From Desulfitobacterium metallireducens DSM 15288 (GTDB lineage: Bacteria > Bacillota > Desulfitobacteriia > Desulfitobacteriales > Desulfitobacteriaceae), in contig NZ_CP007032.1 of the NCBI RefSeq assembly GCF_000231405.2, forward strand, positions 248,001 through 312,000: a stretch of 64,000 nt of DNA, given 5' to 3'. The stretch's first letter is position 1, and each line of letters starts with the position of its first letter. Under the pieces are notes generated by a model. The model ran no database searches and was not told the DNA's origin. It worked only from the letters and a program-made list of their open reading frames with translations. The translations under genes were made by a program, and so were the position numbers. Shown here one piece after another: positions 1 through 64,000 of the stretch.

Positions 1-31
1 CAAATTTTTAGGATATGATTTAAAGGACGTT

Positions 32-45
32 GTACTAAAAAGTAC
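32..45. promoter_or_regulatory. Palindrome upstream of the sigma-54 promoter
   Basis: GTACTAAAAAGTAC has perfect 5-base arms around four A residues. It lies about 60 bases upstream of the -24 element, where enhancer-binding activators of sigma-54 polymerase can bind. It could equally be part of a gene tail outside the window. Low confidence. Confidence 0.3.
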
Positions 46-103
46 GAAAACTGATTTATCTGAGTTTTTATAATATAAGATTATTTCTAATTATTTTTAT
101 AAT

Positions 104-119
104 TGGCATACTATTTGCA
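104..119 (+). promoter_or_regulatory. Sigma-54 (-24/-12) promoter of the alcohol dehydrogenase
   Basis: TGGCATACTATTTGCA matches the sigma-54 consensus TGGCAC-N5-TTGCA, with GG at 105-106, GC at 117-118 and the exact required spacing. It lies 48 bases before the ATG at 168, and no good sigma-A promoter is seen here. The gene should therefore need RpoN (SigL) and an ATP-dependent activator, probably encoded outside the window. Confidence 0.8.
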
Positions 120-167
120 ATAATATTAGGCTAAACACTCTATAAAAAAGATTGAGGAGGAAATATT

Positions 168-1331
168 ATGAGCGTTGTTCATCAAGTCTATGGGTATTTT
201 ATGCCAACGGTTAACCTTATGGGAGCGGGCGCTGTCCAAGAAGCAGGAAAACAAGCGAAGATTTTAGGTGGAAAAGTTGCTCTTTTAGTGACAGATGATT
301 ACCTAAACAAAGCAGGGATGGCAAAGCAAATCGCGGATATTATCGAAGCAGAAGGAGTTAAGGTTGTCATCTACCCTGGAGCGGAACCTAATCCAACAGA
401 TAAAAATGTTCATGATGGAGTTGCGGTCTTCATAAAGGAAGGTTGTAATATGATTGTCTCCCTAGGTGGAGGTTCTTCTCACGATTGTGCAAAGGGAATT
501 GGACTCGTTACAGGAAATGGCGGCGAGATTCAAGATTATGAGGGAGTAGATCAATCCGAGAAGCCTATGGTGCCGATGATCGCAATCAATACAACGGCTG
601 GGACAGCCAGCGAGATGACTCGTTTTTGTATTATTACGGATAGCTCGCGCCATATTAAAATGGCGATCGTTGATTGGCATACGACTCCAAACGTCTCCAT
701 CAACGACCCCTTGTTAATGATGGGAATGCCAGCTTCTTTAACGGCGGCGACAGGAATGGATGCGTTAACTCATGCCGTCGAAGCTTATGTTTCAACAGCA
801 GCTACACCTGTTACGGATTCGGCGGCCTTGATGTCTATGAAACTCATCAGTAAGTACCTTCGGCGAGCAGTGGCCAATGGTAATGATTTCGAAGCACGGG
901 ATCAAATGGCCTACGCACAATTTATGGCTGGAATGGCCTTTAATAATGCAAGCCTAGGGTATGTTCATGCGATGGCTCATCAATTGGGAGGATTTTATAA
1001 TCTTCCTCATGGTGTATGCAATGCTATTCTTTTACCCCATGTCTCTCGTTATAACCTCATTGGTAATGTTGAGCGTTTTGTAGATATTGCGGAAGCATTG
1101 GGTGAAAACGTCCAAGGTTTGTCATCACGGGAAGCAGCTGAAAAGGCATTGACGGCGATTGCTACGTTGTCGAAGGATGTTAATATTCCGAGCGGTCTTA
1201 CAGAGCTCGGTGTAAAAGAAGAAGATCTCAAATTGATGGCTGAAAATGCAATGAAAGATGCGTGCAGTTTGACAAATCCACGGCTGGCTAAATTAGAAGA
1301 TGTTATTAAAATCTATAAAAATGCATTTTAA
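168..1331 (+). CDS. Iron-containing (group III) alcohol dehydrogenase
   Basis: NAD(P)H-dependent interconversion of alcohols and aldehydes in the cytoplasm. The 387 residues are the normal size for the iron-type family that includes FucO, DhaT and clostridial Adh. The nucleotide-binding loop GGGSSHDCAKG lies near residues 100-110. The metal ligands are visible as D198 and H202 (in GMDALTHAVEAYVS), H267 and H281 (in LPHGVCNAILLPH). A strong SD (GAGGAGG) precedes the ATG. The gene is transcribed alone between a sigma-54 promoter and a bidirectional terminator. The substrate (ethanol, 1,3-propanediol, lactaldehyde or other) cannot be read from the sequence. Confidence 0.93.
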   Translation: MSVVHQVYGYFMPTVNLMGAGAVQEAGKQAKILGGKVALLVTDDYLNKAGMAKQIADIIEAEGVKVVIYPGAEPNPTDKNVHDGVAVFIKEGCNMIVSLGGGSSHDCAKGIGLVTGNGGEIQDYEGVDQSEKPMVPMIAINTTAGTASEMTRFCIITDSSRHIKMAIVDWHTTPNVSINDPLLMMGMPASLTAATGMDALTHAVEAYVSTAATPVTDSAALMSMKLISKYLRRAVANGNDFEARDQMAYAQFMAGMAFNNASLGYVHAMAHQLGGFYNLPHGVCNAILLPHVSRYNLIGNVERFVDIAEALGENVQGLSSREAAEKALTAIATLSKDVNIPSGLTELGVKEEDLKLMAENAMKDACSLTNPRLAKLEDVIKIYKNAF

Positions 1332-1353
1332 GGATTAAGTTTTTAGGGTAGAA

Positions 1354-1389
1354 AAAAGCGGACCGAAGTTTAAACTTCGGTCCGCTTTT
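1354..1389. terminator. Bidirectional terminator between adh and tupC
   Basis: A perfect inverted repeat with 18-base arms runs from AAAAGCGGACCGAAGTTT to its complement. A and T runs at the two ends let it terminate both convergent genes. Confidence 0.92.
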
Positions 1390-1393
1390 GCAC

Positions 1394-2149
1394 TCAGGAG
1401 CTGGATTGATCTGAGATTGAGTTTAACCTTCTGGTATTACGCCAATACGAAAGAAATTGATCCACCTCAGGGGTCTGAGGTGTTGCTAGAAGTGTAGCCG
1501 GTTCAGCATCTGCGACAATCTGTCCTTGAATTAGAATTAACGCTCTTTGGGTCAACCGTTCAATGTCTTCAAAATCGTGACTGACGATGACCGTCGTGAC
1601 TTGGGTTGAATGAAATATCTTTACAAGATCGGTTCTTAAGCTTTCCTTGGTCGGAGCATCTAAAGCAGAGAACGGTTCGTCTAGAAAGAGAACGTTTGGA
1701 TTTAAGACTAAAGCCCGCGCTAAACTGACCCGTTGGGCTTCTCCACCCGAAAGAGAGCGGGCAGGCTGTTTCGCAAGATGGACGATTCCAAATTGCTGAA
1801 GCCAATAATTAACGCGTTCCCGGATTTCGGATTTAGGAACAGAGCGGATTTTTAAGCCGATCGCAATATTTTCCCAAACACTGGTGTTGAGCAAAAGAGC
1901 GTCTTGAAAGGCAATGGCAATTTTGCGTCGGATCTCCAGGGGGGCTAACTTAGGGATTGTTTGTCCTTGAAACCACAGTTCACCAGAGGTTGGAGGTTCG
2001 AGAAAAGCGAGGATTTTAAGCAAGCTGCTTTTCCCTGACCCATTCGGACCGATGAGCCCAAGACATTCCCCTGGATGAAGCTCAAATTGAATATGTTCGA
2101 GAATAGCTTTCTCGTTTTTGTGCCAACACAGGTTTTGCGCTCTCAGCAT
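1394..2149 (-). CDS. tupC: Tungstate ABC transporter, ATP-binding subunit
   Basis: ATPase that drives oxyanion import through TupB. It has Walker A GPNGSGKSS near residue 35, the ABC signature LSGGEAQRVSLARAL near 134, Walker B VLFLDEP, and a switch histidine in VIVSHDFEDIE. About 250 residues is short for a ModC-type ATPase, as no C-terminal TOBE/Mop regulatory domain is present. The start is ATG at 2149 with AAGGAG nine bases upstream; TTG at 2152 is an in-frame alternative. The gene follows tupB almost directly, so it is the last gene of the operon. Tungstate rather than molybdate specificity is inferred from the tupA partner. Confidence 0.88.
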   Translation of the reverse strand: MLRAQNLCWHKNEKAILEHIQFELHPGECLGLIGPNGSGKSSLLKILAFLEPPTSGELWFQGQTIPKLAPLEIRRKIAIAFQDALLLNTSVWENIAIGLKIRSVPKSEIRERVNYWLQQFGIVHLAKQPARSLSGGEAQRVSLARALVLNPNVLFLDEPFSALDAPTKESLRTDLVKIFHSTQVTTVIVSHDFEDIERLTQRALILIQGQIVADAEPATLLATPQTPEVDQFLSYWRNTRRLNSISDQSSS

Positions 2150-2153
2150 CAAT

Positions 2154-2852
2154 CTATGCTCCTTGATTTTTTTGCTGAAGATGAGTTAAAAAGAGGGTTA
2201 CGAAATAGGACAGTAGACATAAAATAATGCTTAAGGCAATGGCAATATCAAAGTTTCCTTTGGAAACTTCAAGCACTGTCGCCGTTGTTAACACGCGGGT
2301 CTGGCCTTTGATGTTTCCCCCGACAGCCATTGAGGCCCCCACCTCAGAAACGACAGCTCCAAAACCGGCAATGATCGCTGCCATAATTGCAAACCGAACT
2401 TCTTTCAGGAGAAGCCAGAGATACTGTAGGCGAGTGGTACCGAGTGCTTTGATTTGGAGCCTGAGTTTCGGATCCGTTTGTTGTAGAGCGGCGCTGGTTA
2501 AGCCGATAACCAGCGGAGAAGCAATCACAGCTTGGGCAATGATGATTGCGATCGGGGTATACATAATATTTAAATAACCAAAAGGACCGGACCGCCAAAG
2601 AAAGATGGAGACCCAGAGCCCTACAACCACAGGGGGAAGTCCCATTCCTGCATTCACTAGACTTAAAATGAATTTGCGTCCTGGGAATTCTTTTAATGCA
2701 AGTATAATGCCTAGAGGAATGCCGATGAGAAGGCTGATGAGGGTTGCAGTTCCTGAGACTTTAAGAGTTAAGAAAGCGACTCCTAAAACCTCAGGATCAC
2801 CAGTCGTAAGAAGGCGGAGGGCTTCAAGAATCCCTTGTCCGATCATTTCCAT
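2154..2852 (-). CDS. tupB: Tungstate ABC transporter permease
   Basis: Inner-membrane channel subunit of the oxyanion importer. The 232 residues form several hydrophobic helices, and a BPD-type permease coupling loop lies around GTTRLQYLWLLLKEVRFAIM. Length and pattern fit the TupB/WtpB-like family, which is close to ModB. It sits between the binding protein and the ATPase with only small gaps, which indicates one transcript. Metal choice cannot be read from the permease itself. Confidence 0.88.
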   Translation of the reverse strand: MEMIGQGILEALRLLTTGDPEVLGVAFLTLKVSGTATLISLLIGIPLGIILALKEFPGRKFILSLVNAGMGLPPVVVGLWVSIFLWRSGPFGYLNIMYTPIAIIIAQAVIASPLVIGLTSAALQQTDPKLRLQIKALGTTRLQYLWLLLKEVRFAIMAAIIAGFGAVVSEVGASMAVGGNIKGQTRVLTTATVLEVSKGNFDIAIALSIILCLLSYFVTLFLTHLQQKNQGA

Positions 2853-2885
2853 TGAATTTCCGCCCCTTCCCCCTTAATTATTTAC

Positions 2886-3788
2886 CTACTTACCTAAATC
2901 CTCCATCTTTTTACCTGCATCAGGGAAGAAGAGGGATTGTCCAAATTTATCCTTACCAAAGTCACTGATGATTTTTTGGGTATCTGGTGCGACCATGAAA
3001 TCAACGAAGGCCTTAGCTCCATCGGCATTTACTTTCGGGAATTTTTCAGGGTTGACTTGCATCACGTGATAAATATTAAGAAGGGAAGCATCACCTTGGA
3101 AGAGAATTTCAAGTTTTAGATTTTTTTGTGTGGAAAGATAGGTAGCGCGATCAGTAAACGTATAAGCTCCTTTATCTGAGGCAATCGTTAAAGTTTGTCC
3201 CATGCCAGTACCACTTTCTTGGTACCATTGTCCAGCAGGTTTGATGTTGGCTTTGGTCCAAATGGCTTTTTCCGCTTTGTCTGTCCCAGAATCATCACCG
3301 CGGGAGATAAAAGTAGATTGGCTAGCTGCAATGGCTTTATAAGCGTCCATTGAAGTCTTCGCTTCTTTGATCTTCGCAGGGTCATTGGCTGGTCCAACTA
3401 AAATAAAGTCATTATGCATGACGAGGTTATAATTAATTGCAGTTTGATTATCGACAAGTTTTTTTTCTGAACTTGGAGCGTGAACCAAGAGAACATCGGC
3501 TTCTCCTTTTTCACCCATGGTGAGAGCTGCACCTGTTCCAACAGCAACTGTTTTTACTTTATAACCGGTTTTCTTTTCGAATTCAGGGAGGAGAACATCC
3601 AATAGGCCGCTATCCTGTGTACTTGTCGTCGTCGCAAGAATTAAATCCGGATTGGCTGGAGTCGGGGTAGCGGCGGCTTGAGGTTGAGCAGGCTGACTTG
3701 TACCGCAACCAGTTAAAGCAAGCATGAGAATCATAAGGGTAACTAACAGGGTGGAGAAGGTTTTACGAGATGTAATCTTAGAAAACAT
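2886..3788 (-). CDS. tupA: Tungstate-binding lipoprotein
   Basis: Extracytoplasmic binding protein that captures tungstate for TupBC. A hydrophobic signal ends in a lipobox (LALTGC) with lipidated Cys28. The mature part starts with LATTTSTQDSGLL and continues with VGTGAAL and GEADVLLVHAP, the anion-binding pattern of TupA rather than ModA. It is 300 residues. GAGGAG precedes the ATG. The preceding intergenic region has a long inverted repeat that may be its operator. Tungsten would serve the formate dehydrogenase encoded about 11 kb away; that link is inference. Confidence 0.9.
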   Translation of the reverse strand: MFSKITSRKTFSTLLVTLMILMLALTGCGTSQPAQPQAAATPTPANPDLILATTTSTQDSGLLDVLLPEFEKKTGYKVKTVAVGTGAALTMGEKGEADVLLVHAPSSEKKLVDNQTAINYNLVMHNDFILVGPANDPAKIKEAKTSMDAYKAIAASQSTFISRGDDSGTDKAEKAIWTKANIKPAGQWYQESGTGMGQTLTIASDKGAYTFTDRATYLSTQKNLKLEILFQGDASLLNIYHVMQVNPEKFPKVNADGAKAFVDFMVAPDTQKIISDFGKDKFGQSLFFPDAGKKMEDLGK

Positions 3789-3818
3789 AAATCTAACTCC
3801 TCTCTTATTGGGGTAATT

Positions 3819-3848
3819 TTTTATATCATTTACTTATTAGATATAAAA
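3819..3848. promoter_or_regulatory. Candidate operator between the regulator gene and tupA
   Basis: TTTTATATC and GATATAAAA are perfect 9-base inverted arms separated by 12 bases, so the arms are 21 bases (two helical turns) centre to centre. This suits a dimeric repressor. The repeat lies in the 85-base gap upstream of tupA and is the obvious candidate site for the HTH/binding-protein regulator upstream. Binding is inference. Confidence 0.5.
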
Positions 3849-3873
3849 CGTATTTATGAATGATTCTGTTGGG

Positions 3874-4872
3874 TTAGTTTTGATATAGAATTTTTCCTGT
3901 CAATGAGGTATCATACCCGACTTGACGCTCAATCGCGTTATGAAAGGCGGGAGATTTTAAAATCGTCAAGATGTGTTGCAAGGCTTCAGTTGGCATTTTT
4001 TCGGGTAAAAGGACAAGATCATAGCGCTCGTGAAAAAGCGGGATGAAATCGAGCCCCATTCGGTGTGCTGCAGATTGGACCCCGATGCCTACATCAGCTT
4101 GGTTATTAGCGACACAGCTCGCGATATCCATATGAGTATCTACTTCTTGAGTATATCCTTGAATTTCTGCGGGTGTAATTTTGGCCTTATTTAAGTAAGA
4201 ATCCAACTTGAGCCGTGTCCCCGAGCCTTTTTGACGATTAACAAAACGTAAGCCCTTTTGAGTTAAATCTTCCCAGGACTTTAGTTTCCAAGGATTTCCG
4301 GGTTGGATAATAAATCCTTGGATGCGTTGAACCAAGTTGATGAGGGTGACGGGTTCACCGGGTATGACATAATGGATATAGGGAAGATTATATTCCTGAG
4401 TGTTTTCATCCCAAAGGTGGATTCCAGAAATTTGGGCTTGATTATGGTAAAGCGCCATTAGACCTTCCATGCTTCCTTTAAATTCTAAATGGAGTTCAAA
4501 GGGAGTAGAAGCATGCTTCCAGAAATCAGCAAAAAGCTCGACGACAGGATCATGGCTGCCGATAAAAACTAAATTATTCAAAGGCGTTTCGCTCTTGAAA
4601 TTCGAAGTTGGGTTTATTGAGTTTGAATTTTGATCTGTTGGTGGTACTTGGTTCAAATCAGGATTTTCTGGTTCAAAAGTTTTAGTTGTTGGATTATTAT
4701 TCTGATCACTTCGATGAAGGGAGTTGAATAACGTATCAGGATCTATTCTGATTTGTCGTCCAATTCGTTGTGCAGGAATTTCTCCGCGTTTAATTAATTC
4801 ATAAATCGTATATTTGGAAACTTTAAGGAGTTGAGCGGCTTCTTCAACCGTAAGCGGAGAAGAACTTTCCAT
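3874..4872 (-). CDS. HTH regulator fused to a periplasmic-binding-protein-like sensor domain
   Basis: Probable oxyanion-responsive regulator of the tup operon. Residues 6-50 form an excisionase/MerR-like helix-turn-helix (LTVEEAAQLLKVSKYTIYEL ... IDPDTLF). A low-complexity N/P/Q-rich linker covers about 52-92. Residues 95-332 resemble a type 2 periplasmic-binding-protein fold of the kind used by COG1910/ModE-associated regulators, with FVNRQKGSGTR and DVGIGVQSAAHRMGLDFIPL as typical segments. It has no signal peptide, so it is cytoplasmic. The gene is co-directional with tupABC, and AAAGGGG precedes the ATG. That the ligand is tungstate or molybdate is inferred from context. Confidence 0.82.
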   Translation of the reverse strand: MESSSPLTVEEAAQLLKVSKYTIYELIKRGEIPAQRIGRQIRIDPDTLFNSLHRSDQNNNPTTKTFEPENPDLNQVPPTDQNSNSINPTSNFKSETPLNNLVFIGSHDPVVELFADFWKHASTPFELHLEFKGSMEGLMALYHNQAQISGIHLWDENTQEYNLPYIHYVIPGEPVTLINLVQRIQGFIIQPGNPWKLKSWEDLTQKGLRFVNRQKGSGTRLKLDSYLNKAKITPAEIQGYTQEVDTHMDIASCVANNQADVGIGVQSAAHRMGLDFIPLFHERYDLVLLPEKMPTEALQHILTILKSPAFHNAIERQVGYDTSLTGKILYQN

Positions 4873-5284
4873 GAAATAATCCCCTTTCGTTCAGACATTT
4901 TAAGCTTAAAGCAGAATTGGGAAATAATCAAGAGAAATGTGGGAAAATCATGAGCTTTAGTATGATGTAGTTGTGTTTGATGAGAACTAATATGACTCCA
5001 TAATGTTAAGCTGAGTTGGAGTTGAGTAATATAAAGTTCATGGAAAGTTCACTTTTTCCTCATAGTCTTACCACATCTCTCCGTTATTCTATAGATACAA
5101 TCTTTTTCCAAAAACCCTCCTTCCTATTATACCTCCTTAGGCATAACTGCTTAGGGGGGATTTATTTTTATAAGGGTGTGCAAGATAAGAGATTTAGCAA
5201 GAGGATTTTAAGCGTGTGTAGAGAATTTAAAATTTAGATAGAGAATCAATTGAGAAGAGCTTAGATTTAGGAGGAGAGAAAAAG
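4873..5284. other. Gene-free divergent region with a terminator-like hairpin
   Basis: These 412 bases separate the divergent regulator and nitroreductase genes. The notable element is an 11-pair hairpin (arms CCTCCTTAGGC at 5132-5142 and GCTTAGGGGGG at 5149-5159, including G-T pairs) followed by ATTTATTTTTAT. On the plus strand this looks like an intrinsic terminator or attenuator about 125 bases before the nitroreductase start. A 73-codon frame across it has no SD and looks spurious. I recognise no known riboswitch here. Confidence 0.5.
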
Positions 5285-5809
5285 ATGGAATTTTTAGAGA
5301 TCGTACAAAAGAGAAGAAGTTTGCGTTCATATGCATCCACTCCGGTGAAACCGGAAAAGTTAAACTACGTTCTGGAGTGCGCCCGGTTGGCTCCCTCCTG
5401 GAAGAACCTGCAGTGCTGGCGGTTTATTATTGTTAAGGACCTGGAAACGCGTCAAGCTCTAGCGGAAACGATGACGGAAGCGAATCCTGGCCGAAAAGTG
5501 CTTGTGCAAGCACCCATTGCAATTGTTCTTTGTGCCGTACCTAGTGAGTCAGAGGTATGGGAAGATAAGGATTTCATGATGCTTGATGCAGGTTTGGCCA
5601 TGGAACATCTCGTATTAGCAGCTACTGAGCAAGGGTTGGGAACCTGCTGGGAAGGGTGGTTCCATGAGGATAAGGCGCGTGAGGCTCTCAACATCCCTGA
5701 AGATGTGCGTGTGGTTGCATTTACACCGCTAGGATATGCGAGTGAAGAGAGAAGACCTCGGCCACGGAAAAGCATCGATGAAATTGTTTTTTATGAAAAA
5801 TGGAAATAG
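5285..5809 (+). CDS. Nitroreductase-family FMN protein
   Basis: Cytoplasmic flavin-dependent oxidoreductase of the nitroreductase superfamily. The 174-residue compact form begins with the typical FLEIVQKRRSLRSY FMN-phosphate-binding region, followed by ARLAPSWKNLQCWRF, and later EQGLGTCWEGWFH near residue 120. AGGAGGAGA lies just before the ATG. Its stop overlaps the start of the downstream metallopeptidase gene by 10 bases, which indicates coupled translation. The substrate is unknown, as is normal for this family. C-terminal residues RRPRPRKSIDEIVFYE fit the family tail. Confidence 0.88.
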   Translation: MEFLEIVQKRRSLRSYASTPVKPEKLNYVLECARLAPSWKNLQCWRFIIVKDLETRQALAETMTEANPGRKVLVQAPIAIVLCAVPSESEVWEDKDFMMLDAGLAMEHLVLAATEQGLGTCWEGWFHEDKAREALNIPEDVRVVAFTPLGYASEERRPRPRKSIDEIVFYEKWK

Positions 5810-6537
5810 CCACATCACTTAATATACAGGGAACAGTTATCCCTTATGAAGAACGTAAGAATTCTCGTTCAAAACGTTTGAGCCTTCGCATTGGACGAGA
5901 CAAGGTGAGGGTAACCGCACCCTGCAAAGCGACTAAACGAGAAATTCGAGAATTTGTCGAAGCTAATCAGGACTGGATACTAGCTCACTGGGTAAAAATT
6001 CAGGAGGAGTTACTCAATATTCCTAAACGGCAATATCAGGATGGAGAGGCTTTATCCGTCTTAGGTCAGAGTCTTGAACTTAAGATCATGAAAACAAATC
6101 AGAAAACGATGAGGCTGCGTTATCTTAAGGAAGAGAAAAAAATCGAGATTCGGTTACCTGAAGGGATTGCCCTAGAAAATCAAAACGAAGCAACTCGGGA
6201 AATCTTAGGTCAGTGGTTGAAGCGAAAAGCTCGTGAAGTTTTCCAGACTAAATTAGATCAAGTAAGTGCTCAAATGGGTGTAAGTTATAAGGCATTTCGG
6301 CTCAAGGAACAGAAAACACGATGGGGAAGTTGCTCCAGTAAAGGGAACATCAATTTAAATTGGCGAGTCATCCTAGCGCCAGAGCAGGTCATAGATTATC
6401 TGATCATACATGAGTTAGCTCATTTGAAGCATATGAACCACTCCCCCTCTTTTTGGGACGTTGTGGGTCAATATTGCTCAGACTATGATGTTTGCCGCCA
6501 TTGGTTAAAGGTGAATGGAGATAGGCTCACACTTTAA
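5800..6537 (+). CDS. YgjP/DUF45-type zinc metallopeptidase
   Basis: Putative metal-dependent hydrolase of the COG1451 (YgjP, SprT-like/WLM relatives) family. It carries RWGSCSSKGNI at residues 174-184 and the zinc motif HELAH (H204, E205, H208), with a further histidine in KHMNHSPSFW. The 245-residue length is normal. The start lies inside the last codons of the nitroreductase gene. The natural substrate is not established for the family. The N-terminal half is basic and likely structural. Confidence 0.88.
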   Translation: MEIATSLNIQGTVIPYEERKNSRSKRLSLRIGRDKVRVTAPCKATKREIREFVEANQDWILAHWVKIQEELLNIPKRQYQDGEALSVLGQSLELKIMKTNQKTMRLRYLKEEKKIEIRLPEGIALENQNEATREILGQWLKRKAREVFQTKLDQVSAQMGVSYKAFRLKEQKTRWGSCSSKGNINLNWRVILAPEQVIDYLIIHELAHLKHMNHSPSFWDVVGQYCSDYDVCRHWLKVNGDRLTL

Positions 6538-6543
6538 GCGCAA

Positions 6544-6807
6544 ATGAGTAACGTAAGATGGGAAAACTTGGAACAAGATAGGAAGAGGAACGTGGACCAT
6601 CAATATTCGTTGGGCGATCTTTTAAATGATATAGGTGTACCTATCACAAAAGGAGATTATGTAGAACATACCAGCAAACCGGGTGTGCCTTTGCTTGTTG
6701 TGCGGGGGCCTTACCCTTCAAAGCTGGGTAATCTCTGCCTTGATGTACGTGAGCCTAAGGCAAAAAAAGCGTCAAGGGTACAGTTAGAAAATGTGTACAG
6801 AGTTTGA
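6544..6807 (+). CDS. Small conserved-looking protein of unknown function
   Basis: I do not recognise this 87-residue protein. It is soluble and charged, has no cysteine pair or membrane helix, and has a central PGVPLLVVRGPYP segment that suggests a small beta barrel. It lies six bases after the metallopeptidase stop with no clear SD, so it is probably translated by coupling. Its 3' end runs to 19 bases before the lipase ATG. The tight packing supports a real gene in a four-gene operon, but the product is hypothetical. Confidence 0.6.
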   Translation: MSNVRWENLEQDRKRNVDHQYSLGDLLNDIGVPITKGDYVEHTSKPGVPLLVVRGPYPSKLGNLCLDVREPKAKKASRVQLENVYRV

Positions 6808-6826
6808 TCCGTTCAAAGGAGTATAT

Positions 6827-7672
6827 ATGGCAAGCGAATACTCGTATCTTGTAACGACTCAAGGGGTAAAGGTCTTTTATTGTGAGGAACATCCCGATCA
6901 AGAAAAGGGAATAGTTATTATTAGCCACGGGTATGCGGAGCATTCTGGATATTATCTGGGCTTAATGCAGTTTTTGGTAGAGCACGGCTATGGGGTCTAT
7001 GCTTTAGATCATCGTGGACATGGTCACTCCGAGGAAGAACGGGGGCATCTTGAGCAATTTGAGTTTTTCTTAGAGGATTTAGATGCTGTGGTGAACTTTA
7101 TTCACGAGAAGCATCCTATGCTTCCCCTTTATATGTTTGGTCACAGCCTGGGAGGCCTCATTGCGTTCCATTATGGAATTTTATACCCCGAGAAACTGGA
7201 GGGACAGATTTTTACGGGTGCGGCGGTTGGGAAACCCGTGGGAACTGCGATGATCCCCGATTTTTTATTCGAATTCCTCAATAAATACTTCCATCGATAT
7301 AAGATTTATCAGGTCCTTTCCCAGCGAGCGACCCGTAATCTCGAAGTTCAAAAACATTCGAAGTCGGATCCGCTGCTCCTTGAATATGCTACTGTGGGCT
7401 TTTACTATGAGTTTATCTATCGCGGAGTTAACGCGGCTAAACGGAAAGTAGAAAACTATCGGTTACCCTGCCTTTTCTTACATGGACGAGCTGATCGAAT
7501 TATTCCTTATCAGTCTTCAGCATATATTTTTGACCGGATTTCCTCAGAAGATAAAGAGCTTAAGTTTTACGATGGACTCTATCATGAGCTGATTCAAGAA
7601 CCCGAGCGAGAAATTGTTTGGAAGGATATTTTGAATTGGCTTGAGAATAGAGTATGGCGAAATATTAGTTAA
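6827..7672 (+). CDS. Alpha/beta hydrolase, monoacylglycerol-lipase-like
   Basis: Serine hydrolase probably acting on lipid or small esters. The oxyanion region is IISHGYAEHSGYY, the nucleophile motif is GHSLGG (Ser107), the acid is in LHGRADRIIP, and the histidine is in YDGLYHELIQEPE. The size (281 residues) matches Serine aminopeptidase S33/monoglyceride lipase proteins. The ATG at 6827 is chosen because AAAGGAG lies six bases upstream; an in-frame ATG at 6791 has no SD and overlaps the previous gene. No signal peptide. Last gene of the cluster, followed by a strong terminator. Confidence 0.88.
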   Translation: MASEYSYLVTTQGVKVFYCEEHPDQEKGIVIISHGYAEHSGYYLGLMQFLVEHGYGVYALDHRGHGHSEEERGHLEQFEFFLEDLDAVVNFIHEKHPMLPLYMFGHSLGGLIAFHYGILYPEKLEGQIFTGAAVGKPVGTAMIPDFLFEFLNKYFHRYKIYQVLSQRATRNLEVQKHSKSDPLLLEYATVGFYYEFIYRGVNAAKRKVENYRLPCLFLHGRADRIIPYQSSAYIFDRISSEDKELKFYDGLYHELIQEPEREIVWKDILNWLENRVWRNIS

Positions 7673-7719
7673 AAAGCATGAACCTGGTTTATACATTTAG
7701 ACCAGGTTCATGCTTTTTT
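7672..7719. terminator. Terminator between the lipase and PBP genes
   Basis: Perfect 17-base arms (7672-7688 and 7701-7717, AAAAGCATGAACCTGGT and complement) with a 12-base loop, ending in a T run on the plus strand and A run on the other. It can serve both convergent genes. Confidence 0.93.
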
Positions 7720-7749
7720 CGACCTTATAGAGAAAGAAACAGTGAGTTG

Positions 7750-9885
7750 CTATTTTTGCGAGTCCTTCTTTTTCCCATTGCCTGAGTTAAACCAGGAATC
7801 GAAGGAATTCGAGTCAAGACCGAAGCGTTTGAAGAGACGATCTTTCCAATTCTGTGAGGGTGTTTTCTCGGAATTTTTATCATTTTTATTTTTGCTATTA
7901 TTCTTTTGATCTCCAAAGGAGTCAAATGGGTTGGATTGCCAAGGGTCTGTATACCCTAAGGGGACTTCAAAGTTTGTTATGGGAGCAGTCTTCAAGGCTT
8001 TAGAGAGTACTTCGCGGAAAACACTAGCTGGCTCAGTTCCTCCAGAGGTTGAGAGATAATGGTTGCGGTCGGTTTTATCATAGCCCATCCAAATGGCGGC
8101 GGTAAGTTCAGGGGTATAACCCACGAACCAGACATCTTTAGAACCCTTTGTAATTCCAGAGAATTCTTGAGTGTGGGGAAGTTCTACGGAACCTGTTTTA
8201 CCTGCAGTAGGTCGTCCTATTTCGGCATTTTTACCCGTTCCATTATCGACGACGTTTTCTAAAAGCTGGGTCATGGTATAGGCGTTTTGAGGACTGGTCA
8301 CTTGCACTGATTCCGGTTCCATTTGAGCAAAGACATAACCCTCTTCAGAGGTGATTTTAGTAATTGCATAGGCTTTATTCATCGTGCCGAGATTGGCGAA
8401 CGTTCCGTAAGCTTGAGCCATTTGTAAGGGAGAAACTCCGTCCGATATTCCACCAAGCGCAAGACTCAATGTCTTGTCTTTCTCTGTGAGAGGAAGGCCT
8501 GCCTTTTGACCAAAGGACAGGCCTGTATCCAAGCCAATTTCGTTTAAAAGCCAGACTGCAGGGATGTTCCAAGAATATTGAAGAGCTTCCTCCATGGTCA
8601 CTTCGCCCCGGTTTTGATAATCATAGTCCTGAGGGGTGTAACCATTGATGCTGAGGGGCCCGTCATAGAGTTGAGAGAAGGGCGTATACCCTTTCTCCAG
8701 GGCTGGACCGTATACGGTTAAGGGTTTAATTGCGGAACCTGGTTGCCGTTTAAGTTGAGTGGCATGGTTAAAGGAACGAAACGCGCTTTCCCCACGGTAA
8801 CCGACGAGTCCTCGTATTCCTCCAGTATGCTGATCAAGAATCGCTATCCCACTTTGGACGCTTTGATCTGATTTCCCAGAAGGAAAGTACTGGTCATTTT
8901 TATACACTGTCTCTGCTGCGAGTTGAACCTTTGGATCCATTGCAGTATAAATTTGCAACCCGCCGGTTAGAAGCTGATCTTCAGTAAAACCGTAGCGTGA
9001 GATCGCTTCCTCAATCACACAATCGACATAGGGAGCAAATTTTCCAGAGAGATTATTGAGTGATCCTTTACGGAGGGTAATCGGAGCAGAGCGTGCCCGT
9101 TGATATTCAGCGTCAGTGATATTGCCTTGGTCGTTCATTAAAGAAAGGACTAGGTTGCGACGTTCAAGGGCTTTTTCTTTATCGTTTAGTGGAGAATAGA
9201 TGCTCGGAGCCTGAGGTAGTCCTGCGAGCAGAGCTGACTCTTCCAAGTTGAGGCCTTCAACGTTTTTCCCAAAATAATACCGAGCAGCGTTTTGAATTCC
9301 CCACTGGCCTTCCCCAAAATAAATTTGATTAAGGTATTCTTCAAGGATTTGATCTTTGCTCAAGGTGAGTTCGATTTTAAGGGCATAAGCGGCTTCGGTA
9401 ATCTTTCTGCTGATCGTTTTATCCGAAGGTAAAAAGAGGTTTTTGGCTAGTTGCTGGGTAATCGTACTTCCCCCTTCGGAAAAATCACCCGTTTGTAAAT
9501 CACGGGACAAAGCGCGCATGATTGACCAAAGATCAACTCCATTGTGTTCATAAAAACGTCGATCCTCTGTATCAATGACTGCGTCACGCAGCGTTTGCGG
9601 AACTTTTTCAAGCGAAACGGGGTCAATTTTTGAGGAAGAGAGTTCAGAAACCTTATCCCCATTTTGATCATAAATATAGGTCGGTCGAGCCAGTGGACTT
9701 TGGAGTTTGCTGACATCTAAAGACAACATCCATAAAGTGAAGGAACTGGAACCGAGGATAAAAAGAAGGAGGACAATTAATGAGAACCCTTTCCAAAACT
9801 TTGGCTTTCGCCAAAACTGAGAGGAATAAATTGGATGGGTGATTCGCCTCAGAAAGGCTTTAATATCCTCTAGCAAACTTTTCAA
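7750..9885 (-). CDS. Class A penicillin-binding protein (PBP1a-type)
   Basis: Bifunctional cell-wall synthase that polymerises glycan strands and cross-links peptides. A cytoplasmic N-terminus and one membrane helix (about residues 34-55) are followed by a GT51 glycosyltransferase domain (EDRRFYEHNGVD, GGSTITQQLAKNLF, YLNQIYFGEGQWGI). The transpeptidase domain has SxxK in QPGSAIKPL, SxN in YSWNIPAV and KTG in AGKTGSVEL. The last 60 residues form an N/K/S-rich tail. The start is TTG at 9885 with AAAGGAGG seven bases upstream. It is 711 residues and transcribed alone. Confidence 0.93.
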   Translation of the reverse strand: MKSLLEDIKAFLRRITHPIYSSQFWRKPKFWKGFSLIVLLLFILGSSSFTLWMLSLDVSKLQSPLARPTYIYDQNGDKVSELSSSKIDPVSLEKVPQTLRDAVIDTEDRRFYEHNGVDLWSIMRALSRDLQTGDFSEGGSTITQQLAKNLFLPSDKTISRKITEAAYALKIELTLSKDQILEEYLNQIYFGEGQWGIQNAARYYFGKNVEGLNLEESALLAGLPQAPSIYSPLNDKEKALERRNLVLSLMNDQGNITDAEYQRARSAPITLRKGSLNNLSGKFAPYVDCVIEEAISRYGFTEDQLLTGGLQIYTAMDPKVQLAAETVYKNDQYFPSGKSDQSVQSGIAILDQHTGGIRGLVGYRGESAFRSFNHATQLKRQPGSAIKPLTVYGPALEKGYTPFSQLYDGPLSINGYTPQDYDYQNRGEVTMEEALQYSWNIPAVWLLNEIGLDTGLSFGQKAGLPLTEKDKTLSLALGGISDGVSPLQMAQAYGTFANLGTMNKAYAITKITSEEGYVFAQMEPESVQVTSPQNAYTMTQLLENVVDNGTGKNAEIGRPTAGKTGSVELPHTQEFSGITKGSKDVWFVGYTPELTAAIWMGYDKTDRNHYLSTSGGTEPASVFREVLSKALKTAPITNFEVPLGYTDPWQSNPFDSFGDQKNNSKNKNDKNSEKTPSQNWKDRLFKRFGLDSNSFDSWFNSGNGKKKDSQK

Positions 9886-9923
9886 GGGTTAACCTCCTTT
9901 GATTGATTACAGTAATTATACGG

Positions 9924-10517
9924 TTAGATATCCTGCCTTATGGGGGTGGGGACTTGATAGAGGACTGATTTTTCACCGATGAGTTGAATTCCGTGGACAG
10001 GGATGAAACCACTTAACTGAGTTTGAGAGGCCTCTATGACACTCAGGCTGAGGTGAGCGAGTGGGAGTTTTCTGCATTCTTCTATTGTGAAGAAACCGAT
10101 TTGACTCACTTCTTCGAGCTCAGGTTGTAATTCACCCGCGATGTAGCGGAGAATAAAAACCATATATAAGTCATGTTTATTCCCAGGACGGTCGCGCAAG
10201 GCAATTAGGGAAACAGGTTCTGTTTCGAGTCCCGTTTCTTCCTGAAGCTCGCGGACGATAGCTTCGGATATGCGCTCTCTTTGATCAACAAATCCTCCGG
10301 GAATCGTCCAGTTTCCTTTGCCGGGATTCTGAGCTCTTTGAACGAGGAGAACTTTATTTTCGCGCCAAACGATTCCCCCAACGCCTAAGGAGAATTCTCC
10401 CCAATGTACAAAAGAGCAATCTGGACAATACGGGTAATTCTGTTTGGAAAATTGACCTTGGATTAAGGGTTTGCCACACTGGGGGCAAAAGTTATAGGTG
10501 ATGATTGGATGTGACAT
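9924..10517 (-). CDS. Nudix hydrolase with N-terminal zinc ribbon
   Basis: Hydrolyses a nucleoside diphosphate-linked substrate; the zinc ribbon plus Nudix layout resembles NADH pyrophosphatase (NudC) relatives. Zinc ligands are C11, C14, C31 and C34. The Nudix box is complete from G75 to L97 (G-x5-E-x7-REL-x-EE-x-GL). At 197 residues it lacks the extra N-terminal domain of classical NudC, so the substrate is uncertain. A reasonable SD (GGAAGGGACC) precedes the ATG. Downstream of the MFS gene on the same strand with a short gap, possibly co-transcribed. Confidence 0.87.
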   Translation of the reverse strand: MSHPIITYNFCPQCGKPLIQGQFSKQNYPYCPDCSFVHWGEFSLGVGGIVWRENKVLLVQRAQNPGKGNWTIPGGFVDQRERISEAIVRELQEETGLETEPVSLIALRDRPGNKHDLYMVFILRYIAGELQPELEEVSQIGFFTIEECRKLPLAHLSLSVIEASQTQLSGFIPVHGIQLIGEKSVLYQVPTPIRQDI

Positions 10518-10548
10518 AGTGGTCCCTTCCTTTTTATACTCAATAAAA

Positions 10549-11796
10549 TTAAGTCTCGGGGTTAAGAGGGATTAGATGCTGGAAGTTTCGCACAGCACGT
10601 TGATAAAGGAAAAAAGCGAAAATGGATATTCCGATAAAACTTAATGCGAGAATCCAAATTATTTGTCCGCCCCAATAGTCAAAAACTAAGCCTCCAAATA
10701 AGGGGCCAAGTACCCGTCCTCCTGAGGCAGCCCCAGCAGCAATCCCTTGATACGTTGCGGCTTTTCCTTTCGGTGCTATCTGAGCAGCGGCAGCAGGGAC
10801 TGCAGGAAAGATGAGCATTTCACCTAGAGTTAAAACTAGCATGGCGAGAAGGTACGAATAATAAGGAAATTGAGCAAGTAAGATGACAAACGAGATTCCG
10901 ATTAAAAGACACGAAAGGTAGAATTGACGAGTAAAGCTGTGAGCCCAATGTCGGATGATCCACTGGATAAACGGTTGTAAGGTGACGATAAAGATCCCAT
11001 TCAGGGTCCAGAGGATACTATATTGAGGTAAGGAAAAACCAAGTTGAGTCATGATAACGGGTAAGACAGTGGGAAGCTGGATATAGGCAGCCCAGACCAT
11101 TAGGATTCCACCGCTGAGGGAGAGAAGAACGGGAAAACTAAGATCATGGCTTAAAGTTTGACGGGATCGCCTTGAAGTCGCATTTGTATTTACGCCATTT
11201 TTTGCAGGAACTCCCACGAGGATGAAGATAAGATAAATAGAAAAAGCAAGTGCATTAAAGAGGAATATTAATCGGAAAGAGTAATTAGCGACAACCCCGC
11301 CTAGAGCGGTGCCGACTGCAACTCCCGCATTGTTGAATACATAGAGAAGATTAAAGCCGCGCCGTCCCCCTTCAGGCCAAAGCTGAGAGATCAGGGCATT
11401 GAGCGGGACAAAGATAAAAGCAATGGAAAGCCCGAAGCCAAGTAGCCCGGGTGCATAAACCTCCCAAACAGGGAAGCGTGCAATGAGTCCTAACGATATG
11501 ATGGCTCCAATAAAGCCAAAGTGCATCATTCGCATTGCTCCAAAGCGGTCAGCTAGAAATCCGCTGACAAACTGGCCGAGAAGTGTAGTCAAAGCTTGAG
11601 CAGATATGAGCATGCCTGCTTCTGTAAGCGTTCGACCGAGAACATTATACATAAAGAGACTATTTAAAGGCCACATCAATGAGTTTCCAGTGGACTGGAT
11701 AAAACCGCCTAGAACGAGGATAAGGACAGGAGGGGGAATTTCTGATTTTTGCAAGTATGTAGCTAGTCTATTTATTTTCATGATCAACATTCCCAT
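10549..11796 (-). CDS. Major facilitator superfamily transporter
   Basis: A 415-residue polytopic membrane protein with about twelve hydrophobic segments in two halves. The MFS loop motif GFLADRFGAMRMM lies after the second helix, and a central hydrophilic loop (NGVNTNATSRRSRQTLSHDL) sits between halves. It resembles drug or metabolite efflux members of COG0477, but substrate cannot be assigned. Three in-frame ATGs lie at the start (11796, 11790, 11781) and none has a strong SD, so the exact start is uncertain. Confidence 0.85.
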   Translation of the reverse strand: MGMLIMKINRLATYLQKSEIPPPVLILVLGGFIQSTGNSLMWPLNSLFMYNVLGRTLTEAGMLISAQALTTLLGQFVSGFLADRFGAMRMMHFGFIGAIISLGLIARFPVWEVYAPGLLGFGLSIAFIFVPLNALISQLWPEGGRRGFNLLYVFNNAGVAVGTALGGVVANYSFRLIFLFNALAFSIYLIFILVGVPAKNGVNTNATSRRSRQTLSHDLSFPVLLSLSGGILMVWAAYIQLPTVLPVIMTQLGFSLPQYSILWTLNGIFIVTLQPFIQWIIRHWAHSFTRQFYLSCLLIGISFVILLAQFPYYSYLLAMLVLTLGEMLIFPAVPAAAAQIAPKGKAATYQGIAAGAASGGRVLGPLFGGLVFDYWGGQIIWILALSFIGISIFAFFLYQRAVRNFQHLIPLNPET

Positions 11797-11918
11797 TTCT
11801 AAATTATTAACATTCTCATAGTAAGTTAAAATATATCACATAATATAAGTTGTTCAGAAGGGAAAAATTAAAAAAGAGTAAATAATCATATTTAAGATTA
11901 AAGATGGGGGGTATTTCC

Positions 11919-12506
11919 GTGGAATTTAGCAAAACCCAAACCTTTCAAAATCTGGCCAATGCTTTTGCTGGTGAATCCCAAGCTCGGAATCGCTATACTT
12001 TCTTCGCGAGTATCGCTAAAAATGAAGGCCATCAATTTGTTCAACAGGTGTTTGAATCGACGGCGGATAATGAAAAAGAGCATGCCAAAGTCTTTTACAA
12101 GCTCTTAAACGCCCATTCTCAGGGAGAAACAAATGGATTTCATGTTGATGCGGATTATCCGCTTGTGTATAAGGATACTTTGACGAGCCTCAGAGCGGCA
12201 GCTGAAGGGGAGCGTGAAGAATGGGAAGTTATTTACACAAAAGCTGCAGAGATTGCGGAGCAGGAAGGGTTTAAAGGTATTGCCCTTGTCTTTCGAGAAA
12301 TTGCTGAAGTGGAAGAGCATCATATGAAACGTTTTGAAGATTTGGCAGAGAAACTCGAAAAAGGAACCCTTTATAAAAAGGAATCTCCAACCACGTGGAA
12401 ATGTACAAATTGCGGCTATGTTCATGAAGGCCCTGAAGCTCCCGATACCTGTCCAGCCTGTAAACATCCCAAAGGATATTTTCAAGAGCTTCCGCAAGAC
12501 TATTAA
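11919..12506 (+). CDS. rbr: Rubrerythrin
   Basis: Non-haem diiron peroxidase that protects anaerobes by reducing hydrogen peroxide. The ferritin-like part carries the paired iron-ligand motifs (FAGESQARNRY, ENEK-like DNEKEHAKVF and EVEEHHMKRFE). The C-terminal rubredoxin-like domain has WKCTNCGYVHEG and CPACKHPKGYF, giving four iron-binding cysteines. I prefer GTG at 11919, seven bases after a GGGGGG SD-like run, over ATG at 11904, which has no SD. Size (195 residues) is normal. Single gene with its own terminator. Confidence 0.92.
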   Translation: MEFSKTQTFQNLANAFAGESQARNRYTFFASIAKNEGHQFVQQVFESTADNEKEHAKVFYKLLNAHSQGETNGFHVDADYPLVYKDTLTSLRAAAEGEREEWEVIYTKAAEIAEQEGFKGIALVFREIAEVEEHHMKRFEDLAEKLEKGTLYKKESPTTWKCTNCGYVHEGPEAPDTCPACKHPKGYFQELPQDY

Positions 12507-12519
12507 CGGATCTCGCTCG

Positions 12520-12555
12520 AAGGTTCAGAAGATACAATCTCTTCTGAACCTTTTT
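12520..12555 (+). terminator. Rubrerythrin terminator
   Basis: Perfect 13-base arms AAGGTTCAGAAGA and TCTTCTGAACCTT around a 7-base loop, followed by a T run. Confidence 0.93.
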
Positions 12556-12576
12556 AACTTAATTAAGGGTAATAGG

Positions 12577-12585
12577 TGTTATAAT
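12577..12585 (+). promoter_or_regulatory. Extended -10 promoter of the Cache-HAMP-HTH regulator
   Basis: TGTTATAAT contains the TGnTATAAT extended -10 element with a perfect TATAAT at 12580-12585. No good -35 is seen, which is tolerated with extended -10 sites. It lies 80 bases before the ATG. Confidence 0.6.
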
Positions 12586-12664
12586 ATATTTGAATGGTAT
12601 TATTTAGTAGTGCGTATTGATAATTTGATGGGTTCTAATAAAAAACGAGAATAGGGGCTCAGGT

Positions 12665-13852
12665 ATGCGTTCACTTCGTCAACAGATATTGTTTTCATTG
12701 ATAACTTCGTTATTGCTTCTGGCGACTAGCTTTATTCTTATTTTTGGCTCTCATATGCAAGAAAGGGCGATTTCGGCAGCCATTATCAAGGCCCAATCGG
12801 ATTTGGCCACCTGTACGGAAATAATTGATCTCCAATATCCCGGAGATTGGAAAGTAGAGAACGGGTCTTTATTTAAGGGAAAAAAAGAGATTGCCTTTAA
12901 TAATAATCTCGTGGATTACTTATCAACGTTAACAGGTGATACGGTGACTGTCTTTCTTAATGATACACGCGTTGCGACTACAGTGAGAAGCTCGGATGGG
13001 GAAAGAGCACTTGGAACAAAAGTTTCGGATGTTGTTGCTCAAAAAGTCCTTAAAAATGGTGAAGTCTTCTTGGGAGAAGCTAATGTAGTTGGTGAAACCT
13101 ATCAAACAGCTTATGAACCGATTCGAGATGCTTATGGGAACATCGTAGGGATGTTTTATGTGGGGATCTCACGGAGTTATACGAAAGATCTTATCGTTAA
13201 TTCTCTTTGGCAGACTGCTGCCATTGGTGGAGGAATAACTCTTCTTGTCGGAATACTGGCTTGGCTTTTTGTCGAAAAAGTGATTATTCGTCCTCTTCGA
13301 AACATTACCCTTGGGACACGGGATTTGGCGACAGGTCATGTGACAGAAAAAGTGGATATCTCTGGTCCTAAAGAGATTGGAGAGTTGGCTTCGGCATTTA
13401 ATCAGATGATCGAACGATTGGAAAATGTCACTAAAGGATTAGAGAATCAAACGGAAATTCCTGAGAAGGGACAAGAAATCGGGATAGAGAATCAGGTAGA
13501 GGTGACAGAGACTGGTCATACTTCAGAGATTAGTCCTGAAGAGACGTGTTTTGAACAAGCCGTACTAATTGAAGCACAGAATACGTTTATAGAACATGAA
13601 AGATACTTAAGTGAGCATAAATTACCCAAAGGTTTGAATAAAGAAACACTGAAACAGATTACTCATTTCTTCGTCGATCAACAGGGTTTTGTTTCAGCAG
13701 AGGAGGTTGCTGAAGGGGTAAAATTAACCCGAGTAACGGTAAGACGGTATCTCGAGTTTTTGGAAGAGAGAGGATTATTGACCTCAAAATTAAAATATGG
13801 GACGGTCGGTCGCCCGGTTCGTATTTGGTCGACTAAAGAAAACCTGGATTAA
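12665..13852 (+). CDS. Membrane-anchored one-component regulator: Cache-like sensor, HAMP, winged helix
   Basis: A 395-residue protein with membrane helices at about 8-28 and 183-203. The extracellular part (29-180) resembles a single-Cache domain (VTVFLNDTRVATTV, GEVFLGEANVVGETYQTAYE, YGNIVGMFYVG). A HAMP domain (204-257, RPLRNITLGTRDLA ... ELASAFNQMIERL) follows, then an acidic linker with an imperfect repeat (ENQTEIPEKGQ / ENQVEVTETGH). Residues 322-392 form a winged helix like the C-terminus of CitB/DcuR response regulators (VSAEEVAEGVKLTRVTVRRY, LKYGTVGRPVRIW). There is no kinase, methyl-accepting or GGDEF output. It likely binds DNA from the membrane and may control the formate dehydrogenase operon next to it. 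Confidence 0.85.
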   Translation: MRSLRQQILFSLITSLLLLATSFILIFGSHMQERAISAAIIKAQSDLATCTEIIDLQYPGDWKVENGSLFKGKKEIAFNNNLVDYLSTLTGDTVTVFLNDTRVATTVRSSDGERALGTKVSDVVAQKVLKNGEVFLGEANVVGETYQTAYEPIRDAYGNIVGMFYVGISRSYTKDLIVNSLWQTAAIGGGITLLVGILAWLFVEKVIIRPLRNITLGTRDLATGHVTEKVDISGPKEIGELASAFNQMIERLENVTKGLENQTEIPEKGQEIGIENQVEVTETGHTSEISPEETCFEQAVLIEAQNTFIEHERYLSEHKLPKGLNKETLKQITHFFVDQQGFVSAEEVAEGVKLTRVTVRRYLEFLEERGLLTSKLKYGTVGRPVRIWSTKENLD

Positions 13853-13877
13853 TGAGTTTAGAATAAGTAAAATCCTC

Positions 13878-13902
13878 AAAGGCTTGTGAACACAAGCCTT
13901 TT
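13878..13902 (+). terminator. Terminator after the membrane regulator
   Basis: AAAGGCTTGTG pairs with CACAAGCCTTT and is followed by TTCTTAATTT. It separates the regulator transcript from the formate dehydrogenase operon. Confidence 0.85.
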
Positions 13903-13957
13903 CTTAATTTACATAACCTCTTTTTTGCTTTCATTATATTCATAATCGTGACAGCAC

Positions 13958-13985
13958 TTGAGACTAACGGTAAGATAAATATACA
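13958..13985 (+). promoter_or_regulatory. Candidate promoter of the formate dehydrogenase operon
   Basis: TTGAGA, 16 bases and TATACA form a moderate sigma-A-like promoter about 75 bases before the fdnG start. A short inverted repeat AAGAT-N6-ATCTT at 14018-14033 and near-direct repeats TTTTCAG/AAATTCAG just upstream of it lie between promoter and gene and could bind a regulator. All of this is weak pattern evidence. Confidence 0.4.
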
Positions 13986-14059
13986 TTCTACGTTTTCAGA
14001 AAATTCAGGTTTTGTGAAAGATTAAACTATCTTGAGAAAAAGAGGAGGAAGGATGAAAG

Positions 14060-17000
14060 ATGGAGGTATCCCGTCGTAATTTCCTGAAGCTTTCGGGAGC
14101 GTCACTGGCTGCGTTAGTGACAGGGCTTGGTTTTGAACCAGATGTTGCTCGGGCACAAGGGTATGACCTAAAAATTGAGGGTAGCCAAAAGATCCCAAGT
14201 ATTTGTCACTTTTGCTCTGGAGGCTGTGGTCTGCTTCTTTACGTTAAGGAAGGTAAGCTTATTCATTTGGAAGGAGACCCAGATCATCCAACCAATGGAG
14301 GGACCTTATGTCCTAAAGCGGCCAGTTTGCGTAGTGTTGCTTATTCATCAGATCGGGTGACGAAGCCTCGACGTAGGGCACCTGGTTCCGATTACTGGGA
14401 GGATATTTCTTGGGAGGAAGCTCTGGATCGAGTTGCTAAGAAAACAAAAGAGGTCAGGGATTCTTCTTGGAAAGCCACTGATCCAATAAAGAATGCTAAG
14501 ACTGGAGAGATGGAAGAGTTCCCAGTGAATCGTGTAGAGGGAATTGCTTTCCTCGGTTCTGCTGAAGTCGATAATGAAGAGTCCTATATTTTCTCCAAGT
14601 TTTGTCGAGTTTTGGGTACACCCTATAATGAACATCAGGCCCGTATATGACACGCTCCCACGGTGGCAAGTTTGTCACCATCATTTGGCCGCGGTGCAAT
14701 GACCAACTCATGGTCAGATTTACAAAATTCTCAAGTGTTCCTTATTGCAGGTTCGAACTGTGCTGAAAACCATCCGATCGCGATGCGCTGGATTAATCGG
14801 GCCAAAGAACATGGGGCGAAAATCATCGTCGTTGACCCTCGATTCACACGTACAGCCTCACAAGCGGATGTCTTTGCTCAGATTCGTCCAGGAACAGATA
14901 TTGCCTATTTAGGAGCAATCATACGTTATATTATTGAAAACAAGCTATACGATGAAGAGTATCTGAAGAACAATACGAATGCTCTTTTAAAATTAAATAA
15001 AGAGTATAAATTTGAAGAAGGGCTCTTTTCAGGATTCGATTCCAAAACAAATAAATATGGGGTCGATAGCTGGAGTTATCAACTTGGAGCAGATAACACG
15101 CCTTTAAAGGCGACGTCCTTCGAGGATCCTGACTGTGTTTTGAGTAAGCTCAAGGAACATTACTCTCGTTATACCTTTGAAACCGCTGAGGAAATAACGG
15201 GAATTCCGGCAACGAAGATTCAAGAGATCGCCGAGACTTTCTGTGCTGCCCGCCCGGGGAGTATTCTTTACGCTTTAGGAATGACTCAACACACAACTGC
15301 GGTTCAAGGAATTCGTGCGTATGCTGTTATTCAGTTGCTATTAGGCAATATTGGTAAAGCTGGCGGCGGAATTAATGCTCTCCGTGGAGAACCCAATGTC
15401 CAAGGCTCAACCGATATGGCGAACCTCTTTAACAGTCTCCCAGGTTATCTCCCCCATCCTATTAGTACGGATAAAACGCTTCAGAATTATCTGGTACGGA
15501 ATGGTTCCGTCCAAGAAAAACCAATCGTTGCTCTGCTTAAAGCATGGTATGGTGAAAATGCCACAAAAGAAAATGATTACGATTTTAGTTATTTGCCCAA
15601 AAATAACCCAGCCACAAATGCAACAATGGTTAAAGTCTTTGAACTTATGGAGAAAGGTCAATTTAAGCTTCTCTTTAATTTCGGTTCGAACTCCTTAGTA
15701 TCCATTGCCAATCGCCAACTCGTCCGTTCCGCTTTAAAAAAATTAGATATGCTTGTGGTTTCCGACCTCTATGAAATCGAAACGGCTCAGTTCTGGCGGG
15801 AACCCGGAGTTAAGCCTGAGGAAATCCAAACTGAGGTGATCATGTTCCCGGCAGCTTTTGTTTATGAGAAAGCAGGTTCTCTGACCAATTCTTCACGTTG
15901 GATTCAATGGAAGGATGCGGCGATTAAACCTCTAGGCGAGGCTAAACCTGATCTTGATATTATCGATGCGCTTTTTAAGCGGGTTCGAAAGCTGTATGAA
16001 GGAAGTACAGAAGAGAAGGATGCCCCGATTTTACATGCACGTTGGGATTATGGAGAAGAACCGAGTGCGTTGAAGGTTCTTCAGGAGATCAATGGTTATG
16101 ATGAGACGACCGGAAAGGTTTTACCGACGTTGGCTAGTTATCTTAATGCTCCTGTGGGTACTGTGTCTACAGGATGCTGGATTTATGCCGGTGTCACAGG
16201 AAATGGGAATTTAGCGGCTCGCCGAAAAAATGATGATCCATCTGGTTTGGGGATTTTTAATGGGTGGAGCTATGCTTGGCCAGGCAATATTCGGATTTTA
16301 TATAACAGAGCCTCTTGTGATGCGCAAGGTCAACCGCTTGATCCAAAGCGGAAGCTTGTCTGGTGGGATGCTGCCAATCAGGTTTGGGCCGGGAATGATG
16401 GAGCCGATGTTGCGGATAAGACAAAAGGACCGGATACTCCCCAAGGAAGGCAGAGCTTTCGGATGAATCCGGAAGGGGTTGGTCGCCTCTTTGCTGCCAA
16501 ATATACGAGTGGAATGATCGCGACTCTGCCGGTTCCAGGGCAGCCTGTAATCGGTATTCGTCCAGCAGCACTTTGTGTTGATGGACCGATTCCTGAGTTC
16601 TATGAACCGACTGAAAGTCCAACGGTTAACCTTTTACATCCGAATGTATCGGCGAGTCCTACGGCAATTGTACCCTCAGCTTTCCCAGAAATTCAGAAAC
16701 GCGGTAAGCCTGAAGATTATCCTTATGTATTAACGACCTATGGTGTTGTAGAGCATTTCTGTGCAGGGGGAATTACTCGTAATATTCCTTGGCTGAATGA
16801 ATTGATGCCTGAGCCATTTGCTGAGATCAGTAAAAATTTAGCCCAAAAGATCGGTGCCAAAGAGGGAGATAGGGTTGAAGTTTCCTCAGCGCGGGGCAAA
16901 GTGACGGTGCGATGCCTAGTGACGGATCGACTTCAGACCTATAAGACAAATGGCAAAGATACAGAAACCATTGGTATGCCTTGGAGTTGGGGATTTGCCA

Positions 17001-17107
17001 GCTTAAGCCCTGGGCCGAGTACGAATGAATTAACGATTGCCTCACTTGACCCCGGGGCAGGAACTCCTGAGACCAAAGTATGTCTGGTCAATATAAGGAG
17101 GGCTTAA
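14060..17107 (+). CDS. fdnG: Formate dehydrogenase catalytic subunit, selenocysteine-containing
   Basis: Oxidises formate at a W/Mo-bis-pyranopterin centre on the outer face of the membrane. The frame is open across a TGA at 14648-14650 that encodes Sec197, giving 1015 residues, the normal FdnG length. A Tat signal (SRRNFLKLSG, cleavage near ARA at 30-32) leads. The [4Fe-4S] ligands are C49, C52, C56 and C84. The region after Sec reads HAPTVASLSPSFGRGAMTN, as in FdnG/FdoG. SD GAGGAGG precedes the ATG; an out-of-frame ATG at 14053 stops quickly. Read without recoding it would be wrongly split into two genes. First gene of the operon. Confidence 0.96.
14648..14679 (+). promoter_or_regulatory. 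Sec UGA codon and bacterial SECIS hairpin
   Basis: After the UGA and exactly 11 bases comes a 6-pair stem, GGTGGC (14662-14667) with GTCACC (14674-14679), closing the hexaloop AAGTTT. The 11-base spacing, short stem and loop carrying GU match the minimal SelB-binding SECIS of E. coli fdhF/fdnG. The host must therefore have selA, selB, selC and selD elsewhere. Confidence 0.9.
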
Positions 17108-17108
17108 G

Positions 17109-17921
17109 ATGTCACGAAAAATGGTTTTTGTCGATACGTCCAAATGCACGGGTTGTAAAGCGTGTACAGTGGCTTGTAAGGAATGGAATGAACTCCCTGC
17201 TGAGAAGACCCAACTTGTCACGAGTTATCAGACGATGAAAGATTTCACTCCTAAGACCTGGACGTTTATCACATTTACGGAAAAGTATGAAAGCCAAAAG
17301 ATGAATTGGTATATGCGCAAAGCTCAATGCTTCCATTGTGCTGAGCCAGCCTGCCTGAAATCTTGTTCGTCCAAGGCGATTAGTAAGACGGATTCTGGGT
17401 ATGTTGTGATTAACCAGGATCTGTGCATCGGGTGCGGGTACTGCGTAGAGAACTGCCCTTTTGGTGTCCCTCAACTGGATAAGACAGCAAAAAAAGCACA
17501 TAAATGTACGGGCTGTATTGATCGGGTTGAAAATGGTTTAATCCCTTCCTGTGTGGCCACTTGCCAGCCGGGTACGCTTAAATTCGGGGAGCGGGAGACG
17601 CTGATGGCGGAAGCTAAGAAAAGACTAGCAGAAGTTCAGAAGACCCATCCTAAGGCGCGAATCTATGGAGAAACAGAGATGGGGGGGACGACTTTCGTCT
17701 ATCTTCTTCTTAATGATCCAGAGGTCTATGGTTTGCCGGTTAATCCACAGACGCCGCTTTCCCTTACCCTATGGAAAGACGTGGTTCGCCCCGTTGGGGG
17801 AATGGCAGTTGGAGGGGCAGCCGCGGCAGTTGCGGTCGGAGTTTTAGGACACTTTCTTCGCGGATCTTATCGTGATCAACCACCCGAAGACCAAAACACG
17901 CAGGAAGGGGGCGAGCGCTAA
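17109..17921 (+). CDS. fdnH: Formate dehydrogenase iron-sulfur subunit
   Basis: Electron-transfer subunit that carries electrons from FdnG to the membrane cytochrome. Four ferredoxin-type cysteine clusters are visible: CTGCKACTVAC (residues 13-23), CFHCAEPACLKSC, CIGCGYCVENC and CTGCIDRVENGLIPSC with CVATC. A hydrophobic C-terminal segment (about 225-247, GGAAAAVAVGVLGHFL) anchors it in the membrane, as in E. coli FdnH. It follows fdnG by one base and overlaps fdnI by one base (TAATG). It has no signal of its own and is expected to be exported with FdnG through Tat. Confidence 0.95.
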   Translation: MSRKMVFVDTSKCTGCKACTVACKEWNELPAEKTQLVTSYQTMKDFTPKTWTFITFTEKYESQKMNWYMRKAQCFHCAEPACLKSCSSKAISKTDSGYVVINQDLCIGCGYCVENCPFGVPQLDKTAKKAHKCTGCIDRVENGLIPSCVATCQPGTLKFGERETLMAEAKKRLAEVQKTHPKARIYGETEMGGTTFVYLLLNDPEVYGLPVNPQTPLSLTLWKDVVRPVGGMAVGGAAAAVAVGVLGHFLRGSYRDQPPEDQNTQEGGER

Positions 17922-18616
17922 TGTCAATTCAAACACAGACGAAAGGACAATTTGGACAGCCAGCGGGGACAGATAAGGTTTTACGGTTTACCTTGGGTGA
18001 ACGCGTAAGCCATTGGATCCATGCTGTATCATTCTTTCTCCTTCTCTTTACTGGCTTAGGAATCTTATCGCTCACCATTCGACCTGCGCTTGCGGTAATT
18101 GGCGGAGTTCAAGTTGCTCGGATCCTTCATCGCACCGTGGCGGTGTTGTTTGTGGTCGGGGTGGGTTCCATGTTTTTCATCGGCAATCCCAAATATCATT
18201 GGGAATGGCTAAGAATGGTTTTTCATTTTACAAAAGCAGACTGGCAACATGTCCGTGTTTTTCCGAAGGAGTTCTTTGGAGGACATGGAAATTATCCGGC
18301 CCAGGACAAATACAATGGTGGAGAGAAGATCAATTCATTATTTACGGTTTTTGGCTCGATCTTTATCACTCTGAGCGGTGTTGTAATGTGGTTCCCTGCT
18401 GTTTTTCCACCAGCGCTCGTTCGGTGGGCTTACCCTGTTCATGATTTATCCATGTTCATGATGACGACGGCTGTGATTGGGCATATGTATCTCGGACTTT
18501 TGCATCCCGATTCACGGGTCTCTTTATCGGGTATGCTGAATGGGTATGTGCCTTCGAAATTCGCTAAGGCCCATCATGCTGCTTGGTATGAGCGGGTGAA
18601 GAAGGGGCAAAATTGA
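17921..18616 (+). CDS. fdnI: Formate dehydrogenase cytochrome b subunit
   Basis: Membrane di-haem cytochrome b556-type subunit that passes electrons to menaquinone. The 231 residues carry about four helices. Likely haem-ligand histidines are in RVSHWIHAVSFF (H31, H34), ARILHRTVAVL and the fourth-helix region VIGHMYLGLLHPDSR. Translation is coupled to fdnH through an ATGA-like overlap. The gene makes the enzyme a respiratory complex rather than a soluble or hydrogenlyase-type formate dehydrogenase. Confidence 0.93.
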   Translation: MSIQTQTKGQFGQPAGTDKVLRFTLGERVSHWIHAVSFFLLLFTGLGILSLTIRPALAVIGGVQVARILHRTVAVLFVVGVGSMFFIGNPKYHWEWLRMVFHFTKADWQHVRVFPKEFFGGHGNYPAQDKYNGGEKINSLFTVFGSIFITLSGVVMWFPAVFPPALVRWAYPVHDLSMFMMTTAVIGHMYLGLLHPDSRVSLSGMLNGYVPSKFAKAHHAAWYERVKKGQN

Positions 18617-18639
18617 GCATTTGAAAGGAGAGACGTATT

Positions 18640-19392
18640 GTGGGGGAGCTAAAGGGGTCTAATGCAACAGTAGATAAAGCTATGGAAATCGATGCATTTT
18701 ATAAAGTCTATCAGAAGCTGCAAAACGTGATTTTTCAATGGCAAGAGGAGCGGGGGCAGTATTGGGCTCAAAGCTTAGTTCCTGATAAGAATTATCCTTA
18801 TTTTAGCTTATCCAGATTACCTGAGGAGCCTGTCCTGGAACTGGTGAAACGTTTACTTGAAGCGAGTGAGCGGTTATGCCCTTTGGAGGAACTTCATTCT
18901 TCCTGGAACCACTATCGTCAAGAGCAAAAGCTTGAAAGTCAAGAGCTTTTCAGCCATTTTACCCTCGCTGTTTCGGGCGTGATTAGATTGGCTCGCCAAA
19001 GTTTACCGGAGAATCTACGTCAAAAGGCGGGAACTGAGGGTGGACTGGTGTGTCCTATCTGCGGGCAAGCTGCAGGTCTGTCTGTGCTTGTTCCTCCTAT
19101 CGGAAAACGGGTTTTGCATTGCACGCGTTGTGATCATGAATGGCCGGGTAAACGAGTAGGCTGTATTCACTGTGGGAGTGAAGAAGCTTTAGATCAAACC
19201 TATCTAAAAAATGAGGATTTTCCTGGAATTGAGATTGTTGTTTGCCAAGCGTGCGGTGGCGATTTCAAGGAAGTAGATCTGCGAGAGCGGAGGGTTGAGG
19301 ACTGGGGTTGGGAGGATATTCGAACCTTACCCTTAAATTATGCTGCAGAGAAGTGGCTTCACGAACAAGCCCAGAAGAAGATTTTAATTTAA
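18640..19392 (+). CDS. fdhE: Formate dehydrogenase accessory protein FdhE
   Basis: Cytoplasmic rubredoxin-like factor needed for maturation of Tat-exported formate dehydrogenases. The N-terminal 130 residues are helical. The C-terminal half carries four cysteine pairs: CPICG, CTRCDHEW, CIHCG and CQACGGDFKEVD, the FdhE iron/zinc motif set. The start is GTG at 18640, with GAAAGGAG upstream. It ends the operon before a strong terminator. Its presence confirms an exported enzyme. Confidence 0.92.
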   Translation: MGELKGSNATVDKAMEIDAFYKVYQKLQNVIFQWQEERGQYWAQSLVPDKNYPYFSLSRLPEEPVLELVKRLLEASERLCPLEELHSSWNHYRQEQKLESQELFSHFTLAVSGVIRLARQSLPENLRQKAGTEGGLVCPICGQAAGLSVLVPPIGKRVLHCTRCDHEWPGKRVGCIHCGSEEALDQTYLKNEDFPGIEIVVCQACGGDFKEVDLRERRVEDWGWEDIRTLPLNYAAEKWLHEQAQKKILI

Positions 19393-19405
19393 GTCAAAAA
19401 GGAAA

Positions 19406-19464
19406 GCTAAGACCCTACCATTAATAAATAAAAGTCATTAAATTGTAGGGCCTTAGCCTTTTTT
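19406..19464 (+). terminator. Terminator of the formate dehydrogenase operon
   Basis: GCTAAGACCCTAC (19406-19418) pairs with GTAGGGCCTTAGC (19445-19457) around an AT-rich loop, followed by TTTTTT. Confidence 0.9.
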
Positions 19465-19548
19465 GCTAAAATTAGGATGCAATATTCAGTTTTTGGGTAT
19501 AAAATATAATTAAAGGGCAATAGGTTTAAAAGAAAGGGAGGAATTTTT

Positions 19549-19977
19549 ATGTTTAAGAAAATTCTCGTACCCACAGATGCTTCGGATTATTCCAAACGCT
19601 CTTTACAGACAGCACTTGACTTGGCCCGAACGCTTCAAGCGGAGGTCGAAGTATTTCATGTCACCTATACTCCTCAAGCTTATTGGGGCTACACTGTATC
19701 CTATGGAATCACGGTATCTCAAGAAGAATTGAATAAGAATGGACAAATCGCTTTGGAAACTACGCTCGCAGGGATGAATACTGAAGGGGTAAAGATTAAA
19801 ACAGCGTTAGCCGCAGGGCATCCGGTGAGTAGAATTCTTGAAGAAGTTGAGAATGAGAACATCGATCTTATTATCATGGGTAGTCATGGTTATGGTGTCG
19901 TTGCAGGCTCTGTTTTCGGAAGTGTCAGCCAACGTGTGTTGGTAAAAGCGACCTGCCCCGTCCTAATCACGAAATAA
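19549..19977 (+). CDS. Universal stress protein (UspA family)
   Basis: Small cytoplasmic stress-response protein, 142 residues. It begins MFKKILVPTDASDYS and has the ATP-binding signature G-x2-G-x9-G-S as GSHGYGVVAGSVFGS near residue 118, so it is the ATP-binding type. AAAGGGAGG lies upstream. It follows the formate dehydrogenase terminator and is transcribed separately. Role in stress, energy limitation or anaerobiosis cannot be specified. Confidence 0.92.
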   Translation: MFKKILVPTDASDYSKRSLQTALDLARTLQAEVEVFHVTYTPQAYWGYTVSYGITVSQEELNKNGQIALETTLAGMNTEGVKIKTALAAGHPVSRILEEVENENIDLIIMGSHGYGVVAGSVFGSVSQRVLVKATCPVLITK

Positions 19978-20097
19978 AGCGATTTATATACTAATTTGGG
20001 ACTTTGGTCCTTCTCTTTTGGGCAGGGATTTCTTTGTTTATCGCGAATACCAAAAAGTGTAAAGCAATAAACGACTGTAGCTAGGAGACTGTCCGGA

Positions 20098-20448
20098 ATG
20101 AAGGAAAAGGAAATTGAACTAAGTACAGAGGAAATTCGCTATTTGCTTAAAGGGATGATTCACTGGCAGGATATCGAAGAAAAGGAAAATCCGCTAATGC
20201 GGAACTCCGCAATCTCTCGAAAGCAGAACGAATCTGTCTCGCAAAAAACTGCACAAGATCAGAAGATAGAAATTAAGCGTTCCTCAGAGACGGAAAGTCA
20301 TGAGCGTTCTGAATTGAATCGTGTTTTATTAGGAGATAAACAAGAAATAAGTCCTCATATTTTTGAGGGAAGACCGGTGGTATTTCTTTTAGCAACTGTT
20401 GGCTTACTTACTGTATCAACATGGGCATACTTCGTTTTCGCGGGTTAA
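20098..20448 (+). CDS. Small tail-anchored protein of unknown function
   Basis: I do not recognise this 116-residue protein. The first 90 residues are hydrophilic and charged (opening EKEIELSTEEIRYLLKGMIH), and residues about 92-115 form one hydrophobic C-terminal helix (VVFLLATVGLLTVSTWAYFVF) ending in AG. The layout suggests a cytoplasmic domain tethered by its tail. TAGGAG lies about ten bases before the ATG. The stop codon sits in the loop of the terminator hairpin. It lies between a Usp gene and ctsR with no functional clue. Confidence 0.65.
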   Translation: MKEKEIELSTEEIRYLLKGMIHWQDIEEKENPLMRNSAISRKQNESVSQKTAQDQKIEIKRSSETESHERSELNRVLLGDKQEISPHIFEGRPVVFLLATVGLLTVSTWAYFVFAG

Positions 20449-20480
20449 GCGAGAGCGAAGTATTTTTTATTATTTTTTTT
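20430..20480 (+). terminator. Terminator overlapping the end of the tail-anchored gene
   Basis: CTTCGTTTTCGC (20430-20441) pairs over 12 positions, with two G-T pairs, to GCGAGAGCGAAG (20449-20460). The stop codon TAA lies in the loop. A long T run follows. Confidence 0.85.
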
Positions 20481-20485
20481 AGAAC

Positions 20486-20514
20486 TTGCAAATTCTAGTC
20501 TTTATGAGTAAGAT
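20486..20514 (+). promoter_or_regulatory. Promoter of the ctsR-mcsA-mcsB-clpC operon
   Basis: TTGCAA, 17 bases and TAAGAT give a sigma-A-like promoter about 60 bases before ctsR. Its start site would fall within a few bases of the CtsR repeats that begin at 20524. Confidence 0.6.
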
Positions 20515-20523
20515 TATATTAAA

Positions 20524-20557
20524 GGTCAAAGAAGGTCATAAGGTCAGAAAACGTCAT
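20524..20557 (+). promoter_or_regulatory. CtsR operator with repeated heptads
   Basis: GGTCAAA (20524), GGTCATA (20534), GGTCAGA (20542) and a weaker CGTCAT (20552) form a direct-repeat series. The known CtsR box is a tandem of two GGTCAAA-like heptads with 3-base spacing; the first two repeats fit that spacing. The site overlaps the likely start of transcription, so CtsR represses its own operon. Confidence 0.85.
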
Positions 20558-20576
20558 AGTTTAGGAGTGGATCACG

Positions 20577-21047
20577 ATGAGCAATCTTGCGGACCGCATC
20601 GAGTCATATCTAAAAAAGATCTTGGAGGAAACCGATGAAGGATTTGTCGTTCTCCAACGGGGCGTTCTAGCCGGGGAATTCTCTTGTGCTCCTTCTCAAA
20701 TCAATTATGTCTTGGGAACACGGTTCACGGTTGAGCGAGGGTATTTAGTTGAAAGCCGCCGGGGAGGTGGAGGATATCTACGAATCGTTCGCTTAGGATG
20801 GAATCAGGATAGTCAGTTTCAAGGTCTTATTCGTCAGTTGATTGGAGACCAATTGACATATGAGAGGGCTCTTGGACTGCTTAAAAGGCTCTTAGAAGAA
20901 GAAGTTGTTTCTAGTCGGGAAGCTGCACTCATTCGGACGATGCTTCATCCGGATAGTTTAAATAACGACGTTTTCCATCCGGATATTCTGAGAGCACATA
21001 TGATGAAACGAATTTTAACGACTTTAAGTCGTGAGGATCTGATCTAA
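20577..21047 (+). CDS. ctsR: Class III stress gene repressor CtsR
   Basis: Dimeric winged-helix repressor of clp genes, inactivated by heat and removed through McsB/ClpC. The 156 residues match the family. The DNA-binding part includes LADRIESYLKKIL, CAPSQINYVLGTRFT and the glycine-rich wing RRGGGGYLRIVR, which is the thermosensing loop. The C-terminal domain (ALGLLKRLLEEEVVSSREA) contacts McsB. An SD (TTAGGAGTGG) precedes the ATG. First gene of ctsR-mcsA-mcsB-clpC. Confidence 0.95.
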   Translation: MSNLADRIESYLKKILEETDEGFVVLQRGVLAGEFSCAPSQINYVLGTRFTVERGYLVESRRGGGGYLRIVRLGWNQDSQFQGLIRQLIGDQLTYERALGLLKRLLEEEVVSSREAALIRTMLHPDSLNNDVFHPDILRAHMMKRILTTLSREDLI

Positions 21048-21069
21048 AAAGTGAAAGGAGAGAGGTAAA

Positions 21070-21600
21070 GTGCTTTGCCAAAAGTGTCAACAACGTGAAG
21101 CCAATGTTCAGATAACGAAGACGATCAATGGGAAAACCCAGAATGTATATCTTTGCGAACATTGTGCGCATCACACGCAGGAAATGAATTTTGTTATTAA
21201 TCCAAATATCGTTCCTGATTTTCTGCAAGCTCTCTTTGCCTTCACAATTTCAACACAAAATCAGGGAAAGAATCAAGCGCAGAGTTTGACCCAAGAAAAG
21301 GTGTGTCCACAGTGTGGAATAAGTTTTTCACAAATTACACGGGCAGGAAAGCTGGGGTGTAATGTTTGTTATCAAACCTTTAATGATCAGTTAGAACCTT
21401 TGCTGCGGCGTATCCATGGTGGGGGACAACATGCGGGGAAAATACCCGCTCGTCGAGGCAAGGAGCTTCGGGAAAAGGTTGAGATAACGAAGCTTAAGGA
21501 AAAACTTCAGCAACTTGTTCAAAAGGAAGACTTTGAAGGCGCTGTCCTTGTCCGTGATGAGATTAAGAGATTGGAACAAGTAAAAGGAGGGGAGGAGTAA
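21070..21600 (+). CDS. mcsA: McsA, activator of the McsB arginine kinase
   Basis: Zinc-binding partner that activates McsB. Cysteine pairs are CQKCQ and CEHCAHH in the N-terminal part and CPQCG with CNVCYQTF in the middle. A C-terminal UVR-type helical segment (EKLQQLVQKEDFEGAVLVRD) follows. The start is GTG at 21070 behind AAAGGAGAGAGG. Its stop overlaps the mcsB ATG (TAATG at 21598-21602), so the two are made together. Confidence 0.94.
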   Translation: MLCQKCQQREANVQITKTINGKTQNVYLCEHCAHHTQEMNFVINPNIVPDFLQALFAFTISTQNQGKNQAQSLTQEKVCPQCGISFSQITRAGKLGCNVCYQTFNDQLEPLLRRIHGGGQHAGKIPARRGKELREKVEITKLKEKLQQLVQKEDFEGAVLVRDEIKRLEQVKGGEE

Positions 21601-22676
21601 TGCAGAGAAAAGAGCTTTTGCTAGGTCAAAGTGAATGGATGAAAGAGAGCAGTAAATCCGATGTTGTTTTAAGCAGCCGTGTACGCTTAGCTCGTAATTT
21701 GGAGAATACACCTTTCCCTCATATTTTATCGCCAGAACAGTCGCATGAAGTAGAAGAGAAAATTGCAAAGGTCATCAAGGATATTAAAGTCGAGGGTAAA
21801 CAACTGACGTATTTTTCTCTTCCTGATCTATCCCTGATTGAGCAACAAGTCCTCATTGAGAAACATTTAATCAGTCCAGGTCTTGTGCAAAGCAAGGGGT
21901 CGCGTGGAGTAGCGGTAACTGAGGATCATTGTATCTCGGTGATGGTGAATGAAGAGGATCATATTCGAATACAGTCCCTTCTTCCGGGAAACCAATTGAG
22001 AGAATGTTATCGGTTGGCGAATTTAATGGATGATTCTTTAGAAGAGCAACTCGATATAGCCTATCAGGAAGCGCAGGGTTATTTAACAGCCTGCCCGACA
22101 AATGTTGGAACAGGAATGCGGGCTTCAGCCATGGTCCATCTACCCGCGCTCGTGATGACAAAACAAGTTCAACAAATTTTAGGTTCTCTTACGAATCTCG
22201 GTCTAGCCGTTCGAGGTCTCTACGGTGAAGGCTCACAGGCCTATGGACATCTCTTCCAAGTTTCTAACCAAATCACGTTAGGACAGAGTGAAGAAGATAT
22301 TTTGACTCATTTGGAAGCTGTGACGGGTCAGATTGTAGAGCACGAGCTTCATGCTCGAGAAGCGCTGCAACGTGGAGCGAAGTTAGTTGTCGAAGATCAG
22401 GTCTGGCGGGCTCGAGGGACGTTAGAGAATGCACGTTTGCTCACCTCAGAGGATGCGATGCACCTTTTGTCTTTGGATCGAATGGGAGTGGACATGGGTC
22501 TTCTGCCGAGGATGGAGAAGAGTTTCCCTACTCTTTTGGTTGATTCTTTACCCGGTAATCTCCAGTACTTACAGGATCGAGAATTAGATCCGGGACAGAG
22601 AGATGAAGAACGTGCTCGTCTTATAAGAGATGTTTTACGAGATCAAAATTTGAGTGATAAAAAGGAGAGTGAATAA
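21600..22676 (+). CDS. mcsB: Protein arginine kinase McsB
   Basis: Phosphorylates arginine residues to mark proteins for ClpCP degradation and to inactivate CtsR. The 358 residues match the ATP:guanido phosphotransferase fold, with [15 protein letters not shown] near the start and [20 protein letters not shown] around the nucleotide-binding loop. The stop is one base before the clpC ATG and AAAAGGAG for clpC lies inside its 3' end. Part of the four-gene stress operon. Confidence 0.95.
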
Positions 22677-22677
22677 A

Positions 22678-25149
22678 ATGCCAGAGCGATATACAGAAAG
22701 AGCGGTTAAAGTCTTAAACTTAGCAAAAGAGGAAGCTCAACGGATGGGGCATAATGTTGTGGGGACTGAGCATATTTTGCTGGGTTTAGTTGCTGAAGGT
22801 GAAGGAATTGCGGCCAAAGCCTTAAATGGAATCAATGTTGAACCGGAAAAAGTCAAGGAACAAATTGAATCTCTCGTCGGCATCGGTCAGCCCTATACAG
22901 GTGAAATAGGATTTACGCCACGGGTGAAGCGTGTGCTCGAGCTTGCGAATGAAGAAGCTCGTCGCCAAGGTGTGAATTATATTGGGACAGAGCATTTGCT
23001 CCTGGGGCTTTTAATGGAAGGGGAAGGAGTAGCGGCTCGGGTGCTTCTCAATATGGGAGTTAGCCCAGAAAAAATTTGGAAACAAGTTATTCGCCTGCTA
23101 GGAGGCGAGGCTGAGGATGCTTCGATGCCAGCTGGAGCGAATGCTGCGCCGACAGGGAAAAATGTGGGTCCTGGGAATACACCAACACTCAATGAATTTG
23201 GACGCGATCTTACCCAATCAGCTCGGGAAGGAAAACTCGATCCGGTAGTGGGCCGGGAAAGTGAACTGGAACGAGTGATTCAAATTTTAAGTCGACGCAC
23301 CAAGAATAATCCAGTGCTCATAGGTGAGCCAGGGGTTGGAAAGACTGCCATTGCTGAGAGTTTAGCTCAGCGTATCGTCCAAAATAAAGTTCCGGAAACC
23401 TTGACTAATAAACGTGTAGTTACTCTTGATATTTCTTCGGTAGTGGCAGGGAGTAAATATCGTGGAGAATTTGAAGAGCGGTTAAAAAAGGTGATGGAGG
23501 AAATCCGTATCGATGGAAATGTAATTGTCTTTATCGATGAATTGCATACCTTGATTGGAGCTGGAGCCGCTGAAGGAGCGATCGATGCTGCGAATATTCT
23601 CAAGCCCGCTTTAGCCCGTGGAGAATTGCAGTGCATTGGGGCAACAACGCTGGATGAGTACCGTAAGTATATTGAGAAAGATGCTGCTTTAGAGCGCCGC
23701 TTCCAACCGATTACAGTGGGTGAACCGACGGTTGAGCAGGCTGTTGAAATCTTAAAAGGGCTTCGTGATCGCTATGAAGCCCATCACCGGACAAAAATCA
23801 CGGATGAAGCCATTGAGGCAGCAGTTCGTTTATCTGATCGTTATATTTCAGATCGATTCCTGCCAGATAAAGCGATTGATTTAATGGATGAAGCAGCTTC
23901 TCGCGTCCGCTTGGACACCTTTAATGCTCCACCGGATATGAAATCTCTGGAAGAACAAGTTGAACGGCTGAAGAAGGAAAAAGAAGCAGCGGTTTTAGCC
24001 CAAGAGTTTGAAAAGGCTGCAGAAATTCGAGATCGGGAACATGAGCTAAGGGAAGATTTAGCTCAAAAACGTTCTGACTGGGAAAGTCAGAGAGACGTTA
24101 CTAAATCAAGTGTCACCGAAGATGATATCTCCCAAATCGTGGCGAGTTGGACGGGGATTCCTGTTAAAAAGATTGCGCAAGAAGAGGGCGATCGCCTCTT
24201 GCACCTCGAAGAAACCTTGCATGAGCGGGTGGTAGGCCAAGATGATGCTGTGGCAGCAGTGGCAAAAGCAGTCCGTCGGGCACGTGCAGGCTTGAAAGAT
24301 CCTAAACGTCCGATTGGTTCCTTCATTTTCCTTGGACCGACTGGGGTTGGGAAGACGGAACTCGCGCGTACATTAGCAGAAGCCCTCTTTGGTGAGGAAG
24401 ACGCTATGATTCGGATTGATATGTCTGAGTATATGGAGAAACATGCGGTGTCTCGTTTGGTCGGAGCGCCTCCTGGATATATCGGACATGATGAAGGGGG
24501 ACAACTCACCGAAGCGGTTCGCCGGAAACCTTATAGCGTCATTTTGCTTGATGAAATTGAAAAAGCGCATCCCGATGTCTTTAATATTCTCTTGCAAGTT
24601 TTAGAAGACGGACGACTTACAGATACGAAGGGTCGGACCGTGGATTTTCGTAATGCGGTTGTGATTATGACCTCTAATGTGGGAGCTTCCTTCCTTCATA
24701 AGGAAGCGATGGGCTTTGCTGCTCACCGAGATGAAGAGACAGAATATAAGAATATGCGCAGAAATGTTATGGATGAACTGAAAAAAACGTTCCGTCCTGA
24801 GTTCTTGAATCGTGTTGATGAACTTGTGGTCTTTCATTCTCTTCCGAAAGAGGCCTTAGTTAAAGTGACTGAGATTTTGATGAAGCAAGTGAACAAACTG
24901 GTTAAAGGACAAGGGTTTAACCTTCAAGTGGAAATGAGTGCACTTGAGCTCATTGCGAAGGAAGGAAATGATCCAACTTATGGAGCTCGACCTTTACGAC
25001 GTGCGATTCAACGTTTGATCGAAGATAGCTTGTCTGAAAAGATTCTACAGGGTGAATTTAAAGCGGGCGATCAAATCCGCGTGGAAGCTGAAGAGGGGAA
25101 GATGAAGTTCACCAAGGTTAAACCAAGAAGTAAAAGTAAAAGCAAATAA
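22678..25149 (+). CDS. clpC: AAA+ unfoldase ClpC
   Basis: Hexameric unfoldase that feeds marked proteins to ClpP. Two N-terminal Clp repeats (about 1-145) are followed by AAA domain 1 (Walker [10 protein letters not shown], Walker [10 protein letters not shown]), a UVR/M-domain coiled coil ([20 protein letters not shown]) and AAA domain 2 ([25 protein letters not shown]). ATG at 22678 is chosen from AAAAGGAG ten bases upstream; a possible earlier ATG in frame lies inside mcsB. It encodes 823 residues. Last gene of the CtsR operon. Confidence 0.96.
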
Positions 25150-25166
25150 GTCATTAATGAGAGAAT

Positions 25167-25215
25167 AATCCGGCCATGCACGTATAGAAGCGTGCAGCCG
25201 GATTTCCTTTTCTTC
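25167..25215 (+). terminator. clpC operon terminator
   Basis: AATCCGGC-CA-TGCACG pairs with CGTGCA-GCCGGATT with a 2-base bulge, followed by TCCTTTTCTTC. Ends the stress operon before radA. Confidence 0.85.
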
Positions 25216-25286
25216 TTCCTTTTGTCTAGTCTAAGGGGAGGAATACAGACTTGTGAAAGCGAAGAGAAAAAAGGAAGGAGGTTTCT

Positions 25287-26663
25287 ATGAAGACAAAAGT
25301 CATTTATCGTTGTTCTCAATGTGGCTATGAAAGCCCACGTTGGATGGGAAAATGCCAGGAATGCGAAGCTTGGAATACCTTTGAAGAAGTTATTCATCAA
25401 CCTAAGGGAAGTTCTTCGACTCCTTCTAATCGACCTAGGCCCTTGGCCAAAAAACTTTCTGAAGTCATATCAGGAAACAGTGATCGAATTGTCACGGGAA
25501 TTCAGGAATTTAATCGTGTTCTTGGTGGCGGGATCGTCAAGGACTCGCTCACAATTCTAACGGCCCGCCCGGGTGCGGGTAAATCGACTTTGCTTTTGCA
25601 GGTTGCGGATGACGTGGCCTCACAAGGTTATAAAGTCCTTTATTCCTCAGCCGAAGAAAGCGAGAGTCAGATCAAAAATAGGGCAGATCGGATTTTAAAA
25701 GGAAATAAGCGTAATATTTGGATTCATTCCGATACGCACTTAAACAATGTTCTTGCTTCGGTGGAGGAACTTGACCCTGATTTGGTAATTATTGATAGTA
25801 TTCAGACTTTTTCCTTAGAAGAATATAATTCACGTCCGGGATCACCAGTCCAAACGATGGAATGTGCCAATGAATTGCTTAGAACGGCCAAAAGCAGTGA
25901 GCGACCCAGAGCAGTGATTATGGTGGGACAGATGACGAAAGAGGATGAAATGGCTGGCCTCAGGGCCTTAGAACATCTTGTGGATACGGTGTTAATTTTG
26001 AATGGTGAAAGTGGAGAAGAACTTAGAGCAGCCTGGTGCTCAAAAAATCGATTTGGAAGCACAGGGGAGATTGGATTCTTTTCTATGACGGAACAGGGAA
26101 TGCTATCCATTGATAATCCTTCAGAGTTCTTTATGACTTCACGTGCGGAAGGCGAAAAAGTCTGTGGAAGTGCGCTCACTGTAGTGAAGGAAGGAACTCG
26201 GCCGATTATTGTTGAGGTTGAGAGTTTGGTTTCTAAATCTTATACGCCTTACCCTTCAAGAATTTCGGAGTGCTTGCGCCGAGAGCAGTTAAATACATTG
26301 GTCTCTATTCTTGAGCAGAGGGGAAAAATCGACTTATACGATAAAAATGTGGTGATCAAAACAACGGGTGGACTGCAGCTTAAAGAGCAAGCGGTTAATC
26401 TTGCGGTGATCATAAGTATTGTCTCCTCAGTAAAAGATGTTCCCATCCCTGGAGATTCTGTTTTTGTAGCAGATGTGGGGTTGACGGGGGAACTGAAAAA
26501 GGTTCCAGCACTCGAAGCACGAATTCGAGAACTGGATAGGATGGGCTTTAAGAAAGCGTATATTCCTAAGGATACCCTTAAAAAATCGTTGCGTTTAACG
26601 CAAATTGAATTAATTGAAAAGGGAACTTTACGTGAGGTTATTGAGGACATACTCAAAAAATAA
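25287..26663 (+). CDS. radA: DNA repair ATPase RadA (Sms)
   Basis: RecA-like branch-migration helicase for recombination and transformation. An N-terminal C4 zinc finger (CSQCGYESPRWMGKCQEC), Walker A as ARPGAGKST, the RadA motif KNRFGSTGEIG and a C-terminal Lon-protease-like domain are present; the length of 458 residues is normal. GGAAGGAGG precedes the ATG. In many Firmicutes disA follows; here a YitT gene follows instead. Confidence 0.95.
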   Translation: MKTKVIYRCSQCGYESPRWMGKCQECEAWNTFEEVIHQPKGSSSTPSNRPRPLAKKLSEVISGNSDRIVTGIQEFNRVLGGGIVKDSLTILTARPGAGKSTLLLQVADDVASQGYKVLYSSAEESESQIKNRADRILKGNKRNIWIHSDTHLNNVLASVEELDPDLVIIDSIQTFSLEEYNSRPGSPVQTMECANELLRTAKSSERPRAVIMVGQMTKEDEMAGLRALEHLVDTVLILNGESGEELRAAWCSKNRFGSTGEIGFFSMTEQGMLSIDNPSEFFMTSRAEGEKVCGSALTVVKEGTRPIIVEVESLVSKSYTPYPSRISECLRREQLNTLVSILEQRGKIDLYDKNVVIKTTGGLQLKEQAVNLAVIISIVSSVKDVPIPGDSVFVADVGLTGELKKVPALEARIRELDRMGFKKAYIPKDTLKKSLRLTQIELIEKGTLREVIEDILKK

Positions 26664-26683
26664 ATACAAAAGGAGGTAGCTTA

Positions 26684-27565
26684 TTGAGTGTTCAAGAAGC
26701 GAAGGTACAACACAAAAAGACTCCTGTAGCTAAAATCTTAAAAAGAGGTTTACTCATTTTTTTAGGAGCTATCCTTGTTGCTATAGGATTGGAAATTTTC
26801 CTTGTCCCTAATCATATAATTGATGGTGGTATTACTGGCGTTTCAATTATGCTTTCTCATATAACGGGAGGGGACCTTGGTCTTTTCCTATTTTTCTTAA
26901 ACCTGCCGTTTCTTATCGTCGGCTACAAACAAATTGGGAAGACATTCGCTTTATCTACTCTTTTTGCTATTCTTGTGATGTCAATTGGGACCTTTATGCT
27001 TCATCCTGTACCTGGGGTAACAGATGATCTTCTATTAGCTTCAGTATTTGGTGGAATTACTTTAGGTATCGGTGTTGGATTGGTTTTGAGATATGGGGGG
27101 TCGCTGGATGGCACTGAAATCGTAGCCGTTTTGATTAATAAAAACCTGCCCTTTTCGATTGGCGAAACGGTTATGATTTTTAACTTTTTTATTCTTGGGA
27201 GTGCTGGCTTTGTGTTTGGATTTGATAGGGCTATGTATTCATTAATCGCCTATTTCATCGCTTATAAAATGATTGATGTTACGATTGAAGGTTTAGATGA
27301 GTCTCGTTCCGTATGGATAATCAGTGATAAGCATACGGAAATTGGGGAAACGCTATTGGCTCGTCTTGGACGCGGAGTTACATACCTAAATGGAGAAGGG
27401 GCTTACACAGGAGAAGGCAAAAAAGTTATCTTTTGTGTCATTAGCAGACTGGAAGAAGCAAAGTTAAAATCCATTATCGAAGATATTGATGAAACAGCTT
27501 TCCTTGCTGTTGGTCCGATGAATGATGTAAAAGGCGGAAATTTTAAAAAGCGGGATGTTCATTAA
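26684..27565 (+). CDS. YitT-family membrane protein (DUF161/DUF2179)
   Basis: A 293-residue protein with five or six membrane helices in the first 200 residues (opening LLIFLGAILVAIGLEIFLV; GGSLDGTEIVAVLIN is a YitT signature region) and a soluble C-terminal DUF2179 domain (VTYLNGEGAYTGEGKKVIFC). Function is not established; transport is possible. The start is TTG with AAAGGAGGT six bases upstream. The 20-base gap from radA suggests co-transcription. It occupies the place where disA is commonly found. Confidence 0.85.
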   Translation: MSVQEAKVQHKKTPVAKILKRGLLIFLGAILVAIGLEIFLVPNHIIDGGITGVSIMLSHITGGDLGLFLFFLNLPFLIVGYKQIGKTFALSTLFAILVMSIGTFMLHPVPGVTDDLLLASVFGGITLGIGVGLVLRYGGSLDGTEIVAVLINKNLPFSIGETVMIFNFFILGSAGFVFGFDRAMYSLIAYFIAYKMIDVTIEGLDESRSVWIISDKHTEIGETLLARLGRGVTYLNGEGAYTGEGKKVIFCVISRLEEAKLKSIIEDIDETAFLAVGPMNDVKGGNFKKRDVH

Positions 27566-27570
27566 TGAGG

Positions 27571-27613
27571 CTTATATAAAAAGCTGGCAAGCTTATATAA
27601 AAAGCTTGCCAGC
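27571..27613 (-). terminator. Terminator hairpin between convergent genes, with internal direct repeat
   Basis: GCTGGCAAGCTT (27583-27594) and AAGCTTGCCAGC (27602-27613) are perfect arms. On the minus strand the stem is followed by TTTTTATAT, so it best serves the 27645-28037 gene. CTTATATAAAAAGCT occurs twice in direct orientation (27571 and 27592). Confidence 0.75.
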
Positions 27614-27644
27614 ACATTCAGTCTTAAAGGATTACCCTTAGTAT

Positions 27645-28037
27645 CTAAGTTAAATTAAAAATAGTTAAAGTTGAAAGTTTGTTTTCCTCTTTGGCAATAA
27701 TGTCATCAAGGGAAAGATCCAGTGTATTCGCTAAGGCAGCAATATAAAAAAGCTGCTTTCCTAATTCTGTTTGTATGATATCTCTGCAATTATCGCAGAG
27801 CTTTCCATCGAGTTGACTATTGAGCAATTCCTTTAAGTCGCGGATACTTACGTCTTCTGGGAGCGGTTTTTTATGTGCATCGATTCCAAGGCAACCACAG
27901 TTAGTTATAGACTTTACGACAGCTCGATTGACACGAGCGGAGGCCTCCTGTCCCTTAGATAAGATATCTAAGATGCTTTGATGGCGAATGAGCAATGATT
28001 TGACACTACTCTGAAAATGATCCGTGATTTCTTCCAT
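27645..28037 (-). CDS. Cysteine-containing protein of unknown function
   Basis: A soluble 130-residue helical protein with two cysteine sets, TNCGCLG and CDNCRD, that could bind a metal. I recall similar small proteins beside carD or disA in other clostridia, but assign no function. ATG at 28037 is preceded by GTGAGG; GTG at 28052 is possible but overlaps the AAAGGAG. It is the only minus-strand gene between the radA and gltX blocks and is divergent from carD. Confidence 0.65.
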   Translation of the reverse strand: MEEITDHFQSSVKSLLIRHQSILDILSKGQEASARVNRAVVKSITNCGCLGIDAHKKPLPEDVSIRDLKELLNSQLDGKLCDNCRDIIQTELGKQLFYIAALANTLDLSLDDIIAKEENKLSTLTIFNLT

Positions 28038-28165
28038 GGGCTCGATCCTCACTCCTTTCTGTCCCCTCCATTATAGCTATGCGTTAGGGGAGTTGTCAAT
28101 TTTCAACGGGAGCAAGTTATTATCAAGGATAAGTTAAGATCAGGTGAAGAATCTGACGAGAGTAA

Positions 28166-28195
28166 TTGACATCTTAGACTTATCTGTGATATTAT
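28166..28195 (+). promoter_or_regulatory. Upstream carD promoter
   Basis: TTGACA, 18 bases and TATTAT, about 70 bases before the carD start. First of two tandem sigma-A-like promoters. Confidence 0.6.
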
Positions 28196-28214
28196 TTTAT
28201 AATTTATAAATTTT

Positions 28215-28243
28215 TTGACCCGTATGGTAAACCTTGTTATAAT
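28215..28243 (+). promoter_or_regulatory. Proximal carD promoter
   Basis: TTGACC, exactly 17 bases and a perfect TATAAT. The start site would be near 28250, leaving a very short leader before the GGGGGTGGG SD of carD. Confidence 0.85.
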
Positions 28244-28263
28244 AGTCACAGGGGGTGGGTAGC

Positions 28264-28740
28264 ATGTTTGGAATCGGTGATAAAGTAGTTTACCCGATGC
28301 ACGGCGCTGGGGTCATTGAAGCGATTGAAGATCGGGAAGTCCTCGGTGAATCTCGGCAATACTATGTGATGCATATTCCTGTAGGAAACATGAAGGTTTA
28401 CATTCCGATGAACAATATTGAACAACTTGGAATTCGTCAAATCATCTCCCCATCTGAAGTCCCTGACGTCTTTAAAATTCTTGAGAATGAAAGCCAACTC
28501 GCAACCCTTGCCTGGAATCGACGGTACCGGGCTAATCTTGAACGAATCAAAAGCGGAAGTATTTTTTCTGTTGCGGAAGTTGTACGAAGCCTTTCACAAC
28601 GTGAACATGAGAAGGGCCTTTCCGCAGGAGAAAAGAAAATGTATGAAAATGCCTATCAAATTCTGATGAGCGAGCTTGTTTTAGTTGAAGAATCCCATGA
28701 AGAAGAAATGCGTCAACGCCTTAAAGGATTGCTTGCCTAG
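28264..28740 (+). CDS. carD: CarD/CdnL-family RNA polymerase-binding regulator
   Basis: Global factor that binds the RNA polymerase beta subunit and stabilises open promoter complexes. The N-terminal Tudor-like domain is FGIGDKVVYPMHGAGVIEAI (about residues 2-21), followed by a helical DNA-contacting domain (SVAEVVRSLSQREHEKGLS). It encodes 158 residues from ATG at 28264, after a GGGGGTGGG SD; an in-frame GTG three codons earlier overlaps that SD. Served by two tandem promoters. Confidence 0.93.
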   Translation: MFGIGDKVVYPMHGAGVIEAIEDREVLGESRQYYVMHIPVGNMKVYIPMNNIEQLGIRQIISPSEVPDVFKILENESQLATLAWNRRYRANLERIKSGSIFSVAEVVRSLSQREHEKGLSAGEKKMYENAYQILMSELVLVEESHEEEMRQRLKGLLA

Positions 28741-28845
28741 AGATAAGAGCTGTACTAAAATATTCGGTAAATCGGAGTTTAAGGAGTATAATGAGTAAGA
28801 GTTTTAGTAAAAATAAGGATAAAATGGTTTAAAGGAGGTGATGCG

Positions 28846-30006
28846 ATGATTCGCAATCTAATACGCGGGATCATCACACTGGTATTTGGCGGAGCGGGTT
28901 TTTATGTGGGTTTAATTTTGTTCAAACTCAATCTATTTAACTTTTTGGGAGGACAAATATCTCCAATTTGGACTTATATTATAATGGGGATTGTGTTTGC
29001 GGTAATTGGCTTTCTAATCGCTCCAGTAAGTATTCGCGGTTTTTTAGTACTGATGCGATGGATGGATGCTCGATTAACGAAAATACCCACCCATGATTTG
29101 ATGGGTGGAGCGCTTGGTGTTATTATCGGACTTATTATTGCTAGTTTATTAAGTGATACTATTTCACAAATTCCTTTCTTAGGTCCAGCTTTATCTATTT
29201 TAATAAGCCTTTCAATGGGTTATCTTGGCCTAATGCTTGGGGTTAAACGAAAAGAGGAAGTCTTTGGATTTTTCAATGTCTTCCCTCGTTTCAGAGGGGA
29301 AAAAACGGAAAAAATCAAAGAGGCTAAAGCCGAGCGTAATCTGGAACAAATAAAAACAAACTATAAGGTCCTGGATACAAGTGTTATTATCGATGGTCGA
29401 ATTGCAGATATCGTTAAGACGGGTTTTGTTGAGGGAGTACTCTTGATTCCTGGCTTTGTCTTAGAGGAACTTCGACATATTGCCGATTCTTCAGATTTAC
29501 TCAAAAGGAATCGGGGACGTCGTGGGCTTGATATTCTGAATCATATCTCAAAAGAAACAGCCATCAAGGTTGAGATCTATGAACAGGATTTTGAAGATAT
29601 TGCCGAGGTGGATAGCAAACTTGTGCGATTAGGACAGGTTTTAGAAGCTCCGATTTTAACGAATGACTATAATTTGAATAAAGTTGCTGAGTTGCAAGGC
29701 GTTAAGGTCTTAAACATCAACGAATTAGCAAATGCAGTAAAACCAGTTGTGCTTCCAGGTGAAGAAATGCTCGTTCAAGTGATGAAGGAAGGGAAAGAGC
29801 CTGGGCAAGGCGTTGCTTACCTTGATGATGGAACGATGATTGTAGTCGATACTGGACGACGTTATATGGGACAGCATATTACGGTCTTGGTTACGAGTGT
29901 TTTACAAACGGCAGCTGGCCGCATGATATTTGCAAAACCGAAGGGGGTAGCAGGAAAAAAGTCGATGGAATTTTCCTCGACGGATGAGGTGAACCTTCTT
30001 GGCTAG
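28846..30006 (+). CDS. PIN/TRAM-domain membrane protein (YacL type)
   Basis: A 386-residue protein with four N-terminal membrane helices (about 1-130), a PIN nuclease-like domain starting VLDTSVIIDGRIADI near residue 178 with acidic active-site residues (NDYN at TNDYNLNKVAELQ), and a C-terminal TRAM domain that may bind RNA. This is the conserved gene before ispD in Firmicutes; its precise role is not settled. AAAGGAGGTG precedes the ATG. The stop overlaps the ispD start. Confidence 0.92.
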   Translation: MIRNLIRGIITLVFGGAGFYVGLILFKLNLFNFLGGQISPIWTYIIMGIVFAVIGFLIAPVSIRGFLVLMRWMDARLTKIPTHDLMGGALGVIIGLIIASLLSDTISQIPFLGPALSILISLSMGYLGLMLGVKRKEEVFGFFNVFPRFRGEKTEKIKEAKAERNLEQIKTNYKVLDTSVIIDGRIADIVKTGFVEGVLLIPGFVLEELRHIADSSDLLKRNRGRRGLDILNHISKETAIKVEIYEQDFEDIAEVDSKLVRLGQVLEAPILTNDYNLNKVAELQGVKVLNINELANAVKPVVLPGEEMLVQVMKEGKEPGQGVAYLDDGTMIVVDTGRRYMGQHITVLVTSVLQTAAGRMIFAKPKGVAGKKSMEFSSTDEVNLLG

Positions 30007-30697
30007 GATAGGTGTTGTTATTCCTGCTGCTGGACAAGGAAAACGAATGGGGGCCGCCTGCAACAAATTGTTTTTAGCGCTTGCAGGTCGGCCGATTTTG
30101 GCACATACCTTAGCTCTTTTTGAAGCTTCTTCCCAGGTTGAGGAAATTGTGGTTGTTGGTTCAGAAGAGGATTTGGCGAATATCCGGACACTTATCCAGG
30201 AATATCAGATTAAAAAGGTTTCACAAGTTACTCTTGGCGGAAAAGAACGCCAGGAATCAGTTTTTGCGGGGGTAAAGGCTCTGAATCCGGCGATCCAGCG
30301 GGTTGCCGTGCATGATGGAGCCCGCCCCCTTTTGACGTTAGAAGAGTTAAACCGTTTTTTTACAGAATCGGAAGAGTATAGTGCGGCAATTATGGCCATT
30401 CCGCTAAAGGATACGATTAAACGGGTTGATGAAAAAGGGCAAGTTCTTGAGACACCCCCCCGCGAAAGATTGAGAGCAGTCCAGACGCCTCAAATTTTTG
30501 AGCGTGAGTTGCTGGAGGATGCTCACCGTCAATGTGCAATCGAAGGCTTTCTCGGGACAGATGATGCCAGTTTAGTCGAATGGCTTGGAAAACCGGTACA
30601 GGTACTTGACGGAATGCTGGAAAATATTAAAATAACAACGCCAGAAGATCTGTGGATAGCCGAGAGTATTCTAAAAAAACGATTGAGAAAAAGATGA
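29999..30697 (+). CDS. ispD: 2-C-methyl-D-erythritol 4-phosphate cytidylyltransferase
   Basis: Third enzyme of the MEP isoprenoid pathway; joins CTP to methylerythritol phosphate. The CTP-binding loop is VVIPAAGQGKRMGAACNK at residues 6-23, with VAVHDGARPL and TDDASLVEW further on. TTG at 29999 is the start, with GAGGTGA a few bases before and the yacL stop overlapping it. It lies directly upstream of ispF. Confidence 0.94.
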   Translation: MARIGVVIPAAGQGKRMGAACNKLFLALAGRPILAHTLALFEASSQVEEIVVVGSEEDLANIRTLIQEYQIKKVSQVTLGGKERQESVFAGVKALNPAIQRVAVHDGARPLLTLEELNRFFTESEEYSAAIMAIPLKDTIKRVDEKGQVLETPPRERLRAVQTPQIFERELLEDAHRQCAIEGFLGTDDASLVEWLGKPVQVLDGMLENIKITTPEDLWIAESILKKRLRKR

Positions 30698-30716
30698 AGT
30701 TGGGAAAAAATAAGGA

Positions 30717-31211
30717 GTGAGAACGATTAGAGTTGGTATTGGTTATGATGTACATGCTCTGGTCGAAGACCGTCCTCTCATTCTGGGAGGAATTGAAATT
30801 CCATATGAGCGAGGGTTGCTTGGACATTCGGATGCAGATGTTTTAACCCATGCGATTATGGATGCACTTCTCGGGGCTCTGGCTCTAGGGGATATTGGGA
30901 AACATTTTCCTGACACAGATGAGCGTTTTCGGGGAATTTCGAGTCTAGCTTTACTTGAAGAGGTTAGGCGATTGCTTAATGAAAAAGGGTATCAGTTAGG
31001 AAACTTAGACTGTATCCTTGTTGCTCAGCGTCCCAAGCTAGCAGGATTTATTCCTGCCATGCAGGAGAAGTTAGCCGCAACGCTGAAGGTAAAATTGGAT
31101 CAAATTTCAGTTAAGGCAACGACGACTGAACATCTTGGTTTTGAAGGCCGAGAAGAGGGCATCAGTGCTCAGGCTATTGTGAGCTTAGTTAAAATAGAGG
31201 AGGAACAATAA
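30717..31211 (+). CDS. ispF: 2-C-methyl-D-erythritol 2,4-cyclodiphosphate synthase
   Basis: Makes the cyclodiphosphate in the MEP pathway and acts after ispD. Metal-binding motif GIGYDVHAL and [18 protein letters not shown] (D/H zinc ligands) are present, as is the C-terminal [18 protein letters not shown] at 30717 would begin MRTIRVGIG, but it is the last base of AAGGAG, leaving no room for SD pairing. An ATT at 30726 sits eight bases after AAGGAG and would give the usual family N-terminus MRVGIG. The start is thus ambiguous. Confidence 0.93.
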
Positions 31212-31215
31212 CATT

Positions 31216-32670
31216 ATGATTAAAGTTCGTTTCGCGCCAAGTCCTACAGGACCTTTACATATCGGAGGTGCACGCTCAGCGCTTTTTAATTATTTACTTG
31301 CTCGTCGTGAGAATGGAGTATTCATCGTACGCAGTGAGGATACCGACTTAGAACGTTCCAGTCGGGAATCGGAGCATAATATTCTCGAAGCATTGCGTTG
31401 GTTAAATATTAAGTGGGATGAAGGAATTGAAGCCGGCGGGGAAAATGGCCCTTATCGTCAAACGGAAAGACTTGATCTTTACCGCAAATATACGAAAAAG
31501 CTGTTAGAAAGCGGACATGCTTACTATTGTTATTGTTCGGAGGAAGAGATTGAAGAGGAGCGACAAGCCCTGATTGCTAAGGGAGAAACACCGCGATATA
31601 TGGGGAAATGCCGCCACTTAACAGAAGAACAAAAGGCCAAGTATGAAGCTGAGGGACGTAAACCGGTAGTCCGTTTTCGAGTTCCAGAGGGCCAACAAAT
31701 CGTGATTCATGACCAAGTCCGGGGAGAAGTTGTTTTTGAGAGCGATGGAATTGGAGACTACGTTATTGTTAAATCCGACGGTATTCCGACCTATAATTAT
31801 GCTGTTGTGATCGATGATTCAACTATGCATATTACCCATGTCGTACGCGGGGAGGAACATCTTTCCAATACGCCTCGCCAAGTGTTGATCTATCAGGCGC
31901 TCGGCCTTACTCCCCCAGAGTTTGCTCATATTTCTCTAATCCTGAATACGGAAGGACATAAAATGAGCAAGCGGGATGGCGATACTGCGGTTATTGATTA
32001 CAAAGCAAAGGGGTATTTACCGGAAGCTGTTGTCAACTTTATTGCTTTTATGGGCTGGGCACCATCTGGAGAAGAAGAATTTTTTACACTCGAGGAACTG
32101 GAAAAAATATTTTCACTAGACCGTGTTTCCAAGAGTCCAGCTGTTTTTGATTTGAATAAATTGAATTATATTAACGCGCAATATATTAAGCAATCTTCTC
32201 CTGAACGCTTGGCTGAGATTGCACTTCCTTACCTTCAAGACATGGGGGTTATGCCTCAGGGCGAGCTGCCAGAGGAGAAAAGAACATGGCTCTTGCATTT
32301 TGTCAAAGCTGTTGTCAATCATCTTTCCTATATGGCTCAGGTGCAAGAGTATGTTCAGTATTTTCATGGTGCGGAGGCGCCTGCGCCTGAGGGCGAGGCT
32401 TTAGACATTCTCCATGGGGAACAGGTGCCTGAGGTGCTTGAACTCTTTAAGACCAAGCTTCAAGCTTTGGAAGAGGTGACCGTTGAAGAAATTAAACCTC
32501 TATTGAAGCAAATCACGAAAGAGTTAAAACTCGGCGGTAAGCTTGTTTATATGCCAATTCGGATTGCGCTCACCGGGCAAATGCATGGCCCTGAACTCTA
32601 TGATATCATTCCGCTTTTAGGACGAGAGAATGTATTAAAACGGTTAGAAGCTACGGGCCAATATCTTTAA
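31216..32670 (+). CDS. gltX: Glutamyl-tRNA synthetase
   Basis: Charges tRNA-Glu (and, in bacteria lacking GlnRS, tRNA-Gln for amidation). The HIGH motif is at FAPSPTGPLHIGGARSALF and the KMSKS motif is HKMSKRDGD near residue 253. The 484 residues are the normal size. A GAGGAGGAA SD lies at the end of ispF. Third gene of ispD-ispF-gltX; the following promoter and T-box separate it from cysE. Confidence 0.96.
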   Translation: MIKVRFAPSPTGPLHIGGARSALFNYLLARRENGVFIVRSEDTDLERSSRESEHNILEALRWLNIKWDEGIEAGGENGPYRQTERLDLYRKYTKKLLESGHAYYCYCSEEEIEEERQALIAKGETPRYMGKCRHLTEEQKAKYEAEGRKPVVRFRVPEGQQIVIHDQVRGEVVFESDGIGDYVIVKSDGIPTYNYAVVIDDSTMHITHVVRGEEHLSNTPRQVLIYQALGLTPPEFAHISLILNTEGHKMSKRDGDTAVIDYKAKGYLPEAVVNFIAFMGWAPSGEEEFFTLEELEKIFSLDRVSKSPAVFDLNKLNYINAQYIKQSSPERLAEIALPYLQDMGVMPQGELPEEKRTWLLHFVKAVVNHLSYMAQVQEYVQYFHGAEAPAPEGEALDILHGEQVPEVLELFKTKLQALEEVTVEEIKPLLKQITKELKLGGKLVYMPIRIALTGQMHGPELYDIIPLLGRENVLKRLEATGQYL

Positions 32671-32682
32671 TTTCAGCGGACA

Positions 32683-32711
32683 TTGACATTAAGCCAAGGA
32701 TTCCCTATACT
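32683..32711 (+). promoter_or_regulatory. Promoter of the cysE-cysS T-box transcript
   Basis: TTGACA, exactly 17 bases and TATACT, just downstream of gltX. The predicted start is near 32718, at the head of the T-box leader. Confidence 0.88.
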
Positions 32712-32717
32712 TTATTC

Positions 32718-32985
32718 AAGCCTGAACCAAGACAATTGAAAAGGTGAGCAAACGTGATGATAGGAAAAGTAGGAAGGCCCTGCATGCAAAGAGAGGATGG
32801 GTTGGTGGGAACCATCTCTGAGGGACCTTGTGAAGTGCCTCCTGGAACGGAGCTGAAGAAACGTTAAGTATTCAAATCCGTAGCGGCTGCGTTAAAGCCT
32901 TGAGAGAAACAGGTTTATCCTGTTTAAACAGAGTGGAACCACGGAAATCCTTCGTCTCTGATGAGATGAAGGGTTTCTTTTTTTA
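32718..32985 (+). promoter_or_regulatory. T-box riboswitch upstream of cysE-cysS
   Basis: tRNA-sensing leader. The invariant T-box TGGAACCACGG is at 32934-32944. AAAAGTAGG fits the AGUA side of the specifier loop, and the likely specifier TGC (Cys) is at 32836-32838 in GTGAAGTGCC. The terminator pairs GAAATCCTTCGTCTC (32944-32958) with GAGATGAAGGGTTTC (32963-32977), followed by eight T. Uncharged tRNA-Cys would favour read-through into cysE and cysS. Confidence 0.92.
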
Positions 32986-33005
32986 TTAGGAAGATAGGGT
33001 GATGG

Positions 33006-33728
33006 ATGATGTTTCGTCAAATCAGACAAGATATTCAAGTGATTTTTGATCGTGACCCAGCAGCAAGGAGTATTATTGAAGTCGTATTGTGCTATCCAGG
33101 TTTTCATGCGATTCTTTTTCACCGTTTAGCACATTGGCTTTATAACAAAAATCATCTTCTCCTTGCACGGTGGATTTCTCAGTTTTCCCGTTTTTTAACC
33201 GGAATTGAAATCCATCCGGGTGCAAAGATAGGGCAGGGATTTTTTATTGACCATGGTATGGGCGTGGTTATTGGAGAAACTGCAGAAGTTGGGGATAATG
33301 TTACCCTTTATCAAGGGGTAACGTTAGGCGGAACAGGTAAGGAGAAAGGGAAGCGACATCCAACGATAGGAAATAATGTTTTTATTGGGTCTGGCGCTAA
33401 AATTTTGGGTTCGATCAAGATAGGGAATGATGTCAAGATTGGGGCGGGTTCTGTTGTAACGAAGCCTGTTCCGGCTGATTCGACCGTCGTAGGAGTACCG
33501 GGAACGATCGTGAGACACAGAGGAATTAAGGTTAATAATATTGAGATCGAGGAGTTGGAAGAAAAATCTTCAGTAAGACAAGAAGAGCTTCCCGACCCTG
33601 TTCATGAAATGCTGAAATGTCTTATGGAGCGAGTGAAGGTACTAGAGAAAGCTCAAAAAGAAAAGGAGAATCAATACGATGTCTTTGAAATTATTCAACA
33701 CGATGAGTCATCAAAAAGAGGAGTTTAA
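33006..33728 (+). CDS. cysE: Serine O-acetyltransferase
   Basis: Acetylates serine in the first committed step of cysteine synthesis. The left-handed beta-helix is clear (hexapeptide repeats through [50 protein letters not shown]). The 240-residue length is normal and longer than minimal forms, with an extra acidic/basic C-tail. That tail overlaps cysS by 50 bases. Read from the T-box transcript. Confidence 0.94.
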
Positions 33729-35115
33729 ACCTCGCGAGAGCGGTAAGGTCGCAATGTATACCTGTGGACCGACTGTTTATAATTATGTTCATGTCGGAAA
33801 TGGGCGGATGCTCGTTGTGTTTGACATGATTCGACGCTATTTGATGTATAAAGAATATGATGTAACGTTTGTTCAGAATTTTACCGATGTGGATGATAAA
33901 ATCATTAAGCGTGGCTTAGAAGAAGGGGTCGATCCCTTAACTCTCTCCCGAAAGTATATTGAAGAATATTTTAAGGATGCAAAAGCTCTTCATGTTTTAC
34001 CTGCGACCGTCCATCCAAAGGCAACAGAGCATATTCCTGAAATGCTTGAAATTATTCAAGGACTTATTACGAAAGGGCTTGCCTATGAAGTAGACGGTGA
34101 TGTTTATTTTGCTGTGGACAAATTTCCTCAATACGGTAAACTCTCTGGCCGTTCCTTAGAGGATATGCAAGCAGGAGCTCGTGTGGATGTAGATGAACGG
34201 AAAAATCATCCGATGGATTTTGCGCTTTGGAAAAAGGCTAAACCGGATGAACCCTCTTGGAAAAGTCCTTGGGGAGAAGGCCGTCCAGGTTGGCATATTG
34301 AGTGTACAGCTATGTCCCTAAAATATTTAGGAGCAGGTTTTGATATTCATGGGGGTGGAGGAGATCTTGTTTTCCCGCACCATGAAAATGAAATTGCTCA
34401 GTCAGAAGGTTATTTAGAGGGGAAACCCTTTGCTCATTACTGGATGCATAATGCTTTTTTAACCTTTAATCAGCAAAAGATGTCAAAGTCGTTAGGAAAT
34501 TTCTTTACTGTTCGTGAGATTCTAGACCATTTCTCAGGGGAAGTTCTTCGTTTTTATTTGCTAAGTACGCACTATCGGAGTCCGCTCGATTTCGATGATG
34601 AAAATCTGCGAATGGCGCAAAAAGGATTGGAACGCTTGCAAACGAGTATCCGTTTAGCGGCGGAAGCTCTGACCAAGAAAGGTCCAGTTGAAATTAAGCT
34701 GGAAATGAACGAGGAACTTGTGAAAGCATCCGAGACAGCACACCGAGATTTTGAAGCAGCTATGGATGATGATTTCAATTCAGCCTTAGCCTACGCCAGT
34801 CTTTTTGAACTGGGCAAGCATATTAATACCCTCCTTCAGGATTATCCTTATGCCTCGGCAGGACTTGCGAAGGCACGAGAGACGTTGCTGGAATTAGCAG
34901 GAGTATTGGGCTTTGATTTAGAGCATCCAGAGTCTCAAGAAGTTGCTCAAGATGAAAAGTTGACCCAAGTCATGGAGGTATTGCTGTCTGTTCGGATGAA
35001 AGCACGCCAGAAGAAGGACTGGGAAACCTCAGACTTTATCCGTGATCAGTTAAAAGAGATTGGGATTGCGCTTGAAGATACGCCTCAAGGGGCACGATGG
35101 ACCATCAAGAGTTAA
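33679..35115 (+). CDS. cysS: Cysteinyl-tRNA synthetase
   Basis: Charges tRNA-Cys. HIGH-type motif is in [17 protein letters not shown], zinc ligands include the cysteine in [10 protein letters not shown] and [15 protein letters not shown], and KMSKS appears as [12 protein letters not shown]. Length 478 is typical. The start is supported by AAAAGGAG 11 bases upstream, inside the cysE tail. Cys supply and charging share the same T-box control. Confidence 0.95.
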
Positions 35116-35148
35116 ATAAAAGGGGGAAAGGGCTTTTTGCCCGCCTAG

Positions 35149-35562
35149 ATGTCAAGAAGTTGGCAGGAAATGAATGCTCTAACCTTAGCCTATCTTGGGG
35201 ATGCTGTATATGAGCTATGGGTTAGAACACATTTACTTGAATTAGGATACGAAAAAGTTAAGGATTTACATCATGTAGCCACAGATTATGTCCGGGCATC
35301 AACCCAGGCGCAGTTGTTACAGGGATTAATGCCTGAATTGACGGAGATAGAGACTCAGGTTGTGATGCGGGGAAGAAATACGAAAGGCGGTCATCCCAAA
35401 AGCACCGATGTTATTACCTATCGTCATGCGACAGCTTTTGAAGCTTTAGTAGGGTATTGGCAGTTGACTCGACAAGAAGACCGGATGGTTTGGGCTTTTA
35501 ATCAAGCTGATGCTGCTGTTGAGAATCATAAAGCTGTGGAAGCTAATTTACAAAAAAGATGA
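35149..35562 (+). CDS. mrnC: Mini-ribonuclease III (23S rRNA maturation)
   Basis: RNase III-like dimer without a double-strand-binding domain, which trims 23S rRNA ends. It opens with LTLAYLGDAVYELWVRTHL, carrying the acidic catalytic signature, and continues with RGRNTKGGHPKSTDV. Length 137 is typical. The SD (AAGGGGG, 35120-35126) lies about 22 bases before the ATG, but a GGGC-T5-GCCC hairpin (35130-35142) between them would shorten the effective spacing to about nine. Confidence 0.92.
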   Translation: MSRSWQEMNALTLAYLGDAVYELWVRTHLLELGYEKVKDLHHVATDYVRASTQAQLLQGLMPELTEIETQVVMRGRNTKGGHPKSTDVITYRHATAFEALVGYWQLTRQEDRMVWAFNQADAAVENHKAVEANLQKR

Positions 35563-35591
35563 AAGTTGACGAGAGAAAGTAGGGATGAAAC

Positions 35592-36275
35592 GTGAATGTC
35601 GAGTTAATTCAATATACGCCAGACCCAGAAAAGGTCGTTGCAGCTGCAGCGCGTTTATGCTACTCAGCTGATCCTGTTCCAGAACTTATGGAGAAGCTGA
35701 CGGATGAGAAAATCGCGGGTTTTGTGCGTAAACTAAATTCTATGGGACATCTTTCTCCTTTTGAACATGTAAGTTTTCAGTTTTCTATTGATGGGGTGTC
35801 GAGAGCCTTATCGCATCAATTGGTGCGTCATCGCATTGCTAGCTATTCCCAACGTTCTCAGCGTTATGTTAAGGAAGCAGGGTTTGAATTTGTGACCCCC
35901 CCTAGTATTCGCCGTAATCCTGAAGCTCTAGTCCGCTTTGAAAAAGTAATGCAAACCTTGCAAGAAGAGTATCAGGAACTTCTCAAAGTGGCTCCAGCAG
36001 AGGATGCACGTTATGTTTTACCTAATGCTTGTACGACCTCGTTAATGGCTACTTTTAACGCTCGCTCCCTGCTCAATTTCTTTGAGCATCGAACTTGTAT
36101 GCGTGCACAATGGGAAATTCGCCAAATGGCTGAAAAGATGCTTCAGCTAGTCCAGGAGGTTGCTCCTAACCTCTTTGCTGAAGCGGGGCCTACCTGTGTT
36201 ACCCAAGGGGTATGCCATGAGGGAGCGATGAGCTGCGGACGTATTAAGACGCTTAAGAATCGAACTAAGGAGTAA
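35592..36275 (+). CDS. thyX: Flavin-dependent thymidylate synthase
   Basis: Makes dTMP from dUMP with FAD and methylenetetrahydrofolate. The ThyX signature RHRIASYSQRSQRY is at about residue 77 (RHRxxSxxxxSxR). The 227-residue length is normal. The start is GTG at 35592. It ends with an overlap with the rlmB ATG (TAATG). A position between mrnC and rlmB is common in clostridia. Confidence 0.95.
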   Translation: MNVELIQYTPDPEKVVAAAARLCYSADPVPELMEKLTDEKIAGFVRKLNSMGHLSPFEHVSFQFSIDGVSRALSHQLVRHRIASYSQRSQRYVKEAGFEFVTPPSIRRNPEALVRFEKVMQTLQEEYQELLKVAPAEDARYVLPNACTTSLMATFNARSLLNFFEHRTCMRAQWEIRQMAEKMLQLVQEVAPNLFAEAGPTCVTQGVCHEGAMSCGRIKTLKNRTKE

Positions 36276-37036
36276 TGCTCATGAGTGAAATAAACGACGA
36301 AATAATCTATGGTCGCAACTCAGTTAGAGAACTTTTAAAAGCGGATAAACCCGTCAACAAAGTCCTATTTCAATCCGAAGGAACAGGGACGAATTTTCAA
36401 GAACTCGTTGAAGTTGCTCGAGAAAAAAGAATCCCTTTTCAGTTTGTCGAAAAATCAGCGCTGGATCGCCTGACAGCTCATGCTAAACACCAGGGTGTTT
36501 TGGCCTATGTTGCGCCAAGAGAGTACGCGACAGTGGAAGATATTTTAGGTTTAGCACGTTCCAAGGGAGAAGACCCGTTCATCCTCGTATTAGATGAGGT
36601 TGAAGATCCCCATAACCTTGGAGCACTTATTCGTACAGTTGACGCGGTTGGGGCCCATGGTGTCATTATTCCTAAACGCCGAAGTGTAGGATTGACAGGA
36701 ACTGTAGCCAAAACCTCAGCTGGAGCGGTTGAGCATGTGCTCGTTGCTCGTGAAACGAATCTAGTCCAAACACTAGAGGAGTTAAAGAAAGAGGGCTGTT
36801 GGATTGCAGGAGCTGAGGCTGGAGGAGTAGAAGCCTCTCAGACAGATTTAACGGGCCCAAGAGTTTTGGTAATTGGAAGTGAAGGCAAGGGGATTGGCCG
36901 CTTAGTTCGGGAAGCCTGCGATGAAATCGTGAGTCTTCCCATGAAAGGTAAGATTAATTCGTTAAACGCGAGTGTAGCCGGTTCAATCCTTTTGTATGAG
37001 GTTCTTCGACAACGTACTGCCAAAACTTCACCTTGA
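36275..37036 (+). CDS. rlmB: 23S rRNA 2'-O-methyltransferase (RlmB/TrmH family)
   Basis: SpoU-type rRNA ribose methyltransferase, also known as YacO in Bacillus. An N-terminal substrate-binding domain (IIYGRNSVRELLKADKPVNK) precedes the knotted catalytic domain with LDEVEDPHNLGALIRT, IGSEGKGIGRLVREACD and SLNASVAGSILLYE. The start is ATG at 36275, overlapping the thyX stop; ATG at 36281 is an alternative. No yacP-type gene follows. Confidence 0.93.
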   Translation: MLMSEINDEIIYGRNSVRELLKADKPVNKVLFQSEGTGTNFQELVEVAREKRIPFQFVEKSALDRLTAHAKHQGVLAYVAPREYATVEDILGLARSKGEDPFILVLDEVEDPHNLGALIRTVDAVGAHGVIIPKRRSVGLTGTVAKTSAGAVEHVLVARETNLVQTLEELKKEGCWIAGAEAGGVEASQTDLTGPRVLVIGSEGKGIGRLVREACDEIVSLPMKGKINSLNASVAGSILLYEVLRQRTAKTSP

Positions 37037-37136
37037 GCTTTTCGTAGCACTCGGTTATAATAAAAATGTTATTGCTTGCGGACAAGAGTGATATATTATT
37101 ACGCTATCTTCATCACCATGATAAGGGGGAAGCACT

Positions 37137-37790
37137 TTGAATCTTAATGCCCAACCTGAAGAATCTGAAGGGTGCGATGCAATTGAAATCATAGCGGATG
37201 AAGAAATCGTAGAGCTGGCCAAAGAAGGCGATGCCGTAGCGCTCGAATACTTAATTAACAAGTATAAGAATTTTGTTAGAGCAAAGGCACGATCATATTT
37301 TTTGATTGGCGCAGATCGCGAAGATATTATCCAGGAGGGTATGATTGGGCTCTATAAAGCAATTCGGGATTTCCGCGGTGATAAGCTCTCTTCTTTTCGG
37401 GCTTTTGCCGAGTTGTGCATAACACGCCAAATTATTACTGCTATTAAAACGGCAACTCGTCAAAAACACATTCCACTTAACTCTTATGTATCATTGAATA
37501 AACCAATCTATGATGAAGATTCGGATCGAACTCTCCTTGATGTGATTTCTGGAACTCGAATTACAGATCCAGAAGAGCTTATTATTAGCCAGGAAGAGTA
37601 TGATGATATTGAAGAAAAGATGGGCGAGATTCTAAGTTCTTTAGAGTGGAAAGTATTGATGTCTTATTTAGAAGGCAAATCATATCAAGAGATTGCAGTA
37701 GATTTGCATCGTCACGTTAAATCAATTGACAATGCTCTCCAACGGGTTAAGAGAAAACTTGAACGATATCTAGAGAGAAGAAATGGCTAG
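37137..37790 (+). CDS. sigH: RNA polymerase sigma-H factor
   Basis: Sigma factor for early stationary phase and the start of sporulation (Spo0H). Region 2 is ALEYLINKYKNFVRAKARSY with DREDIIQEGMIGLYKAIRDF, and the C-terminal region 4 helix-turn-helix is SYQEIAVDLHRHVKSIDNAL. The 217-residue length matches. The start is TTG at 37137 after a GGGGGAAG SD. Its presence suggests the organism forms spores. Not to be confused with extracytoplasmic-function sigma factors, which are shorter. Confidence 0.94.
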   Translation: MNLNAQPEESEGCDAIEIIADEEIVELAKEGDAVALEYLINKYKNFVRAKARSYFLIGADREDIIQEGMIGLYKAIRDFRGDKLSSFRAFAELCITRQIITAIKTATRQKHIPLNSYVSLNKPIYDEDSDRTLLDVISGTRITDPEELIISQEEYDDIEEKMGEILSSLEWKVLMSYLEGKSYQEIAVDLHRHVKSIDNALQRVKRKLERYLERRNG

Positions 37791-37866
37791 AAGTGTCTCA
37801 GAATGACGAAATACGACATAAAGCCTCTATGCTGAAGTACTTAGGATTTTAAGTAAGATTTTGGAT

Positions 37867-37902
37867 AAATTCTTTCGACGGATTTCGTCGAAGAATTTTT
37901 TT
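37867..37902 (+). terminator. sigH terminator
   Basis: AAATTCTTTCGACG pairs with CGTCGAAGAATTT with one bulged T, followed by a run of T. Confidence 0.88.
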
Positions 37903-37978
37903 ATCTGTTTTTGCCCAAAAGAGGTATATTTTTAAGAGCCAAAGGTATATACTAGGGTAAGTGCCTCTTAATTGACAT

Positions 37979-38053
<75 letters not shown>

Positions 38054-38062
38054 AGTATAATC

Positions 38063-38092
38063 AACTCCGTAGAACAAGCTGCGGGGTTTTCT
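38063..38092 (+). terminator. tRNA terminator
   Basis: AACTCCGTAG pairs with CTGCGGGGTT over ten positions (two wobble pairs) around AACAAG, followed by TTTT. Confidence 0.8.
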
Positions 38093-38167
38093 ACTTTGTT
38101 TTTGACAAATATTCAATGGATTTATTACGCCTATCCTAGCTAGATTGTGTTTTTCTATAGGTAGGTC

Positions 38168-38230
38168 TTGTGATTATCCAAAGGATGCGGTACAATAATG
38201 GAGATGTAGGGGGCAGCTTGGCTGTCTTAT
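38168..38230 (+). other. Orphan promoter and short hairpin in the tRNA-rpmG gap
   Basis: The 303-base stretch 38054-38356 has no gene. It contains the tRNA terminator, a promoter-like TTGTGA-17-TACAAT (38168-38196), then a GGCAGC-TTG-GCTGTC hairpin (38212-38226) followed by T-rich sequence, and finally the rpmG promoter. The middle unit could make a transcript of only some tens of bases, or may be chance. Confidence 0.3.
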
Positions 38231-38270
38231 TTATTTTTGTCTTATTTGTTGTATAAAAAACTTCTATTTC

Positions 38271-38299
38271 TTGACAGGACTAGTCTCTTGTGATAAATT
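38271..38299 (+). promoter_or_regulatory. rpmG-secE-nusG promoter
   Basis: TTGACA, 17 bases and TAAATT, about 60 bases before the rpmG start. Confidence 0.8.
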
Positions 38300-38356
38300 A
38301 TTTGAGCATGGATTAAATCCGGAGTTATATGTTTTTGTCCAGGGAGGTGTTCGTGA

Positions 38357-38506
38357 ATGCGTGTCGCGCTTAATTTAGCATGTACGGAATGCAAAAACCG
38401 TAACTATTCAACGATGAAAAACAAGAAAAATAATCCTGACCGAATAGAGCTTAAAAAGTATTGTAAGTTCTGTAAGACTCACACAACCCACAAGGAAACC
38501 AAATAA
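38357..38506 (+). CDS. rpmG: Ribosomal protein L33 (zinc-binding type)
   Basis: A 49-residue large-subunit protein. Zinc-ligand cysteines C9 and C12 (ACTEC) and C36 and C39 (YCKFC) make it the C+ paralogue. The rest ([20 protein letters not shown]) is typical L33. AGGGAGGTG lies upstream. ATG at 38357 is preferred to GTG at 38353, which is out of frame. First gene before secE-nusG. Confidence 0.95.
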
Positions 38507-38585
38507 TTTTTTTTTATTATTCGGCTGTACGCCGGGAAGCGTTGTCGAGTATGGTGGTACAGATGTCTTGTAAGGATGTGATCGA

Positions 38586-38813
38586 GTGGGCGCTATAAAA
38601 AAACCAACAAATACTTCTGGACAAAAATCAACCGAAAAGGCGACAGAGTATTTTAGGGGAGTTATAAGCGAACTGAAAAAGGTACAATGGCCGAATCGCC
38701 AACAACTTTTAACCTATACAGGTGTGGTTTTGGTGGCTGTTGTGATAGTAGCTGTGTTACTTTGGATTGTCGATAGCGGGCTAAGTTTCTTAATGACAAA
38801 ATTGCTCGGATAG
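38586..38813 (+). CDS. secE: Preprotein translocase subunit SecE
   Basis: Small essential clamp of the SecYEG channel. The 75 residues carry YFRGVISELKKVQWPNRQQL, the SecE signature, and one membrane helix (about 49-72). The GTG start follows AAGGATGTGA. It lies in the usual rpmG-secE-nusG order. Confidence 0.94.
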   Translation: MGAIKKPTNTSGQKSTEKATEYFRGVISELKKVQWPNRQQLLTYTGVVLVAVVIVAVLLWIVDSGLSFLMTKLLG

Positions 38814-38884
38814 GCTCTCGAACAGGTTGCCCTTAGACTTGGCAAGGAGGTTTGGGACCGGTATTAGAGGTTCCCTTTTGAATT

Positions 38885-39412
38885 ATGGCGAAAAATTGGT
38901 ATGTCATTCACACCTATTCCGGTTATGAGAATAAGGTGAAGACGAATCTTGAAAAGCGCGTGGAATCCATGAATATGGAGGACAAAATATTTCGCGTTCT
39001 TGTTCCCATGGAAGATGAGATTGAAATCAAAAATGGGAAGAAGAAAATTGCCAAGCGTAAGGTATTCCCAGGATACGTTCTGGTCGAGATGGAAATGACC
39101 GATGATTCCTGGTATGTTGTTAGGAATACTCCTGGGGTAACCGGCTTTGTTGGGACAGGTGCAAAACCAATCCCGCTTTTAGAGCATGAAGTCGTAAGTA
39201 TTTTGCGCCAAATGGGCGTTGAAGAAGTACGAACCCATATTGATTATTCCATTAATCAAAGCGTTCGCGTTGCATCCGGACCCTTTAAAGATTTTGTTGG
39301 CGTTGTCCGAGAGATCTTGGAGGACAAAGGTAAATTGCGAGTTGCTGTCTCCATGTTTGGTCGGGAGACACCTGTTGAACTTGATTTTGCCCAAGTCGAA
39401 AAAATCGACTAA
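38885..39412 (+). CDS. nusG: Transcription antitermination/termination factor NusG
   Basis: RNA polymerase elongation factor. The N-terminal NGN domain starts KNWYVIHTYSGYENKVKTNL, contains FPGYVLVEMEM and WYVVRNTPGVTGFVG, and the C-terminal KOW domain is GPFKDFVGVVREIL. The 175-residue length is typical. GGCAAGGAGGTTTGGG (38837-38852) lies 32 bases upstream, farther than usual; no closer SD is seen. Confidence 0.95.
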   Translation: MAKNWYVIHTYSGYENKVKTNLEKRVESMNMEDKIFRVLVPMEDEIEIKNGKKKIAKRKVFPGYVLVEMEMTDDSWYVVRNTPGVTGFVGTGAKPIPLLEHEVVSILRQMGVEEVRTHIDYSINQSVRVASGPFKDFVGVVREILEDKGKLRVAVSMFGRETPVELDFAQVEKID

Positions 39413-39447
39413 GCAGATAGAATTACCCTATTAAGGAGGTGTAAAGC

Positions 39448-39876
39448 ATGGCAAAAAAAGTTGTTGGTTTGGTAAAATTAGCGATTACAGCGGGTAAAGC
39501 AACACCGGCACCTCCGGTTGGTCCTGCTCTTGGACAGCATGGGGTCAATATTATGGCCTTTTGCAAAGAGTACAATGAGCGTACAAAGGATCAAGCGGGA
39601 CTTATTATTCCGGTTGAGATTACTGTTTATGAGGATCGCTCCTTTACCTTTATTACTAAAACCCCGCCAGCTTCAGTATTACTGAAAAAAGCAGCGAATA
39701 TCAATTCTGGTTCGGCTGAGCCTAATCGCAAGAAGGTGGCTAAAGTTGATAAAACCAAAGTTCGTGAAATCGCTGAACTGAAGATGAAAGACCTAAACGC
39801 CGCAAGTGTCGAATCTGCAATGCGCATGATCGAAGGCACAGCACGGAGCATGGGAATTGAAATCATCGAAGCTTAA
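39448..39876 (+). CDS. rplK: Ribosomal protein L11
   Basis: Part of the GTPase-associated centre of the large subunit, binding 23S rRNA near L10-L12. It has [20 protein letters not shown] and the C-terminal RNA-binding region ending [12 protein letters not shown]. At 142 residues it is normal. AAGGAGGTG precedes the ATG. First of the rplK-rplA pair. Confidence 0.96.
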
Positions 39877-39927
39877 TTCGATGCGTGGGAGGGTGTAAAC
39901 CCGAATCGACCACAAGGAGGTTAAAGA

Positions 39928-40620
39928 ATGTCTAAAGTTGGAAAGAACTATCAAGATGCAGTGAAAGCGTTTGATCGTAATTCCTTTTACGAGCCTGCAG
40001 AGGCTTTAGCTACTGTTAAAAAGATTGCGAAAGCAAAATTTGATGAGACAGTAGATGTTGCTTTTAAGCTGGGTATTGATACACGTCATGCCGATCAACA
40101 AATTCGGGGGGCTGTAGTTCTACCGAATGGTACAGGTAAAACCCGGTCTGTTCTTGTGTTTGCTAAAGGCGAAAAAGCAAAAGAAGCTGAAGCAGCAGGC
40201 GCGGATTTTGTGGGTGCTGAAGACATGATTGCTAAAATCGAGCAAGGTTGGTTTGGTTTCGAAGTCGTTGTAGCTACTCCTGATATGATGGGGTTGGTTG
40301 GTAAATTGGGTCGGGTGCTCGGTCCTAAAGGACTTATGCCAAATCCAAAGACCGGAACCGTTACGCTTGATGTAACGAAGGCGATCAAAGAAATCAAAGC
40401 AGGTAAGATCGAGTACCGTGCTGATAAAGCCGGAACTATTCATGCACCGATTGGTAAAGTATCCTTCACAGAAGAACAGCTTACAGAGAACTATAAAACT
40501 CTGGCAGAAGTTCTGGCTAAAGCAAAACCTGCAGCGGCTAAGGGACAATATGTTCGTAGTGCGACGGTTTCTTCTACGATGGGACCTGGCGTACGGATTA
40601 ACCCGGCTAAAGCACTCTAA
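39928..40620 (+). CDS. rplA: Ribosomal protein L1
   Basis: Forms the L1 stalk that guides tRNA out of the E site; in many bacteria it also represses its own operon. [20 protein letters not shown] and [18 protein letters not shown] are the L1 signatures. Length 230 is typical. CAAGGAGG precedes the ATG. The following promoter and L10 leader separate it from rplJ. Confidence 0.96.
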
Positions 40621-40644
40621 TATAATAATTAGAGAAATTGTTTC

Positions 40645-40673
40645 TTGACAGGATTACACAGATAAGATATACT
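40645..40673 (+). promoter_or_regulatory. rplJL promoter
   Basis: TTGACA, exactly 17 bases and TATACT, 25 bases after rplA. Predicted start near 40680. Confidence 0.9.
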
Positions 40674-40679
40674 CAGCAA

Positions 40680-40800
40680 GAATTAAATAGCAATCCGCTG
40701 TAGACAGCAGGGGCTGAAAAGCTTAATAGCCTGCCGAGGTTGGAGAATTGATCCCTAATACTGGGCATTCTTAACCTCTGCATACGCGGAGGTTTTTATT
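40680..40800 (+). ncRNA. L10 leader (ribosomal protein autoregulatory RNA)
   Basis: A conserved leader (CGCTGTAGACAGCAGGGGCT, then TTAATAGCCTGCCGAGGTT) expected to bind the L10-L12 complex. It ends in a terminator, AACCTCTGC (40773-40781) with GCGGAGGTT (40786-40794) and a T run. An upstream GAGGTT (40736-40741) can pair with the same AACCTC, giving a competing antiterminator. This is a transcription-attenuation switch. Confidence 0.9.
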
Positions 40801-40842
40801 TCTTTATGGGTGAGTGAAATCTGTGGAAGGAGGTGGGCTATA

Positions 40843-41367
40843 GTGCCAAATTACGAGGGAAAAGCACAAGTCGTTACGGAAATTAAAGAAAAGTTCCAAG
40901 GAGCTTCAGGGGTAGTCATTGCTGACTATCGTGGAATAACAGTTGCTCAAGCAACCCAACTTCGTGCTCAATTACGTCAAGCGGGCGTTGAATACCGTGT
41001 ATTGAAAAATACATTGGTTAGTCGTGCTGCACATGAGGTCGGTATTGAGGGATTGGATTCTTACCTTGAAGGACCAACCGCTGTTGCTTTTAGTGCTGAT
41101 CCGGTAGCACCGGCAAAAGTTTTATCCGATTTTGCTAAAGGTGTAAAAACCTTTGCAATTAAAGGCGGTGTCGTTGAGGGGAAAGTCGTTGATTCGAACG
41201 GTGTGAAAGCTCTGGCTGAACTACCTTCGCGCGAAGTACTCCTTACGCAAGTCGTACGCGGAATGCAAGCTCCATTGGTTGGAATGGTCAATGTTCTTCA
41301 GGGACCTATCCGCAAGATGGGTTATGCCTTAGAAGAAGTGCGTAAACTTAAAGAAGCTCAAGCTTAA
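40843..41367 (+). CDS. rplJ: Ribosomal protein L10
   Basis: Base of the L12 stalk; with L12 it represses its own synthesis through the leader upstream. The start is GTG at 40843 (MPNYEGKAQ), eight bases after GGAAGGAGGTG; an upstream in-frame start has no comparable SD. It encodes 174 residues with GVEYRVLKNTLVSRA and GPTAVAFS as family motifs. Followed after 105 bases by rplL. Confidence 0.95.
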   Translation: MPNYEGKAQVVTEIKEKFQGASGVVIADYRGITVAQATQLRAQLRQAGVEYRVLKNTLVSRAAHEVGIEGLDSYLEGPTAVAFSADPVAPAKVLSDFAKGVKTFAIKGGVVEGKVVDSNGVKALAELPSREVLLTQVVRGMQAPLVGMVNVLQGPIRKMGYALEEVRKLKEAQA

Positions 41368-41369
41368 TC

Positions 41370-41430
41370 AAAGTTCGATAATTTATTGTTCGAACTTTAA
41401 GGGGATTGTAAAGAGACCCTTTTTTAAGAA
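41370..41430 (+). other. Hairpins between rplJ and rplL
   Basis: AAAGTTCGA pairs with TCGAACTTT (41370-41378, 41390-41398). A second, weak AAGGG/CCCTT pairing follows and ends in TTTTTT at about 41425. This may be partial termination, a processing site, or mRNA protection that helps give L12 excess over L10. Function is inference. Confidence 0.55.
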
Positions 41431-41472
41431 ATATTATTAAATTTTAAAGGATTTTAAGGAGGAAATTTTAAC

Positions 41473-41847
41473 ATGTCTAAAACTGCTGAAATTCTCGAAG
41501 CCGTAAAAGGTTTAACTGTTCTCGAACTCGCTGAGCTTGTAAAAGCTTTCGAAGAAGAATTTGGTGTTAGTGCTGCTGCTCCTGTAGCAGTTGCTGCTGC
41601 TCCTGGCGCTGCTGCTCCTGCAGATGTTGCTGAACAAACCGAATTTGATGTTATTCTTGCAAGTGCTGGTGGATCTAAAATCAATGTTATCAAAGTTGTT
41701 CGCGAAGTTACCGGCCTTGGACTTAAAGAAGCGAAAGAACTTGTTGATAATGCTCCAAAAGCAATCAAAGAAAAAGTTGGCAAAGAAGATGCTGAAGCTA
41801 TTAAAGCTAAACTTGTCGAAGCTGGTGCTACAGTAGAAGTAAAATAA
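41473..41847 (+). CDS. rplL: Ribosomal protein L7/L12
   Basis: Flexible stalk protein that recruits and activates translation GTPases. The N-terminal dimerisation domain ([17 protein letters not shown]), an alanine-rich hinge (about 38-55) and the C-terminal domain ([20 protein letters not shown]) are all present. It encodes 124 residues. AAGGAGG precedes the ATG. Highly biased codon use (GCT, GTT, GAA) fits a highly expressed gene. Confidence 0.96.
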
Positions 41848-41884
41848 GTTTCTTAGTAAACTTAACTCATGCTAACAGAAAAGG

Positions 41885-41917
41885 TGCTTACTCAGAAATG
41901 GGTAAGCATTTTTTTTA
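41885..41917 (+). terminator. rplL terminator
   Basis: TGCTTACTC pairs with GGGTAAGCA around AGAAAT, followed by eight or more T. Separates rplJL from rpoBC. Confidence 0.92.
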
Positions 41918-41947
41918 CAAAAAAAGTTGAATATCTTTCGTTTTTTC

Positions 41948-41976
41948 TTGACAAATCCAATTTTGCTTGTTATCCT
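41948..41976 (+). promoter_or_regulatory. rpoBC promoter
   Basis: TTGACA, exactly 17 bases and TATCCT, 100 bases after rplL and about 235 bases before rpoB. Confidence 0.8.
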
Positions 41977-41982
41977 TAATAA

Positions 41983-42209
41983 TTGTTACGTTACATAAAA
42001 TGCGTATATTATCCACTATATTCCTTTAGCGAAATAGCACACTTCGAAGTGCGTAATGGGGAGATTATCATTTGATCAATCGTATGACTCGAGAGGGATC
42101 TCCATAAATAGCGAAGCGAGGTTTTGAAAAGAAGGCCTTGCTTTTGGTTGTTTATGTCTAAATATTATTTCCTCGTGCGAGGACATCACACTTGAGGGGT
42201 GAAGCGTAA
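41983..42209 (+). other. Long structured leader of rpoBC
   Basis: The region between rplL and rpoB (362 bases) has no gene. After the promoter, the leader of about 225 bases contains several possible hairpins: GCACACTTCGAAGTGCG near 42038-42054, GGGGAGAT ... GGATCTCC at about 42058-42105, and CCTCGTGCGAGG near 42172. No terminator T run follows. It may regulate translation or mRNA stability of rpoB; I recognise no known family. Confidence 0.5.
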
Positions 42210-45200
42210 ATGTTCTATCCTGTTAAGGTTGGGACGCGGGAGCGCTGGAGTTATTCCAGAATCCGGGAAGTTCTCGACATGCCAAATCTAATTGAAATCC
42301 AGCAGAACTCCTATCATTGGTTTCTTGATGAAGGACTTCGCGAAATGTTCCATGACATTTCTCCAATTCAAGATTTCACCGGGAATCTAGTCTTAGAATT
42401 TATTGACTACAGCCTGGGTGAGCCCAAATATGACGTGGAAGAGTGCAAGGAACGTGACGTGACCTTTGCAGCGCCTTTACGGGTAAAGGTTCGCCTCATT
42501 AATAAAGAAACAGGTGAGGTCAAAGAACAAGAAGTCTTCATGGGGGATTTTCCGCTCATGACAGCCAAAGGCACGTTTATCATCAATGGGGCTGAACGGG
42601 TCATTGTTAGCCAGCTCGTTCGATCTCCTGGCGTCTATTATAATGAAAGTATCGATCCAAGTGGGAAAAAACTCTATGGCGCAACTGTCATTCCTAATCG
42701 GGGTGCATGGCTTGAATTCGAGTCGGATTTAAACGATAATTTGTTCGTCCGTGTGGACCGTACAAGAAAGCTTCCGGCAACTGTTCTCATTCGTGCTCTG
42801 GGGTATGCTACGAACGGACAAATCCTCGAACTTTTCGAGGACAATGAACATGTCCGCTTGACTTTAGAAAGAGATAATTCTGAGTCTGCGGAAGAAGCTC
42901 TGGTCGAAATATACAAACGTTTACGACCAGGTGAACCGCCGACGGTGGATAGTGCACGCTCTCTACTAGAAGCTTTATTCTTTGATGCTAAACGTTATGA
43001 CTTAGCTAAAGTCGGACGGTATAAATTGAATAAGAAATTAAAGCTGGACATTCCGCCCGAAGTGCATCATTTAACCCGTGAGGACATCATTGCTTCCTTG
43101 CGTCAAATGCTTGCTCTGATGAACGGGGAAGGTCATAAAGATGATATTGACCATCTTGGAAATCGCCGTCTGCGTTCAGTAGGTGAGTTGCTACAGAATC
43201 AGTTTCGAATCGGTCTTTCTCGAATGGAGAGAGTCGTACGTGAACGGATGACAATCCAAGATGTTGACGTGATTACACCACAAGTTCTCATTAATATTCG
43301 GCCTGTTGTGGCAGCAATTAAAGAGTTCTTTGGAAGTAGTCAGTTGTCCCAGTTCATGGATCAAACGAATCCTTTGGCTGAGTTGACGCATAAACGTCGG
43401 CTGAGTGCTTTGGGACCTGGCGGATTAAGCCGGGAACGTGCGGGCTTCGAAGTCCGTGACGTTCACTCTTCGCACTATGGTCGGATGTGCCCTATTGAGA
43501 CACCTGAAGGACCGAACATTGGGTTGATTGGATCCTTAAGCACGTATGGCCGAATTAATCCTTATGGTTTCATTGAGGCTCCTTACCGTAGAGTCGTTGA
43601 AAGTCAAGTCACTGAGCAAATTGATTACCTGACTGCAGATGAAGAAGAGAGATTCGTTGTTGCTCAGGCCAATTCTCCTATTGATGATGAAGGACGTTTT
43701 CTCGAAGATAAAATCGATGCAAGGCATGGCCCGGACTTTGTTCTTGTTCCACCAAGCCGAGTTGACTATATGGACGTATCTCCGAAGCAGATGGTTTCCA
43801 TCGCAACCGCTTTGATTCCTTTCTTAGAGCATGACGATGCGAACCGGGCTTTGATGGGTGCTAACATGCAACGTCAAGCCGTACCTCTCCTTCGTACTGA
43901 TTCTCCTTATGTAGGGACAGGGATGGAATATAAGTCAGCTAAAGATTCTGGTGTTTGTGTATTGGCAGAAAAAGCAGGAGTCGTTGAACGCTCGACAGCT
44001 GATGAAATCATCATTCGGCACGATGATGGAACACTTGAAAAACATAAGCTCCTTAAGTACCTCCGTTCTAATCAAGGGACGTGTATCAACCAACGCCCAA
44101 TCGTAGAAAAAGGAGAAGTGGTTGAGGCTGAACAAATCATTGCGGATGGCCCATCTACTGATCATGGAGAGTTAGCTCTAGGTAGGAATGTATTGATCGC
44201 CTTTATGACCTGGGAAGGTTACAACTACGAGGATGCTGTTCTCATTAGTGAAAAACTCGTGCGTGAAGATTACTATACTTCAATCCACATTGAAGAATAT
44301 GAATCTGATGCTCGTGATACGAAGCTTGGACCTGAGGAAATTACAAGAGACATTCCGAATGTTGGAGAAGATGTCTTGAAAGACTTAGATGAGCGAGGAA
44401 TTATCCGAATCGGAGCCGAAGTTCGTCCGGGCGATATTCTAGTGGGTAAAGTTACTCCAAAAGGAGAAACAGAGCTGACGGCAGAGGAACGACTCCTCCG
44501 CGCGATTTTCGGAGAAAAAGCTCGTGAAGTTAGAGATACCTCGCTCCGCGTACCTCATGGAGAAGCCGGTAAAATTGTCGATGTCAAAGTATTTACGAGA
44601 GAAAATGGAGATGAGCTCGCTCCAGGTGTTAATGAACTTGTTCGGGTTTATATCGCTCAAAAACGGAAAATTTCCGTGGGTGATAAAATGGCTGGACGCC
44701 ATGGTAACAAAGGGGTTATTTCGAGAATTATGCGTGAGGAAGATATGCCTTTCTTACCTGATGGCACCCCTGTTGAGATCGTTTTGAATCCGCTGGGTGT
44801 TCCGTCCCGGATGAATATTGGTCAGGTTCTGGAGACCCACCTTGGCTGGGCTGCAAAGACTCTCGGGGTAAAGGTTGCAACTCCTGTATTTGATGGAGCT
44901 CGAGAAGAAGATGTTTTCGAAACCTTGAAAAAAGCAGGACTTCCTGAAAACGGAAAAACAGTTCTTTATGATGGACGTACGGGTGAGCCTTTTGACAACC
45001 AAATCACCGTGGGAATTATGTACTTCTTGAAACTCCACCATTTGGTTGATGATAAAATTCATGCTCGTTCTACAGGACCATACTCTCTTGTTACACAACA
45101 GCCTCTCGGTGGTAAAGCGCAGTTCGGCGGACAACGTTTTGGAGAAATGGAAGTATGGGCACTTGAGGCTTATGGAGCTGCTTATACTTTACAAGAGATA

Positions 45201-45563
45201 CTTACCGTTAAGTCCGATGATGTCGTGGGTCGTGTCAAGACTTATGAAGCGATTGTTAAAGGTGAAAATATCCCTGAGCCGGGTGTCCCTGAGTCCTTCA
45301 AAGTTCTCATTAAGGAACTCCAGAGCTTAGCCCTTGATATTCGGGTGCTTACCGAGGATGATCAGGAAGTTGAGATTCGCGAGATCGACGAAGATGTGAC
45401 TGAACAAGCAAAGGAATTGGGGATGGATCTCGTAGAGGAAATGCCAACGACTCCTGAACTCGTGGAAACGACCGAAGAGGACGAAGGAGAAGAAGGCTTC
45501 GAAGAGGAAACTGTAGAAGTAATCTCAGAAGAAGACGAAGGAAGCTTCGACGATTTCGAGTAA
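42210..45563 (+). CDS. rpoB: RNA polymerase beta subunit
   Basis: Catalytic core subunit of RNA polymerase. The rifampicin-binding region is intact ([33 protein letters not shown]), as are [15 protein letters not shown] and the C-terminal [18 protein letters not shown]. At 1117 residues plus an acidic C-terminal extension ([16 protein letters not shown]) it is slightly short but complete for a Firmicute. GAGGGGTGAAG precedes the ATG. The beta' gene follows after 25 bases. Confidence 0.97.
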
Positions 45564-45588
45564 TTCCCAGGCGAAAGGAGAGAGGACC

Positions 45589-56983: not shown

Positions 56984-57265
56984 ATGAGTAGATCTCTAAA
57001 AAAAGGGCCTTATGTTGAACAACGTTTACTCGCTCGGGTGGAAGGAATGAACACCTCCGGAGAAAAACGTGTTCTGAAAACGTGGTCCAGAAGCTCAACA
57101 ATTTTCCCGCAAATGGTCGGACATACCATTGCGGTTCATGATGGACGCAAACATGTTCCTGTATATGTTAGTGAAGATATGGTAGGACACAAACTCGGTG
57201 AGTTTGCACCTACACGCACCTATAAAGGCCATGCTGGTAGTGAAAAATCCAGCGGCTTACGCTAA
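56984..57265 (+). CDS. rpsS: Ribosomal protein S19
   Basis: 30S head protein that contacts S13 and the A-site finger. [19 protein letters not shown] and [20 protein letters not shown] are typical. Length 93. AAAGGAGG precedes the ATG, and rplV starts 16 bases later. Confidence 0.96.
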
Positions 57266-57280
57266 GGAGGAGTTGAAAAC

Positions 57281-57622
57281 ATGCAAGCTAAAGCGATTGC
57301 AAGATATGTTCGGATCTCTCCTCGCAAGGTGCGCCAAGTGGTCGACCTCATTCGTGGCAAACAAGTGAATGATGCTCTTGCAATTCTGCAATTCACACCG
57401 AAAGGTGCAACTGAGCCGGTAACGAAAGTTCTCAAGTCGGCGGTTGCGAATGCAGAACACAATTTGGAGATGGATTCTGACGAACTTTTTGTTACGGAGA
57501 TCTTTGTTGATCAAGGACCGACCTTAAAGCGCATTAAACCCCGGGCCATGGGACGGGCTGACCAAATCCGCAAGCGGACCAGCCATATCACCGTGGTTGT
57601 CGGCGAGAAGAAGGAGGGTTAA
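57281..57622 (+). CDS. rplV: Ribosomal protein L22
   Basis: Exit-tunnel protein whose loop lines the constriction. [20 protein letters not shown] and the C-terminal loop [20 protein letters not shown] are present; the loop shows no insertion or deletion. Length 113. AAGGAGGAG precedes the ATG. Confidence 0.96.
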
Positions 57623-57625
57623 ACC

Positions 57626-58285
57626 GTGGGTCAAAAAGTAAATCCAAAAGGCTTCCGAGTCGGGATTATCCGTGATTGGGAAGGCCGCTGGTATGCAGAT
57701 AAAAACTACTCGGATCTCCTTCATGAAGATTTAAAGATCCGCAATTTCATTAAAAAGAAGCTTCATCAAGCTGGTGTCCCTAAAGTTGAAATCGAGCGTG
57801 CAGCAAGCCGCGTTAAAGTTTCAATCTCAGCTGCTAAACCAGGAATTGTCATTGGACGCGGTGGTACGGAAGTAGAAAACCTTCGTAAACAACTTGAACT
57901 TATGACTGGTAAGCAAGTTGCGGTGAACATCGTTGAAGTGAAGAAACCGGAGCTTGATGCACAACTCGTAGCCGAGAATGTTGCACAACAGCTCGAAAAA
58001 CGGATTTCTTTCCGTCGTGCGATGAAGCAAACCGTTGGACGTACCATGCGTCAAGGCGCTCAAGGTATTAAGATTTCTTGTAGCGGACGTTTGGGTGGTG
58101 CAGAAATTGCACGTACAGAGTGGTACAACGAAGGAAAAGTACCCCTTCATACGATAAGAGCAGATATTGACTATGGTTTTGCTGAGGCTAATACTACCTA
58201 TGGCAAAATCGGAGTTAAGGTATGGATTTATAAAGGAGAGGTTCTTCCCGCCAAGAAGGTCGCTCAGGTGGAAGGAGGAAAATAA
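57626..58285 (+). CDS. rpsC: Ribosomal protein S3
   Basis: 30S mRNA-entry protein with a KH domain and helicase-associated role. [20 protein letters not shown] opens it; the KH loop is [20 protein letters not shown]. Length 219. GTG start behind AAGGAGGG. It is directly followed by rplP with no gap. Confidence 0.96.
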
Positions 58286-58723
58286 ATGCTAGTCCCAAGC
58301 AGAGTAAAACATCGTAAACAACACCGTGGACGGATGCATGGAGTTGCTACACGTGGTAATAAAATCACGTTCGGCGAATTTGGCTTAGTTGCCTTAGAAC
58401 CGTCATGGATCACAAATCGCCAAATTGAAGCTGCCCGTATTGCAATGACCCGTTATATTAAACGGGGTGGCCAAGTTTGGATTAAGATTTTCCCGGATAA
58501 ACCAATTACCGCTAAACCGGCTGAAACACGTATGGGTAGTGGTAAAGGTGCCCCAGAATATTGGGTAGCCGTTGTTAAGCCTGGCCGTGTTATGTTTGAA
58601 TTGGCAGGTATTCCTGAAGAAACTGCGCGTGAAGCGTTAAGACTGGCAATGCATAAGTTGCCGATCCGCTGTAAAATCGTGCGTCGTGAAGAATTAGAGG
58701 GAGGTGACGCAAATGAAAACTAA
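58286..58723 (+). CDS. rplP: Ribosomal protein L16
   Basis: 50S protein near the A-site and P-site tRNA elbow. [19 protein letters not shown] opens it; [19 protein letters not shown] carries the tRNA-contact loop with the conserved arginine. Length 145. GGAAGGAGG upstream of the ATG. Its 3' end overlaps rpmC by 11 bases. Confidence 0.96.
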
Positions 58724-58916
58724 GGAATTCCGTGATATGTCCGAGGAAGAGATTCTGAAGCAAATTGATGACCTGAAGACGGAACTGTTTAATTTGCGTT
58801 TCCAACTAGCGACAGGACAACTTGACAATCCAATGCGGATTCGTGAAGTTCGGAAAGGGATTGCTAAAGGCAAGACCATTCTCCGCGAGCGCGAACTGAA
58901 CATTAACCGTGCTTAA
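58713..58916 (+). CDS. rpmC: Ribosomal protein L29
   Basis: Small exit-site protein. It starts [19 protein letters not shown] and ends [20 protein letters not shown]. Length 67. ATG at 58713 follows GAGGGAGGTGA within the rplP tail; an in-frame GTG three codons earlier is part of that SD. Translation is coupled. Confidence 0.94.
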
Positions 58917-58935
58917 GGAAAGGAGGCTTTCTGAT

Positions 58936-59196
58936 ATGGAAAGAGCCCAACGTAAAGTTAAAGTGGGTAAAGTCGTCAGTGATAAAATGGATAAAACGGT
59001 TGTTGTAGCCGTTCAAATTACCGAAAGTCACCCGCTCTACCATAGAATTGTACGTCGTACAGAAAAGTTTAAAGCTCATGATGAAAACAACGAAGCCCGT
59101 ATTGGCGATACCGTTGTTATCATGGAAACTCGTCCGCTTAGCAAAGATAAACGCTGGCGTGTCGTTGAGATCACCGAAAAGGCGGTTGTTCTCTAA
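58936..59196 (+). CDS. rpsQ: Ribosomal protein S17
   Basis: Primary 16S rRNA-binding protein with an OB fold. [20 protein letters not shown] and [20 protein letters not shown] are typical. ATG at 58936 is chosen for AAAGGAGGC ahead of it and gives 86 residues, the usual size; the frame continues upstream only into the rpmC end. Confidence 0.95.
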
Positions 59197-59230
59197 GACT
59201 GCATATTGAATTTGGAAGGGGGTCAACAGG

Positions 59231-59599
59231 ATGATCCAGGTTCAAACAAGGCTCAAAGTTGGAGACAACTCAGGAGCAAAAGAGCTTATGTGCATCCGCG
59301 TGCTTGGTGGTTCTTTACGCCGTTATGCATCCATCGGAGATGTGATTGTAGCTTCGGTTAAAAGCGCAACGCCAGGCGGCGTTGTTAAAAAAGGCGATGT
59401 TGTAAAAGCAGTTGTAGTGCGTACAACAAAAGAAATCAAACGTAAAGACGGGAGTTATATCCGTTTTAGTGAAAATGCTGCTGTTGTCATTAAGGACGAC
59501 AAAAGCCCACGCGGAACCCGTATTTTTGGACCGGTTGCCCGCGAATTGCGCGAAAAAGACTTCATGAAGATCATTTCCCTGGCACCGGAAGTAATTTAA
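59231..59599 (+). CDS. rplN: Ribosomal protein L14
   Basis: 50S interface protein and silencing-factor docking site. [20 protein letters not shown] and the [20 protein letters not shown] region are typical. Length 122. GGAAGGGGG precedes the ATG. Confidence 0.96.
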
Positions 59600-59628
59600 T
59601 TGACCCCATTGCAATGGAGGTGAACGAA

Positions 59629-59967
59629 GTGGCTGCTGTAAAGCAAAATATACACGTCAAAAAAGGCGACTTGGTCATGGTGATCACAGGTAAGGATGCT
59701 GGTAAAAAGGGAAAAGTCCTTGAGGTCCTTACGAAAAAAGGCCGTGTCGTTGTTGAAAAGATCAACATCGTAAAACGCCATACAAAACCAACCCAAAGTA
59801 TGCCGCAAGGTGGTATTTTGGAAAAAGAAGCACCTATTGCGAGCTCGAACGTAATGCTGTTCTGCTCAGAGTGCAATAGTGTGACACGGGTCAGTACAAA
59901 AGTAACTGAGGCTGGAAAAGTTCGTGTTTGCAAAAAATGCGGAGTAAACCTGCCCGATAAGAACTAA
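59629..59967 (+). CDS. rplX: Ribosomal protein L24
   Basis: Assembly initiator of the 50S subunit, with a KOW motif ([20 protein letters not shown]). The C-terminal part has two cysteine pairs, FCSECN and CKKCG, a possible zinc site found in many Firmicute L24s. GTG at 59629 is preferred as it lies seven bases after TGGAGG; ATG at 59614 would overlap it. Encodes 112 residues. Confidence 0.94.
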
Positions 59968-59987
59968 TCCAGAAGGGAGGGACCTTA

Positions 59988-60533
59988 GTGACTCGTCTGA
60001 AAGATAAGTACGTTCAAGAAATTGCTCCTGCTCTTCAGCAGAAGTTCAGCTATAAAAACGTAATGCAAACTCCTAAGCTTAACAAAGTTGTAATCAATGT
60101 TGGTTTAGGGGAAGCAGTTCAAAATTCCAAAGCGATTGATTCGGCGGTTGGTGATTTGATGAAAATCACAGGCCAAAAACCGATTGTCACGCGGGCTAAG
60201 AAATCGATTGCAGCTTTTAAACTTCGTGCAGGTATGCCGATTGGTGCAAAAGTGACCCTACGTGGGGATCGTATGTATGAGTTCGTTGACCGTCTAATGA
60301 ATGTGGCATTGCCTCGTGTCCGTGATTTTCGCGGAGTATCGAGTAAAGCCTTTGATGGACGTGGCAACTATACGCTCGGAATTAAAGAGCAACTCATCTT
60401 CCCTGAAATTGAGTATGATAAAATTGACAAACTTCGGGGAATGGATATTGTCTTCGTAACGACGGCAAAATCTGATGAAGAAGCTCGCGAATTACTCGGT
60501 ATGCTCGGCATGCCGTATCACCACGAGAAGTAA
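59988..60533 (+). CDS. rplE: Ribosomal protein L5
   Basis: Binds 5S rRNA and forms the central protuberance. [20 protein letters not shown] and [20 protein letters not shown] are typical. Length 181. GTG start behind AAGGGAGGG. Confidence 0.96.
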
Positions 60534-60551
60534 GAAGGAGGGTTCAAGAGC

Positions 60552-60737
60552 GTGGCTAAAAAATCGATGATCGTTCGTAACCTGCGCGAACAGAAATATG
60601 CCGTTCGCTTCCATAACCGATGCACAATCTGCGGCCGTCCCCATGCATATATCCGTAAGTTCGGAATATGCCGGATTTGTTTCCGGGAGTTAGCCTATAA
60701 AGGTGAACTACCGGGAGTCAAAAAGGCTAGCTGGTAA
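60552..60737 (+). CDS. rpsZ: Ribosomal protein S14, zinc-binding type Z
   Basis: Small 61-residue S14 with two cysteine pairs (CTICG and CRICF) that bind zinc, the short type found in Firmicutes. The motif [20 protein letters not shown] is diagnostic. GTG start behind AAGGAGGG. Consistent with the zinc-type L33 in this window. Confidence 0.96.
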
Positions 60738-60765
60738 ACCGCAGTAAGAAAGGGGGAAGACTCTA

Positions 60766-61164
60766 GTGGCAATGTCAGATCCGATTGCAGATTTCTTGAC
60801 CCGCATTCGTAATGCAGGCATGGTTTATCATGATAAGGTAGAAGTACCTGCTTCTAATGTCAAGAAAGCGCTTGCCGAAATCCTAAAAGAAGAGGGTTTC
60901 ATTAAAGATTTTGAATACATTGCAGATAACAAGCAAGGACTTATTCGCTTGTATCTGAAATATGGCCCAAACCGTGAACGCGTGATCACAGGCCTGAAAC
61001 GCATTAGTCGTCCAGGACTCCGCGTTTATGCAAAGAAAGATGAAGTACCGAAGGTCTTAGGTGGCCTTGGAGTGGCGATTATCTCCACTTCCCAAGGGAT
61101 TATGACTGATAAACGGGCTCGTCAAAATGGGCTTGGCGGAGAAGTGCTCTGCTACATTTGGTAA
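60766..61164 (+). CDS. rpsH: Ribosomal protein S8
   Basis: Primary 16S binder and, in E. coli, repressor of the spc operon. [20 protein letters not shown] and the C-terminal [20 protein letters not shown] are typical. Length 132. GTG at 60766 or ATG at 60772 are both possible; AAGGGGGAAG lies upstream. Confidence 0.95.
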
Positions 61165-61188
61165 AGATACATTACGGAGGTGCAGAGA

Positions 61189-61734
61189 ATGTCCAGAATT
61201 GGCAAAAAGCCCATTACGATTCCTAATGGCGTCGACGTCAAGATAGAGGGCAATGTTGTCACCGTTAAAGGACCAAAGGGTACCTTAACGAAGGAAATGC
61301 ATCCACGAATCAACATTGCAGTAGAAAATCAAGAAGTTATTGTGACTCGGCCAGATGATGAACCTCTGAGCCGGTCCTTGCATGGTTTAACCCGTTCCCT
61401 TGTCGCTAATATGGTTGAAGGGGTAACGAATGGATTCAGCAAAGGCCTTGAGATGGTTGGCGTTGGATATCGTGCATCGAAACAAGGAAATAAGCTCGCA
61501 TTGTCTGTGGGTAAATCCCATCCAGTCGAGTTAGTTCCTTTTGAAGGTTTAGAAATTGAAGTTCCTGCCCAAAACAAGATTATTATCAAAGGGATGGACA
61601 AGGAACTTGTTGGAGCTTTTGCAGCCGTCGTCCGTTCCGAACGACCACCTGAGCCTTATAAAGGTAAAGGAATCAAGTACGAAGGTGAAGTAATTCGCCG
61701 TAAAGTGGGTAAAACTGGCGCTAAGAAGAAGTAA
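61189..61734 (+). CDS. rplF: Ribosomal protein L6
   Basis: 50S protein near the factor-binding site, with two homologous domains. [19 protein letters not shown] opens and [20 protein letters not shown] closes it. ATG at 61189 follows CGGAGGTG by seven bases and gives 181 residues. An upstream in-frame codon overlaps the SD. Confidence 0.95.
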
Positions 61735-61783
61735 GACTTAGCAAGGGCAAAATCTCTTGCACATTTGAAAGGAGTGAGTTTCC

Positions 61784-62152
61784 TTGATTACAAGCACAGA
61801 CCGCAAACAAATCCGCTTAAAAAAGCATAAGCGTGTCCGTAAAAACATGTTCGGCACATCTGAACGTCCACGTTTAGCTGTATTCCGGAGTCTTAATCAT
61901 ATTTATGCTCAAGTGATCAATGACGAGCTCGGTGTCACTTTAGCTGCCGCATCCTCTCTTGATCCTGAGTTTAAATCCGCTGGAGCTGCTGGTGGTAACA
62001 TCGAAGGAGCTTCCAAAGTGGGTGAGCTTGTTGCTAAACGAGCTTTAGAAAAAGGAGTAACTGACGTGGTTTTCGACCGCGGAGGAAATCTCTATCATGG
62101 ACGGATTGCAGCCGTAGCTGAAGCAGCACGCGAAGCTGGCCTTAACTTCTAA
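61784..62152 (+). CDS. rplR: Ribosomal protein L18
   Basis: Binds 5S rRNA with L5. [20 protein letters not shown] and the C-terminal [20 protein letters not shown] are typical. Length 122. TTG start at 61784 after AAAGGAGTGAG. Confidence 0.95.
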
Positions 62153-62176
62153 GACAGGGTAAAGGAGGGAAAATCA

Positions 62177-62677
62177 TTGGCGAAAATTGATGCGAGTAAA
62201 CTAGAGTTGACCGAGAAAGTCGTTCACATTGCCCGCGTAGCAAAGGTTGTCAAAGGGGGACGCCGATTCAGCTTCAGTGCCTTAGTCGTTGTCGGAGACG
62301 GACATGGTATGATTGGTGCTGGACTCGGAAAAGCAGGAGAAGTTCCAGAAGCGATTCGTAAAGGAATCGAAGATGCGAAGAAAAACCTGATTTCCGTACC
62401 ACTTACGGGAACCACAATCCCGCACATGATCGTGGGAAACTTTGGCGCTGGCTCAGTTCTTCTGAAACCAGCATCTAAAGGTACTGGAGTTATTGCTGGA
62501 GGCGCGGTTCGTTCAGTACTAGAAGCTGCTGGAGTACACGATATTCTTACTAAATCTTTAGGATCATCGAATCCACATAATATGGTCAATGCCACGATGG
62601 CTGCCTTTAAAGCTCTGAAAAGAGTAGATGAGGTTGCTAAACTCCGCGGTAAAACCGTAGAAGAAATTCTGGGTTAG
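62177..62677 (+). CDS. rpsE: Ribosomal protein S5
   Basis: 30S fidelity protein. [20 protein letters not shown] and [20 protein letters not shown] carry the double-stranded-RNA-binding fold and the loop linked to spectinomycin resistance, which looks wild type. Length 166. TTG start behind AAAGGAGGG. Confidence 0.95.
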
Positions 62678-62688
62678 GAGGGTTGGCA

Positions 62689-62871
62689 GTGAAGGTAAAA
62701 GTAACACTTGTAAAAAGTCCAATCGGATATTCCGAAGCACAACATAAAGTGCTAAAGAGCTTGGGTTTAGGTAAAATGAACTCTAGTAAAGTTCATGAGA
62801 ACAACCCATGTATCCAAGGTATGATCCGTAAATGCGCACATTTAGTTGCGGTGGAAAATCTTTCAGAATAA
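62689..62871 (+). CDS. rpmD: Ribosomal protein L30
   Basis: Small 50S protein, 60 residues, beginning [21 protein letters not shown] at 62689 is chosen because TAGGAGGG lies seven bases upstream; TTG at 62683 directly abuts that SD. It follows rpsE closely. Confidence 0.94.
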
Positions 62872-62889
62872 AAGGGGGTGTTGACAAGC

Positions 62890-63330
62890 ATGAAATTGCA
62901 TGAACTGAAGCCTGCCAAAGGCGCGACCCATGCTACAAAGCGTTTGGGCCGTGGAATCGGGTCTGGAACTGGAAAAACAGCCGGTAAAGGACATAAAGGT
63001 CAAAATGCCCGTTCGGGTGGTGGCGTGCGTCCTGGATTTGAAGGCGGTCAAATCCCCTTGGCCCGTCGGATGCCGAAACGCGGTTTTACCAACATCTTCA
63101 AGAAAGAGTATGTTGTCCTCAATGTACGTGATTTGGAGCGGTTTGATAATGGCGCGGTTGTAAATTATGAAAGCCTCTTTGAACTGGGTCTCATTAAAAC
63201 AATCAAAGATGGCGTAAAGATTTTAGGAACAGGAGAAATAACCAAGGCGCTGACTATTAAGGTTGACAAAGTCAGTACAGCCGCGGCAGAGAAGATCGTT
63301 GCTGCTGGCGGAAAAGTTGAGGTGGAATAG
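62890..63330 (+). CDS. rplO: Ribosomal protein L15
   Basis: Late 50S assembly protein. [20 protein letters not shown] and [20 protein letters not shown] form the long glycine-rich N-terminal extension. ATG at 62890 follows GGGGGTG by nine bases and gives 146 residues. The stop is one base before the secY ATG. Confidence 0.95.
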
Positions 63331-63331
63331 G

Positions 63332-64000
63332 ATGATTGTCGATTCCCTGAAAAATGCATGGAAAGTCGCAGAGATCAGGAATAAAATCGGATTCACCTTA
63401 CTCATGTTCCTTATCTTTCGGATTGGGGCGCATATCCCGATTCCTTTTATGGATCATAGTGTGCTCTCCAATATGATTGGGTCAGGAAGCATTTTTGATT
63501 TCTTAGATACGTTCTCCGGAGGATCCTTTAGGCGGTTCTCGGTATTTGCTTTGAGTATCACCCCCTATATTACGGCTTCAATTATCCTTCAACTTTTGAC
63601 GATTGTTGTTCCTTACCTGGAGCATTTAGCTAAAGAAGGACAATATGGTCGGAAAAAGATTACTCAATACACACGGTATGGAACAGTTGTCCTAGGCTTT
63701 ATACAAGGTTTTGGGTTGACTTATGGCCTCCGTACTGCATTGGTAATTCCGAGCCCGAGTTTAAAATGGCCGATTTATCTCTTAGTTGCGCTCATCCTCA
63801 CAGCAGGAACAGCTTTTCTGATGTGGATTGGAGAACGAATTACTGAAAAAGGAATTGGCAATGGGATTTCACTGATCATCTTCGCAGGGATCGTTGCTAG
63901 AGTACCGGATGGCTTAAAGTACATCTGGGGGTTGCTCAAAGTAGGTGAAATCAATGCTCTCTCGGTTATTGGATTAGTCATTATGGGGGCAGCGATTATT
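63332..64000 (+). CDS. secY: Preprotein translocase subunit SecY (3' end outside window)
   Basis: Channel subunit of the Sec translocase. The frame is open from ATG 63332 to the window edge, giving 223 residues of about 420. It opens MIVDSLKNAWKVAEIRNKI and has the plug and second-helix region (ITPYITASIILQLLT), KKITQYTRYGT and GIGNGISLIIFAGIV. GAGGTGG lies just upstream in rplO. Adk, map and infA are expected downstream. Confidence 0.96.
   Translation, partial: MIVDSLKNAWKVAEIRNKIGFTLLMFLIFRIGAHIPIPFMDHSVLSNMIGSGSIFDFLDTFSGGSFRRFSVFALSITPYITASIILQLLTIVVPYLEHLAKEGQYGRKKITQYTRYGTVVLGFIQGFGLTYGLRTALVIPSPSLKWPIYLLVALILTAGTAFLMWIGERITEKGIGNGISLIIFAGIVARVPDGLKYIWGLLKVGEINALSVIGLVIMGAAII

Follow-up and report, generated by a model that had tools for sequence, protein, structure and literature searches.

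The gene at 12665-13852 on the forward strand of the window (the whole stretch of 64,000 nucleotides that was analysed) is predicted, with a probability of about 0.75, to encode a membrane-tethered one-component transcriptional activator, which would respond to formate and act locally on the fdnGHI-fdhE operon that follows it. The gene and the parts of its product are listed below by window position.

12665-13852 (+): regulator gene, ATG start, 395 amino acids, arranged as TM1 - sCache_3_3 - TM2 - HAMP - linker - HTH_64
12683-12751 (+): first membrane helix, about residues 7-29, within a hydropathy peak at about residues 6-31
12890-13195 (+): extracytoplasmic sCache_3_3 sensor domain, residues 76-177, from Pfam, with 8py1/8py0 as nearest structures
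12968-13018 (+): predicted formate-contact triad R102/T105/T118, with the same spacing as PacF R142/T145/T158
13208-13294 (+): second membrane helix, about residues 182-210, within a hydropathy peak at about residues 181-211
13280-13423 (+): HAMP domain, residues 206-253, from Pfam
13622-13828 (+): CitB/DpiA-type HTH, the LPKGL lead-in plus HTH_64, residues 320-388, from Pfam and NCBIfam

Pfam profiles were used to assign the domains of the regulator. The sensor matched sCache_3_3 over residues 76-177 (E 5.3e-36; 123.6 bits against a cut-off of 28.8), HAMP was found at residues 206-253 (2.6e-14, above the curated cut-off) and the C-terminal end matched HTH_64, the 'DpiA-like HTH', over residues 333-388 (3.3e-8; 34 bits against a cut-off of 27). 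The C-terminal parts of the NCBIfam models for DcuR and DpiA aligned with residues 316-388 (1.9e-12) and 311-389 (2.1e-10), respectively, while no kinase, receiver (Response_reg) or MCP signalling domain (MCPsignal) was matched by Pfam within the 395 amino acids. These matches, together with the hydropathy profile, bore out the original prediction of two membrane helices with a Cache-like domain and HAMP, a CitB/DcuR-type output and no phosphotransfer. By its domains, the protein appears to be a membrane-bound one-component regulator, in which sensor and DNA-binding domain share one membrane protein with neither kinase nor receiver.

The regulator resembles two known modules joined together, an MCP-type sensor half and a CitB-type HTH. 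The closest solved structures to its sensor were the chemoreceptor ligand-binding domains 8py1 and 8py0, which we take to be formate complexes, and the same genome encodes an MCP-type protein related to the sensor half (open frame of 572 amino acids, 36% identity). Within that genome the nearest match to the HTH comes from a response regulator of the CitB type: residues 320-385, a stretch that takes in the LPKGL..TLK lead-in, are 46% identical (BLASTP E 3e-15). Structure prediction, which had been proposed as a check on the winged helix, gave a divided answer: the HTH helices do appear in an AlphaFold2 model built without an alignment, but the model is of low confidence (pLDDT 41 for the whole regulator and 58 for residues 305-395), and Foldseek matches were weak and mostly to winged-helix proteins, none of them with E < 0.05. 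Since this support is poor, the winged-helix assignment rests on the profile matches and not on fold prediction.

Homologues were gathered by genome search, as a related-locus search of genome contigs gave HAMP-level matches only. Of 74 genomes belonging to the same order as the source, 42 contained a match to the regulator at E <= 1e-20, which in several was to MCP-sized proteins only. The order-level set whose neighbourhoods were compared comprised 62 full members, drawn from 61 loci of which the window is one. All 62 are arranged alike, so the architecture does not stem from misassembly or a shifted frame. Members from other classes of the phylum show this domain arrangement too; additional queries for more distant ones covered classes represented by few genomes. 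In a sample of 398 genomes from the phylum, most HTH_64 proteins occupied open frames of ~220-300 amino acids, the size of a response regulator, and those in frames of ~356-440 amino acids were nearly all members that the full-length search had located too.

Conservation along the order-level members ends at E250 and returns at L320, leaving a long linker between HAMP and HTH without near-invariant positions. Such a linker would also suit a protein that does not regulate from the membrane but whose cytoplasmic part is set free by proteolysis, or one whose HTH acts as a dimerisation or adaptor module. However, HAMP scored above the Pfam cut-off both here and in several of the members scanned, which suggests intact transmembrane signalling, residues T355, R356, T358 and R360 of the HTH are invariant across the order-level members, and a shared motif is present at each order-level target, as described below; we therefore consider both forms of this explanation very unlikely.

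The most likely ligand of the regulator is extracellular formate. R102, T105 and T118 match exactly the Arg/Thr/Thr spacing (+3 and +16) of PacF from Pectobacterium atrosepticum, where changes at R142, T145 and T158 affect formate binding, as quoted in PMC12501870. The R/T/T triad is invariant in 62/62 order-level members and was also found in 8py0, 8py1 and the MCP of the source genome. Published work describes formate binding by domains of the sCache_3_3 and allied Cache types (PMC12415202, PMC12501870), one of them the sCache_3_3 domain of a gut MCP, which carries the reported residues (PMC12415202), and R115 of Atu0526 is required for the response to formate (PMC8698456). As the R115A change in Atu0526 increased formate affinity yet abolished the response (PMC8698456), the pocket Arg may serve signalling rather than binding. 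The earlier suggestion of formate as the ligand is backed by the invariant triad and by the published binding of formate to sCache_3_3/Cache relatives, as well as by genome context in many lineages. The triad alone marks the sensor family, since other sCache_3_3 proteins carry it, including the MCP of the source genome. This MCP-type protein (L002, C1:1075957-1076730), with its related sensor and the same triad, is probably a formate chemoreceptor.

The operon downstream of the regulator has the following composition.

14060-17107 (+): fdnG, with a Tat-type signal and a selenocysteine TGA at 14648-14650
17109-17921 (+): fdnH, 4Fe-4S subunit
17921-18616 (+): fdnI, cytochrome b subunit
18640-19392 (+): fdhE-like formate dehydrogenase formation protein, assigned from position and sequence reading, with no Pfam match at E <= 1e-10

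The in-frame TGA at 14648-14650 is read through as selenocysteine (HQARI-U-HAPTVA); mechanical ORF calling splits fdnG at this codon. The fdhE-like gene is the conserved fifth gene of the regulator-fdn unit. With fdnG starting at 14060 (+), the regulator does lie directly upstream of a formate dehydrogenase operon and in the same direction, as was originally described.

This arrangement was found throughout the order, where 59/62 members are directly upstream of, and on the same strand as, genes for formate dehydrogenase, HydABC or FNT. In 26/62 the next same-strand gene downstream is fdnG; in 17/62 it is the NuoE-like gene that opens a HydABC [FeFe]-hydrogenase operon, and in 16/62 it encodes an FNT formate/nitrite channel. 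Contig ends cut off two of the other three members, and the last stands ahead of hydrogenase-maturation genes, identified by their sequence as HypB- and HypF-like. One genome carries two tandem members (L073:6753-10779); an FNT channel gene comes after the first and the HydABC operon after the second. Outside the class of the source genome, the regulator is followed by the formate dehydrogenase (fdn) operon at L106, L107, L109, L110 and L111 (the L109 and L110 regulators being identical) and by an FNT gene at L112 and L116, and it stands tail-to-tail with a [FeFe]-hydrogenase/ferredoxin/NrfD unit at L108:7960-13243 and L115:3421-8685. These last two are the only linked cases that are not co-directional. 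The L113 member has the triad and no adjoining formate or H2 gene. In a tree of the regulators, rooted at its midpoint only, the formate dehydrogenase-linked state appears on several branches, and the paralogues linked to hydrogenase or channel genes nest among these.

Co-occurrence with fdnGHI, which had been proposed for checking, is thus seen in the 26/62 order-level members preceding fdnG and recurs in other classes. While this supports the fdn target, fdnGHI alone proved too narrow: because homologues also adjoin hydrogenase and formate-channel genes, the family is one of formate/H2 regulators and not only of fdnGHI regulators. The source genome lacks FNT genes and gave one [FeFe]-hydrogenase match, in keeping with its single regulator. 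As formate is no substrate of the cytoplasmic [FeFe] hydrogenase whose operon follows 17/62 members, those members could also point to another small molecule as the ligand, such as a short carboxylate, bicarbonate or a redox- or H2-linked metabolite, the formate genes being merely downstream targets. This is unlikely in view of the linkage to FNT channel and formate dehydrogenase genes, the invariance of the formate triad and the measured binding of formate by sCache_3_3/Cache_3 relatives.

Between the regulator and fdnG, three elements were recognised.

13878-13901 (+): intrinsic terminator between the regulator and the fdn promoter, a 10-bp stem followed by TCTTAATTTA
13903-13946 (+): AT-rich repeats forming the predicted operator, CTTAATTTACATAA at 13903-13916 and TTTCATTATATTCATAAT at 13929-13946
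13948-13976 (+): sigma-70-type promoter, with -35 GTGACA at 13948-13953, 17 bp, and -10 TAAGAT at 13971-13976

With the terminator at 13878-13901 placed between them, the regulator and its fdn target appear to be separately transcribed. The region 13903-14059, in which an operator had been predicted, contains conserved repeats and the promoter. All 59 regulator-to-target gaps have one design, consisting of AT-rich repeats of the type TTTATTyACAwAA / TTCATAA, which end ~4 bases before a -35 GACA, then ~17 bp, and a -10 of TAAACT or a variant. An operator matrix was trained on two of the three promoter groups and applied to the group left out, with 358 other intergenic regions as background. In this analysis 17/17 HYD, 16/16 FOC and 23/26 FDN promoters scored above the 99th percentile of the background, one region of which scored high. 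When the full matrix was run over the retrieved loci, 68 matches fell in regulator-to-target gaps and four elsewhere: L124 and L126, which are themselves targets that had been missing from the list, plus two weak sites at 8.2 and 2.3 bits. Using a matrix trained without the window, the best operator site in the window was at 13950 (39.3 bits), and the next best scored -5.4. The simplified consensus has one exact match in the source genome, upstream of fdnG; no further operator was found there with 0-1 mismatch, and matches with 2-3 mismatches were at the level of the reversed-pattern control. Sites upstream of the regulators themselves, which would indicate autoregulation, were not clearly operator-like (best -2.4, median -25.5).

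In 59/59 promoters the repeats are upstream of the -35 and not over the -10/+1, which is the usual place for an activator, and the relatives CitB, DpiA and DcuR are activators; these two points form the whole basis on which activation is preferred to repression. The same protein could instead repress the same target and be released by formate, and the adjacency of a regulator to an apparently separately transcribed target also fits local repressors. The position of the repeats and the nature of the CitB relatives, however, make a repressor decidedly unlikely.

From the domains, the conserved triad, the promoter repeats and the genomic linkage, all of which were read from sequence, we infer for an activator the binding of formate, coupling through HAMP, binding to DNA and activation rather than repression. 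Extracellular formate would bind to the sCache_3_3 domain via R102, T105 and T118, and the resulting change would travel along the second membrane helix and, via HAMP, reach the CitB-type HTH. As a dimer or higher oligomer, the HTH would occupy the AT-rich repeats at 13903-13946, directly upstream of the -35 (13948), from where the bound regulator would help RNA polymerase to start transcription of fdnGHI-fdhE. The Tat-exported FdnG should then oxidise the same extracytoplasmic formate. The position of the regulator next to its target may fit a membrane-tethered factor that has to find its DNA near the membrane, and a single protein seems to do what otherwise takes a signalling chain of two.

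A divergent clade of nine members differs in the sensor pocket, with Cys (8) or Ser (1) instead of Arg at position 102. Its members are located as follows.

L114:5916-7040; L117:7748-8875; L118:2546-3670 and 6104-7249: Cys/Ser-pocket members
L120:5416-6462; L121:7252-8322; L139:3714-4898; L140:7349-8326 and 9630-10637: Cys/Ser-pocket members

These proteins have a further Cys ~10 residues past position 102 and mostly lack T118. Linkage to formate genes was seen in 0/9; the neighbours, where readable, are MauE/DoxX, a UGSC selenoprotein split at TGA, DsbD_TM and thioredoxin-like genes. The promoters in other classes, those of the Cys-pocket clade included, have AT-rich repeats adjoining a TTGAC-like element, as judged by eye and unscored. 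As judged from these genes, pocket and targets changed together, and since the Cys-pocket members form a single clade, this co-change represents one evolutionary event and not nine; for the same reason, a Fisher test of triad against linkage is not read as a probability. The members of this clade are possibly thiol-redox or metal sensors derived from a formate sensor. Somewhat short of an even chance, we would suggest tentatively that a formate switch was here turned into a thiol-redox or metal switch, and that the family provides a device for repeated use, made of one protein, in which an extracytoplasmic Cache/HAMP sensor directly drives a C-terminal CitB-type HTH and which follows operator rules of its own.

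Formate and H2 are main electron carriers between anaerobes, and FhlA, the best-known formate-dependent activator, works inside the cell. If true, a membrane regulator of formate dehydrogenase, formate-channel and hydrogenase genes that reads extracellular formate would reveal how these anaerobes adjust to formate exchange. As ligand, ligand residues, operator and promoter are all predicted, activation by a HAMP-bearing membrane-tethered factor becomes directly testable, and the regulator could serve as a compact formate biosensor.

Three established identities were rejected for the protein: that of a response regulator, as its 395 amino acids contain no receiver domain (Response_reg), that of a CadC/ToxR-type protein, as the HTH is C-terminal and there are two membrane helices with HAMP, and that of a methyl-accepting chemotaxis protein, as MCPsignal was not matched. 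It appears to belong to a known kind, the membrane-bound one-component regulators. The open-access literature, which we covered incompletely, yielded neither an earlier characterisation of it nor a described formate-sensing membrane transcription factor. The combination of this sensor with this effector, as originally proposed, is present here but is not unprecedented, a 2016 tally counting a transcription-factor output in 14/276 sCache_3_3 proteins, apparently without assigning a function (PMC4822843). PacF-type and other sCache_3_3 formate chemoreceptors share with the regulator the extracytoplasmic Cache domain with R/T/T at identical spacing, the membrane helices and HAMP, but their output is a chemotaxis signalling domain and that of the regulator a DNA-binding domain. 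The CitB/DpiA/DcuR response regulators have the same C-terminal HTH_64 with its LPKGL..TLK lead-in; in contrast to these receiver-containing proteins, the regulator has neither receiver nor phosphorylation, and its HTH is fused behind its own membrane sensor. CadC and ToxR are likewise membrane-tethered transcription factors with an extracytoplasmic sensor. Their HTH, however, is at the N terminus, with one membrane helix and without HAMP or Cache, whereas that of the regulator is C-terminal behind two helices and HAMP. Finally, like FhlA of E. coli, the proposed regulator would place formate dehydrogenase and hydrogenase genes under the control of formate; while FhlA is a cytoplasmic sigma-54 enhancer-binding protein that senses inside the cell, the regulator would detect formate on the outside and act at a sigma-70-type promoter.
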